From Nymphaea colorata (lineage: Eukaryota; Streptophyta; Magnoliopsida; Nymphaeales; Nymphaeaceae), in NCBI RefSeq assembly GCF_008831285.2, contig NC_045139.1, positions 25,460,412-25,524,411 on the forward strand: a stretch of 64,000 nt of DNA, read 5' to 3'. This document shows positions 1 through 64,000 of this stretch, piece by piece (the first letter of the stretch is position 1; every line of letters begins with the position of its first letter). Under the pieces are notes generated by a model. That model had not been told where the DNA came from. It did not search any database and worked only from the letters and a program-made list of their open reading frames with translations. The position numbers and the translations under genes are program-made.

Positions 1-1532
1 TTTCTAACTTGTTCGTGTCATTCCATACTTGTGATTGTAATAATTTAAATAAATTTCTATAAACATAATTAAAAGTAAAACTTATTGGATGAACTATAAT
101 TGTACAAATAAAGAACCAAAATGTCGTTTCTATCATTACGTACATATGATCATGATCAATTAAATAAATTTTTATAGATGTAATAACAAATTAATCTCAT
201 TAGCTAAATTCTCCAAAAAATAATTACAAGTTAATATCATTAAACGAACAGAAAATAGAGAAAGGGAAAGACTTAAGTCTAGTTCATTTCATTATGTACT
301 AGAATAATTCAAATAGTAATAAAAGTTTGCTTCCCATATTTAGTGTGAAAATTGCTAAATCTATTTTATTGTAATGAAATGTCACTGTTTCACCGTGAAT
401 AGTAGAGTGCTCACGGGTGTCAGAAAACAGCAGCTTCAAATTGGGGCCCCAACCAAAATCAAGTCAGACTTCAAAAGTGACTGTCAAGTGAGATCATAGT
501 GATAAAACTTGAAAAGCTGGAAACAAACGAATTGGAACTTCATTTATCAATAATGGAAGGAAATCTGCTCTTAAAATCTTACCTAAAAAAAAAAAAGCAT
601 ATAAGCATAATGTTGATTGACTCGAACTCGGAATGTAAAAGAAAATGGAGAATTCAAATCACATGGACATTACCTTCGGCGCAAGCAGATACAAGCCCCA
701 AAGGCAGAAGTACTAACTTCAAGGTTCCACACCGCCAAGAGTGTGGCCAATTCCTAAATCCCGAGTACAATCCCCTCGTGTTCAAAGCAGTCATAGAAAA
801 CATGTTTTTTTTTTCTGAAAAAAACACGATGAATTATTTATTTATCGCAAATCTACTTATCTTTTAATGTTTATATTATTAGTTTCTCACTTATTTTATT
901 TTTCTTTTATTTTAAATGTTTTTAATTTTTTTTTAAAATTTACCATATTTTTTTCTTCCTTTCACCGTTATACCCGGGAAAAACCTCGCTATTTAAAACT
1001 CTGAGACGTTAAATGTGACTATGGTTCAAAGCAACAAACAAAAAAAAAAAGAAAAAAAGCCTTAAAATGATAGCATTAACGTTGTGATAATGTCACTTTT
1101 TCCTTGATTTTGAAATCATTCCCGCCATTTGTAACTATAGATAGCATCCGTCTGTGCTCAGCCCCTCACAAACCTTTGACTGAGTAAGGTACAATAATCA
1201 CCAAGATCCAACCACTCTTCTCTCCAGTGATCCATTAATGAATGTACAATCTTTGGACATTTCACATGCAGAAACAACCATCAAACAAAAGATGGCTTGT
1301 TTTCAACCAAAATAAATAGCAAAATAGAATACAAAGATATTTGACAGTGACTAAATGGCCCCCACCTCATTCAAGCACATTGTCCAGGACTCCGGCAAGT
1401 GGTAAACTGAAGTGAGACTAGCTTCTGCATTGTCAAGAGGAATAGGTGCCCCAGGACCAGAAACAGCATCTTTGGAAAGCTAGTGCACTTCTACCATTCC
1501 ACCAAGCAATGAACGACAAGTTTTGTTGTTCA
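1..1532. other. AT-rich sequence downstream of INTS9
   Basis: No gene or transposon is recognisable here. The stretch is AT-rich with short homopolymer runs. A 122-codon open frame at 499-867 has low-complexity composition and no family resemblance. The part nearest position 2117 may include the 3' untranslated region of the minus-strand INTS9 gene, but no clear polyadenylation signal decides where that ends. Confidence 0.5.
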
Positions 1533-1963
1533 ATCACTTTCTATCATTAAAGTTCCAGGCTTCCTAAAAGCAACAAGTTAGCGTGCAGTGCTTATCTCAG
1601 AATAGACTTATAAGTTCCTCAAGAGCTCTGAAAATGCCTAGCAAGCACCAGTCCTTGAGGTTCCAAAGCAATTAATATCACTTTCTATCATAAAAGTTCC
1701 AGGCTGCCTAAAAGCAACAAGTTAGCGTGTTGTGCTTATCTCAGAATAGACTTATAAGTTCCTCACGAGCTCTGAAAATGACTAGCAAGCACCAGTCCTT
1801 GAGGTTCCAAAGCAATTAATATCACTTTCTATCATAAAGTTCCAGGCTGCCTAAAAGCAACAAGTTAGCGTGCAGTGCTTATCTCAGAATAGACTTATAA
1901 GTTCCTCACGAGCTCTGAAAATGACTAGCAAGCACCAGTCCTTGAGGTTCCAAAGCAATCAAT
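1533..1963. repeat. Three tandem copies of a 144-bp unit
   Basis: Copies begin at 1533, 1677 and 1821, each opening with ATCACTTTCTATCAT and ending near GAGGTTCCAAAGCAAT, so the period is 144 bp. Copies 2 and 3 differ at only a few positions, including one A-run length change, and copy 1 is slightly more divergent. The array starts about 150 bp beyond the INTS9 stop codon, so it probably lies in or next to the 3' untranslated region. Confidence 0.9.
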
Positions 1964-2116
1964 ACTTCCATCATCAAGGCCAAGAGTAGTGACTGGACTC
2001 CGCTGTTGGACTTTTGAGGAACGGTCCAAGCATCTGAAATCTTTTTCCCTTCCGTCTGACAGCATGCCACTGTCTGATAATGGCCCAATCAAAGAATGGT
2101 GAGGTGTCAGTATGCA

Positions 2117-2623
2117 TCATATCGAGTCCAAGACACAGCTAATAGATTCATATATGATAGTTCTAAGCATTTCATCATTGGTACAGATAAGAGTCTGATT
2201 ATTGCTTATTTGGATCGAAGCATTTTGGGGTTCATATACATGCACAACAGCTAAGCAGTCCAGTCCATCACTGCCCTCAATGCTACAGCTTATGCCCTTC
2301 TCTTTCAGAGCTGCCACCAGAAGATTTGGATCAATAGTAGACCAATGCAGAGGCAGATTCTCACTAGACCTGACAGATATGCCTAAAGGAAGGATGGAAT
2401 ATCTTCCTTCCTCTAATACAAGGCCTCCCTCCAGCCTAGCTACAGCAATGTTTTCATGCCTTAATCTTCTAGGTTGAAGCTGGAAGGCAAGATCAGTTGC
2501 CAAGTCAGCCTCAAAGTTCTCTCTCAAACATGGAACTTTGAGTGTATTCTGCTCCGAATAATACATATACAAAGGTGTTCCTTCGCCTTTAGTTGTAGAA
2601 CATGGTTGTAGACATTCAGGGAA
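2117..2623 (-). CDS. INTS9: INTS9 exon 11, stop codon
   Basis: The acceptor is GTGCAG|TTCCCTG, and the exon opens FPECLQPCSTTKGEGTPLY. It encodes the C-terminal 168 residues (524-691) and ends with TGA at 2117-2119. In INTS9 this C-terminal region carries the INTS11-binding surface (family knowledge). Confidence 0.94.
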   Translation of the reverse strand, partial: FPECLQPCSTTKGEGTPLYMYYSEQNTLKVPCLRENFEADLATDLAFQLQPRRLRHENIAVARLEGGLVLEEGRYSILPLGISVRSSENLPLHWSTIDPNLLVAALKEKGISCSIEGSDGLDCLAVVHVYEPQNASIQISNNQTLICTNDEMLRTIIYESISCVLDSI

Positions 2624-4969
2624 CTGCACATTAGAAGCATGCAATAAAGTTCCAGATTATTATAATGAACAAAGTAGTTCTGATGAAAAGAAAAATGAAA
2701 TTAACCTCTATAGTTTGTTTCTCATTTTCTCTTTTTTTTTACATTGATGATCTAAGAAAGATGAAATATTTTACCAATACAAGTTTGGGATGCAGCTTCG
2801 ATAGTAATTGATGAATCTTCTCTGACCTGAATGTCAAAAGAAATCAAAATCTACAGGGTGAACAAAAGCTGAAAAACGAAGCCCGGAAAGATCAACAACA
2901 TATTCAATTGCTTAGGTCTATATTTTGCCTTAAAACATAGCCTCATACACAGTCCAAACACCATAGTGCGTTCAATGTAAGAGTATCACTATACTAGATA
3001 TTACCACTCACTCTAACGACTTTTCATGCAACCTTCATCAGAAGCTCAACTTTATCGGATGAAGCATTTTTATCATAGACCAATATCAACAGCTCAAATG
3101 AAAGCCTTCACAACAAGTCAAACCAGGATGCTTACCTTTCAAGGAAAAGTGCTCCCCATCATTAAAGACAAATGCAAGTAAATAAAGTAATTCAAGCACA
3201 TTCTAGGGCACCAGAAATTTTACAAGTTTCAAGCAGGAGACAATCAAAAGCGACCTCCTCCCCCCTGGCTGTCAACTACCAGAGCATTTTCCTTTTCCAG
3301 ACAGACAAGCTTGATTAGGCAGAACCCTACAGGTTGTCCGGCAATATCAAAAGAGGAGCATCCCATGCATTGAGAAGTCTTGACCTTCGTCGACTTGAAG
3401 TCTCAACTAAACCCCCTAAACAGGTTGACAGAGCTCTTGATGGTAGTTAGGTGGATGTAAGATACTAAAACTTACCTTATTCCCGAGAGAAAAGAACATT
3501 GGAGAACCCTCATTGCAATTGGCTTGTAAGGTAACAGAGCCATACCAGCATCATGTGTTTCCTGCAGGTCAGACATTTATGTTACTGTTGTGTTAAGCTC
3601 CTCCAACTTGATTTAGAAATGCTCTGGAAAATAATATGCTGTAATGTCCTTTCTGTGAGATGATAGCATTATGAGAGGCACAAGACTCGGTCTCTCTTAC
3701 CTCTAGAACGAGCAGACAGTTCTCCTTTTCACGCCAACGACGAAGGAGGTGAACAACAGGGCCAATTCGGAGGTTCCAGTGAGAGGAGAATACTATGCAT
3801 GGTTCTTTCCACACATGTCTGCAAGTAACAAGTGTCAAGCAACGGCACTTTCTTTAATCCAAGTTGAAAAGAAACTACTCAACCCAAGCACCATTTATTT
3901 CAAAAATCTTGTTGCTTTATGCTCTGCAGTCAAACCACATGCCAAGTTGGCAAAGCCTATAAATTGAAGAACCAATATTTTAATTGCTCATAAAAACTTC
4001 TGTTAAGGACCAAGTATTAAACAAACAATTATAATTCATATATGAGATGCATTAACTGTTAGAACCTGATATCTTCGAAACCAAAAGAACTAGAGATGAA
4101 CAGAGCCGAGGACTTCCTCCAAGAATATGATTCCCTCACACTAGGGCAGCTGTTATCTGCCTGACAGTATACTACCAGTCATCAGTACCATTAAGATTAG
4201 TTACAGCATTAGACTGCTAAGGCTGCCCCTTGTGAGAACTTAAATCAGTCTACATTAGAAAGACATAGTGATAGAAAAGTCAAAGCATAAGTTTGTGCAC
4301 GTATTTAGATATGTGTATCATCACACATATATACATCCAAGCTCCAAAAAGTCAACTCATTATTTGGCCAAGTTTCCTCAATCAGTCAGTAACAGCATCA
4401 CCATACAAGTTTGAATAGGTTGGCAGGAACATTGCAAAGCCAACTTTCACTTGGTTGAGTTAGACAGGACTCAACCTTATTAACTTAATCTGCACATATT
4501 TAGATATGTGTATCATCACACATGTATACATGCAAGCTCCAAACAGTCAACTCATTATTTGGCCAAGTTTCCTCAATCAGTCAGTAACAGCATCACCATA
4601 CAAGTTTGAATAGGTTGGCAGGAACATTGCAAAGCCAACTTTCACTTGGTTGAGTTAGACAGGACTCAACCTTATTAACTTAATCTTATCAATGATTTCA
4701 CCTGGTCTAAGTCACATGGAGGCATGCATATGCATGCATATATATATATAGGAGTTCCAATCTGTCGGATGACTAAAAATAAAATCTTTCATAAAAAAAA
4801 GTCGCCACATGAGAAGTGGCAATGTTTTATGGTGCAACAACGGTTCATGGTACATTTAGCAACAGTTTATGGTACTTTCAAGTTTCAACAACTAATTCTA
4901 ATTTTTAGCCATTCTGCAACATCAGGCAAATTTTAATCCTCCTCTATATACCATACATACATACATGCA

Positions 4970-5066
<97 letters not shown>

Positions 5067-6514
5067 ATGCATGTAAAATCCACAAAATTTCAAAATTAAA
5101 CCAAAATCATCAAAAATATAGTTTAGAAATTATGTTTAACTGTTTCAGAATGACAAACAAAATTACTTCTTTGAAATATATGTACATGAAATGGAGCAAT
5201 GGTTTTAAAGGAACACTCGCACTTCCATCATGTTGATTCAGAGTGTGGCAACTCAAGAATTTGTGTTACTTAGCTGGCCAGAGTCATCAACTTACAAGTA
5301 GCTGTTCCAACACCAAATTCCAACAAGACTTACCATGCATTCTTGATTGGAGTCGTTAGTCGCTTCTATGTGCATACATGTATACCATATATGCATGTTA
5401 CACATGTGCAGACATAAAACCATGAATCACGCATATAAAGGCCCTCAATTGTTTGTTCATATTTATCTGCCATCTGCAGGCCACCCAGACATTTTTACCC
5501 AATTTACAGCCATTTTTTACCATTCCAATTGTTCGACATTTTATACAAGTTAAAAACTAAAAAAAAAGGACCAGCAATGAGATTCATCTTGACTAAGTGA
5601 TACCAGCTGATACTAACAACAAACAAGCGGGGGACATCGATTAGTTGTGAAATACAAATGTCTAGTAATTCTCATTCGTTATATACAAGACGTACATCTA
5701 CTATAGGATGTCCAAAGCCATATGTCAAAGAACAACTCAAGAAACTTTGTTCTTAGATTGCAAGTTGTAAGGCTTTGAGATTTATGGTCTTAGATTTCTT
5801 GACCAATAAAATCAGATCTAGGCATGTAATTACATATTCTTTTTCTTCATACAACTTTAGGCATACTAAATTGCCTTTGAAACAAATGCTGAAAGCTACT
5901 GAACAGGCAGACAATGGGCAGCACATCACCCCATAAGTGTGTGTGTGTGTGTGTGTACATATACGCAGAAATTAGATTTGGCGGTCAATGGCCATCTTGC
6001 CTCATGGAAGAGCAGTCTTTTTTTTATTATTATTAGGGGGGGGGGGAATATGACTATACAAATGTGGTTGAAATGACCAGAAATATACTACTAAAAATAT
6101 ATATAACATGGTTTATGAAAGTGTAAACTGGATTTTACATGAGTCAATAATTCTAAGAGGATAAGACCCTTGACTTTAAACCCTCAAAAGAACTTATCCA
6201 CATATCGAATTTCAGCTTCTTCTTTTTTTTGGTTTAATCTTATAGACTTGGACAATTTGAGCACTTTTGCATGGTCAGATTTGTGAAAGACCAAATCCAG
6301 CTAAAAGGCCGGACAGCCATCAGATGGCCAAGTTATTGGCTGGCCAAATTGGTGAGGGGAAGAAGAAGAGCCCACCATCTCGAGGCACATCACAAACCAC
6401 ACAGCCTTAGGAAGGCAATCCTGGGAATCAGTATATATATATATATAAAGAGAGAGAGATATGGGTGGGTGTCAGACCCTTAGGTGATAGACTCATAAGA
6501 AACCATTATCAGCG

Positions 6515-6562
<48 letters not shown>

Positions 6563-7197
6563 AGAGAGAGAGAGATATGGGTGGGTGTCAGACCCTTAGG
6601 TGATAGACTCATAAGAAACCATTATCAGCTTTTAATTTTTCTCCTGATTGGCGGTTTAGAGGAAAAAGGGGAGAAAAAGTTGTGACTTAATGCTAGATGA
6701 TGAAAATGTCCTATCTTCTTTTACTCTTTCTTTTCTCCCAATGGCCAATTTGCAAAAAAAAAAATCAAATGCTGAGATGGTTCCTTATGAGTCTAGCATG
6801 TAAGGATCTGGAATCTATCAATTTCTCTTATACATATATATTCACACACCCGCACACCAGTTCCATTTTAAAATGATTTTATCACACCCTCCATTTCTTA
6901 TGGTTCTTTTGAAAAAGTAACTATTCAAATGAAATCTGTATGTTTTAAAACAAAAAAATCTGCACAACAATCATGTTTTCTTGTAAGATGAGTTTTAAAA
7001 TAAAAAAAAAAATCATACCATTAATTTTAGGAAATAAAATCTTATCTCCAATTTAACATTATCATCTGTCTATAGATTAATAATATTTTGAATGTAAAGA
7101 CCACATCTATATAGTAGTGCCTAAAAGTTCGGCAAGACTACATTGACTCCCAGGCTCCCAGCCATTTTCAAGAACAAAGGGTCTGGGTGCTCAAAAG

Positions 7198-7238
<41 letters not shown>

Positions 7239-10200
7239 CACACACACACTCACACACACATATATATATATATAGTTAGTTACCTGTAAAATCTGTTATA
7301 TAACCATCTCAAACCCTGTCCACATTTTCCTTTATTTTAATTTTTTAGTCATTACCATTATGTAAACAAATGTTATATTAGGGATATTTTAGTCCAAAAT
7401 TTGTTATTTGAGGGTGCCCATCCTTTTGACATAAAATTTTGGACAGAGGTATGAGGGTGACATCCTTTTAAGAGATGGAACATGAGAGAGAGAGAGAGAG
7501 AGAGTGAGGTACATGAAAACTGCCTGCCTTTTTTTTATCGCAAAGAAACCAAACTGTACTAAGTCACATGGGTACGGGTGCGGTTCAGGTACAGATACAG
7601 AGATATGGATACAGACACAACAACTTTAGAAAATGTGGGTACGGGGGCATGGCAAGAATATATATATTTATATCATTGTCACAGAAAACGCGTATTATTA
7701 AAAAAAAACATGTATAATAAGTGATAAATAAGTCAGACGTACAAAATGACATTTAGGCATGCCTTTTGTAAAAAAAATGCCAGAAAATAAAAAACGTGAA
7801 AAAAATGCATATTAGACGTGTTTTTTTTCGTATTTTTTATTAATTTTTATTTTTTTATAATTTTGAGGATCTATTAAATGTTTTAAATTCTTTAAAAATT
7901 CGCCAAGATTTTCCCGATATATTATCGAGATATACAACTTTACCGTATTATACCTGAGAAATTCCTCACCATATAATACCCATACACGATATATGTGATG
8001 ATAATTTATATACACAATGGGACTTGGAGATGGTACGTCGTGAGACGTGGAGAGAGAGAAAGAGTAGCAGCCGCGAGACTTGGAGAAAGAAAACTTGATT
8101 ATTCACTAACCCTAATCTCCATTATAAAGAGATTAGGGTAGACTACGTCAACCAAAAATAAAGGAAATATTAAAGAGGTCTTGTAACTCTTTAATATTAC
8201 AAAGAGCCACCTAGAAACATAAATTCTTTTAATTCAACACTCCCTTTCAAGATGGACCATACATATTAAACATGTTCAGATTGTCACAACATCTAGAAAA
8301 ATCACCAATAGGGAGAACTTTGGTGAAGATATCTGCAGCTTGATCTTCTGAAGGAACATGAATAGTGGCAATGGTTCCTCCTTGAACGAGATCCCGAATG
8401 TAATGGCAGTGCACTTCAACATGTTTAGTTCTCTAATGGAAAACTGGATTGTTTGCAATTTATGTGGCTGCTCGATTGTTACAATACATTTTCATGGGAA
8501 GCGGAATCGACACGCTTAGGCTAGATAGCATGGATCTAGCCCAAGTCATTTCTGCTGCAGTTTGAGCCATAGCTCTGTATTCGGATTTTGCATTAAATCT
8601 TGACACCACACCTTGTTTTTTGCTTCTTCACGATATAAGGTTGTCTCCCACAAATACACAGAATCCTGTGATAGATTTCCTATTTTCGACTAAGCCAGCA
8701 TAGTCAACATCACTATAGGCTTCCACTTCTAGGGTCTTGCCTTTTGTGAACAAAAAGCCTTTGCCATGAGACGATTTTAGATATCTGACCACCATCAAAG
8801 CATCATCCCAATGAACTTTCCTGGGTTTTTCCATAAATTGACTTAGCTTTCCCCACTGCAAAGCTTAAGTCACACGGGTGCGGGGAAATGGGTGCGGACA
8901 CGACAATTTTCACAGTTGTGGGATACACGGACACTGCAAATATAATATTCTAAAAAATAATAAATTGAAAAAAAAAACATTAAATTAATAATTCACTTAA
9001 AGTCACAAACAAAACATTGTTTATCACAAAACATTGTTCATCAATATCATCATATGAGGTGGTCGTGGAACGAAACTCAGAAAAAAGAGAACAGGACCTC
9101 ATGACTGAAATTTCAAAGAGACGAAAATGCCGAAAAAAATGACAGTAAACAACAATTTAAATAAGCTCCCAAATCTTGAAAAGAATCATAAATCTATCCA
9201 TGCGACAGCTTCTCCTCCACGCCGCCAGCGAGAAACTAAAAAACAAAAAAGCAAATACAAGACACAAAACCAATGAGATCGTGCAATCAACCTCGCCCCA
9301 CAACTGACCAGCAGAGAGCAGGAAGAAAGAGGGCAATCGTTGTTGTCGTCGTCCACCGAAGAAAGAAAGCAAAAAAAAAAAAAACCCAAATGTGCCTCCA
9401 ATGCAAACCCTAACTTCATAAACCGACCAAAACAGTTACTTGCTACTCGCCGCCTGCCGCCGAACGTTGCCGTGGGTCGTCGATCATCGTCACCATCGCC
9501 CGCCATCATTGTCGTCGTCTCCGAAGTGAACTGCTCACTGCTTGTCGCCGGTCAGAGAGGTCGAAGACTCAAAGGTGAAAAGTGAAAAAAAAAAAGTCGA
9601 AAAGCGTAAGTTTTATCGAGTCATTTGACAGTTTGGATCGGATTTGACCCAGACCCGATCCAGAACGTGTCCTGCCGCGTCCCGTGTCGAAATCGGCATG
9701 TCGGAGTGTCGACGTCGATACGTGGGCGATTTTGCCGCGTCCACATGTCGTAGTGCAAAGCTAATGTCTGGTCTTGTCACAGTAACATAAAGGAGTTTTC
9801 CAATAAGGGATCTATATGATTCAGAATCCACTAATTCTGCTTCGTCATCATGAAAATGTATGTGTGGATTCATAGGTAGACTAATCGGTTTAGCTCCTAG
9901 CATCCCGATGTCCTGCAATAAATCAAGAACATACTTTCGTTGAGAGAGAACGACACCATCTCTATTGCGAGCAACCTCTATTCCCAAGAAATATCGTAGT
10001 GGACCAAGATCTTTCGTCACAAAGTGTTTTTGAATAAACAGCTTTGCAACAGAAATTTTTTGATCAGTCACCTGTCAGGATAATATCATCAACATAAACC
10101 ACTAGAATGGTGATACCCCTGGAAATCTTTTTGATAAACAGAAAATGATCAAGAGGAGATCTCGCAAAGCCACACTTTAGACCACCTCGAAGAACTTGTG

Positions 10201-13200
10201 AAACCACGCACGAGGACTCTACTTGAGTCCATAAATAGCTTTCTTCAGTTTGCACACTTTTCCACACTCCTCCTGTTGTTCAAACCCTGGTGGTTGTTGC
10301 ATATAGACAGTCTCATCGAGATCACCGTACAAAAATGCGTTTTTGACATCAAGCTGATACATGTGCAAGTCATGGTGTACAGCCACATAAATAATAAGAC
10401 GAATGGTTCCCAACCGAGCAACCGGAGAGAAGGTCTCAAAGAAATCCACTCCGTAGGTCTGCGTGTAGGCCTTAGCAACCAACCGAGCTTTGTATCATTC
10501 CACAGAACTATCTGAATTATATTTCACTATGAATACTGTAGAGATACGAACAAGAAGAAGAGGAAGAGAAGCAATGATCACGATGTAACGTGGAAAACCC
10601 TCAACACGAGGGAGAAAAAACCACGAATGAGGAGGAGTTGGTGCCCACTAGCAGCCAGACTCTCTCTCTCTTAAGATTATCATTAACACTTAAGGATTAG
10701 GGTTACATGACTTAAGTAGAGCCCAAAACGGGCTACAAGGCGGGTCGGGTATGGATCCGGACCCGAAACCCACAATCTATCAACACTCCCCCTCAAGTTG
10801 GGCGTACATATCAAACATGCCCAACTTGGATACATTCCTCTCAAATGAAGCTGAAGGAAGAGCTTTCGTCAGAACATCAGCAGTTTGGTCTTCAGACTTC
10901 ATGTAAGGTAAGATCAACTCTTTCGCATCAATCCTTTCCCGAATGAAGTGACGATCAATTTCAACATGTTTTGTTCTGTCGTGAAGTACAGGATTGTTGG
11001 CTAAGTTGATTGCAGACTTGTTATCACAATACATCTTCATAGGTCCTTCAATCTCTATTCCAATGTCAGTCAACAATATCTTCAACCATAATAACTCTGA
11101 CACTCCCATAGCAACTGCCCTATATTCTGCCTCTGCACTGGATCTAGAGCAAACATCCTGTCTCTTGCTCCTCCATACAACAAGGTTTCCTCCCAAGTAG
11201 ACACAGTACCCTGTAGTGGATCGTCTGGTATCACCACAACCTGCCCAATCCGCATCAGAATAGCCCTCGATTTCCACAGTCTCTTGTTTCACATACAGGA
11301 GTCCCTTACCAGGATTTTTCTTCAGGTAGCATAGCACTCTGTCCACAGCCTTCAGATGTGCATCGGTTGGCGCATGCATGAATTGGCTCAAAACATTCAC
11401 CGCAAAGGTGATATCAGGTCTCGTGAGGGTAAGATAAATTAGCTTCCCAACCAAACGTTGATATCTTCCCTTGTCTTCTTCACAGAGAGGCTCTCCATCT
11501 CTGAGACTCAACTTGTGCCCAGTGTCAAAAGGGGTAGGAGTAGGTCTACATCCCAATTTACCAGTTTCTTCCAGCAGGTCTAATGTATATTTCCTTTGGT
11601 TTAGTACAAGACCAGTACTAGACCTAGCAACCTCCATACCAAGAAAATACCTTAGTTTTCCAAGATCTTTGAGGTCGAATTCTGTAGCCAGTAACCCTTT
11701 TAGCTTGATAATCTCTTCCTCATCATCTCCAGTAACAATCATGTCATCTACGTAGACGAGCAGGAGAGTAACCTTGCTCTCCTTCTTCTTCACAAACAGA
11801 GTGTGATCTCCATTTCCTTGTTTGTATCCATGACGTATCATCACTCTTCTCAGTCGTTCAAACCACGCTCTGGGCGATTGCTTAAGGCCATACAATGCCT
11901 TTTTCAGCTTACAACACATTTCTGGTTCTTCATATCCTGGAGGCATATGCATATATACTTCTTCTTCGAGGTCACCATTGAGGAATGCATTCTTAACATC
12001 CAGTTGATACATCTTCCACTCCTTCATCACAGCTAGGGATATGACCACCCTCACAGTCTTCATTTTCGCAACAGGAGCAAAGGTTTCCAAGTAATCAATT
12101 CCATATTTCTGGCTAAACCCCTTGGCCACAAGTCGAGCTTTATATCTTTCAACACTCCCATCTGGTTTGTACTTGATGGTATACACCCATTTGGATCCAA
12201 CTAGGTGAGCGGCTTCAGGAATCTTCACCACTTCCCATGTCAAGTTTCTTCTTAGGGCATCTATTTCTTCTTTCATTGCATCGGCCCACTTGGAGTCACT
12301 TTGAGCTTCAGCGACAGTCCTGGGAATCACAGCCAAAGAAAGAGTAGAAACAAAACACTTGTAATCTTTCCCAAGTCTGGAATAAGAAACAAAATTACCA
12401 ATAGGGTGTTGAGTACATGACCTGACACCCTTTCTCAGGGCAATGGGAAGATCGTCATTCTTCTTTTCAACCTCATCATGGGTCTCCACGGTCTCCTCGG
12501 TAGGACTTGGTTCATCCAGGGAAGGAGTGGCATTGGGATTGGAAGTAGATCTAGCATCACAAGTCATCACCTCTGTCCGAGTACCTCGTCTAGAGTAGAA
12601 CTGTCCAAACAACTGAGGGCCTTCCTTCTCAATGCTATTGTCACCCCTTTCCTCATTCTCAGGCACATCAACAGTATTAAGTGATTCTGTTTTCTTGTAG
12701 TCCAAAAAATCTATAAACTGAAGTTCCTGTCTCTGAGAATACTCTTCCCTGCCCACAGACTGCTCCCCCTGAAGAGGATTCACACCAAAGTAAGAGGCAT
12801 GTTCCAAGAAGGTAACATCCCTCGTAACATAAGCTCGACCAGTAATAGGATCAATACATTTGTATCCTTTTTGCGTAGGGGAGTATCCAACAAAGACACC
12901 TTTGATAGACCTAGGATCAAGTTTCTTGACATTTGGACTGTGATCATGGATAAAACATACACAACCAAAAACACGAGGAGGAAGAGGAAATGGTGGACGA
13001 CTGCCAGGAAGCAACGAGTGGGGAGTCCTACCATTCAAAACACGACTGGGCATGCGGTTAATAAGATAGGCACTAGTAAGAACTGCATCACCCCAATAGT
13101 GTTTAGGAAGATTTCTCTGAAACAAAAGAGCCCTGGTGACATTAAGAAGTTGACGATTTTTCCTTTCAGCTACCCCATTTTGAGGGGGGGTGTAACTACA

Positions 13201-16200
13201 GGATGTCTCGTGAACAATCCCCCGTTGTCTAAGAAACTCCTCAACAGGCCGACACATGTACTCACGGGCATTATCGGACCTGAAAGTTTTAACATTCGCA
13301 CCATACTGGGTATGCACAAGAAGAATAAATGTCTCGATGATTCGAGGAACCTCGCTGCGGTCTTTTAACAAGTATATAAATGTAGCACGAGAGAAATCAT
13401 CAATGAAAGTGATAAAATACTGGAAACCTTGACGGGTATGAATGCCCGAAGGTCCCCATACATCAGAGTGAATCAGAGAAAAAGCTTCATTAGCACAACT
13501 AGAAGAAAGAGGGTACGAAGCCCTCACATGTTTGGCAAACTGACAAACATCACAAGAAATGGAAGACACATCAAAGGAGGAACACAAGTCTGGAAACAAA
13601 TGTTTCAAAATCCCAAAAGGTAAATGCCCAAAACGTTCATGCCAGTACATAAAAGACTGAAGACAATCTTCTCTTCTCTTATCTGTCTTGCGGATCGCTG
13701 TCAACAGAGCAGTAGCCACACGTATGGGAAGACGATATAATCCATCAGAAGCTAAACCAATCCCAATCCTCTTCCCTGTCACCAAGTCCTGCAAAACACA
13801 ACGATCGGCAGAGAATATAAGTTCACAATTCAATTCTTTAGTAAGTCTACTGACTGATAAGAGATTTAAAGGAAACTGGGGAACATGTAAAGCGCCCTGC
13901 ACATGAAATTTGTCCAACAAGGACAGAGTGCCTTCGCCTGCCACACAGGTAGAGGAACCATCTGCAAGAGAAACACGTTCCCTTCCCGAGGACAACTTAT
14001 ACTCATGAAACAATTTTGGATTACCTGTCATGTGATGAGTAGCACCACTATCGACAATCCATTCCCCCACAGAAGAGTTACCTTGATTGCCAATAGCTGC
14101 AAGAGCATGATTAGCTGTAGTTCCCTCTGAGGTCTCAGTCTTGTTGACATCGAGCCTGCCCAAATAAGCCCTTAGTTCACGAAGCTGGTCAGCAGAAATG
14201 GAGACTTTTTCTCCACTAGAGGCTTGCACCTCAGACACGGGCGTTCTCCCAGTCAAAGATCTCCCTCTGTTCCCCTTCTTTTCTGGATGAAGATCCCAGC
14301 AATAATCCACAGTGTGACCTGTCTTCTTGCAGTGAGTGCACCGGCGAAGAGACCTAGATGGGCCGCCAGGACCACGACTCACGAGAGCAGATCTCTCGTT
14401 ATAGGGCACAAGTTCCCTCTTCCCTTCTTTTGTAACAAGCCTTCGCTGTTCTTCCGCTTCAACACAGGAGTACACATCTTCAATACTGGACACCTCCCCT
14501 GAATTCAAAATCTGACTTCGAACACCTTCAAACTCATCATTTAAACCTGCTAAAAATAAGAACCATAGAGCGCCTGATCATGGGGACAATGCCAAGGAAT
14601 ATCAGAATGATAGTCAAGCTCTTCCCACTTGGCTTTCAAAGCCCCATAGTACTCTGCAACAGACGAGGTCCCTTGTCGAATGCCATAGACTGTCTTCATT
14701 ACTTGGTAAGTACGAATTGCGGTCTTCTTTTGGCCATACATTTGCTCGAGGACCACCCACATGTCTCTAGCAGTCTTCTTCCGAAGGATAAGGGGCTGAA
14801 TATCGGCGGAAACAGAATTGACAATCCAAGTTTTCACTTGATTATCCTCAAGAAACCAAGTATGCCACACATCACTTGTTCTTGCTGGTTCGGGGTTGCT
14901 CCCATCAATATAGGCCATGCGACCACGACCAGCAATCCCCATGGTCATAGCAGGCGACCACGAGAAATAATTATCCTTGGTGAGGCGAAGAGTGATGACC
15001 TGCATGGGAACATTCTCCGTTCTAAAAGCCCCTATTTCAGTGGGATTGGTGTTGACGGTTGACGAGGAAGAGGCTGCCATAATCACAGACCAGTAGGCAG
15101 CAAGGGCAGCAAGAAGCAATCACACGATACAACACCAAAAAACGGACAGAGAGCAGGAAACAGAACCAGGCAAAGCGGCGCGGCGCTGGGCGGGAACAGA
15201 CCAGGCAGTCGGCGCGGCGCTGGGCGGAAACAGACCAGGCAGAGCGGCACGGCGCCGGAAAAGGACACGGCGTTGGGCGGAAAAAGACCGCCGCTGGACA
15301 GGTCGTCGTTTGGGCAGGCCGACGCTGGGCGGAAGCAGCAGAACGGGAACGCCGCTGGGCAGGCCGACGCTGGGCGGAAGCGGCTGCGCTAATCAGGGCG
15401 TCGCTGGGCCGGTTGTCGCTAGGCGGAGACGGCGGAATCCTGATCGGCGTTGATCAGGGCGGCGCTGGGCGGAGACGGCGGCGGGACGACAGACGACGCT
15501 CGGGCACGAGCGTCGGGCACGGGCGAGACGATGAACAGTGTCGGGCGATTCTCCTCTAACACGGGCAAAAGACAACCAAAAACGCCGGAACTTCACGGCT
15601 CTGATACCATGTAGAGATACGAACAAGAAGAAGAGGAAGAGAAGCAATGATCACGATGTAACGTGGAAAACCCTCAACACGAGGGAGAAAAAACCACGAA
15701 TGAGGAGGAGTTGGTGCCCACTAGCAGCCAGACTCTCTCTCTCTTAAGATTATCATTAACACTTAAGGATTAGGGTTACATGACTTAAGTAGAGCCCAAA
15801 ACGGGCTACAAGGCGGGTCGGGTATGGATCCGGACCCGAAACCCACAATCTATCAACAAATACCCACTTAGAGCCAACAATGTTACAATCAGGAGAAGGA
15901 TCAACAAGTTCTCAGGTGCCTCGCTGAATTAATGCATTCATCTCACCTTGCATAGCCTGTCTCCATTGGGTATCTAATAAAGCCTACTGATGACACGTAA
16001 GAACTATATGAGCAGTCAGAGCTTGAATAAACTGTTGCATATTTTTACCAACAACGTCAGTAGACACAAAATGAGATATAGGATGAAGAGTACATTGTCG
16101 CTTGCCTTTGCAAAGAGCAATAGGTAAGTTTTGACAGGGATCAGACGAACTAAGGCTACTCACTTCAGACGAACTTACCTCCTGAGAAGCAGTTGGCGAA

Positions 16201-19187
16201 GGATCATGAGATGGATCCTGTCGACATGTGTAGATCAGCGGAGGATCACGAAACTTGGAGACTACAATTGGAGATTCGTTAGAAGGAGATTCAAAAGAGA
16301 ATGATTTCAAAGGAATAGGAGGAATAGGTAGTGGCTCTAGCGATGGTGGCATCTCAGTAGAGATAGGAGAGGAGCTATAATAAGGCTTAGACTCAAACAA
16401 TGTGACATCCGCACCGATATACTCATTTTGAGTCAAGGGGTCAAAGCATTTGTAGCTTTTATGGATTTTGGAGTAGCCTATCAAGATACACTTAATGGCT
16501 TGGGCACCCAATTTATCACGTGTGGGTCCAAGTATGTGAACAAAGCATGTGCAACCTACTTTGAAAGCCACGGGAAACAAGGGTCGTTGTAGGTGCACAA
16601 GTTTAATAGGAATCTTGCTGTCAATGGAGGATGAGGGTAAACGGTTGGTCAAGTAACAAGCAGTGAGGATGACATCTCCCCAAAAGTGTGCAGGTAAATT
16701 AGTATGAAGCATTAGGGAACGAGCCACATTTAAAAGTTGGTGATATTTTCGCTCAGCTACTCCATTTTGTTGGGAGGTATGGGGACAGGCAAACTAAGGA
16801 TAAATGTCGTTATCAGAGTAAAACTTTATTAAGGTAGATGTCTTGAACTCAAGAGCGTTATCAGTGCAAATGCTTTTAACAAGAATACCAAAGTGGGTTT
16901 TATTTCAATAATAAGGTTTTTGAGAGTCCATACGACTTCAGACCTTTCCTTCAAAAGGGAGACTCAAGTGACTCGAGGACAATCATCACAATGACAAGGA
17001 AATAACGAAATCTTGACCTACTAGCAACTCTGCTAGGACCACACACATCAACATGAAGAAGATCAAATAGTCCACAATTGGACGGACTAAGACTCGATAA
17101 ATAACTGTTACAGGTGTGTTTCCTTAGTTGACAGGCTTCACACTTAAATGACTCTGGTATTGAAAGATGAGGAAGAAGGTGATGGAGCTTGGAGACAGAT
17201 GGATGACCAGTTTGAGATGCCATTGGAAGGCGGAGGACAATGAGGTGAACGATGATGCTGCAATACCCACTGGATTCGATAGGAAGTAGATGCCCCCTTT
17301 CTCATAGCCTCCACCAATCGTCTTCCCAGTTTGCAAGTCCTAAAATGATAAACCAAAGTCAAATGTAACATGACAATATAAATTATTAATCAATTGTCCA
17401 ACTGATAACAGATTTGTGGGAAACTTAGGAGCATATAACACATTAGGAATTGTCATAGACTGAGAAACCCATAATAGGTGATCATCTACCATCTACAAGT
17501 CTTATATGACGTGCCTGAGGTAATGAGTGTAGGACAGTAAACATAGAAGGTCTACTACAAAAGTGTATCGATGCCCTGAATCAATAATCCAAGTAGTACC
17601 TGCATCATGTGGGACAGTATCAACGGACATAACACTGTTTATCATGACTGTAGAGGCCGATGGCTGGGTAGATCTGTGTGTCAGGAAGTCCTCATACTCT
17701 GACTTGTTGATACTCACAGCCACTGTCTCAGAGTGAGAAGAAGATAAAGACCCATCTACCACTGATGACGCTACTTGGGCAGATCTAATAGGAGACTGTA
17801 AAGAATTCTTGCCCTACTTAGATGCAACATTTCTTTCTAGGGGTGCAGCGGAAGGACGACCATGTTTATCCCAACATCTGTCTTCCAAATGCCCTATTTT
17901 CCCACAATAGGTGCACTGAAATCTCCCTCGACCTCCTCCTAACCCTCGACCTATGCCTCTCCCCCTAAATGAACTGCGTCCACAACTTCTTGAGGCTGCC
18001 AAGGCAGAGGCATGGATATCACTAGAGGGTGAAGAAGAGTCTGTTGTAGGCTTCAGCTAGGTCAGGGAATTCTGCTCTAGTCAACATTTGCGCCTTTGCT
18101 ACTGCGTATTCAAAAGAGAGACCCTGCAGAAACTTCGCAACCATGGACTGTTCACCATGAGTCTTATGGCATGTTAGACATGGGGGGGCGTAATGCTTTA
18201 AGTCGTTTATAGATCGACTTGAGGGAAGCGAAATACTGAGCAAGACTCTGGTTGCCCTGTTGCAAATTAAGTAATTCCTCCTCCACCTGCAAAATCTTGC
18301 TAACATTCTTGTCATTCGAGTAAGTTTGTTTCAGAAAATCCCACATTTGTTTGGCAGAAGTACAAAATGCAATAGTGGAAGGAATCTGTGGTTGCAAGCT
18401 ATTCATGATCCAAAACATGACAATATTATTATCTTCCTTCGATGAAACATATTTCCCACTCTTTTCCACAGGCTCATCTTCTTCGATAACATGCTCCTTC
18501 CAATGTCCAATCACAAACATCATAAACACACGAGACCAAATTTCATAGTTAGATCCATCTAACTTTACAGTAGAACCATAGGAGAATGGATTTCATCTGC
18601 TTTTAACCTCATGAAAAAAATCAGTTTTGTGATTTTCAGCCATCGCAAATCTGCCCACAAGCGATCAACCACCACCAGCAAGAGAGAATATATATATACA
18701 TATAAGTAGAGAATGCGACTGATCAGCAATAACAAATGTCCGACACCACACAGCAACGTTAGATGTGCATCACTTCTCCCACACAAACTTGTAAACAGTC
18801 AGACAGTAGAAAAGGATAAAAGAGTGAGGATGAAGTAGCCCTCCTTAAAAAAAACACCCCACAATAGCAGACTCTTGTCCAACTGCTGACAGCACCAACG
18901 ATACAAATAGAAGACTGCTGTCCAACTGTTGACAGCAACCTCATGACAAAAGACAGCAAACCAACGACAAAAAAAAAAAAAAAAAAAAAAAAAAATCCAC
19001 ACTGCTTGTGACTGTTGTCCAACTTCTGACAGCACCAACGGTTCAAATAGAAGACTGTCTGCTCCAACCAACAATTTGTCTATTTATGCATCTACCGCTG
19101 CTGTACACAGATTATTTTCCACTAATCATGAATAGTGACAACAAGAAACATTCAACATAAACTACCGCAGACTCCCACACAGCTGCG

Positions 19188-19232
<45 letters not shown>

Positions 19233-19431
19233 ATAAGAAATATTTAAAAAATATGTATCAAAATAAAGAATATACATCAATATAAAAAAATAAATAACAT
19301 AGAAAATATATATATCAACGGCTCTTTAAGCAGATTGAATCTATAGGTACCCAAGTGTCAAAGTACCCATTTTGGGTACGGGTACGGCGACACGAGTATG
19401 TGGACCTTACTGAAGTACCCATGTGACTTAG

Positions 19432-19468
<37 letters not shown>

Positions 19469-22400
19469 TTAAACCCATAGCTGAAGTCTATTCACGCAGA
19501 TTTCATAGCATGAATAGACTCCTCCACAAGGTTCAATTGCTGGAAAACAGTCAACTTGAACAAACGAGAGGAGAAGGAGAAGGAGACGGAAGAGGAAGAA
19601 GGAGAAGGAGACGGTGGAGGAGATACAGCCAGAGAAGGAGAAGTCGCCTGCTGTTTGCTTCACATCCCCAGCCCGATTCACGACCCAGCCGCTGCTTGCT
19701 TCACGTTGCCAGTCACGATGGCTCTGATACCATGTTGCAGCCTTGGGACTTGGAGATGGTAGGTCGTGAGACGTGGAGAGAGAGAAAGAGTAGCAGCCGT
19801 GGGACTTGGAGAAAGAAAACTTGATTATTCACTAACCCTAATCTCCATTATAAAGAGACCAGAGTAGAAAAGAGATTTACAGATTACATCAACCAAAAAT
19901 AAAGGAAAAATTAAAGAGGTCTTGTAACTCTTTAATAATACAAAGAGCCACCAAGAAACATAAACTCTTCTAATTCAACACACAAAATAATATAAAATCA
20001 GAATGAAAGCAACATTTAAATAAACAAGTGATTTTAAATAAAAACATTACATGCTAATGAACAATAACTCTAAAAACATAATGAAAACTGAGTTGAAAAA
20101 AATTAAATCACGTAAAATTAAGCAGTTTCGATCGGTTTTGATCTAAAAAGTACCCAAGCATGTCCAAGTACCCATTTTGAGTACAGGTATGACAATGTGG
20201 GTACGTGGACCTTATTGAAGTACTCATGTGACTTAGGAACTATACTATATAAAGTGAAAAAGCATGCCTGGACTTTGTAAAGGGTTATACAAATTTTGCT
20301 TGTTTTACATGAGTCTTGTAGTTCACTAGACTTGGAGTACCCACCGGAAACCTCAAGATACCAGTGACTTGATACCATGTAAGTCACTGATGACAAATTG
20401 CAACATAAATTCATTCCCCCACAGTTACCATACAGTAATGATGACCTAATCCCAAGCTTGTTATAGATGGAATATTCACTATGGTGACAAGTTAATTTGC
20501 CACAGAATGTTAGGACTTCATGTACATAAACTTGCTCTAATCAAAGTATACATTCCATGTATCTACAAAGTGCAGCAAGTGGTAGTGAAGGAAAGTCGAC
20601 AACAAAAACAAAAAAGAAAACTGCAAAAAATAAAACCTACTGTTGGACGCAGGTCTTCTTCTTCTCACGTCTCCAAGTTATCTGACACTCTCAAGAGCAG
20701 CGATGACCAAAGGCCCTAATGCCCATAGTGGAGCGAAAAAGGGCTTAAAAGCCCTAATCCTCTTTTCCTTTTCCATTTTTGCCACTCAAAAGAAAAAAAA
20801 AGAGTTCAAAACTAGCCTTCAAAATTTTTTCTTTACAAAAATTACCACTTTCAAAAAATGGAGAACGTGCAGTTAAAGTTTTAAATTTTTTCAAAAAATA
20901 CCAACAATGCCCCTGTTTGAGTGCAGGTTTAGGCAGCAACAAAAAACGCGATAAAAACGTGTTTTTATCGCGATAAAAACGCAGTATTTATTTTTTGGAA
21001 AAATTATACTTTTTTTTATCGTATTTCTTGTCTTTCTCGTAAATATCGCGATATTTGTGGTTGTGATATTAACTATGAATCAAAATTAATTGGAGAAATG
21101 GAATATTTCTCACGGCAAATCTGGTGAATGAACTGAAGGAAGTAGATGAATCCTCTTCCCTTTTACAAGCTCCACGTGACCAAACAATGCCTCACCATTA
21201 TACAGCTGCAAAAAGAAACTATAGCATAAATATATATGGTTACAGATAAAGAAATAAATAAAGGTAGAACAGCATGCCTTCTGTTGCCGCTCAGTACAAA
21301 GCCATTCTGGGATGATATTTGTAAAAGCCAACATTTCCTCTGCTATAGCTGAGACTATAAATACTGAAGCCTGTATTTAGAAGTAACAAGGTTGTATGAA
21401 ATAAACACCAGACAGGTGGATCAAATGCCGAACTAATGTAAAAAGGAAAAAAGCTTAATATTGTTAAAAAAAAACACAAAAAGAAACCTCCACTCTGGAA
21501 ATTTTCTGGTACATGGAGATATTGCCTTGAAAATGACTCCATGATCTTTCACAATTTTGCTGAAATCAGAGTAAGAATGGGTCGCTCTTGGCAACACATT
21601 TTAGTAAAATTTTCCAATTACGCAAAGGACACATGTCTTTGCACATGTGGAGGGACTTCCTCCGGCTAATGACTTTAACCTTGTGCAAACAAGAGCCAGT
21701 CATTTTGATTTCAGTTACGATGACAGGGGAACTCACTTCATTAGAATTTAATTTGTAAACACTAAACAGCATAAAGCTGGAAAAGCTAAATCACACAAGT
21801 GGATATTTTATCATAAGAATATGATATTTTGGATAAGTTCACAACTCTTCAAAAGACTACTGCCGAAGAATCAAATGAAGAAAATCACAATGAACCAGCT
21901 CAAGCACACAAATAAAAAAAAAATATTAATAAATATCAAATGCATTAGTGGATACATACACCAAGGAAGAGGCCACGGGGTTTGCAGGGGCAGCAACAAG
22001 CTTTGTCCCATCAAACTCCTGGATGGTGAATCAAAAGGAGAAAGAGAGATGACCACTTTATTCACTATCATAGGTACCTCCTTCCTAGATTCTCAGTTGT
22101 TGATTGATTGATAAGAGGGGTAGAAATATGTCAATTGCCATCTTTCTCTACAATCAATCAGGTCAACCTCTGGTTAACCTATTCAACAGAACATTGAGAG
22201 CTAATATTCCTGATATAGTGCTCTATTTATCAATTACTTATGCTCCCTTGCTGTCTTAACACTTCTTATTTAGGCTATTGCCTTTACTCACTCGGTAAAA
22301 GAATCTTCCAAGAGCAAATGCTCCATTTAATATATCTATTTTTATTGTTAGCACAATACCCATATTCATATGCTCTATCTATTGATTTTTCTGACTAGCA

Positions 22401-24673
22401 CCCTCACTTGCTTTTCCTTCACCATTTGGGGCTAACACTCGCTCACTCACTCATTCATTTCTCTGTTGTACTTCAATTGTTCATAAATGTACTTCATTCA
22501 CTTGTGTGTTCTCCCTTTAAGATATCACCTCCCCCTACCCTTCTGATCTCATATAAGGGAGGTTCCTCCAGATGAATTAGGCCCAAGATAGATTGATTAA
22601 AAGAAGAAAAAGCATAAAGTAGTTCTAAGGCTTTATAGAGGCCTTAAAGGACAACTTTTTCATGTAATGTAAGTGATTGTAGAAACTGCTACATTATCCA
22701 GAGGGAAAATCCAAGAATCAAGTTTTCTAACTTGAGGTTCCAAAGGTTGGAAGTGGCCAAGACGGCTACAATTGAGGGCAAACACCCCAGTGCAAGCAGA
22801 GATATAAGTAGTCCCTGCTTCCAAGGAATAGTGGCAGCAGTAGCTTGTTGGCACATTATGGCCACTTTGATTTACCATAAATGTGATTTGACCGAAAATG
22901 GCTCCAGAGGAATTAATCCCTGTGGTAGAATACTTTTGACCCTTACAATGCCAAAAGAATTTTTAAATGTTTACGGGCTTCCCCACAGGGAAACATGCTA
23001 TGGTGGGGTAAGGGTGTTGTGCCTTCATTGACAGTTGACACAGCATAGCTGCCGCTACAGTTGTGGGTGTTGCTTTGGTGCAACAAAGAGGAAGCGGAAG
23101 AAGAAGAAGAAGAAGAAGAAGAAGAAATAGGAGGAGGAGGAAGAGAAAGAAGAAGAAGGAGAATATCTGGCTGCAATTAGAGGAGGAGGAGTGGCTATAA
23201 GGTTTGACTATGGGTTAAAGGAAAAAGGAAAAAAAAAAAAAGACACATTAAGGTTTCATGTGTTAGAGTTCCTTTTACTTTTAAGGCTTTCCAAAGAAAG
23301 ACTCACTTTACATTTCATGAGAAGTTTTTTGAGTTTTTACATTTTTACTTCCAAGGTTATCTTTTATTACAATTTACAAAAGGAGACTTATTTTACAACT
23401 ACAAAAAAATTAAGAAAAGTTCCTATTAGCTTCTAATTTTTTCACAAACGCACACATAACGACACCTCCTACAGTTTTTTCATTCAGGGCTTAACCAGTG
23501 TAGTATGTATCATACGATACGGAGTTTTATCGCACGATACGTATTGTATCTATTAAGAAATACAACATGATACACCATTTACATCATAAAAGATAGTGTA
23601 TCATATATGTATCTTATGCATCATAGATACATACCCCATATCATATACTACGAAGCAATGCGCCCCATATCTTATAGTCAGCGTGAACACACAAAAAATG
23701 GGGATCCAAGTCCCTTTTTTATGAATTGGGTTGTAAAACTCTTTTTCCCTTCATTTGTAAACATTTTTATGAATCAAAGGAGCAGAAGTTTATGCCAGTT
23801 TCTAGGAAAAATCGTTGATTGGGAGGAATCATCGATTTCAGGGAGCTGTCATTCATTTGAAAGAGAGCACGGACACATTGGCAAGGATATTCAATTTAAA
23901 GAAGATAATCCAATGACAATGAGAAAAGGAATAAAGATGAAGATGATGAATGATCATGATAATATTTCCATTTGTTATTTGCATTGAACAATTTTATCCT
24001 GTGATACACAACAGTTAAAGTCTTAAACTTATTTGTTGATATGTTTTGGCTTATGACATTAGATAATGTTTCATCAAATACTTAAATTGGTGAATGTTCC
24101 TAGCTATATAAACAACTTTTATCTATGTATGACATATTTTTTTATATAATATATTTTCCTTTGGTTTTTCCCGATTTTTCACTATTTTTTTGAGTAAAAA
24201 GATAAACTTTGATACGTATATGATGCATTGTGATATGTTAAGATATGGCATATGAGTATCTATTAGCCCGACCAATACGGGTTATGATATGTACTTTACA
24301 ATATTGTGCTTAACAATGGATTGCAAAAAAGGGTACCAAGCTTTGTCACATGGGTACTGCTGTAAAGGCAGCGTACCCGTACCGGCCAGGTACGACACTG
24401 GTGCTGGTACTGGTACTGTCCTGGGTACCTCTTGGGTACTGGTCAAACAGTACCGAGTACGGTCAACGTACCCAGGACTGTATCCGTCCAATTTAAAACT
24501 CGATCAAAGTTGGCCAAGTCCTTTCTTATCCAAAATTTATGATTTCAGTTTTGTTCTTTACACCATTTACACTCAGGAAACACATACAAAGTTGTGTTTT
24601 CATATTTTTTTCAATAGTTTCTTCTTTAGAAACTATAAATTTTGAATCATGAATGCGCTATTTTGTTTGAATT

Positions 24674-24727
<54 letters not shown>

Positions 24728-27700
24728 CGTACCCCCGTACCCAAGTTTTTTGAAAATAGTTCGAACCAGTACCCGTACCAGCACCCGTACCAGCACCCGT
24801 ACCCGTACCTATGTGACATAGGTACCAAGGAACATACAGTGCATATGTACATGGTCATATCACATTAGAGGATGTATATATAAATGCTACTTGAATCAGA
24901 GCGCTACCAAATGTGAGCCCTTGTGGTGCAACAATCTCAATATTTTGTAAACAAGATCAGAAGGTTCACAAAGGTACACATTTAAAGTAACTCATCAAAA
25001 GATTAGATAGCCACACACTTTTAATTTAACCTTTTGGATGAGTTGGCACCTCTTATAACCATATCATCTATAGATTATATGGGTGAGAATGGAAAAAAAA
25101 GGGTGACATATATATAGAGGAGGCCTGGAATGCTACAGCTGGTTTGGCTGTGGTATTCCTATGGCCTCTCAGAGCATATAACCTGGTGCATTACACCAGA
25201 GCATGTGTTGTGGGAGGCTGGTACCCACCAATGATCCTTGGGGATTCACCTCCTTTATATATACAAGTGTGTGTGTGTGTGTGTGTGTGTGTACAACATA
25301 AGATTTTAAGCTAACAAAAAAGATGAGGATTATATATTCATAAAATATAAATTAATAAACAGAAAAAAAGAATAATGTTTTGCTGTCAAGTACCCACACC
25401 TGTGTTCAGCTATTTTGGCACAGGTGCACACTATTTTTGCCATGTTAGCACAAAAGGGTTAAAGTTTTCCTTCAGGGTTCTATTTCCTTGTAAATTCTGC
25501 CATTCCAACAACATCTGTGAGCTTCCTCAATTTGTAATTGCCAAGTAAAATGACTGCTAATATTCGGAGTGATTCTTGAGCTATTGGAACACATTAAGCC
25601 TGGAACCACTAATATAAGCATGCCCCAATTTGCAGGTAAAGCACATTAACCTTCTGACAGCCCACAACTCACTACACATCTTTATGAGCATCCTTACTTT
25701 ATCCCATGTTGACAGACACCCCCGAAAATGTAACTCTTCAAGGACTAGACAGCTACAAACTTTTAGGTTGACCATTTTACGATGAGTTGGCACTCCTTAT
25801 AACCATCTGTTCTATAGATTAGATGGGTAAGAACGCAAAACACAAGTGATACGCACACAAACGCACATACATACATATAGAAAGAAGGGGGTGCCCCAAT
25901 GGTTTTTATCGGGTGGCCTCCTTTCACTCACGAGCCCCAATGCACACATTGAGGCACGTGCTTTGAGAAGCTGGAGGAATCCAGTTATTCTATATATATA
26001 TATATATATAGACACACACACACACACACACACAATGGCAACAATTAGATTTTAGGTGAACAAAATATGCCCATTATGTATATTCATAAAATATAAACTA
26101 ATAAACAGAAAAACCAAATTGTGTTCTGCTGTGTCCAGTACCAACGCCTGACTTCAGCCAGTTCATCACAGTTGCAGGACTCATTTTAATGTTAGCATGA
26201 CAGGGTTAAAGCTTTTCTCTCAGAAGTCTATTTCCTCGTAAATTCTAACATTCAAACAATATCTGCAGCTTCCTCAACATCTAGTTTCCAAGTAAAACGA
26301 CTGTTAATATTCTGAGTGATTTGAGCTATTAGAGAACATTATGGTTGCAACCACTAATGGATATATGATGCTCCAAACTTCAGGTAAAGCACATTATTTT
26401 TCTGATGGCCCACAACTCATTAGACATCTTCATGAGCATCCTTACTTTAACCCAAGTCACACAGACACTCCTAAACATCTTGCCTTTCAATACTGGTGCA
26501 GCCTTGGGCAGAACATCCATCCAGTCAAAGATTGTTCAGATGCAAACAGTGCACCTGTGTTCTTTCCTGGTCCATATTCAAATTTGGTTAATTTATAATC
26601 ATGTACTATGTATTACTTTTATTATTCTGTTGATTCATTCAACGACGTTGTCTTACTTCTAAAACATTTACATTATGAAAGTCCTCATGGTATGTTGAGT
26701 GTGAGAGAGTGTGTGTGTGTGTGTATCATTGTTGAGCTTTTATCAACAAGGTTTTCCTGAAGTACTAATCAGAGAGTTTGTTCGACCTGAAAATTTCAAG
26801 AATTCAGACAACTAAAAAACAGAAAAGGTTGTGAAATTTTGAGTTTCCAATTAATTTTCTTACAAAATCATTGATAAAATTTAAGATAGTTATTAAAATG
26901 TTAAAAGAAACTCCAATGAAGTTAACATATAATAGTATATAATCGTTTCCAAAAAACATGAAAAATCAGGACCATAACAAAATGTGACATCTTTATTTTG
27001 TCTCTTCTTTTTGAACATATCACAATCTTTTCAAATCAAGAAGTCATCTGCAAACTGGAACATTATCAAATTGAAAATTTCAAACCATGGAGATACACCA
27101 GTTTTATAAAGTTAAGGTTGACTGCTTTGTTAAGGACCGTTGAAAAGCATGTGTCACAAAAATAAAAATGACAAGAGTGGGTGTGGCATGCAGACACTTG
27201 GTTGGTTATGAGAAACACTACCAAACTTTCTGTTTAGTTTATGAATGATCTAGGCATTTGAGATCTGGTCCTCACATCACACAGTTTGTCTGATGGAAAA
27301 GTGCATCTCACCACAGTTCTCAAGGAATGGCCAACTACAATTGGAAAATTTCGAAGCATCTCAGTTTAGAGGAAAAACTGCTTTCTTCCGGTGTAGACTG
27401 TGGAAAACCTTGTTGACAAGTAAATATTTTTCTTGAATACAGCAGCTCTAAACATATGCTCCCTAGAGTATGTCAACAAGCTTTGCTTGCCTTTTATTTC
27501 ATTTTCTTTCACAACGTCCATTACAAACTATGATATGATCATTTTTTATTATCTTGCTGGTAAAATTGGGTCAAACATATACTTTTCTTTATCTTGGCAC
27601 CCTAATTCGAACTTCTATGCTTTTATCTTTTCTACTTTTGGTCCAACCAGGCCAATCAGTTTCATCTAGGCAGTGATTAAGGGTCCTAACTCATAAGTGT

Positions 27701-30397
27701 CACATTTGCACCATAAGAACGGAAATGTCATCGTCAGTTTTTGACCACCATAAATTTTCTATCAAATCAAATTTAAAAAGTTAATGCCTTATATTTTTTT
27801 TATTGGATAACATTTCTAGTGTGGGCCTATTAGTAAGAACAGACACACATCAAGAGGCACATGCAAAAACAAAGAAAAAAAAGATCATGACAACACAGGT
27901 TTCTCAATAAATTTCATAAAAGAAATTGGTCTATGAAAAAAATAAAAAACACAAAGAAAACATAAAGCAACAAATCAGATAACTTTACAAAATAAGACAC
28001 ATTTAATAAGACAGAATACAAAAATAACTAACAACCATAGAAGAAAGGGAAAACATGTCTAAACTATAAAAGGAAATGAAAAATAAACTGAACGAAGAAA
28101 AGCTTTCTAACAGGACCTTGGTATTTTCCCTTTAATTTCATTTTGGAAAAATCTCTCGTTGATGCTTTGATATTTTCAAAAATTATTGTACAGTAAACAT
28201 TTCAAATAATAAGAAATAAATAATTATATTTCTATCATACAAAAGTTACAGCTAGGAAAATGCCAAGATAAAACAACATGCAACATTTAAATTATTCATC
28301 TCTCATGAGACAGACACATGAGTTTGGACCATAAAGCCAATCCAGATAAACCACCCAATTTGCTGCTTGAAGACATTTATTTATTTATTTTCTAAAGAGG
28401 ATGGGGACTGAATATTTTTAAATGTAAGCCCAGCTACAGAATGAATATCTCATGCACAAACTTGAATTTACATGACATCAAATATGTGGATACACATACC
28501 TTTATACCAGACGACTCCAAATATAGCTGCATCTGCTCAATAAGCTGAAGGAGAACACCTACTCGTCCAATTGATATCAACACAGAGCCACCTGATTGAA
28601 GTGATCCAATGGCACATGAGCATATGAACGAAAGCTTATCCATTTCTTTTGATCCCTCGTTTGTGTCAAATAAGTAGTCAAGAGAGTCGCTGCAGGTATT
28701 ATCATCAAGCCTGGAAAATATAAGCAGAATAGTTAATGAAACACAGCGACTGTACTCAAAGACAGGAGAAAAAAACAATAAAATAAAGGAAAACCTGTTT
28801 GACATTGACAATAGTATGTACCTGTGAGTTGAAGCATTAGAAGATTCGGCACCACTTACAGCATCACTTGCAGAACATAAGGATGAGAAATCAGAAAACA
28901 GGATTAAATCATTCCCTCGAAGGGAATGATAATCAAAATCCTTGGCATGACCAGATCCAAAGATAGATCCACACAAATATGTAAAATTTCTATCTGGCCC
29001 TCTGATACTCCAATTTGAAGCACCAATATCTAACCCCGAACTCAATGGCTTTATTATTAATGTCTCATCATAGCAAGCCTCTTCAGCGTATTTGAGTGCC
29101 TTCACTCTTCGACAGCATTCTTTTACATCTTCTGCACTGATAAATCAAGCTTATTCTATATAAGAATACACAATGTGAACAGCCGTTTTGCACTCCTAAA
29201 GAAACATATAATCTCTTCTAGTAAGTGATAGGTCACTAAAAAACATAAGGTTGAAAATAATGGCTACTAGCCAGATGGAGGACCAGAAACTTAGATACTG
29301 TACCCATATAAAGGACGCCAATTTGCCAAATCTCTAAAATCTTCTCCCATTATAACATCACTCAATTGTGTCGGCAGCTTGTTAAGTTCCTCCAAACTCA
29401 TCCATTGAGCCAAACGAGAATTTGATGGTCCATAGCATTGAATAAACTCTTCATGCATCTGAACAAGCTCATCCATCATCAGCTGACCAAGTTTCAGTAC
29501 TGGTTCCGTCGCATATATCTAGTTGATGAAACACAAATTTAGACACAAGCACATGATCTTTCAGTCGAGACAGTAAAATCTTCAGAAACAATAAACCATA
29601 TCATACATTGTTATGTCCACCACACCCTCATAAGGTAGTGAGAATATTGTTATGATTTAAAAAAATACAGAAAGAAAACATCACCTTAGCATTGAACCTC
29701 TTATCATTAGTAAGAAAACATCACCTTAGCATTGAACCTCTTATCATTAGTAAGGAAGGGTAAACCAAGCATTCCAGCAGGAGTCGATATCAAGACAACG
29801 TCAATCATGGAGACATCCCACAGATGCAACGGAACCATCTTGTACCAGGGTTCAGCCATGATCAAGTCCCCAGCATCAAAGACACTGCCAGTTCCATCAC
29901 TTCCCTCTGCATCAATTCTGCCTGATCCCAGATGGTCTGACAAATTTTTATGTGGATTCTTCCGATAGGAAATTGTAGGAATTGGAGAAAAGACCCTCAT
30001 AGCAGAGAGATCAAGGGGGCATTCCAATAGGATTTGGAGGCCACAAATATGAACCATGTGACATGGCGGGAAATGGAAACCACTGCCCTGGCTCAAGCAT
30101 GTCTGAAATTGAAAAACCCCATAAAAAAGTAAAGCACAAAAAACAGAAGGAAGAACAAGAAACCATTGTTAATACCAACAAGAATTAATACAATAAAGTA
30201 TGGCAATAAATTGAAATAGAAACAAAAGATGCATCAATCGAAACCAACAAAGTTCTCCAAAATTCACAGAGAAAAAATCGCTACCACTGTCCCGATCTCG
30301 GGTTTTTGCCAGTTGTTTTTCTGAAGGAGGATGCAGAAGAAAACAGTAACAGAACTTTTTGCCGAGATGAATGAAGTGTAATACTTACAAATTTCAT
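2117..30397 (-). CDS. INTS9: Integrator complex subunit 9 homologue, 11 exons
   Basis: The complete coding sequence is join(30389-30397, 29725-30102, 29304-29518, 28822-29136, 28500-28710, 21278-21370, 21114-21205, 3701-3818, 3476-3561, 2775-2826, 2117-2623) on the minus strand: 2076 nt, 691 residues plus TGA. All exon phases join without a break. The protein has an N-terminal metallo-beta-lactamase fold and a beta-CASP domain (residues about 300-440, including the GGSVLISIGRVG stretch of exon 5), then a C-terminal region ending at residue 691. The metal-binding histidine motif of active nucleases is replaced by STPAGMLGLP at residues 109-118. This is the expected state for INTS9, the inactive partner of the INTS11 endonuclease in the nuclear Integrator complex. 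In plants this module processes snRNA 3' ends (the Arabidopsis homologue is DSP4, as I recall). Length matches plant homologues of about 700 residues. Introns 5 (7.1 kb) and 7 (17.3 kb) are swollen by transposons. Confidence 0.95.
2775..2826 (-). CDS. INTS9: INTS9 exon 10
   Basis: A 52-nt exon after ATTCAG|GTCAGAG. It completes the Arg codon and encodes SEKIHQLLSKLHPKLVL, followed by donor GTAAAA. It is too small for a simple ORF search and was found by phase and homology. Confidence 0.9.
3476..3561 (-). CDS. INTS9: INTS9 exon 9
   Basis: The acceptor is CTGCAG|GAAACACATG. It encodes ETHDAGMALLPYKPIAMRVL and QCSFLSGI plus two bases of an Arg codon, ending at donor GTAAGT. The frame is held at both ends. 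Confidence 0.92.
3701..3818 (-). CDS. INTS9: INTS9 exon 8
   Basis: The acceptor is CTTGCAG|ACATGTG; the first A completes the split Pro codon from exon 7. The exon encodes HVWKEPCIVFSSHWNLRIGP to LLVLE, the second beta-CASP strand-helix block conserved in INTS9. The donor is GAG|GTAAGA. Confidence 0.94.
4297..4685. repeat. Two tandem copies of a 195-bp unit
   Basis: Copy 1 begins at 4297 and copy 2 at 4492, each opening with GCAC(G/A)TATTTAGATATGTG and ending CTTATTAACTTAATC. The copies are nearly identical, so the duplication is recent. It lies within INTS9 intron 7. Confidence 0.92.
4973..5064. repeat. (AT)n-(GT)n compound microsatellite
   Basis: About 45 bp of AT dinucleotides run directly into about 45 bp of GT dinucleotides, within INTS9 intron 7. 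Confidence 0.95.
6431..6629. repeat. Duplicated block flanking (TA)n arrays
   Basis: A (TA)n(GA)n tract followed by ATATGGGTGGGTGTCAGACC and on to ACCATTATCAGC occurs twice, first at about 6431-6513 and again at about 6518-6629, with a longer TA array in the second copy. Slippage or unequal exchange across the TA tract would explain it. Confidence 0.85.
8018..8239 (-). repeat. 3' LTR of the outer copia
   Basis: 222 bp with TG...CA ends. Compared with its partner it lacks 11 bp near the 3' terminus of the LTR (read on the minus strand) and 15 bp internally. The polypurine tract next to it reads, on the minus strand, GAAAGGGAG. Confidence 0.88.
8470..8865 (-). pseudogene. RNase H remnant of the outer copia
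   Basis: Minus-strand frames encode VEAYSDVDYAGLVENRKSIT and GFCVFVGDN, the copia RNase H signature, followed at lower coordinates by degraded SSAEAEY-like and CDNxSA-like sequence. The domain is cut at 8865 by the TIR element and resumes upstream at 9763. Confidence 0.85.
8866..9753. mobile_element. 888-bp TIR element with 9-bp target duplication
   Basis: A perfect 9-bp direct repeat TGCAAAGCT flanks it (8857-8865 and 9754-9762). The left end TAAGTCACACGGGTGCGG matches the family of the 7560 element; the right end is an imperfect inverse. It interrupts the outer copia between RT and RNase H; the host sequence resumes in order on the other side. The interior is GC-richer, with overlapping open frames at 9157-9585 that I do not recognise, so it could be a captured fragment or non-coding filler. 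Confidence 0.82.
9763..10531 (-). pseudogene. Reverse transcriptase remnant of the outer copia
   Basis: Minus-strand frames encode MYQLDVKNAFLYGDLDETVY, ILVVYVDDIILTGD and LGPLRYFLGIEVARNRDGVV, the copia RT core, spread over several frames with stops (for example a stop replacing Arg before YKARLVAK). The coding path continues from 15864 upstream (GSKWVF) across the younger insertion to IVKYNSD at 10531. Confidence 0.9.
10537..10785 (-). repeat. 3' LTR of the inner copia
   Basis: 249 bp, TG...CA termini on both strands. The pol stop codon lies inside its first bases (minus strand TGTTGA gives Cys-stop). Confidence 0.97.
10780..14508 (-). CDS. Copia pol polyprotein (PR-IN-RT-RH)
   Basis: An uninterrupted 1242-codon frame. 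Numbering begins at 14508, which is a TTG inside the frame, not a true start; the frame is open up to a TGA near 14585. Domains in order: gag zinc knuckle CTHCKKTGHTVDYC (57-70); aspartic protease DSGA (153-156); integrase zinc finger H290, H295, C319, C322; integrase catalytic D349, D412, E448 with 35 residues between the last two; RT with YVDD (919-922); RNase H with YSDADW (1083-1088), SSAEAEY (1123-1129) and CDNKSA (from 1161). All key residues are present, so the enzymes may be functional. Translation would need the gag-pol frameshift to be bypassed, or a related active copy to supply gag. Confidence 0.95.
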   Translation of the reverse strand: MNSGEVSSIEDVYSCVEAEEQRRLVTKEGKRELVPYNERSALVSRGPGGPSRSLRRCTHCKKTGHTVDYCWDLHPEKKGNRGRSLTGRTPVSEVQASSGEKVSISADQLRELRAYLGRLDVNKTETSEGTTANHALAAIGNQGNSSVGEWIVDSGATHHMTGNPKLFHEYKLSSGRERVSLADGSSTCVAGEGTLSLLDKFHVQGALHVPQFPLNLLSVSRLTKELNCELIFSADRCVLQDLVTGKRIGIGLASDGLYRLPIRVATALLTAIRKTDKRREDCLQSFMYWHERFGHLPFGILKHLFPDLCSSFDVSSISCDVCQFAKHVRASYPLSSSCANEAFSLIHSDVWGPSGIHTRQGFQYFITFIDDFSRATFIYLLKDRSEVPRIIETFILLVHTQYGANVKTFRSDNAREYMCRPVEEFLRQRGIVHETSCSYTPPQNGVAERKNRQLLNVTRALLFQRNLPKHYWGDAVLTSAYLINRMPSRVLNGRTPHSLLPGSRPPFPLPPRVFGCVCFIHDHSPNVKKLDPRSIKGVFVGYSPTQKGYKCIDPITGRAYVTRDVTFLEHASYFGVNPLQGEQSVGREEYSQRQELQFIDFLDYKKTESLNTVDVPENEERGDNSIEKEGPQLFGQFYSRRGTRTEVMTCDARSTSNPNATPSLDEPSPTEETVETHDEVEKKNDDLPIALRKGVRSCTQHPIGNFVSYSRLGKDYKCFVSTLSLAVIPRTVAEAQSDSKWADAMKEEIDALRRNLTWEVVKIPEAAHLVGSKWVYTIKYKPDGSVERYKARLVAKGFSQKYGIDYLETFAPVAKMKTVRVVISLAVMKEWKMYQLDVKNAFLNGDLEEEVYMHMPPGYEEPEMCCKLKKALYGLKQSPRAWFERLRRVMIRHGYKQGNGDHTLFVKKKESKVTLLLVYVDDMIVTGDDEEEIIKLKGLLATEFDLKDLGKLRYFLGMEVARSSTGLVLNQRKYTLDLLEETGKLGCRPTPTPFDTGHKLSLRDGEPLCEEDKGRYQRLVGKLIYLTLTRPDITFAVNVLSQFMHAPTDAHLKAVDRVLCYLKKNPGKGLLYVKQETVEIEGYSDADWAGCGDTRRSTTGYCVYLGGNLVVWRSKRQDVCSRSSAEAEYRAVAMGVSELLWLKILLTDIGIEIEGPMKMYCDNKSAINLANNPVLHDRTKHVEIDRHFIRERIDAKELILPYMKSEDQTADVLTKALPSASFERNVSKLGMFDMYAQLEGEC
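10786..10797 (-). promoter_or_regulatory. Polypurine tract of the inner copia
   Basis: On the minus strand CTTGAGGGGGAG abuts the 3' LTR. It is both the plus-strand primer signal and part of the pol reading frame, encoding LEGE just before the LTR. Confidence 0.88.
14550..15080 (-). CDS. Copia gag, N-terminal part before frameshift
   Basis: The first ATG of the frame is at 15080 (MAASSSSTVNTNPTEIGAF). It gives 176 residues with the copia gag core (LTKDNYFSWSPAM, WVVLEQMYG, SVAEYYGALKAKWEELDYH) and ends at TAG 14550-14552. In the pol frame the sequence continues as ALWFLFLAGLNDEFEGVRSQ, the expected gag continuation, so a single shift into the -1 frame between about 14552 and 14584 separates the two. 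Most copia elements have one continuous ORF, so an indel is the simplest reading; programmed shifting cannot be excluded. Confidence 0.9.
   Translation of the reverse strand: MAASSSSTVNTNPTEIGAFRTENVPMQVITLRLTKDNYFSWSPAMTMGIAGRGRMAYIDGSNPEPARTSDVWHTWFLEDNQVKTWIVNSVSADIQPLILRKKTARDMWVVLEQMYGQKKTAIRTYQVMKTVYGIRQGTSSVAEYYGALKAKWEELDYHSDIPWHCPHDQALYGSYF
15597..15609 (-). promoter_or_regulatory. Primer-binding site, inner copia
   Basis: Minus strand TGGTATCAGAGCC, directly after the 5' LTR, complementary to the 3' end of plant initiator tRNA-Met. Confidence 0.95.
15610..15858 (-). repeat. 5' LTR of the inner copia
   Basis: 249 bp, apparently identical to 10537-10785. It should contain the element's promoter; a TATA-like signal was not singled out. 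Confidence 0.97.
15864..17762 (-). pseudogene. Protease-integrase remnant of the outer copia
   Basis: Minus-strand frames encode TTWIIDSG (protease), KCEACQLRKHTCNSYL (integrase zinc finger), FDLLHVDVCGPSRVASRSRF (integrase core) and LPAHFWGDVILTACYLTNRL, followed by VGCTCFVHI and GYSKIHKSYKCFDPLTQNEY. Frames are broken at several points, including near 16750-16950. The final part (NIVGSKWVF) is interrupted at 15863 by the inner copia. Confidence 0.9.
17814..18560 (-). pseudogene. Gag remnant of the outer copia
   Basis: Minus-strand frames encode a copia gag core (FCTSAKQMWDFLKQTYSNDK, LQQGNQSLAQYFASLKSIYK) and a zinc knuckle (CTYCGKIGHLEDRC) after a GRG-rich stretch. At least two frameshifts separate the pieces. 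Confidence 0.9.
19232..19431. mobile_element. Partial TIR element of the TAAGTCACA family
   Basis: The right end GAAGTACCCATGTGACTTAG matches the right end of the 7560-20236 element, with the same subterminal GTACCCAAG...GTACCCATTTTG motifs. No left terminus is present; the left side runs into a (TA)n array at 19189-19231. It lies between the 5' LTR and gag of the outer copia. Confidence 0.6.
19720..19732 (-). promoter_or_regulatory. Primer-binding site, outer copia
   Basis: Minus strand TGGTATCAGAGCC directly after the 5' LTR, complementary to initiator tRNA-Met. Confidence 0.93.
19733..19980 (-). repeat. 5' LTR of the outer copia
   Basis: 248 bp with TG...CA ends; more complete than its partner at 8018-8239. 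Confidence 0.92.
20237..21113. other. INTS9 intron 7, 5'-side flank
   Basis: No gene seen. It includes a 24-bp perfect palindrome at about 20949-20972 with arms GCGATAAAAACG, and further AT-rich inverted motifs around 20990-21070, possibly an unrecognised TIR element. Confidence 0.5.
21114..21205 (-). CDS. INTS9: INTS9 exon 7
   Basis: The acceptor is TTTGCAG|CTGTATAATG. The exon encodes LYNGEALFGHVELVKGKR to HSPDL plus two bases of a Pro codon. The donor is GTGAGA. The next exon lies 17,295 bp away. Confidence 0.93.
21278..21370 (-). CDS. INTS9: INTS9 exon 6 with GC donor
   Basis: The acceptor is ACAG|GCTTCAG. It encodes 31 residues, from ASVFIVSAIAEEML to EWLCTERQQK. The donor reads AAG|GCATGC, so intron 6 (72 bp) is a GC-AG intron. 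No GT nearby would keep both homology and frame, and exon 7 resumes exactly where the family sequence demands. Confidence 0.92.
21371..23495. other. INTS9 intron 5, proximal part
   Basis: AT-rich intron sequence with no recognised coding or transposon homology. An (AGA)n microsatellite lies at about 23095-23160. Confidence 0.6.
23496..24305. mobile_element. Probable TIR element, about 810 bp
   Basis: Near-identical 9-mers GGGCTTAAC (23487-23495) and GTGCTTAAC (24306-24314) flank a segment whose ends carry inverted GTATGTATCATA-like motifs. The interior repeats GATAC/GTATC motifs. One 126-codon open frame (23607-23987) resembles no protein I know. The 8-of-9 duplication suggests a Mutator-like origin. 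Confidence 0.45.
24341..24820. mobile_element. 480-bp Mutator-like MITE
   Basis: A perfect 9-bp duplication GGTACCAAG (24332-24340 and 24821-24829) brackets termini CTTTGTCACATGGGTAC and, inverted, TATGTCACATAGGTAC. The interior is made of GTACCCGTACC-type short repeats and a central (TA)n array. Termini and motif style match the 7560 and 8866 elements, so all belong to one family. Confidence 0.82.
24985..26470. repeat. Old tandem duplication, about 740-bp period
   Basis: Blocks near 25010-25095 and 25750-25830 (both with GATGAGTTGGCAC), 25361-25450 and 26100-26200, and 25505-25600 and 26240-26340 correspond in order, with many substitutions. Both copies contain a (GT)n or (CA)n tract. It sits inside INTS9 intron 5. 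Confidence 0.7.
26471..28499. other. INTS9 intron 5, distal part
   Basis: AT-rich intron sequence without recognised genes or transposons. Short open frames at 26341-26662 and 27433-27669 have no family resemblance. Confidence 0.6.
28500..28710 (-). CDS. INTS9: INTS9 exon 5
   Basis: The acceptor is CCAG|GCTTGATG. The exon encodes LDDNTCSDSLDYLF, an acidic linker and the beta-CASP stretch GGSVLISIGRVGVLLQLIEQ, ending at ESSGIK before donor GTATGT. The following intron is 7.1 kb. Confidence 0.95.
28822..29136 (-). CDS. INTS9: INTS9 exon 4
   Basis: The acceptor is CAG|TGCAGAAGATG and the exon opens with AEDVKECCRRVKALKYAEE. It encodes the second half of the beta-lactamase fold, including FDYHSLRGNDLILFSDF. 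The donor CACAG|GTACAT splits an Arg codon. Confidence 0.95.
29304..29518 (-). CDS. INTS9: INTS9 exon 3
   Basis: The exon starts after TAG|ATATATGCG and encodes IYATEPVLKLGQLMMDEL and onward to ANWRPLY. It ends two bases into a Gly codon at TATATGG|GTACAG, and exon 4 supplies the third base. Confidence 0.93.
29673..29752. repeat. 40-bp tandem duplication across a splice donor
   Basis: The unit AGAAAACATCACCTTAGCAT and onward to CATTAGTA occurs twice in direct succession. It duplicates the last coding bases of INTS9 exon 2 and its GTGATG donor. Confidence 0.93.
29725..30102 (-). CDS. INTS9: INTS9 exon 2
   Basis: The acceptor is TTTCAG|ACATGC. The exon encodes residues 4-129, starting TCLSQGSGFHFPPCH, a typical INTS9 N-terminus. 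It includes the degenerate metal-binding segment STPAGMLGLP. The donor is AAG|GTGATG. A 40-bp duplication repeats the exon end and donor just downstream; using the second donor would run into an in-frame TAA after VMFSY, so the first donor is the functional one. Confidence 0.95.
30389..30397 (-). CDS. INTS9: INTS9 exon 1, start codon
   Basis: ATGAAATTT encodes Met-Lys-Phe and is followed directly by the donor GTAAGT. Plant INTS9 proteins begin with MKF followed by a Cys-Leu-Ser segment, which here starts exon 2, so a nine-nucleotide coding part in exon 1 is convincing. Intron 1 is 286 bp. Confidence 0.9.
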
Positions 30398-30560
30398 ATT
30401 ATCCTCGCCTTTCTGCACCACGAACAGCAGAAGCAGACAATGTTGTCTAACACGATGAGGTGACACAAAGTGCTTAACCTATGAAGCCAGGCAGAACGAA
30501 GAGAAGCGTAGTGAAGCCTAAGCTTCAGGAGAAATCCATATAAATAATGTCAAAAATGAA
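30398..30560 (-). promoter_or_regulatory. INTS9 5' leader and possible core promoter
   Basis: The region upstream of the INTS9 start codon has no upstream gene. On the minus strand a TATA-like ATTTATAT lies at about 30540-30547, which would place transcription start near 30510 and give a leader of roughly 110 nt. This is a guess from one weak motif. Confidence 0.25.
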
Positions 30561-31570
30561 AAACAACAGCTAAATAACGATGATGTAAGTAAAGAAGAAT
30601 GTGAAAAAACATATTTCATCTCTCCCCACTATTTTGTTAATATCCAATTATGAAGGTATTGGGTAATCTCCTATTGACCTTCTACTTAACCTACTTTAAA
30701 ATAACCAATTATGATTTAGAGACACAATCAAGGAATCAAGAATGAACTACCTAAAGAATGTATATTTATCACAATCAATTCTGTTAATCAAATTTAATTA
30801 TGATAAGAAATCAATCAAACAAAAGTAAAGACCACCTGCCGAAAGAGAAAGAGAGAGAGGTGCCCGCTGGCCATTGCTGGACGACGAGGCACCAACAGGA
30901 GGAGGGGCGAGAGAGAAAGAGGCAACGGCGCGATGCCCCGTCGCCGGCGGTGAAAGAGAATGGGGAGGAAGAGAGAGAGAGAGAGAGAGGCACCTGCCGG
31001 CGGCGGAATCGACGGCGACCGTCCCGCGTCCGTCAGGTGCGTGAAAGGGAGAGAGCACCGTCAAACGGAGAAAACTGAAACACTCGATGTGAAAATTAAG
31101 ATTCGTTAAAAGCCGATATTATGTTATTATAGCGCCTTGGACATTAATATCGACGAAAATAGCAGTGAAGCGCACGCCTCAGGTGCCGTTCTCTTCACCC
31201 CGAACGCTTCGGAGCGTATGCTTCTACTAACACTGGAAGTAGGGAGAGAGAGAGAGAGAAGGAGTGCTGCCGGTTTTTAAAATTTTAAAGAACTGATATG
31301 AACAATGTTGTTAAATGTGTTGATGTGAAGATATGCATTAAGCCTGTGAGGCAACGGATGCAGCGATGAGTAATAACGCTTCAGTATTTGGACAAAAAAT
31401 GAATAAGTACTTAACATCCATAAAAATAATGTTCAAAGTGAAAAACAATAATGAAAATGACATAAGTAAAGAAAAACAGTGGGGAGAGAGAGCGAGAGAA
31501 GAAGAGGGGTGACTGCTGAAAGAGGAGTGACTAGCCAGCAGTCGCCCCTGTTTTTGTTCTACAGGCCCGA

Positions 31571-31624
<54 letters not shown>

Positions 31625-32390
31625 GGGTGACGTTCGTGCGCATCTAATAACACTGATTTGAATCGAATATGATACGATGTTTAAACAGACGTTCATGGAA
31701 AAATGCCCTCCTAATGAAAAAAATAATAGGACGTCTGGTACCATAAAAACAGCATAGCAAAAAAATTACTTTGTTCTCACTCTGTATGACAATTTATTCA
31801 ATCCACTTAGTATGATGTAGCAATTTCATCATCAAGCAGATCGAAAAAGTGAGACGAGGGAAAGGGGGGAAAAAAAGTATATGAGGAGGGGTTCCAATTG
31901 TGAATATTTTTTCCCAATGGAAACGAATTATCCTCAATTTTGAGGACATTATTGGGAAATGATTCAAACACAATAGGCCAGCCATGGGCGTGCCTGTTGG
32001 CCTAGTGGGCTTAATGTCCCTAACGACACTGTCCTATACTACCACATGGTTGTGACCCTCTGCTTGATGATCTCAAGTATATATTTGTAATGGCCATGCT
32101 TCTTCTGAAGAACGCAACTACTATGATGTCTTAGAAAACTTAAATGTTTCTCATTTCATGAAGGGAAAGCTAGAAACTCTTTTCTTGCGGGGTGGGGGGC
32201 GGGCGGGGCAAGAACCTGAGGTGAGCGGGTTCCAAAACTAGGAGTTGGTTTTCCTAAAGGGAAGATGAGGTTATGCATGAAATATGAGTTGGAGAAAATG
32301 TTGAGCTAGGTGAAGGCGATTCAATTAAGGATGTTGCTTATGAAATTGGGAAAATTTGGCATTCTAGAAGACAACCCAGATGCTTACTAA
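30561..32390. other. Intergenic region upstream of INTS9
   Basis: No gene recognised. It has purine-rich simple repeats at 30840-30990 and 31240-31265 and a (TA)n(GA)n array at 31569-31618. A roughly 60-bp sequence at 30537-30597 recurs, diverged, at 31416-31475. Open frames at 30800-31078 are simple-sequence artefacts. Confidence 0.55.
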
Positions 32391-32970
32391 ATGCCACTAT
32401 ATTGTTATAATGTCATAACATATTCAGTTGACAATTGTTTGAAATACATTCATATGTCACAAAAATATCTTCCCTATCTTGCTAAGGTTTCAGCCATAGA
32501 AGAACCAAACACATTTGAAGAAGTCTACAGTGAGAAGAAGAAGCGGTATGATGTTATGTATGATCAAGGTAAGATCGATTCAAGTAGAAGCAAGGGTCCT
32601 CAAGACAATGGGGAAGAATCACACTTGAAAATTTGTCAACATCTCTAAGGAGAAAAAACTTGTTGATTGCATATGGCTTTACCAAGTTAAGTATAAGACT
32701 AATGAAACTATTGAGTCCTTCGTGACAAAAGGATATATTCAAATGGCAAGTGAGAAGAAAAAGTGGTATTATGTGATGCATGAACAAGGCAAGATCTATT
32801 CAAGTAGAAGCAAGGGCCCTCAAGACTTTGGGGAAGAATCACACTTGAAAAATTGTCAACATCTCTAAGGAGAAAAAGCTTGTTGATTGCATATGGCTTT
32901 ACCAAGTTAAGTATAAAACTAATGAAACTGTTGAATTTTTCATGACAAAAGGATATATTTAAATGGCAAG
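32391..32970 (+). pseudogene. Decayed copia RT fragment, tandemly duplicated
   Basis: The plus strand encodes IEEPNTFEEVYS and then, twice, KKLVDCIWLYQVKYKTNET followed by SFVTKGYIQ, a degraded form of the copia RT entry region (CKWVYKIKYKADG...LVAKGFTQ). A 220-bp unit is repeated at 32531-32750 and 32751-32970. No LTRs are visible. Confidence 0.75.
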
Positions 32971-33479
32971 TATAACCTAAACTGAGTCTAGCTCCAAAAA
33001 GAAGCAAATATTATTGCTACAACTTAAATTAAAATTTAGTCTAGTAAGCTATTTGGTTGGAGGGAATGGGAATGGGGAGAAGGCAATGAAATGAAGGAAA
33101 TGGATGATTATAAAGTTTGTTTGGATGGAAAGGAAATGAATGGAATTGAAAAAATTATGTGTGTTTAGACTACATAAAGAAAAGGAAGTGATAGAATTTG
33201 AGTTGTACTACAATAATACCACTAACAAACAAATAACTTATTATCCAAACAAAAACATGTTTTATTTGATTACATGACTTGATTCCGTAAAAAGGAGCCA
33301 CACACACACTCCACATTTCAACCTATAATACTAAATCTGATAAAACTTTAGAGCATTCAAACAAAGTGTTGTTACACATAACAATTTCTAACGACAAAAA
33401 AAAAATCACATAAAAAAATTAAAAAATAGCATTCATGACTTAGATAACTTTAGCTCTACTAAGCATCCTAAGTAAGACA

Positions 33480-34400
33480 CTCTTTCACTTAGAAAAAAGG
33501 ACAAGCAAAAAATGTTCCCATCATATCTTATCATCAATAACATGAAGATATACTTCGGTTTGTAACTCTTCTTCATGACCAGTAACTTCAAGTGCTATAA
33601 ATATGTCTTTTTTAAAGTATCTGTTTGAATGTTTCAACTCATGTACGACATAACTTTTTTCAATTTCATTAGCAACTCTTTCAAAAGAATCATCTCAAGC
33701 TTTTTTAAATCATCTTCATTTGCACTTCTCCTCCTTTTACGCTTTGGGAATGAACCTATACTGCGCTCAACTTGGACTTCACACTCTTCTCCTAGATTGA
33801 CAATGGTTCTAGTAGTGCTTGATTCTACGCTAAAGTCATTTGGTTGTTTTTTTCTTTGGTTGTCATTGATCCCTCCTCTTTTGCTTTATCATTATCAAAT
33901 AAATTTTACTAACTTCTCATAATTCAGAACAGGTGTTGTCATCTACTTTTGTGCCATCGGATTTGTCAATATAAAGAAACACAAAAAAGTTAACAACAAT
34001 AAAGAAATTCAAAGTTAACATAAAAAGTTGGTTATCAAACCAATAAGTAATTACATGGTTAAAAATAAAATTAAGTACTTCTATTAGTGGTTTCCATACT
34101 TTGGATTTAACTATCCACATATTTGTCTTTGAATCAATGCTAAATCCACTCGATCCATTTTTAAATATATCATAGCAGCTACTGAAGTTAGACTTCAACG
34201 TTTTCATTTAATTTTTATGTGATCTTTGGTGAGCATTTTACCCAATTTATCATTAAGTTCTATCACATCACTATCATACACAGTTGTAGTAAAAATGTCA
34301 TTCACTCTATTGCCTATTATTTGTTGAAGTAGTAATGCGTCAATGAATACATCATCTATAGATGGACTTCATTGTATCTTATGAGTCTTCCCTTCATTTG
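33480..34400 (-). pseudogene. Harbinger-associated Myb/SANT-like ORF1
   Basis: On the minus strand SIDDVFIDALLLQQIIGNRV, YDSDVIELNDKLGKMLTKDH and TLKSNFSSCYDIFKNGSSGF are arranged as in the Myb/SANT-like accessory proteins of plant Harbinger elements, which help the transposase bind DNA. A frameshift or stop lies near 34205, and the later part (RRKRRSANEDDLKK, 33720-33740) is in another frame. An intron-like AT-rich gap lies at 33925-34090. Confidence 0.75.
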
Positions 34401-34799
34401 TATATGTTTGATTCTCCTTTATTGTTATTAACTAAATGCAAAGTAAAAAAAGTTTAGAAAAGATGTACATGATAAAAAAAAAATCACATGTAATAATAAA
34501 AGATCAAGTAATTAAATCAAAATAATGTCTACAATGAAAAAAAACCAACATGTCATATGTGCATAGTTGTTCAATATATGGAAGTTTGAACCTGATAGTT
34601 TTGCCATATAGTCGAAGGATGCTCTGTCATATAAATTTTCCAACTCTATACTCTTCATTAATATCAACTTGAATAGAATAATTTTCACTAGGTTGATTCT
34701 TAAGTTTAACATCAACATCTTCAATAATGCTAACATCTAGATCGACACCCATAAAAAGGTTGTGTAGTATACTTTAAAGAAGAACATTCGAATTCTTCC

Positions 34800-35036
34800 A
34801 CGCTGGCTAACGCTTCAAAGCTGGCCAACGACAGTTATGGCAAGTTACATTCAAATGTCTCCAATCAATCCAAGATGGCTAATGACAATCCTGGAAAATC
34901 AAACAACAATGGAAAATTTCTCTTGAATTCAAACGACTATAGCAAATCCAACATGTTCAGCAATGACAACAAGGGAAAGATCTTGAACAATAAATCCAAT
35001 GTTCTTAGCAATGATGACAATGGAAAGATTGATTAG
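34800..35036 (+). repeat. Asn/Ser/Lys-rich degenerate repeat frame
   Basis: A 79-codon plus-strand frame built of degenerate units of about 14-16 residues (SKMANDNPGKSNNNGKFLL, SNMFSNDNKGKILNNK, SNVLSNDDNGKID) ends at TAG 35034-35036. It lies between the insert's left edge and the copia primer-binding site, where a 5' LTR would be expected. It has no resemblance to gag or pol. Confidence 0.6.
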
Positions 35037-35363
35037 AATTCAAATGATCAGAGGACAAGTGCCATTCATGAACGTCAAAATCCAGCACATGGTCTTCAAC
35101 CTGAAACGGTAGGAGGAGAAAACAAAAGGGAAGTTACAAATCGTATCTTAATTGAACAAAATCCTCCAACATTCATTTGATGTCTCCAGCAGTTACAAAT
35201 TGTTGTTTATAATGTTGATACTCATGAAACCAAATAAGAAAAAAAAAATAGCAAGAGGAGCAACTTTCTGACCGTGGATGTAGGTTCTTTCGAACCAAAC
35301 CATGTAACTCTGTCTTCTTGTTTCTCTCTCTCCCCTCTTCTTGCTTTCTAGTTTTCTTCTTCA

Positions 35364-35376
35364 TGGTATCAGAGCC
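35364..35376 (+). promoter_or_regulatory. Primer-binding site, truncated copia
   Basis: TGGTATCAGAGCC preceded by CA, as expected at the end of a 5' LTR. Confidence 0.88.
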
Positions 35377-37412
35377 AATGGTGATCATGGCTTCCTCTTC
35401 CTAAGCAGCATCATCCAACAATTCATTTTTCCCATACACACTAAATCTGAACATGTAAACTTTGCTTCCTTGAAACTGACACACACCAACTTCTTACTAT
35501 GGAATACGAAAATTTTGGCTCTTATTGAGAGTCAAGACATGGAGGGGTTCCTGACAGGTTCGACCCCTGCTCCACATAATACCATCGTAGATCCTACTGA
35601 TCCGCAAAAGTTCATCTCCAATCCTAAGTTTGAATCATGGCATCGATCTGATCATCTTGTCAAAGGATGGATTACTAGTACGTTATTTGAAAGTGTTCTT
35701 GGCTTGATCGTTGGGCTTAACTCTTCTCAAGAGATATGGTCCACTCTGATTGATGCTTTTGCTCAAGAATCCCAAGAACGGGGTTTTCATCTCACTCATA
35801 TGCTTACAACATGTAAGAAGGGTGACGATGCTCTTTAAGTATATGTCGCCAAGTTCAAAGATATATGTGATGACTTGGCCGCTATAGGAAAATCCGTTGG
35901 AGATAAACATAAAACCTTTTGGCTTCTCCAAGGATTGGGAAAAGGCTACAAGCCTTTCGTTATGGCTATGCTCAAACCACCAGTTCCCTCATACAAAGAA
36001 TTGGTATCTCCCTTACAAAGTCTGGAAGTGAGAAACAAGTTTCTTAACTTTGACGCCTCACCTTAAGTTGCCTTCTATGCTCAACGTGAAGGCCAGAATA
36101 AAACTCGAGGTACTTTTCATAATTTTCGAGGGCAAGAACGAAATAACAGAGGACGATGATTCCTCTCATGGTAGAGGATATACTTCAAATCTCTCCCAAA
36201 AGACTAATGATGAACCCAATTCCTATAAAGGCGACATCTGTCATATCTACAATAAGAAAAATCACTCTGTTATGAAATGTTATAACTGGTTCAATCATTC
36301 TTTTCAATCAAAAGAAGCTACTCAAGCCCTTGCAGCCCTTACTACTAATGATTCACAAGACTTAGGATGCATGGTTGGGCGACACAGGTAAACTTAAGAA
36401 CATTTCTCCTTATTTGGGTTCCATTTTAGTTATTGTTGGAAACAGGCAGCGTGTTCCAATCACACACATTGGACAAGCCAATATTTCTCCAAATCTTTGT
36501 CTTAAGGATGTTTTTTATGTTCTGCATCTCATTAAAGATCTTATCTCTGTTAGCAAATTGATTTCCCATATGATTTTGAATTAACATATGGCTGATGCAT
36601 ATTAAAGGACAGGAGGATGGGCAGAATAATGGCCACAAGGACTGAGCAAGATGGTCTCTATGCAGTAAACAAAGACGTTCATCACAAACCCTTCCTTTCG
36701 TCTCGTTTTCGATGGGTGACTGAAGAATCTTGGCATGCATGTTTGGGACATCCACAATGTAGTGTTCTTTCATTTCTGAAAAATAATAATTATATTGATG
36801 TTCTATCTAATGCTTCCTTCCCAGTTTGTGCTAGTTGTCAAATGGGAAAATTCTGCAATTTGTCATTTATTGAGAAAGACGATATTATTTTTCAGCCACT
36901 AGAGAAAATTCACAGTGATCTATGGGGACCAGCATCGGTTCAGTCTTGAGAAAAGTATCGATTTTATGTCATTTTTGTCGATGACAATAATCGATTCACA
37001 TGGTTTTATCCACTAAGACACAAATTTGACTTTTTTGATGCCTTTGTTCATTTTTATAAAATGGTTGAACGTCAATTTGACAGGAAAATAAAAGTTTTCC
37101 AAAGTGATGGTGGAGTCGAATACACTAGCTCTCGTTTCATATCATATCTTGACAATCTTGGAATCAAACGTCAATACTCTTGCCCCAAAATGCCTAAGCA
37201 AAATGGAAAAGCTGAGCACAAACATCGTTCTATGACAGAATTGGGATTAACAATGCTCTTCCATTCAAATGCGCCAAAACGACTTTGAACCGACAATTTC
37301 TCAGCGGCTATTTTTCTCATAAACAGGCTTCCTACCTCGACGTTGTCTATGAAGTCATCTTTCTCTATATTATTTAACAGGACTCCAGATTATTCCAGCA
37401 TGCACATTTTTG
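35377..37412 (+). pseudogene. Copia gag-protease-integrase, truncated
   Basis: The plus strand encodes gag (VNFASLKLTHTNFLLWNTKI, DHLVKGWITSTLFESVLGLI), a zinc knuckle that has lost its second Cys (ICHIYNKKNHSVMKC), a protease-linker region (LISVSKLISH), the integrase zinc finger (WHACLGHP...CASCQMGK) and the core (IHSDLWGPASV, QSDGGVEYTSSRF, KQNGKAEHKHRS). A frameshift breaks the protease aspartate region near 36370, and stops occur near 35838, 36064 and 36947. Confidence 0.88.
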
Positions 37413-39560
37413 GTAGTATACAACATGTTAGGGTGACCTTCGACTATGTATTACATGAATAGATTAATTCTATTGAACTAGCTATAATTGGGAATAATTT
37501 TTTCAAGACACTGAATGATCTTTCAATGGCATTGCACATACAAGCATGTCAAAAATTAAACAACTCTTTTGTATGTTGTGCATCTCGCTTAGAGCATTCT
37601 TACAAGTGACATCTTACACCTCTAAAGGGTGTGATAAGTCTACCCTTTAATGAAAAACTAGCATCAACAAGATAATATATATCTAAAACAATGAACATAA
37701 GTTTTCTTGTCAATGCATTTTTTAAATTCTCAAATTCTTATATATGTCTAAAACAATGAACATATTTATATATGTTTTTAACTGCAATTACCTTCAAGAA
37801 TTCTTAATTTGTCTTTTCTTATCAATGCATTTTTTATAATTTTTTAATCAAAAGTAGTTCCTTCTCAAAATGCTAATAAATATGCAAATTTCATAACATA
37901 AGAATATGCTGCCAATACATCTAAAGATACTTTAACATGGATATGTGTTCCATCAATTGCATCAATACAATTTTAGAATACAAGTCAGTGTTAATGCAAT
38001 ATTGACTAATTATAGTACAAAAACTAAATTAATTGTTTTGTTACTTGAAAGTGTGGATAAAATCTATTATTGTATATGATTTCTTTTGGTATTGATTTAT
38101 TGGATTGTTGAATGAATTTGTCTTTTAATAGAATAACTGAACTCAATACTTTGTGAAAATATTGAGAAATTGTTTTTGTTGAATGATAGAAACAAAACTC
38201 AATTGATCTTTGTTTATATGTGTGACATAACATCATAAGGAAAAAACAACTTCTTCTTCTACTTCACAATATCTTGTACCACATAGTCCACCATCATTTT
38301 GAAGAATATCACAGAACTCTTTGAAAGCCAACGTTCACATACATGTTATATTATGGCATTGTACATCATCATGTAGTTTATATATAATTTGATCTCTAAT
38401 TGTTTGCCTTTCGACCAACGCATAAGTTTGACATATGAAATAATGAAAAATATAACATAAAAACAAAACCACAACACTTTGTCATTTTCTCATCCATGTC
38501 CTAGACAAATCTTTATCGTGATGTCTCATGTATTCTAATGAGTCACACATCCAAAAATCAAAGTTTCAGCCAATGCATCCTTGTCATCAAACATAGAATA
38601 TAAAATAATAAATTGAACAAAAACTTTGAAGCAATTTTCCAACAAAAACCAAATGTTATCAACTCATAACCAAATAACAAAATTATAACGCATAATAAGT
38701 TGAAATCACAATCGCCATTATTTGTTGGAGCACAAATTATGTTAATTTCCTAAAAAATAGCTGGTAAATTTTAATACTGATTTCTAACACTTAGAAACCT
38801 AAATTGGAAATCAAAGTACTTATTTACCAAAAAAGGAAACATATTATTCAATATTCATCACAATTTGATTGGGTCTTTTTTCATAACATAAACATATACA
38901 CACACTTCTAATGAGAAGGAAGACTGGAAAGAATAAGGAAAAAGACAATATGTATAAAAACTAAATAACAAGAAAAAAATCAGTCTCAAGTAGAAAACAA
39001 ATAAAGAAAATAATTGTTAAGAAAAAAAAAATAGGTCAGAAGGTCGGGCCCTCCCCTGTTGTCATTGCCAGAGAAAAGGGCTTCCTTTGCAGATGCTGAT
39101 AGAGGGTTACCTCTATAAATGATGATAGGGGCCTCCCTTGTCGTTGTCTACAAAGGGAATGTCTGTGCCCTTCCCCTATTCTGTTAGACATTCAGTCATC
39201 TAGTGTGGACAGCAAAGATGGGTGTCATGCATGACAAAAGGCTGCTCTAGTAAAATTATAATCAATAGAGAAAAGGAGGAGTGCATACTTGAAGAAAACC
39301 ACAGGGGCTACGTGAGGATGCTATGAAGACACTTGGTTGAAGACGAAGTTGTAGGTTACATGAAGATGTTGTGGAGATGAATGCCATGTATGCACCTACA
39401 CGAGAGCAGTCATTTCCTTTCCTTCTTACATTGAAACATCATTTCCATTCCCTTCCTTTGCAACCAAATTAACTTTTAATTTTCTTTACCTTCCATCCTT
39501 ATTAATTAGACAACCAAGCACAAGATGGATTTTTTCTCCCTTTGCCTCTTAACAAATAGG

Positions 39561-40904
39561 TAGTTAGTCTTACAAATGTTTTTTTAGAAGAACATCCTAA
39601 AGAAAAAGTGAAGTATTATACCTAGGCATTTAAGTTATAATGAAATTAACATTGCTTGTATAGTAAAAAAGGGGCACCTATAGGCTTAAACAATTCACAA
39701 ATGCATAGTATTCAAAGTTAAGTCAAGCCTTGGAAAGAAAAATATCTAGAAGGTGCATTTATGATAATTCTATTTTTGTAAATAAAAAGTGAAAAATATC
39801 ACATGCTTGTTTTCATAGATGAAATTAATATTGCAAGTGATAATGGTAATAAAATTACATATGTCAAAAAATATTCACATAAGCCATTGATATTATAGAT
39901 CTAGAGAGGTTGGAACATTTTTGTAGAATTGAAATTGGACAATCTAAGAAAGGCTTATACTTCTCCTAAACAAAATATGCAGTAGATTTCTAAATAAGGT
40001 CCAGAAGATGGTGAAGAATCCCTATGTCAATATATTATGATAATAGTGTTTATCCATGTAGCTGCAACCAATCTAATTTTTCATGAAAGAAAAAACCACA
40101 TAGATTGGTTAACTGTCCTTTTGCAAAAAACAAAGTTCAAAATAATAAGATAATCAATCCCTTCACCTCCATCACAAAACAATTAGAAGATATATCACTA
40201 GTGCCCTCCCAAGAAATTAAATTTGTTACATATGCTTTGAACAAGCTAAAAATGTAAAGTATGTTAAGACATGCTTAATTGTCAGCCTAAGGGAGAGCAA
40301 TGAATTAGCAAGATTTTTTGACACCAGGATTGAAGAGGGCATTTCTTGCCCAAGTATCAAAGCATCACATGACCTTTGAAGTTTTAAAGATAGCTTTTTG
40401 TTATCCAATGTGCCTCACGTTCATCTCTCACTTAATGACTGCTTAGGATAGCTTTCAAATTATTAAAGTGATTCTTGGTGTTTATAAGATGACTTTTGGT
40501 ACTCAAGGTGCCTCTTCTTAGTTTATCCAATAAATGTGTCACCTCTTGTAGTCATCTAAATTCACTTACATGTAAGTGAGACTGCATAATCAAAATTAAT
40601 ATCTTTGTTGAGCCCATGGATGTAGATCTTATGTCAGTGTGTGTGTGTGTGTAAATATAATTATTATGGTTCCTTATCTTATGACTGAACCACAAGAAAT
40701 TTTCCGTTCCTTACTTTTTGTTTCTTATTTTTTGTCATGTTTCTATGAATTGTTTGTGTTTTAGTTTGACATATCAAAAAAAGAATCCAAAGGTTAACTA
40801 TTGATAAGATCTTAAAATCTAACAAGTGGTAGTGACCATGCTCTGCCATTCCAATGGTCTCTATGACCCATCAAAGACTTTAGAGCCTTGCAAATTGAAC
40901 CTGA
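39561..40904. other. Intergenic region, no recognised gene
   Basis: AT-rich sequence between two transposons. Short open frames have no family resemblance. Confidence 0.55.
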
Positions 40905-41330
40905 GGGCCCGTTTGATGGGCGGGTGAAATTTAACGCGGTAAATTTACCATGGTAAATTTTTCTGAAAAAATTTACAGGATGAAATTTCTCCCTCTTCCA
41001 ATCTGAGGCCCTATTTGATGCACAGGAAGAATTTACCGTAGTAAATTTAACCATGTTTGATGCACATGAAGAATTTAACATGGTAAATTTAACTAACAAG
41101 AAAAAAGGGGAAGGATCGAACACAGTTGCTTTTGAAAGTTAAGTTCTCAGCAGCTTTAAAGAGATACATCATTTTTGCAACAAGAGACATCAAAAACTAC
41201 AGCTTTCTGCGGAAGCTATATTACAACAAGAGATACATCATTTTTGCCTTTATTTTCCCTGGAAGAAAGAACTCTAGCAGAATCTGAGACTGTGGGGATC
41301 ACCTCAGTAAGAAACCACGACAACACTGGG

Positions 41331-41949
41331 TTATCTTGTGAACTGTTGAGCATGAGATGCATCCACTTCGGACCCCAACATAAATCTCCCAGTGCCACGA
41401 TGGAAATTGTTCAACGATGACATCACATCGAAGTTGAAATTTTGGCCATCTTTTTCTTTGACTCTGTAATGATCAGGTCGGTTGCCCATAATTCCATTCC
41501 CATAAAAAGGTAAAATCCCAGCAGATTGAACTGGACAGTTGATCCCTGAATTGGGAGCATTGCCACCATGGACCTGTCTCAACATGTTGTCTGCTTCTGC
41601 TTGATTTTGCTTGTGAAGGGAACTGTTTTCAGCAGCTTGACTGATCCCCACACCCAGGTCCAGACTAACTGCATCAGGTCCTCTAGAATAAGGCAATGCC
41701 CTGTTAACCTCAATCTGATTAGGTGGCATTAGCATAACAGGATTCAGAGACACCTGCATATTGGTATTCAGAGGACTGAGGTTCTGCACTGGCATTGGTG
41801 CAGATGTTTCACGGTTGGTGGAACTGGAAGTGGGTACATCAGGATTATGTTTTCCCTCGTATGTTGTAATAACAGACTTTGGGTCATGTGAGGCTCTCTC
41901 CACATGCTTCCTAACAGGGCATCCAGCATTAGTGCATTTGTAGTAACTC
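41331..41949 (-). pseudogene. Captured last exon of a group I WRKY factor
   Basis: After the acceptor TTGGCAG|GAGTTAC the exon encodes [20 protein letters not shown] and then [14 protein letters not shown], followed by about 170 residues to a stop at 41331. The splice position is the conserved phase-2 intron of the WRKY C-terminal domain. The zinc ligands C-x4-C are kept, but the final HNH is HNP, so the last zinc-binding His is lost. The upstream exon with the WRKYGQK heptad is absent from the element and its surroundings. The frame is otherwise open, so capture may be fairly recent; it could be spliced only if joined to another transcript. Confidence 0.85.
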
Positions 41950-42985
41950 CTGCCAACAGTAAAGCATTAATGAAAAACAACCTATATTTGAATGCAGCTA
42001 AATTCAACAGATCGAAACCAAAAATTGAAAACTAAATAACAGATTTTCAAGCAAATCGAAAACATGACAAGAAAATGTATTAAACGCCCAACTTATGCTC
42101 AAAAAACGCCCAAATCAGACGCCTATACACCTCATTCAACCACAGGGCAGCAAATCATACTGCATCATCATTTAACCTGTACAGCCAAGGAGTAAGCAGG
42201 GTTTCTGCCTTTCCACAGAACAAAAGAAAGGTAGAGCTTGATGAGTCTGTTCTAGCTCCAAGCTTTTACAAGAAAAACACAAGAACATTCAATTGTCAAT
42301 CTAATTGGAAAGCACAAGTTAATAAGTTAATGCATTTGCGAAGAAACCAGTCAACTGCTAAATGTACAAACTTAACAAAATCAATCTCTGTGACAAGAAA
42401 CCCTCACAAAAGAAAAAGGGTATAGAGAAATAGACTGGAGCTTAGGAAAAAAAATTCTTTCACAGTAGCCAATTTAAAAACATATCAAAAGCGTTCTCCC
42501 AATTACTGAAACGAAACGCTACCACTGAAAGGGATGAAAAGAAATTGGCGGAAACACGCACGCGTAGCCAATTTAGAAACATATCAAAAGCGAATGAAAT
42601 GCTCAATTTCTTCAACTCATCAGCTTTTAAAAAGTGAGTGTAGATATCGAATAGAGGAGAATAACATTTCATGATTGAACAACAAGGCCTCTCAGGGAAT
42701 GCTCTCGATGGCAAAAAATCAAACAGGATAGAAACACAACAATTTGGGCGTTTCTGAAAGGGACAAAGCGATGGAGAAACCCTTACTTGAGAGCAGCGAC
42801 TGAGGCGTTGGTGAACCAGCGAAGGAGCGGAGCGGCGATGGCGGATGCTGACCAGTCTTCCCTGCCGGTGAGATGCCAGGGAAGTTTCTTTGTGAGGGAG
42901 GAGGCCTGAGAGATGCCAGGGAAGTTTCTTTGCAAGAGAGGAGGAGCTGCGGAGGGAGTGAAATGCGACAGGAGGGGAGGGTGTC

Positions 42986-43121
42986 GAGCGGGTGAAATTT
43001 CACCCGCTCAAAAGTCCGAGCTTTGAGCGGGTGAAATTTCACCCGCTCCCTTTTGCGTTAAACGGGTGAATTTCACCCCGTTTGATGCACTTTTAGTCAG
43101 GCGGGTGAAATTTCACCCGCC
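42986..43121. repeat. Three palindromes in the right subterminal region
   Basis: Perfect palindromes with arm GAGCGGGTGAAA lie at 42986-43009 and 43025-43048, and one with arm GGCGGGTGAAA at 43100-43121; a partial copy lies at 43060-43078. They face related motifs at 40915-41095 near the left end. Confidence 0.92.
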
Positions 43122-43173
43122 CGTACCATTTTTCCCCTCCCCTCTCATTTTACCCCGGCTATCAAACGGGGCC

Positions 43174-43559
43174 TGAAAGTGAAGGGGAGCCAGTCTAGCT
43201 AGACCTATTTGACAATTGACACTAGTTTCATAGAAGGTGCAAATATTTTTCCATGACTGCTTTATGTTCTTTGTTGGTTAACTAACTTTTTGGAAATAAA
43301 TAACTAATATATATATCTCTCTTTATCTCTCTCTTTCCCTATATATACATTTAGTTGCACAATGATCACCCATCATTGAAAAATGAACTATTTTAAACAA
43401 AGTGAAACAAACAATCTCGTAGTCCTGAAATTTGTAACATTTTTTGGATCAAGATGAATTGCCAATGTTGTAGAGTTTCCTGCAACATGAATGCACAACA
43501 AATAGGATAGAGAAAAAACAACAAAAAGAACAACTACTGGTTTCACTTCACCTTTAGTT
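43174..43559. other. Spacer between TIR element and hAT remnant
   Basis: No gene seen; AT-rich with a short TA/CT simple sequence near 43308-43345. Confidence 0.5.
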
Positions 43560-45690
43560 AGTCAAGTCGGGTGTTCAGACTAACTTATTGAACAGTTAAC
43601 AACAAGAGCTCAACAAGCAATAGTAGATAATGCCTTTAGAAGAGATGCAAGACATGAAGATTGTGCTTCAATAGAGAAGTTTTTCTTCGCAAAGGTTTTG
43701 CCATTTAACTTGTGCAATAGTTTATATTTTATATCTATGTATGAAAATATTGCAAATCAAGGTTGATAATTGGAGCTACCACGCCATCATGATATGAAAA
43801 CATGGATCCTACAATATTAAGCTGATTAGATCAAAAGCATGTAAGAGGAGTACAAAAAGACGTGGTCTCAAACTAGCTGCACCTTCATGATAGATAGTTG
43901 GACCAATGGTAGAGGTAGAAACTTCATCAATTTTCTAGTCAACAAACATTCAGGTACAGTTTCGTAAAAGTAATGTGATTAGTGGAGTAAAGAAGGCAAC
44001 CAATAATTTGGTAAATTATTTATAGAAATAATTAAAGGGATTGGAGAAAAAAACATGGTTCAAATAGTCATAGACAATGCTGCTAATTATAAAGCTATAT
44101 GTTTTGTGGATAAAAGACATTGAAGGCTATTAGTACATTTTCTGGACCCCTTGTGCAACACACTGGTTAGATTTAATGCTTGAATATATCAACAAGATAA
44201 AGAAATGCAAACAAACATTGGACGTAGGAAAAACTATTACTACATTCATATATAGGCACTCATAACTTTTAAATTTGATGAGAAAATACGCAAATGGTAA
44301 AAGATTGTTTTTGACCTACTATCACTCACTTTGCTATTACATATCTTATTTTGCAAAATATCATACCAATAAAAAAGGGTTGAAAAATATGTTTTTATCT
44401 TCAGAGTTCCAAGAAAGTGACTATTATGTTAAGATGCAGAAAATAAGTCAATATCATATATTTCCAGTAAGGACAAATGTTTTTGACATGCTATTTTTTA
44501 TATTATTAAAATCACATTACTCTTAATGAAGGTCCTAAGAGCAGTTGACCAGATGACACTCTAACTATGGGGTTTCTTCATAATCACATGAGAATGACAA
44601 AAGAAAAAATATCCTTTAATATAGAGAATGATGCAAAAAGATATATGAAAGTCTAATAAATAATTAACAAATGGTGAGACAATCAATTGCGTTAGAATCT
44701 ACATGTTGTAGGATCTTATTGAATCCATGATTCTACTATAATGAAGATGCAGACAAAGATGATATTGGATTTCTATAGTGCTTGGATGTAATGGTACCCA
44801 ACATAGAAGCATGATGCATGATTGTTGTTCAAATGCATAGATATGAAAATGCATAAGGTTATTTTCAAAGACTAAAGCAATTAGAAAAAGGAAGAAACTA
44901 TCTCCTGGTATATTTCAAGTTTTATTTTCATTTTCATGATTTTTGCATGATTGGATAAAATAAAGTCATCATGTAATATATTTGTTACTGTTTTGTTTTG
45001 TCAACGGATTGGTGGAGTTCCTTTGGTATGAAAATAAAAGAAGTGAGGAGCATTACAATGAATTCTCAACCAAACTAGCAGAGCATCCGGATGTAAATGT
45101 AACTGAAGTGCTTTTTCATTAAAAATGAAATACTTTGACATGATTGATTGTGTTCTATTCATTTTATATGTTTATTGTTTAGTGTTTATAACTTTATGAA
45201 GTTATATGGTAGTTACATATGAAAAAAAGAAATCGTCTTGAGCAAGAAAAACTCGATGATTTGGCATTTGTCATGTGTAATATGAAGTTGAGTGAAAGAC
45301 ATGCAAAAAAACAGTGTTGAAGATCCCTTGTTTATTGATAACATTGATTTAGATGACAAATGGATTGTAGAAAGGGAAGATCCTATTTTATTACCACCTT
45401 TTGCATTGGATGATTCTTGGTTGGACCTAATTTCCAATTTATTAGATGTAAAAGTTGCTTCTCTTGACAATTTCATTGGGTCTTGAAAAAAGCATAGTTC
45501 ATCTTGTTCTAGAATGTGAAGTGACAATAATATATAAACAAAAGAGATATTTGAAATCAAGATAAGTATAATTGTCTTCCATATTTATTAAATGTTATTA
45601 ACGTTATAAATGAAGGAAAAAGGAAAGTAAGAGATGAAAAACAAGAGGCTGCAGATAACTATGAAAAAAAGAAGAAGACAAACCTATCCA
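43560..45690 (+). pseudogene. hAT transposase (DUF659 type), decayed
   Basis: Plus-strand pieces in order: CASIEKFFFAKVLPFNL (about 43668), EYKKTWSQTSCTFMIDSWTN then GRGRNFINFLVNKHSG (43848-43960, DUF659), MVQIVIDNAANYKAICFVDK (about 44055), a later region resembling YYNEDADKDDIGFL (about 44728), and RNRLEQEKLDDLAFV (about 45227, the C-terminal dimerisation region), with DLDDKWIVERED following after a frameshift. Many stops and frameshifts. Terminal inverted repeats were not identified. Confidence 0.82.
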
Positions 45691-46800
45691 ATATATGGAT
45701 GATTCAAATGAAGATCTTTTGTCAAGTTCAGATGGAAAGAAAAATGATAAACACATTTCACTTGTGTTAAAAACTTATTATTATTTGACTATTTGCATTA
45801 GTCTAGTTCATGGTATTTGAATATTTGTTCCAATGTTATGCTTAAAATCTTGCATGTTGCTTATTTGCATTGTTCTTTATTCAAATATTTGTTATTTTGG
45901 TTGTTGTTCTTCATTTTTTACATACTAAGGATATTATGCACTTCAAATCTTTAGTCATGATACTTACGCATCACTTCAAATTATTGTTCATCGTCTAGCA
46001 TCCTAGGCTCAATGCATTGCTTCACATCAACACACTTAACAACATTGACATAAATTCTAGCTTGCTCATATAATCTCTTAACACCATATAGCTCGAGTTC
46101 CTCTTATCTTCTAAGGTAGACAATTGGCATTTATAGGAACAAAGGAACATTGTGTTCTAGAACAAGGTGTGATGGTCCAACTATAAATGAATACGATGTA
46201 GAATCAAATGATATGGAATAAAATTCCATTATGCTTTTAGAACAAAGTGTGATGGATAGACTGTTTGTACATAAAGTTTATGGTGCATGAAATGGCACTT
46301 TGAGGATCTGCCTGAATGCATTGTCACTCCCTAGATTGAAAATTCATCCTTATACTTGCCACTTGATGTTGTCAAGCATTTTTAGTAGGTAAGTCATGTT
46401 GCACCATGTCATGATTCCTCTCATAGAGAGTTGACAACCATTAGGCCATCATAGCACTTTCATAAAGAAGGCAATGAAATTAGTTGATTCTAACAACCTT
46501 CAACAGCCCTAATTTGATTTCATTAGGTTCTCTTTCTCTTTTTCTCCTTCTCCTTCTCGTTCATTCTTAATGTAATTTCCATCAGGTTTTCTCTCCCATG
46601 CCTTCTTCTTCTTCTTGACAGTTAGAAGAGACAAGGATTTTTGTCGGGCCATTGAAACACCCCTGATGAAAGAGCACGGTCCTATCTTCTTCTTCAAACC
46701 CAACATGCAATCTCCCACAAATGATGAACAACATTGTTATAGGATTTTTCATACGAGCAATGCTTGTATGAAGCAATGCCTCTTTATGTTGCTTCTTATA

Positions 46801-46846
<46 letters not shown>

Positions 46847-47351
46847 AAACTTATGAAGATGAGGTAAGCTCTCATGAATAAAATAGATTATGACAGCCTC
46901 CACCATCATGAAAGGAAACAACCTCTCTCGACCAAGCTCAATTGGTTGATGGAAATAAGTCGTAACCACAACATATGTTGAAGACATTCCATTCTCAAAC
47001 AATGGCATTGGCTGCCATAAGAGATTACTTTTGCTATGGTGTGTCCCATCTTTGGCATTTAGATCTAACATAATTCTATGCCTTTGAAGCAAAAAGATAC
47101 ATATAATAATGGATTAGAGGTTTCAAATAAATGTTATGAATGCTTGATCTCTTCTTCCTAAGCCACTATCGAGCCAAAAGATGCCATATTTTTCTTTGAT
47201 GGGTTTGTCTTCTAAAAATATTAAAACAAAGAAAGAGAGAGAGAGAGACCATGATGTATAGTGGTTCAGCACAAACTTGCCTTGATTCACTTCTCCAACA
47301 CCTTCTCAACTATCAACCAATTTGGGAGAGTTTTTCTTTATTCATAGGAGA
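45691..47351. other. Intergenic region with microsatellites
   Basis: No gene recognised. A (GT)n(AT)n microsatellite lies at 46799-46840 and a (GA)n tract at about 47231-47249. Confidence 0.55.
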
Positions 47352-47513
47352 GATTACATGAAAGTCCACATTTTGTGAATGTAAGTTGAATTTGTCCCAT
47401 TTGTTTCCAATATGATATTTGCTAAGATATCTCCATATTGTGTAGGTGGGTGCAATCTCCTTCCTTATTTATCAACTTCTCTTCTTGAATATCAAAATGG
47501 CAGACTGGCTCAT
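47352..47513 (-). repeat. LTR-like block, copy 1
   Basis: The sequence around GTAGGTGGGTGCAATCTCCT, followed by TTATCAACTTCTC and AAAATGGCAG, lies just beyond the 3' end of the decayed copia, where its 3' LTR belongs. A diverged copy is at 54545-54710. Confidence 0.6.
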
Positions 47514-49479
47514 ATTTGTTGGTAACAATCCTCAAACCAATGTCCTCGAGGTTGAGTTTTCATATAAAATAAGAGAACTTTGATCTATGTAGAGCCTTGG
47601 TGAAGATATCAATAATTTGGTATTCAATTTCAACATGTTTTACTTCCAATTCTTGCTTGAAAACTTATTTCCTAATAAAATGATAATCCACCTCAGTATA
47701 TTTAGTTCTGACATGAAATATAGGATTCACTTATAAGTGTTTTGTTCCCAAGTTGTCACATTTTAAAATTGATTTTATGTAGTCCTTAAGACGTAATTTT
47801 CTTAAGAGTCATTTTCGTCAAAGAACTAAGACATAATTTTCTTAAGAGTCATTTTCGTCAAAGAACTGTTGTGGCTTCTACTAAGGCCTTGTATTCAGCT
47901 TCAGTGGAACACCTGAGTTTTCTACTTAAATGTTAACCATAATATAACATTATTACCCATATACACCACATACCCACCTGTTGACAGCCTATTGTTTGTG
48001 CACCCTATCCATTCTGCATTAGAGGACATTGTTAGGGTTTGATTATTTCTCTTAGAAAATAATAAACCATTCTAAATAATAGCAAAAGATTCTTTTCACA
48101 TAGCTCAAGTGCTCTTATGCATGACATTACATGAATAGTCATAATTTGTAACAACAGTTCTATATAATATAACGAGTGTGTTTACATCGAAAACTTCTTT
48201 TGGTTTGTGGAGTGCTTAAAAAAAATAAGGTTTTATTTTGAAAAAAGAGAAAAGGAACTTGTTGTCGATATGAGGTCCGGCCGTTCCCAATGCCTTTAGC
48301 GGGGTACCCAACTAAGAACTAGTTGTTTACTTTGCACATTCCAATATTTAAAGTGTTATCCTAATATCTTATATGCATGTGTGTTCAAGAAAGAAAATTT
48401 TCAAAGTATTGACACAAATTTTAAAAAATTAAATGAGATTTGGTTTAAAATATTGTGCCCTTAGGTTTAGAATTATGGTTTTAAGAGTATTTAATGAACC
48501 TCAAATGATAGCAACTTTAGAAAGTTGAGATTGAAATGTAAAAATAGTTTAGAAAATAAATTGTTCAAACATATATACTTTTAAAATCATTTAAGTTCTT
48601 CGAATTTTTTCACTAGAACTAAAATAAAAGAGAAGTTATGTCCAAAATAGTCTTGAAAATAGAAGTTTTCCACTTATTTGAGGAAATATGATCAGAAACA
48701 TATTTGTAAATCATTTGTTTTGTAAAACATCACTTCAACTTGTCATGTTTTGTAAAAACAAGTTTGCTTTGTTTTAAAAATTAAAATCATAAATTAGAGG
48801 GACTATGACCCTGATTTGGTTCATGTAAGGCCAAAAAAAAATTTACTTTGCAATATTATTTGAAAATCAATGTAATATGTTGGAAATAGTAAAGATTTAT
48901 TATTTGAAACCAAAAGTACTATAATTTGTAGGAGTGTTTTCCTTGAATCTTAAGTTTCAAAATTTTGTTGTAATTTGATTGTCAACTTATTAAGGCTTGA
49001 CTTTGTCTTACTTAAGCTTCTTAAGAATGTGTTTGTGAGTATTCGTGAATCCTATAAATGATTGTATATGCATGATTTCATAAATTCTATATGCTTAAAA
49101 AAATGATAAACTATTCTTACCATAACATACATCTATAGAGCAATAAAAAAGAAAATTTTGTTGAAAATTGATACATGTAAGATTTCATCTAGCAGGTCAC
49201 TCAATGATGTATTGAAAGTATAGACAAACCAAGAGAAAACTAAAAAGAAATTAATGATCAAAAAAATATGAAAGATGAATTTACAATTTAAAATTAATGT
49301 AAATTATTAACATATATGTCAAGTGTATTTGGTGTTTCTCCAGTTAGACATGTACCAACCTCAAAAATAATAAAAATAGAAAATATCTCACCCCAAAGTT
49401 ATCACCATCGTAACATATATCCACAAACAATCAAGTCATCAAAACTAATAGATGGAGATAAAAAAAAAGATAGTTATAC

Positions 49480-49960
49480 AAGGAGAGAGAGAGAGAGAGA
49501 ATAAAAGAGAGAAGAAATAAAGAAATAAAAAATGAAATAAAAGGAAGAGAGAGAAAAAGATATTTAAATTAAAAGAGACAAACAGAGAGAGAAAGAGAAA
49601 AATAAAGAGAGAGATAGATTAGTAAAAGATAAATTAAAGCGAAAATTTTGAAAGAGAAAGGAAAAGAGATTTAAAAAATAAAAGAAAAAGAGATCGAAGA
49701 AAGAGAGAGATTTTCGAAAGGAAGACAGAGAGAATGAGATTATGAGAAAAGGAAGAGATTTTAGAAAGAAAGGAAAAGTGAGTTTTATATAAATGAGAGA
49801 AGTGAAGTTTAAAATGAAAGGGAAAGAAGTTTGAAAATGAAAGAAATGAAAAGAGAATAGAAAAAATTAATAAAAGAAAGAAAGCTAAAAATAAAGAAAG
49901 AGAGAAACTAGTTAAGAGAGAGGAAGACAAATAATGAAAAAGAAAAATAAAGGAAGATGA
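49480..49960. repeat. Purine-rich simple sequence
   Basis: About 480 bp almost entirely A and G on the plus strand, (GA)n at the start grading into AAAGAGAGA-type motifs. Open frames in it are artefacts. Confidence 0.9.
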
Positions 49961-50547
49961 AAATAGAAAAAAAAAAAACTATTTGAATCAAATAGAAAAT
50001 AAGGAGAAGACTCGCTATAGTCATGCTCTTGGACTTAAAGGATGATCCTAAACTCCAGATAGACTCTAGACTTTCATCGTCTTGTCATGAAGTAGAGAGA
50101 TAAGGAAACAGTAGAAGAAAAGAGTTGTAAATACCTTGACAAGAAGAAATTTGGTATAAAAGTAGTTCCTTAGCTTTTCTGTAAAAGGGGCCTCCTTGAT
50201 GGCAGCTTCAATGAGTTAGAAATGCTTCTCAAGAGCCCATCACAAGCTCCTTCAAGGTATCCCTTTGTTGGAAATAAACACTTAAAGTTAATGATGAAGA
50301 GAGCCAAACAATAAAAAAATGAACAAGAAAAAGAAAAAGAGGAGGAAAAGAAGAAATCTAGAAGAGGAAAGAGGGAGCACAAGACAAATGTGATGGATTG
50401 ATGTTGAATGAAAGAAATGAAAACGTATTTATAGAGGAAACTTCTTCCAAAATAAAATTAGCTATTAAGTAGTCATTATTTTTAAAAGCACTAACAAGGT
50501 TAAAATCGTCCAAAAATGAGTTGACCGCACTAAGGGGCATCAAACTA

Positions 50548-50870
50548 AGCCTGGGCATCGGGCCGACCCGGCCCGATAACGAGTCGGGCCTGGGCCAACC
50601 CAACATCCAAAAACCGGGCTCGGGCCCAGCCTGACTTGGAAAACCCGAGCCCAAGCCTAGCCCGATTAAATTTAAAAATATATTTTTAATATAAATATGA
50701 TATAATTAATTATAATAAAATATTATAAATATATATACATATAAATTAATAAAAATTTAAAAAAATAAATTTTCGGGTCCGAATCGAACTTATCGGGCCC
50801 ACTCGGGCCAACCAGATAACGAGTCGGGCCGGGTACCCAGTACCTGGCCCAGTTCCCTGCCAAGATGCGC
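50548..50870. repeat. GGGCATCGGGCC-type dispersed repeat, copy 1
   Basis: A GC-rich start with GGGCATCGGGCCGACCCGG, an AT-rich core (TTAAATTTAAAAATATATTT) and a GC-rich end with GAGTCGGGCCGGGTACCCAG. The same arrangement occurs at 58905-59215. The ends are roughly inverted, suggesting a small TIR element, but no target duplication was found. Confidence 0.7.
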
Positions 50871-51039
50871 AAGCGCCAAGTAGGACCAAACCAAGTCTCG
50901 TCAGCCTACCACACTGGTTGTGGTTCCCAAGAAGGGTATTTTGGTATTTTTGGTAAAATGAGGGTATTTTAGAAAAATTGAATGGCATTTAGATAAAATC
51001 AGTGGTATTTTGAATTAGAAATTGTGGTCTTGGGCATGG

Positions 51040-51640
51040 GAAGAATATGTTACTTGGATTTGGATTTGAAACCAGATCCAAATACAAAAGCAAGTTGAAT
51101 TTAGAATTTTTAAGCCAGAAATTGATAAAAATAGATTTGGATCTCGAATATGGATTTGGATCTGAAAATGGATCCATGTTTCATATTCGGAGATGGATCT
51201 GAGAATGGATCTAAAATAGTATATTTGGATTTGCATCTTAGAATTTAAAGTTGGATCTGAATTAGAGATTTGGATCTAGATTGACGTCAAAACATGAAAT
51301 TGAATCTAGATTTAGCATTTGGTACCAAATAAAGATATAGATCTAGATTTTGGATCTTGGATCTGGGATTGGATCTAGATTGGATCCAAGGCACAACTTG
51401 AGATCAAATGTTCCAAGAATTGAGATTTGGATCTAGATTTGTAATTTGGATATGGATCTAGTTCCTGTAGAATTTTTTGGATATGGAGCTTATATTTGGA
51501 TCTGGATATGGATCTAAGGATTTGTTTTAGATCTAAAGCTGGAATTTTGATATGAATTTGAATCTAGGGATCTTTTTTGAATATGGGGCAAGGATTTGGA
51601 TCCAGATCTAGATCTAAAGATATTTTTTAGGCTTCTGTAT
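51040..51640. repeat. Degenerate GGATCTGGATTT-type repeat
   Basis: About 600 bp made of variants of TTGGATCTAGAT and TTGGATCTGGA with no fixed period. The structure suggests decayed short-period tandem DNA inside the 3.7-kb insertion. Confidence 0.8.
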
Positions 51641-54544
51641 GAGTTTTTGGACTGGATCCAGGACTGAATTATAAAATAAGCATAAATTGACATAGGGCTT
51701 TGTGTCCAAAAGATGAAATTAGATTCAAATAAGTGCCAAATATAGTTGATAGTCGAATAAAAGAAGAAATTGATCAAAATTAGGAGAAACTAAAGTGTTT
51801 GAGGCCGAAACATTATTGAAATTTGTTGTAAATTTATCATAAAATATTCAAAAAATGTTAAGTATAGACTCTTAAAAATTTTGGGGTGATTACAAAGTAT
51901 TGCATTGAAGACCTCTAGCCATGCTTATATATGAAGTTCCATCTTCAAAGGGTTCACCATCATATTTGAACAAGGTGATATTTGTGGGAGTAAGTGTGCT
52001 GAATCGCTTGCATTCAATCATATTGGTCCCACTAAGAAGATAAAAAATACATTGCCTTTGATTAAGAGTATCTTGATAGGTTCTATGCAGAAAAAAAGCT
52101 TAAGAGGTCCAAGATCCTTGATTAAAAATTCAAATCCAAATGTGCTTATTAGAGACAAAGCTCCTTAGTAGCTTGCAACAATAGTGTCATCAACATCTAT
52201 TAGGACATAAATGATGCCCTTATGGTTGCTTTTGACAAATAGTATTGAGTATGCAATGCTTGAAATTCTTGTTGTAAAATATAGGTTAATGATATATCTC
52301 AACACCTCCAAGGGATTGCATTAAACCATATAGAGCCTTTTGCAGATGACCAACGTAGTCAGGGTGCTTCTTATATATATTCAAACCCTAGTGGTTGGCT
52401 CATGTATATAGTTTCCTTGACAATCTCATGAAGGAATGCATTGCTTACTTCATGTTTTTGAATTTGCCGTCCGTTGGATATGATAATAGCTAGAACAATA
52501 TGGTCGTGGCTAGTTTAAACATATAACTAAAGGTTTCATTGTAATCTACTCTCTCTTGTTGTTGTACTCCTTGGCCACTAGTCTAGCTTTTATCATGCAG
52601 GGACTGAGACAAACATTGTTGGCTAAGGGGTACTGGTAATAAATTTTCAAAATTTGAAGGGGCACCGGCATGTAAATAAGGAAAACTTCCCTGAAATATC
52701 ATTATGCACTTTTTGTTAGAAGATATGTTATGTTATGGATCTACACTTAGCTCCCACCTGCCTCTGCCCTTGGTATCATTCTATGGATCCATCAGTTATA
52801 GATCCATTTGCAGTCTACTACATTAAGCGAGTTGGTGGGAGGTGCCAAAAGCCATACTTTTGTCAAGCATAAGTATTTCCTCTGCCATGGTTTTTGACCC
52901 ATTTGGGGTCGACTTAGCTTCTTCATAAATTCTTAGTTTAATCTCTTCACATAGGGAGACCTGGAAGTTAGGAACTCTGGTTCCATCTGTAGAACATGTC
53001 ACCATATGATGGGTCCTGGTCATTCAGGTTTCTGGGGGTTGTATTTGAACTCCGGTGGGTACTTGGACTTGGATCTAGTCATGTGCAATCGGTCATAATC
53101 AACCTGTGATGATGCAGCTTGGGACAAGTTGGACACCATGATCAGTTCAGTTCTATGAGCTTGACTGCATTGCTCCTCCTCAAGCTCATTATCCATAGAG
53201 GTGGCAACTGTGGGCTGATTCAATGAGGAACAAACATCCTTTGAGTGACAAGCATGCTTTGGAACTAAGCCATTGTTGGGTCACTTGATCATGGAGTATG
53301 TGTGTCTACAAGAACTGATCTTCATTGAAAATGACTTGTCAAGACACACAAAGGTGTTTAGCGACAGGTTCGAAGCACAAATATGCTTTGTGTTGAGAAA
53401 CCATACGCCAACAAGACACATGGCTTTGACTTGGGCTCCATTTTGTTCCTTCAGTAAGGCACATGCAGGAGGTAACAAGTGCAACCAAATGTTTCAGAGA
53501 AATATTTTGATTCACCTATGAATTCCATGATGGTTAAGACGGTTTGAAAAGGCATTGGCTATAAAATCACCACCCCCATCAATGAAATATTTTGATTTCA
53601 GAACTGAGTTTGAAAAGGCATTGGCTGTGATAAGCACACTAGAATATTATTCTCAGCCCAGAGAGGAAAAAGCCACAAAAATTTAGAAAATTTTCCAACA
53701 AGCAAAAGATAATAAACATATCCCTCTCTAGCAATACGTGGGGCTGGACCCTAGAGGTTGACATGAATGAGCACGAACAATGTAGATGCACAAAATCAAA
53801 GTTAGACGATGGAAGAGCGTGCATCTTATGAGCAGCTAGCACAAGTAGACAAAAAGGAAATGAAGGCGAATCACAACCAATAAAGTGATGTTTATCCAAA
53901 AGAGAAAGAGTTTGTTGAGTTGGATGACCAAGTCTATCGATAATGCCAAGCCTGTGCTTGCTTATATGTGGTTAGCTAAACTTGAAAATCGAAGCGATAG
54001 AAAAGAAGAAGCTAAACTCTCCTTGTGTGTTTGATCTGATGTCCATTGATAGAGCTCACGTTCAGTCGACCTATGACAAAGGGCATTCCAATCTGCATGT
54101 GCTTATCCACAAACAGCAGGATAAAATTCAAAATAGCGGTGATTGTCGGTAGTAAACCAACAAGCTACAAACAATAATGTTTTCTTGACTTGACGCACAT
54201 TTAAGACATTCCATGAATACTTGAACTAATGGCTGGAATGGTTGGACCCTTATCCACCATCACCTCATTTGAACCATAACAATTAGATTTGGAATGAATA
54301 TTGGCTGCATCTGAGGTCTAAGATGAGTGTCTCCTGTGTTTGAATATCAAAAGGGGTCTCGACTAGCATTCGCAGCCCATGCGGCAAATGTTGTTTGAAT
54401 ATCATAAGATTTCGTGCTGGTTTGTTTTTTTACCACAATACTGGCATACAATCTGCCATGACAATCAGAATTGTTGTCATTGAAAGTATTATTGTTCTTG
54501 TCATGTTACTTCCCTTTACATCTAGAGCTGTTATATATCAACTT

Positions 54545-54710
54545 GAGCATAAGTCCAGATTTTGTGGGTTTAGATTGAATTTGTTATACTTGTTTCTAAT
54601 TTGAATTTGCTAAAATCTCTCCTCGACATAGAATATATGTAGGTGGGTGTGATCTCGTTCCTCATTTATCAACTTCTCCAGGATCAAAATGGCAGCCGGC
54701 AGGCTGGCTG
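54545..54710 (-). repeat. LTR-like block, copy 2
   Basis: Diverged copy of 47352-47513 (shared GTAGGTGGGTG, TTATCAACTTCTC and AAAATGGCAG). It lies between the protease/integrase and gag remnants, so it is not in the position of a simple 5' LTR. A second element or a rearrangement must be involved. Confidence 0.6.
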
Positions 54711-54757
54711 ATCCTTCTCGCTAACGTGCCTATGGCTGCGAGATTTAAATCGAATGA

Positions 54758-54888
54758 CATATTCTGTCATAGATTTATCTTTCTTTTGGAACATCTTTGG
54801 CTATCTCATAAGAGAAAATCGACATATTCTGTCACAGATTTATCTTTCTTTTGCGACATCTTTGGCTGTCACATAAGAGAAAATCCCT
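54758..54888. repeat. Two tandem copies of a 65-bp unit
   Basis: GACATATTCTGTCA(T/C)AGATT and on to CATAAGAGAAAATC is repeated with a few differences, within the gag remnant. Confidence 0.88.
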
Positions 54889-55183
54889 TTCTTGAGAAGT
54901 TTTGAACGCCAACACAAGGCCGAGGACTTCTTTGGGTAAAGCGCCAGTTAACCAGCCTTGAAGAAATTGATACAATTTTTTCAAGGCAATGAAATCTGGA
55001 TTTGATCTGGAACAAGTAATCCCAGCATATATATTCAATCGTAGGAGGGGGCGCATTTGATTTGGTTTGGTTCGTCAAAGAAGATTTATAGTTCTTGTGT
55101 GTAAGCTTAACAATCACAAAGTTGGCCAAGGGATATGAGTGAATAGATGTAGCAGACGAAGCTTGGCTAGTGGACGTGTTGAC

Positions 55184-55568
55184 TAGGGATATCAGTATAT
55201 CCATTCTGAAAAAAGCAGATATTAAAAAAAATTCTAATAACCGATTAAGAAATCAAACCATATTTAGATTTAAGAAATGACATCCGATCGGATCCGGAAT
55301 TGGCTTTGGATCAGGTTTAGTTTTAAACAGATGTCATATATATCCAATGCTCTTAGATTTTTAAAAATCGGTCAGGTTCAGTCCCAAATTCGGATTCGGA
55401 TATGAATGTAAAAATCAGATTCAGATTGTGAAATCGGATTTTAGATTCAGTTCAGCAGTCACCTTTCTTCATTTGTATTCAAATCCAAGTATATGAATTT
55501 CTGAAAAAGCAGATATGGTTAAGACTTAAGAGTATATCAAATTCGAATATAATCCATTGACATCCCTA
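55184..55568. mobile_element. 385-bp hAT-like MITE
   Basis: Termini TAGGGATATCA and, inverted, TAGGGATGTCA. The flanking 8-mers GTGTTGAC (55176-55183) and ATGTTGAC (55569-55576) match at 7 of 8, the duplication length typical of hAT elements. The interior is rich in CGGAT/ATCCG motifs. It sits at the gag end of the decayed copia. Confidence 0.78.
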
Positions 55569-55576
55569 ATGTTGAC

Positions 55577-56377
55577 GTATGGAAATTAAGAAAGAAGCAG
55601 AAACAGAAATTTTTCAGACCATCGATTTTTGCAAAGAGAAATTTCTACATCTTCTTGCTGCAATTTTGCCCTGGGGATTTGTTTCTCTTTTTATCATCAT
55701 CCGGTAACATATTTTGTTGGTTGGTTGCATGAGTGGTACATAGGAACTGGCACAAATTTTGAGATATCGATATCTCATACTGAGCTATCTATATCTCATG
55801 CTGGGTTGCACAATCCCCACCGTGCTAAGTGTGGCTGGACTTGCGAGATTGCCATCGTCGTACTTATCACTAAGGAGATCTTCCTCAGCCCTATGCTCAT
55901 CAGAGACCACAGGAACAAAGGAGGTTTTTGCCCATATTCTTCTTCCCTGCAATCAAAACTTGAATCAATTGGGTCTCATAATATTGAGACATAATGACCC
56001 TCATAAATATTAACCTAGAGAAGGTTGAACTCTTTTATGTCAGTTAGTCAATTATGGCAGGTAAACCCCGTGCAAACAGCTTTGGTCTTTGATCGAAACT
56101 TGATTCGTATCTGGATTGAGGCAAAGTGAGTGAAATTCATAGCCTAGGGACAGAATATTTTTGTCTTTGAAGTTAGGTTGGTTTAGCCTGCTAGGAACGG
56201 GACCTTCTCTCTTTCTGACTCGGGACACCAAGAGAACAAATGAGTAGAGGAAGAACAAAAAGACACAAGAATTTTACACGGTTCACAGACAAAGTTCTGC
56301 TACACCCGTTGCCACATAGGTTTCTTCTTCACCATTTCAGAAAGATCTAAAGTACAAGAAAATAACCGCAGCTCATC
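55577..56377. other. Region with unrecognised open frames
   Basis: Open frames at 55629-56013 (plus) and 56052-56258 (minus) show no recognised domain. The first contains a short internal repeat (ATATCTCAT...CTGAGCTAT...ATATCTCATGCTG). I see no gene. Confidence 0.45.
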
Positions 56378-56380
56378 TTA

Positions 56381-56984
56381 TGCTTTGTTTGGATGGAGGG
56401 AAAGGAAAAGAAAGGAAGGAGTGAAAAGGAAAAGAAAGGAAAGAGAGAAAAAGTGAATGGGAAATGAAAGAAAATAGGTGATTATAAAGCTTGTTTAGAT
56501 AAAAAGAAAAAAAAAAGTATATAATTTATGTTATTTTACAATAATACCCTTAACATTCAATTCTAGAGGTGTACGGGGAACACAATGAATAGCAGCAACC
56601 CACTGTCCAACGACGACGACGGTGGTGACTCCGGCGATGGTCGGTATGGTCTGAACGGGGAAGATTACCATCCAAGTCTCGAGCAGTGGCAGGAAAGGAA
56701 GGAGAGATAGACCCGGCACTCGTCGAAGTCTTAACCAGCGGCGGGGAGGAAGATAAAGAGTCAACAAGGTCAAGGGTATATATGGTAGAAAGTGATAGAC
56801 TTTTCTTTTCCTTCTCAATCCCTCTAATTTTAGAGAGATTGAATTTACATTAAAGCATCTTTTCCATTCCTTTGCAACCAAACAATTTTTTTTATTTTTC
56901 TTTGTTTTTCCTTGTTTTTAAGTAATCAACCAAACAAAGGATTGATTGTTCAATTCTTCCCTTTCCCTCCATCCAAACAGGGCA
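56381..56984. mobile_element. 604-bp non-autonomous PIF/Harbinger element
   Basis: Termini TGCTTTGTTTGGATGGAGGG and, inverted, TGCCCTGTTTGGATGGAGGG are near-perfect TIRs, flanked by TTA at 56378-56380 and 56985-56987, the PIF/Harbinger target duplication. Its subterminal motifs (TGATTATAAAGCTTGTTT; CATTCCTTTGCAACCAAA) recur at both ends of the 33048-39560 element, which is therefore its likely autonomous relative. Confidence 0.9.
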
Positions 56985-57604
56985 TTAAACATGGAGATTA
57001 AGGGAAATGCAAAAATTACATAAAAGTTCTCACCACAAAAATTGGATCAACAGAAATTGCGAAGCCTATTAAGTATCGATCAAGTTTTATACTCCAACAT
57101 AGCCAAACACAAGCCAAAGTTGGAACAATTGTCCAATCTAATTGGAACATAATTGATTAAGCCACCATGGTCATGCCGATTCCATCTTACCATGGTGAGA
57201 AAATCACAATAAACCTCAGGTCAGCTGTCGGGACTTAATTTGCCCGTGGCCAAGATCTCCTGGGGAACGATGGTCCAAGATTGGATAGTCATGGTCCTCA
57301 TATCCTGCAAACCTTTTCTGTCTAATCAGACTTTGTAATCCAAAATTCTTGACTCTTCTCACCGAATGCATCATGTGCGCAACATGATCAAAGACTGATC
57401 TAACTTGTTCGTGTTTGTTGACCTCAAAAGTATGTACTTTAGCAACTTTGTGCAGTTGATCCAACTTAATTTTTGAATCAGTTAAAGACTTTGATTAGGA
57501 TGAATTCTGGTGTATGACCTTAGTTCTCTTAAAACATTTTGAGAGAAAAAAGAATGACACACACATATAGGAGTTGAAATCCTCCAGCCTCTCAACCGCC
57601 AGCT

Positions 57605-57645
<41 letters not shown>

Positions 57646-58411
57646 TACTGGATTTTTCTGTCATGTTTACACGAAAAAATCATTTGACCTCTCAAAATAC
57701 ATTGTCCATTGCACTATATGCGACATTGTGTTTAATCACGCCGGCCTATATAATTCATTGGCGGTGGTGATTTCATGGAGATGGAGATAATGGTTGGAGG
57801 ATTTCATCTTTTTTCTCTCTTTCTTTATATATATATATATATATATATTGTTGCAAGTCCCAAGGTGTACAGATAAGAATCATGTAACTTTTTTAGACTG
57901 ATCACTGGCTGTCTGGCTCTGCTCATCGAGTGAAATGAATTAATGTTACGAACATTCTAGTTAGCTGTTTTTTACAACGGTTGATGATATTAACATTTAT
58001 TGCTACGAGAATTCAATTAAACGCTAATAAATTTGCAATGACTACACTGGCAAACAGTTTCTCCTGTGTTCTTTTTGTGCAGCAAGATTTCTGTACATTC
58101 ACGATAACATACATCCATACAGTTGCTTCTGTGACACCCAAAAAAGAGATCACATACTGGAAGATATAGTAAAATCTTTTGCCCATTGCGCAAGAAAATA
58201 ATTGCGGTGGTGAAACGCAGGAAGAAGCGGACGAGAACCGACGGGAAATGCAGATAAAAAACCAGAAAAAAAAGGATCATAATTGAGAGAGGGAATCGCG
58301 GAGGAGAAGGTTTTGCATGTCTCGATGTTTGTCCGGACAGAGAATCATGAAAGAGAAGGAGATGCACGTCTCGATGTAGGTCCGGACCACGGGAATCTAT
58401 TCAGACCCACC

Positions 58412-58443
<32 letters not shown>

Positions 58444-58904
58444 GTGGAATTTTTTTTCTCTGTCCCGCATAGCCTCCCTCCCTCTATGGACTCTCTTCAT
58501 CCCTCTTCCTCCTTCCCACCTATACCAAAAAAAGGGGTGGCCACCGGTGGCATCCGCCAATGCCGTGGGCCCACCGGTCCTCCAAGGGGATTGGTGCGTC
58601 TGCCAGCGTCGGCAGACGCCGCTAGCATTAGCAAGCCTCTTTTTGGTATAATGATGGGAGGGAGGAAGAGGAATGGAGCGAGAGGGTGAAACAATCCCCC
58701 TATCTAAGCCGCCACCCCTCGGCGCCTCGCCGGCAAGCCAGCGGGGTTTTGGCAGAGACCTAGTAGCCCCACCGGTGAGTTACCAGGCGGTGGTGACAGC
58801 CACCACCCAAGTAAGGTAGAAGGAAAAAAAGGATTTGATGCGGAGGAGAAGGTAGCCATTGGCTCTTTGAGGAAGAGGGAAAGTTAGTCATCGGTAAGCT
58901 TGGG
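56985..58904. other. Intergenic region with (TA)n arrays
   Basis: No gene recognised. (TA)n arrays lie at about 57606-57643, 57828-57849 and 58417-58442. A GC-rich patch (58500-58800) has open frames on both strands with no family resemblance. Confidence 0.5.
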
Positions 58905-59215
58905 CTCGAACCGATCACCAGTTGGGCATGGGCCGGCTCGACATGTCAGGCCGTCCCGACATCCAAAAACAGGATTCGGGCTCGGCTCGACTCAAAAAAT
59001 TTGAGCTCCAACCTAGCTTGGACCCGACCTGATTAAATTTAAAAATATATTTTTAATATAAAATAATATATAAATATAATTAATTATAATAAAATATTAT
59101 AAATATATATAAATTAATAAAAATTTTAAAAATAACTTATTTAGAGTTTATCGAGCCCATTCCGACTGGCCCAATAACAAGTCGGGCCAAGTACTGGGTA
59201 CCCAACAGCGACCTG
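58905..59215. repeat. GGGCATCGGGCC-type dispersed repeat, copy 2
   Basis: Same order of GC-rich and AT-rich blocks as 50548-50870, in the same orientation (TTGGGCATGGGCCGGCTCG ... AAGTCGGGCCAAGTACTGGG). Clearly diverged. Confidence 0.7.
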
Positions 59216-60826
59216 ACCAGATGCCCAGCGTGGCCAGCAACCCGAACCGATGCCCAGCGTGGCCCATCCGCTGGTGGGCCCGCCTTTGTCCACAAAAGGC
59301 ATCGGTGGCCGACGGTGATAGTGGATCAACAAGGGAAGGGAGGGGGACGTGGGAAAAAGAGAAAGAGTTGGGCAAGGGAGTGATGGTTGGGGAGATAGAT
59401 TAATAAAAAAAAAAATACACAACATCTCTGAGCCATCTATAGGGCTCAGATCAACTAATGAGTATCATTTTGACAAAAAAAATGCTGAAGTCCTTGGTAT
59501 AAGTACCACCCAGGTATACCAATATAAGTGATACACTAATCTGATAAGGCTAAAAGGCTTCAAATGATAGAGATAAAAAGCTAAGATAAAATCTGGTCGA
59601 TTGCTTTAGTGGTGAAGCCAACAAAATTGGTTGGAGGGGCACTCATTTAAAAATACTTGTATTTGGTTGTATACTTATATATATATATATAACAAAAAAT
59701 GTTTAAAGATGCATATTAAAAAAAAATAAAAGGCCACACCAGGCGGCATGTGGCTCCACCACTAGACTGCTATGGAAGCTACCTTCTTGATAAGATGCAC
59801 GCCAAATCCTATGGGTATAGTCTTAAGAGTTTTATGCTTAAGGTTAAGGTTGTTCTCCTAAATAAACAGTTTAGAAAAATAATAAAAATTCTGATGGTTG
59901 ATTTGAAATTCAAATCCAAATTTAAAAAAAAAATGAAACCATAATTCAGATACAAAGAGTAAATCCAGATCCATCATGGCATGCCTCAGACACTATTTCT
60001 AGGAGAATTTGGCGTCCTTCATTTTCTCGAGAAGAAGAAGTAGAGAAATAGAGTGAGGTGCAAATAAAGCAACTATGGAATGACAAATATAACTGTTACG
60101 ATGGTCAGGTTTAACTGAAATCAAAATCTAATTCTTATTTACGGATGGAAACTTACAAACCGTCAACCAAGAACATTATAACTTTTCTGTATTTATTCAA
60201 CTTGCATATTTCCAAAAGTACTTTATGTAATATTGCGATTATTGTCTATGACAACCTAAACACCTCCCTCCATCTCTGATTTTAATAGGAAAAAAATCGA
60301 AAAACTATTTGAGCTATACTGCATGGCTGTGAGCATTTAATTAATTAAATAATTAATTATAGATGACCATTAATTAATAATAAAACAATATTAGTGGAGA
60401 AATACTTCAAAGAAGCCAAAACTCCTAAAACTCTTTCCATGCGCGGGTTTTCTATCGACTTCGAGACCTGGGTAAACAAACCTATCCTGTTCATAAGAAC
60501 CGAAAGGAAGAATGAAGGCAGGAACGGAGGAAAAGTGTGGACGGAACTCGTAATATAGAGCAGCCAATTTTATTGTGCCAGTTCAGCCAGCGTACTATCG
60601 CCATCATAATTTGTTTCGTGGAAGATGAGAAGTCATGGAAGAAAAGGAAAAGCAAGATGGTGCAAAGGTATACTTCTGTCTTACATCCCTCAAAAGATTT
60701 TTTTTAAACTTGGGAAGCTCGATATTGATATCAAAAGATTCAAAAGTCTTGGCTTTTGTAATCAAATAAATTTCAAAAAAATTGTACTTACAAATGGAAA
60801 GTTTTGACTTTTCCTTGTGAAATCAA

Positions 60827-60892
<66 letters not shown>

Positions 60893-61859
60893 ATTAGTCG
60901 TTCAAATGAAGACACGAGATTCTTAGAGGGTAAGAGGATGGGTGGGGGCTTCGGCCTTCTACTAGCAAGTGGAAAACCTCGATCACCTGAAAGCTGAGAG
61001 GTTCTTACATGAACATTTCACAAGTTTTTGTGTGCTTCAAAGCATCAAAATGTTGCCTACCAAAAATTAAAGAAGATCAATCCCACCGAATTTAATAGAT
61101 AGTCCATCATATTATCTTAATAAAAATGATAGGGGAAGCCTAAATGGCCCCAAGAGGCATATGATAGTTGGTTGGACTACTGCACTTGTAAAAACCTAGT
61201 CATTAGTTTGATTATCATAAGTGTTATTTGACATTGTTTTCATGTTGAAAGGAGTAACTATAAGTTCATTTAAGTTCTAAAGCAGCCTTGGACCCCAAAA
61301 CGTGGGAAAGAGTAGAAGGGCTTCAACCACCTGAGTATCTCACACAAAATGGACATACATAAGAAGTTTGCTTTAAAAAAAAGACAAAAACACACTCTAC
61401 AAATGAAAAACAAAACACCATAAAATCAAAAGAAAAATGTCCCTTTGTACAAAATTAAATACTTATTTTGCAGGTCATATCGACTTTGCACTAATAAAAA
61501 ATAGAAAAGCAAAACAATACAGGATGCATGAAAAGAGCCCTCTTCCTAAACAACAAAGTTGTATTTGGATGATACCTTAAGAAAAATGTTTTGTGAAAAT
61601 TAAGTTTTGTAGTAATTAGTTTTTCAAAATAATTTTTAAAATATTGTTTGCGTTTTTGGATGATAACTCTTTTTTAATAGGAGGCATCAGGCATTCACCA
61701 ACTCAAATTTCACCCAAACAATTCTTAACGACAAACATTTGGTAAAAAATGAGTTTAACGATGTCACCCAGGCACAACCACAAAGGAGAAATTAACTTAA
61801 AAAATGATGACAGAATTGTCACCGTGACCGGCCTATAGGGCGCAGTGGCGCACGCTTTA
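59216..61859. other. AT-rich intergenic region
   Basis: No gene recognised. A (TA)n array of about 60 bp lies at 60830-60888. Short open frames are low-complexity. Confidence 0.5.
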
Positions 61860-62350
61860 AAGGGAAAAAAAAAAACGCGACATGCAATGGCGGAAGCAGG
61901 GGCCGGGGAAGGGCGCCCCACCTTACATGTTGAAAAATAAAATGTTCCACGCAATATTTCTTAAATTCAATTTGGCCCCCATAAAAGTTTTGAAAACCAC
62001 AGTAAGCTCCTCTAAAAAAAAATTCAAGCCCCCAACAAAAAGATCCTCGCTCTTGCACAGACAGCAGTAAGTATGGGCATCGGGCCGGGTCGCCTTCCTG
62101 GCCCCTTTCCCCGCCCTCCCGTCACGCTCCGATGAAAGATTAGGGGGAGGGAGAGGGGGAGCGGGAGCAAAGAAGGAGAGGGAGAGGGGGAACGGGAGCA
62201 GAGAGGGGAAGGGGAGTGGAGAGGGAGAGGGAGAGGGAGAGGGAGGGGAAGCGGTCTTGAGCAGAGGGGGAGGGGAAGTGGAGAGGAAGAGCGAGAGTCG
62301 GGCCGGTCTATCGGGCCTAGGTCTGGCCCGGGCCAGGTTTTTTCCGGCCC
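61860..62350. other. Probable transposon end fragments
   Basis: CAATGGCGGAAGCAGGGGCC followed by runs such as TTTGGCCCCCATAAAAGTTTTG resembles the ends of common plant non-autonomous TIR elements (from memory of the type, not a match). At 62068 a third GGGCATCGGGCCGGG motif starts a purine-rich GC block that ends near GGCCCGGGCCAGG at 62340. Boundaries are unresolved. Confidence 0.35.
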
Positions 62351-62862
62351 GTAACACGATACTCTATCGTCATTGGAGGAAAGTAAATCATGACCAATCT
62401 TGTTAATTTTTGGAGCAAACAGCTTATAAATCTCACCAGGGAATGAGATCCAAAAATTGTTGACCGGAAGCCTTGAAACTCTTGTAAAAAGCAAATACTG
62501 ACAACAAATTGGTCTAATTTCTATATATATATATATAGGCTTAAATATTTTTTATGGAAATTTTAAGTTTTGTCCAACCACGCATGCCCAATATAAAGCT
62601 TAAGTCTTGGGGCTATTTGAATATCATGTATAGATTACAACCGGGCATGATACATATAAAATGAGTGAATGATGACTCTCGGTATCTATTCATCTAACCA
62701 TCTAATCAAAGCTGTTTATACAAAGCATATGGGTGATTGAGAAAAAAAATAATAATATGTGAATTAATATTAAATAACAAAAATACCAATCACTTTTTTC
62801 TTTTTGTTTATCATAAATGATACGATGACTTTTCATCTAAAAAGCCACAGTCAATAATATTC

Positions 62863-62907
<45 letters not shown>

Positions 62908-63102
62908 CATTTGATTGAATATTCTTTTTATTTTAGTTGCTTTTTAAATTTTCTCCTTATTTCTATAAATATCATATAATTGTTAAACTGGAGCTTGGGC
63001 TTCAATCAACTCCTTGCCTCGCTAACGGCTTAACGCCTCGCCAGATCATCACTTTTTTACAGCATTGGGTCGCCTGATCATCACCATTGGGTGAAGCATT
63101 AA
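62351..63102. other. AT-rich spacer
   Basis: Nothing recognised except (TA)n arrays at about 62521-62536 and 62867-62907. Confidence 0.5.
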
Positions 63103-63360
63103 GGGGCCGTTTGATAGCATGGAGTTATGGAATTGGAAATATATTTCTGGAAATATATTTCTTGGAAAAAGAGAATGAGAAAAATTTTTCCGATTCCCAT
63201 TTTGATGAGTGTGTGATAACTCAAAAATATATATCCAGAAAAATATTTCTGTGTTTGATTTTTAAGAAACATATTTCCAGATTTTCAACTAACACCATAT
63301 TTTCAGATTTTCGTATGGATTTCCTCATACGAGTTTGCAGGGCTCTAACAGACGAAGGTA
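63103..63360. mobile_element. Left end of a GGGGCCGTTTG-type TIR element
   Basis: GGGGCCGTTTGATAGC preceded by TTAA matches the right terminus of the WRKY-carrying element (GGCCCCGTTTGATAGCC). Repeated GGAAATATATTTCTGG-type inverted motifs follow. No opposite end was found in the window, so the right boundary given is arbitrary. Confidence 0.45.
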
Positions 63361-63369
63361 TTTATGAAT

Positions 63370-63459
63370 TTCTGACTAAAACACCATACTTCAGTAATCA
63401 AATTCAATGCAGAATTTCTAACTAAAACACCATACTTCAGTAATCAAATTCAATGCAGA
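63370..63459. repeat. Two tandem copies of a 45-bp unit
   Basis: TTTCT(G/A)ACTAAAACACCATA and on to CAATGCAGAA occurs twice in direct succession, between the TIR end and the HIT4-like exons. Confidence 0.92.
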
Positions 63460-63513
63460 ACCAGACATGCAATATCAAATTGCAATAACAAACTACATAG
63501 TCTGAAAGCTTAC

Positions 63514-63832
63514 AGCCACCACAATAGGAATGTACACAACTTGAGAAGAGTGAGAAGGTTGCATGTGTTTAATAGAACATTGTACCTCTAGATTTGAAAA
63601 ATCCCAATTGATCTTGTAAAGAGAATCCAAATGATGCCACTGGCAAATAAAAAATACAATGTATATTACAAGATTCAAACCAATTCTCCTTGAATCAAAT
63701 CAACAAATCACTAACAGGATTTTTAAGAAGAATAACATAAAAGTTAACCAAGGAGATACTCTGATTAAAGGCAATGGAAAAGGCATTTCGTACAAACCTC
63801 TGTGCCAACAGGGAATGCAGCTATCCAAAGAT
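63514..63832 (-). pseudogene. HIT4: HEAT INTOLERANT 4 homologue, partial, exon missing
   Basis: Three minus-strand exons match plant HIT4 proteins: 63798-63832 (DLWIAAFPVGTE, donor GTTTGT), 63586-63639 (WHHLDSLYKINWDFSNLE, acceptor TTGCCAG, donor GTACAA) and 63514-63539 (VVYIPIVVA, acceptor CTCAAG, donor GTAAGC). In the family about 33 residues, rich in Gly, Glu and Tyr and including the FGCTEPQ motif, lie between the second and third. Here only 46 nt separate them, too short for two introns and an exon. Joining exons 2 and 3 directly shifts frame, though retaining the 46 nt keeps it open. The 5' part lies beyond the window and the next 3' exon is not found down to 63370. HIT4 is a chromatin-associated protein in heat-stress release of silencing (family knowledge). 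A broken copy is the likeliest reading; a diverged paralogue is possible. Confidence 0.7.
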
Positions 63833-64000
63833 CTTCATGCAAGAAGGAACAAATATTACACGTAGAAACAAACAGTTGAAAATGATGTGAATACTAACAT
63901 AATAAATTAATGCAATGAAACACACAAAATCAGCAGTCAATACAGGCAGATCGCACAGGTTTCCAGATTGCTCGTAGACCTGCCATCATTAACAGCTCCA

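Follow-up and report, generated by a model that had tools for sequence, protein, structure and literature searches.

The window (the whole 64,000-nucleotide stretch of DNA analysed) contains a 2,269-bp non-autonomous element (positions 40905–43173), which we consider, with a probability of about 0.93, to be a PIF/Harbinger element of the Pack-PIF kind in which genes for a transposase or a Myb protein are missing and the 3′ portion of a resident group I WRKY gene is found instead. The observations behind this reading are the ends of the element and its target-site duplication, the parental loci, sibling copies, nucleotide changes shared by the copies, and relatives that carry other cargo or a transposase. 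The features of the element and its immediate flanks are, in window coordinates:

40902..40904, no strand: left copy of the target-site duplication, TGA (3 bp; most relatives have TTA or TAA)
40905..40924, plus strand: left terminal inverted repeat (TIR) of PIF/Harbinger type, starting GGGCCCGTTTGATG, 17/20 positions matching the right end
40905..41093, plus strand: left subterminal region, conserved in the family, with direct repeats
41098..41151, minus strand: fragment of the parental downstream flank, 85% identical
41187..41981, minus strand: captured parental segment (795 bp, 96% identical), made up of 32 bp of native intron, the last exon and sequence beyond the stop
41331..41949, minus strand: last exon of a group I WRKY gene, with 205 codons before its stop and no internal stop or frameshift
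41841..41843, minus strand: Pro codon CCT where the parent has the His codon CAT for the last zinc ligand of the WRKY finger; common to all three elements
41950..42786, minus strand: putative chimeric intron (837 bp; predicted splicing) from the element donor GTAAGG, conserved in relatives, to the native WRKY acceptor TTGGCAG
42212..42439, plus strand: fragment of a dispersed genomic repeat (228 bp), 93% identical to its best copies
42787..42989, minus strand: element leader exon with a 5′ splice site (its start putative), homologous to the leader of transposase-bearing elements
42986..43122, no strand: subterminal palindromes GCGGGTGAAATTTCACCCGC, with homologous stretches in relatives
43154..43173, minus strand: right TIR, GGCCCCGTTTGATA
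43174..43176, no strand: right copy of the target-site duplication, TGA (3 bp)

The first-pass annotation had placed the element between positions 40905 and 43173, inside a 3-bp repeat and with 17-bp TIRs; the bounds and the repeat stand, with TGA on both sides, but the inverted ends (GGGCCCGTTTGATGGGCGGG and GGCCCCGTTTGATAGCCGGG) are imperfect and match at only 14 of the first 17 positions. As a control for chance, pairs of ends matching at 17 of 20 positions and bearing a matching 3-bp flank were sought after dinucleotide shuffling of the window; 60 shuffled sequences yielded 36 of them in total, all with at most 10 G/C in the 20-bp arm, against 15 G/C in the real arm. Five other pairs in the unshuffled window reached the same threshold, all of them A/T-rich or lying within TA repeats. 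The left TIR is identical or nearly identical in family copies, and its start resembles that of the melon AndroPIF TIR (GGGCCCGTTTG). The left end also recurs internally, as AATCTGA|GGCCC.., at window positions 41003–41020 and in most copies scanned, with L042 and L044 lacking this internal copy; the TGA preceding it is a family feature, distinct from the TGA at the flank of the window copy. A further PIF-like TIR (GGGGCCGTTTGATA), preceded by TTAA, is located at window positions 63103–63116, with no partner up to the window end.

The exon content of the element is clear. An open reading frame at 41331–41966 on the minus strand (211 codons) matches the Pfam WRKY family (profile positions 21–57 of 59, E = 3.8e-13) as well as solved WRKY domains; of the 14 frames of at least 60 codons overlapping the element, it is the only one with a Pfam match over the curated cut-off, and the element is absent from the 150 genome transposase matches scored (of 307 candidates), in agreement with the earlier claim that no transposase is present. 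The exon starts at position 41949, directly after a TTGGCAG acceptor that is identical to that of the parental gene, and is open for 205 codons; a complete last exon with its native acceptor and an open frame of more than 200 codons had both been correctly recognized in the first-pass annotation. The intron boundary is of the R-type phase-2 kind described for group I WRKY genes (PMC8744262), with the acceptor and the split Arg codon the same as in the parent; the zinc finger is of the C2H2 type, with Pro in place of its last His in the element. This change from HNH to HNP (CAT in the parent, CCT in all three elements) had been taken for the single obvious lesion; the substitution is real, but it is not the only defect, as the half of the domain that contains WRKYGQK is encoded by the preceding parental exon, outside the captured segment. 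A functional WRKY protein encoded by the element would thus be unlikely, because WRKYGQK is absent and a zinc ligand has been lost. No relative of the exon was found in IMG/VR or among bacterial and archaeal genomes, as expected for a plant gene.

A DNA search of the element's own genome (a 407.8-Mb assembly of 783 contigs) identified two parental loci and two sibling elements, and a protein search identified, among 53 matches, five places with 94–100% identity, which correspond to the three elements and the two parents. The parental loci, both on contig C7 (at 20.85 Mb and 7.87 Mb), are 96% identical to element positions 283–1077 and have the same intron boundary. They contain an exon encoding the N-terminal WRKY domain, an exon with the C-terminal WRKYGQK that ends in NPNPR, an intron of approximately 1.8 kb, and the last exon with HNH. 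The two loci (L011 and L012) share 99.7% identity over 9.6 kb, lie in opposite orientation 13 Mb apart and have identical last exons; they represent either a recent duplication or an assembly duplicate. Three related WRKY loci (L028, L029 and L030), 60–64% identical to the captured exon, are located within 230 kb on contig C8.

The two siblings, L009 (C2, 20.03 Mb) and L010 (C7, 21.78 Mb), match most of the window element at 94–96%, have the same ends and are each flanked by their own TTA/TTA duplication, showing that the element has moved as a unit; both retain one more piece of the parental downstream sequence than the window element does. In all three elements the exon is open for 205 codons. 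Thirteen nucleotide changes relative to the parent, including the His-to-Pro change, are common to the three copies, indicating a single origin of the captured exon and subsequent amplification; part of these changes may alternatively have arisen in the parent. The dispersed repeat fragment inside the putative intron (42212–42439) has three fetched copies on C15 and C6 that are alike at 90–99.5% over 2.2 kb, and its source repeat is thus longer than 228 bp.

Membership of the PIF/Harbinger superfamily is supported by both the ends and the relatives of the element. Both ends (GGGCCCGTT and GGCCCCGTT) show the G(N)5GTT start given for the 14–25-bp TIRs of this superfamily (PMC2213677). With the left 189 bp of the element as a genome query, at least 41 matches were obtained from the 40 scored of 568 first-look candidates, which sets a minimum for the copy number. 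Eleven copies could be read at both ends (the window element, L009, L010, L013, L015, L017, L018, L019, L039, L044 and L067); eight of these have identical 3-bp flanks, seven with TTA or TAA and the window copy with TGA, which has the typical length but departs from the canonical TTA/TAA, and three (L017, L039 and L044) have no clean duplication; the TGA and these three copies speak against the assignment. Two further copies were left out of this count, namely L041, for which the right end was taken from L036 at the same place and TAA/TAA flanks are obtained only with one extra G at the left end, and L040, which has a degenerate left end and a TCA right flank. One relative, L067 (5,251 bp), has the same ends, a TAA duplication and, in the same orientation as the leader, matches to DDE_Tnp_4 (8e-18) and Myb_DNA-bind_3 (1.3e-10); L068 carries the same pair of genes together with the leader, and no ends were found within the sequence retrieved for it. 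The window copy has neither gene according to Pfam. The shared type of ends, the relatives with DDE_Tnp_4 and Myb genes, and the likeness to AndroPIF together place the family in PIF/Harbinger, and the window copy, being without a transposase and holding host coding DNA with identified parents on C7, is a Pack-PIF. The earlier suggestion of gene capture outside the Pack-MULE class is thereby borne out, with parents, siblings and family relatives all found in the same genome, although the Pack-PIF class itself has already been described.

Several relatives carry cargo other than the WRKY exon. L039 and L041, two loci whose ends are of the family type, contain a glycosyl hydrolase 81 (GH81) C-terminal domain (1.1e-23 and 1e-24). 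Weaker matches, both below the respective cut-offs, were obtained for L015 (a short acyl-CoA-binding (ACBP) match, 8e-4, 20 bits against a curated cut-off of 28.3) and for L013 (to reverse transcriptase, 0.002). Loci L053–L055 carry a coiled-coil frame, which we take to resemble kinesin-12, an assignment to which Pfam adds no confirmation; four frames from L054 and L055 matched no Pfam family over cut-off, and the same search assigned no family to two further frames from L015 and L013 or to ten frames from L014, L016, L017, L040, L042 and L043. The WRKY, GH81 and weak ACBP cargoes are all in sense orientation relative to the leader, and the reverse transcriptase piece is not; three out of three in sense would occur by chance once in eight, which is suggestive only.

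The leader is a GC-rich stretch on the minus strand, approximately 330–545 bp from the right end, which in most copies ends CTCTCAA|GTAAGGGTTTCTC. Of 12 distinct loci examined, 10 contain the donor motif GTAA[CG]GGTTT, among them the two with a transposase; L013 and L044 do not. The count is based on 13 sequences, two of which represent the same place, and the fraction is biased upward as several of the loci had been identified through their similarity to the leader itself. Among loci outside this count, which include L017 and L018, the motif is present in L018 and missing from the examined L017 stretch; L043 does not match a stricter form of the motif. In L067 the transposase and Myb frames lie downstream of the donor on the same strand, and the simplest reading is that the leader would be the 5′ part of the transposase gene, retained when the body was replaced. 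A 40-bp tandem duplication (88%) lies inside the leader exon (window 42864–42943) and is also present in L009. A frame at 42783–43007 on the minus strand had been considered as a second captured coding exon; this candidate was dropped, as Pfam and PDB searches returned nothing and the stretch is the family's own leader.

The combination of a leader bearing a 5′ splice site with cargo in sense orientation suggests that spliced chimeric transcripts may be formed. In the copies with the WRKY exon, joining of the donor to the native acceptor would make the WRKY frame continuous with an open frame of the leader. In the predicted leader–WRKY product of the window copy, the first AUGs within the exon are out of register and the sole in-register AUG stops after 11 codons; in L009 the in-register AUG stops after three codons, and in L010 there is none before the exon. 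A frame of 154 codons in L009, different from the WRKY frame, runs from an AUG near the right end across the predicted junction. Since none of the three copies has an AUG from which the WRKY frame stays open as far as the exon, a leader–WRKY transcript would less likely yield a working WRKY protein than a non-coding or regulatory RNA, or unrelated or tail peptides. More generally, the family might act as a mobile exon trap, in which cargo replaces the transposase body while the leader exon and 5′ splice site remain as the 5′ region of the transposase gene, so that host fragments in sense orientation and bearing an acceptor become expressed second exons; this is a tentative proposal, which we consider possible but rather doubtful from the sequence features at hand. 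If it is true, cargo should be sense-oriented and acceptor-bearing far above chance across the family.

One further consequence of such transcription would be that sense WRKY transcripts give rise to small RNAs acting on the parental WRKY genes. The 795 bp at 96% identity to the parents and the strong terminal palindromes would favour a role of the element as a source of regulatory RNA, but inside the element the WRKY part was not seen again in inverted form, and we regard this role as improbable.

Selection may have acted on the exon, but is not needed to explain it. Under domestication, leader and WRKY exon would form a chimeric gene maintained for a protein derived from the WRKY C-terminus, as might be suggested by the exon that is open in all three copies with no indel in 618 bp, by dN/dS values between copies of 0.39–0.62, and by the donor and acceptor that would link the WRKY frame with the open leader frame. 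Exon divergence between the three copies is 1.9–3.1%, as compared to 3.0–3.4% (0–4 indels per pair) for the leader and intron side and 2.5–5.1% (2–3 indels per pair) for the 3′ side, the latter over only 237–494 bp. The 26 private exon changes (counted per copy, with three sites that changed in two copies counted twice) comprise 16 nonsynonymous and 10 synonymous changes and no stop; under a neutral simulation, 20% of runs gave as few nonsynonymous changes and 50% were free of stops. These changes are compatible with neutral drift, the youth of the copies being enough to explain the open frames. The zinc ligand is moreover lost in all copies, WRKYGQK is absent, and no AUG opens the WRKY frame in the leader-exon product, the 154-codon frame of L009 being a different one; domestication is therefore very unlikely.

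A decayed resident WRKY gene with TIR-like flanks arising by chance would also show a native acceptor and an open exon, but queries with N- and C-terminal WRKY domains found no second convincing WRKY exon in the 64-kb window (next-best E = 0.11), where nearby upstream exons would have spoken for such a gene, the parental loci are at other places, and the two siblings with the same ends and clean TTA duplications refute it. Gene capture is classic for MULEs, yet a Pack-MULE or Pack-hAT is just as firmly refuted by L067, with the same ends and DDE_Tnp_4, by ends that fit PIF, and by flanks at which only TGA matches, with no 8- or 9-bp duplication.

The Pack-PIF reading implies a sequence of steps. 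A single capture event, to which the 13 common changes point, would have taken place inside a pre-existing PIF element, and the product would then have been mobilised in trans by related autonomous elements, while the retained leader exon and 5′ splice site would permit a spliced leader–WRKY transcript. Proposals for animal Pack-TIRs are gap filling on the one hand and fork switching with later transposition on the other (PMC8277862); for plants, the mobilisation of neighbouring insertions has been proposed (PMC8903248, PMC13317346). The present observations favour none of these capture mechanisms.

With regard to its surroundings, exons at window positions 2120–30168 (minus strand) resemble those of a gene for Integrator complex subunit 9, with Pfam matches to IntS9_C and Lactamase_B_6 only below cut-off; if this identity is right, the element is located approximately 11 kb upstream of that gene. 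A Copia-like retrotransposon with an open frame of 1,265 codons was recognized by eye at window positions 10783–15119 (minus strand), and fragments of Copia type were identified by Pfam at 9616–10074, 15987–16793 and 18167–18592.

Pack-type elements are thought to shuffle exons. Capture of host exons and transcription from within the element are known for Pack-MULEs, which belong to another superfamily with longer TIRs and a longer (9-bp) duplication. The Pack-PIFs that Gisby and Catoni (2022, PMC8903248) reported for maize and rice share with the window element the PIF TIRs, the 3-bp duplication and captured coding DNA; there, the duplication is TTA or TAA in 52% of the PIF elements in rice and in 81% of those in maize. 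The present case differs from these in the plant concerned and in that the parent, siblings, relatives with different cargo and relatives that combine a transposase with a similar leader are seen together. Grapevine Pifvine-3 (PMC2528002) is likewise a PIF element with pieces of host exons and introns, sometimes in multiple copies, but in the passages available its captured DNA lies in a long 5′ region and its family has ORF1 and a transposase, both of which the window element is without. Melon AndroPIF (PMC11161486), with the TIR noted above, encodes a nuclease and a SANT protein, as in L067; it is of autonomous type, with no cargo described in the passages available from that source, whereas the window element is non-autonomous and carries cargo. 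Soybean Tgm-Express1 (PMC1947982) also contains captured host exons, which were shown to be spliced into chimeric transcripts; it is, however, a CACTA element, and its exons are spliced with those of the interrupted host gene and not with an element leader. A passage of that source, probably with respect to Pack-MULEs, puts transcript starts at TIRs or inside the element at 91%. The parts of the literature available, including the WRKY passages of PMC2528002 and PMC8616336, contain no WRKY exon inside a Pack-PIF, which is no proof of absence. Pack-PIFs, transduplication by PIF elements and splicing of captured exons are thus known in kind, and this example is unusually complete: parent, siblings, relatives with other cargo and transposase-bearing relatives can seldom be compared side by side from one starting copy. 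Within one family they mark out the likely steps from an element with its own genes through loss of the coding body and capture of a host 3′ exon to amplification, and the conserved leader and donor predict leader–cargo splice junctions and a sense bias of the cargo.
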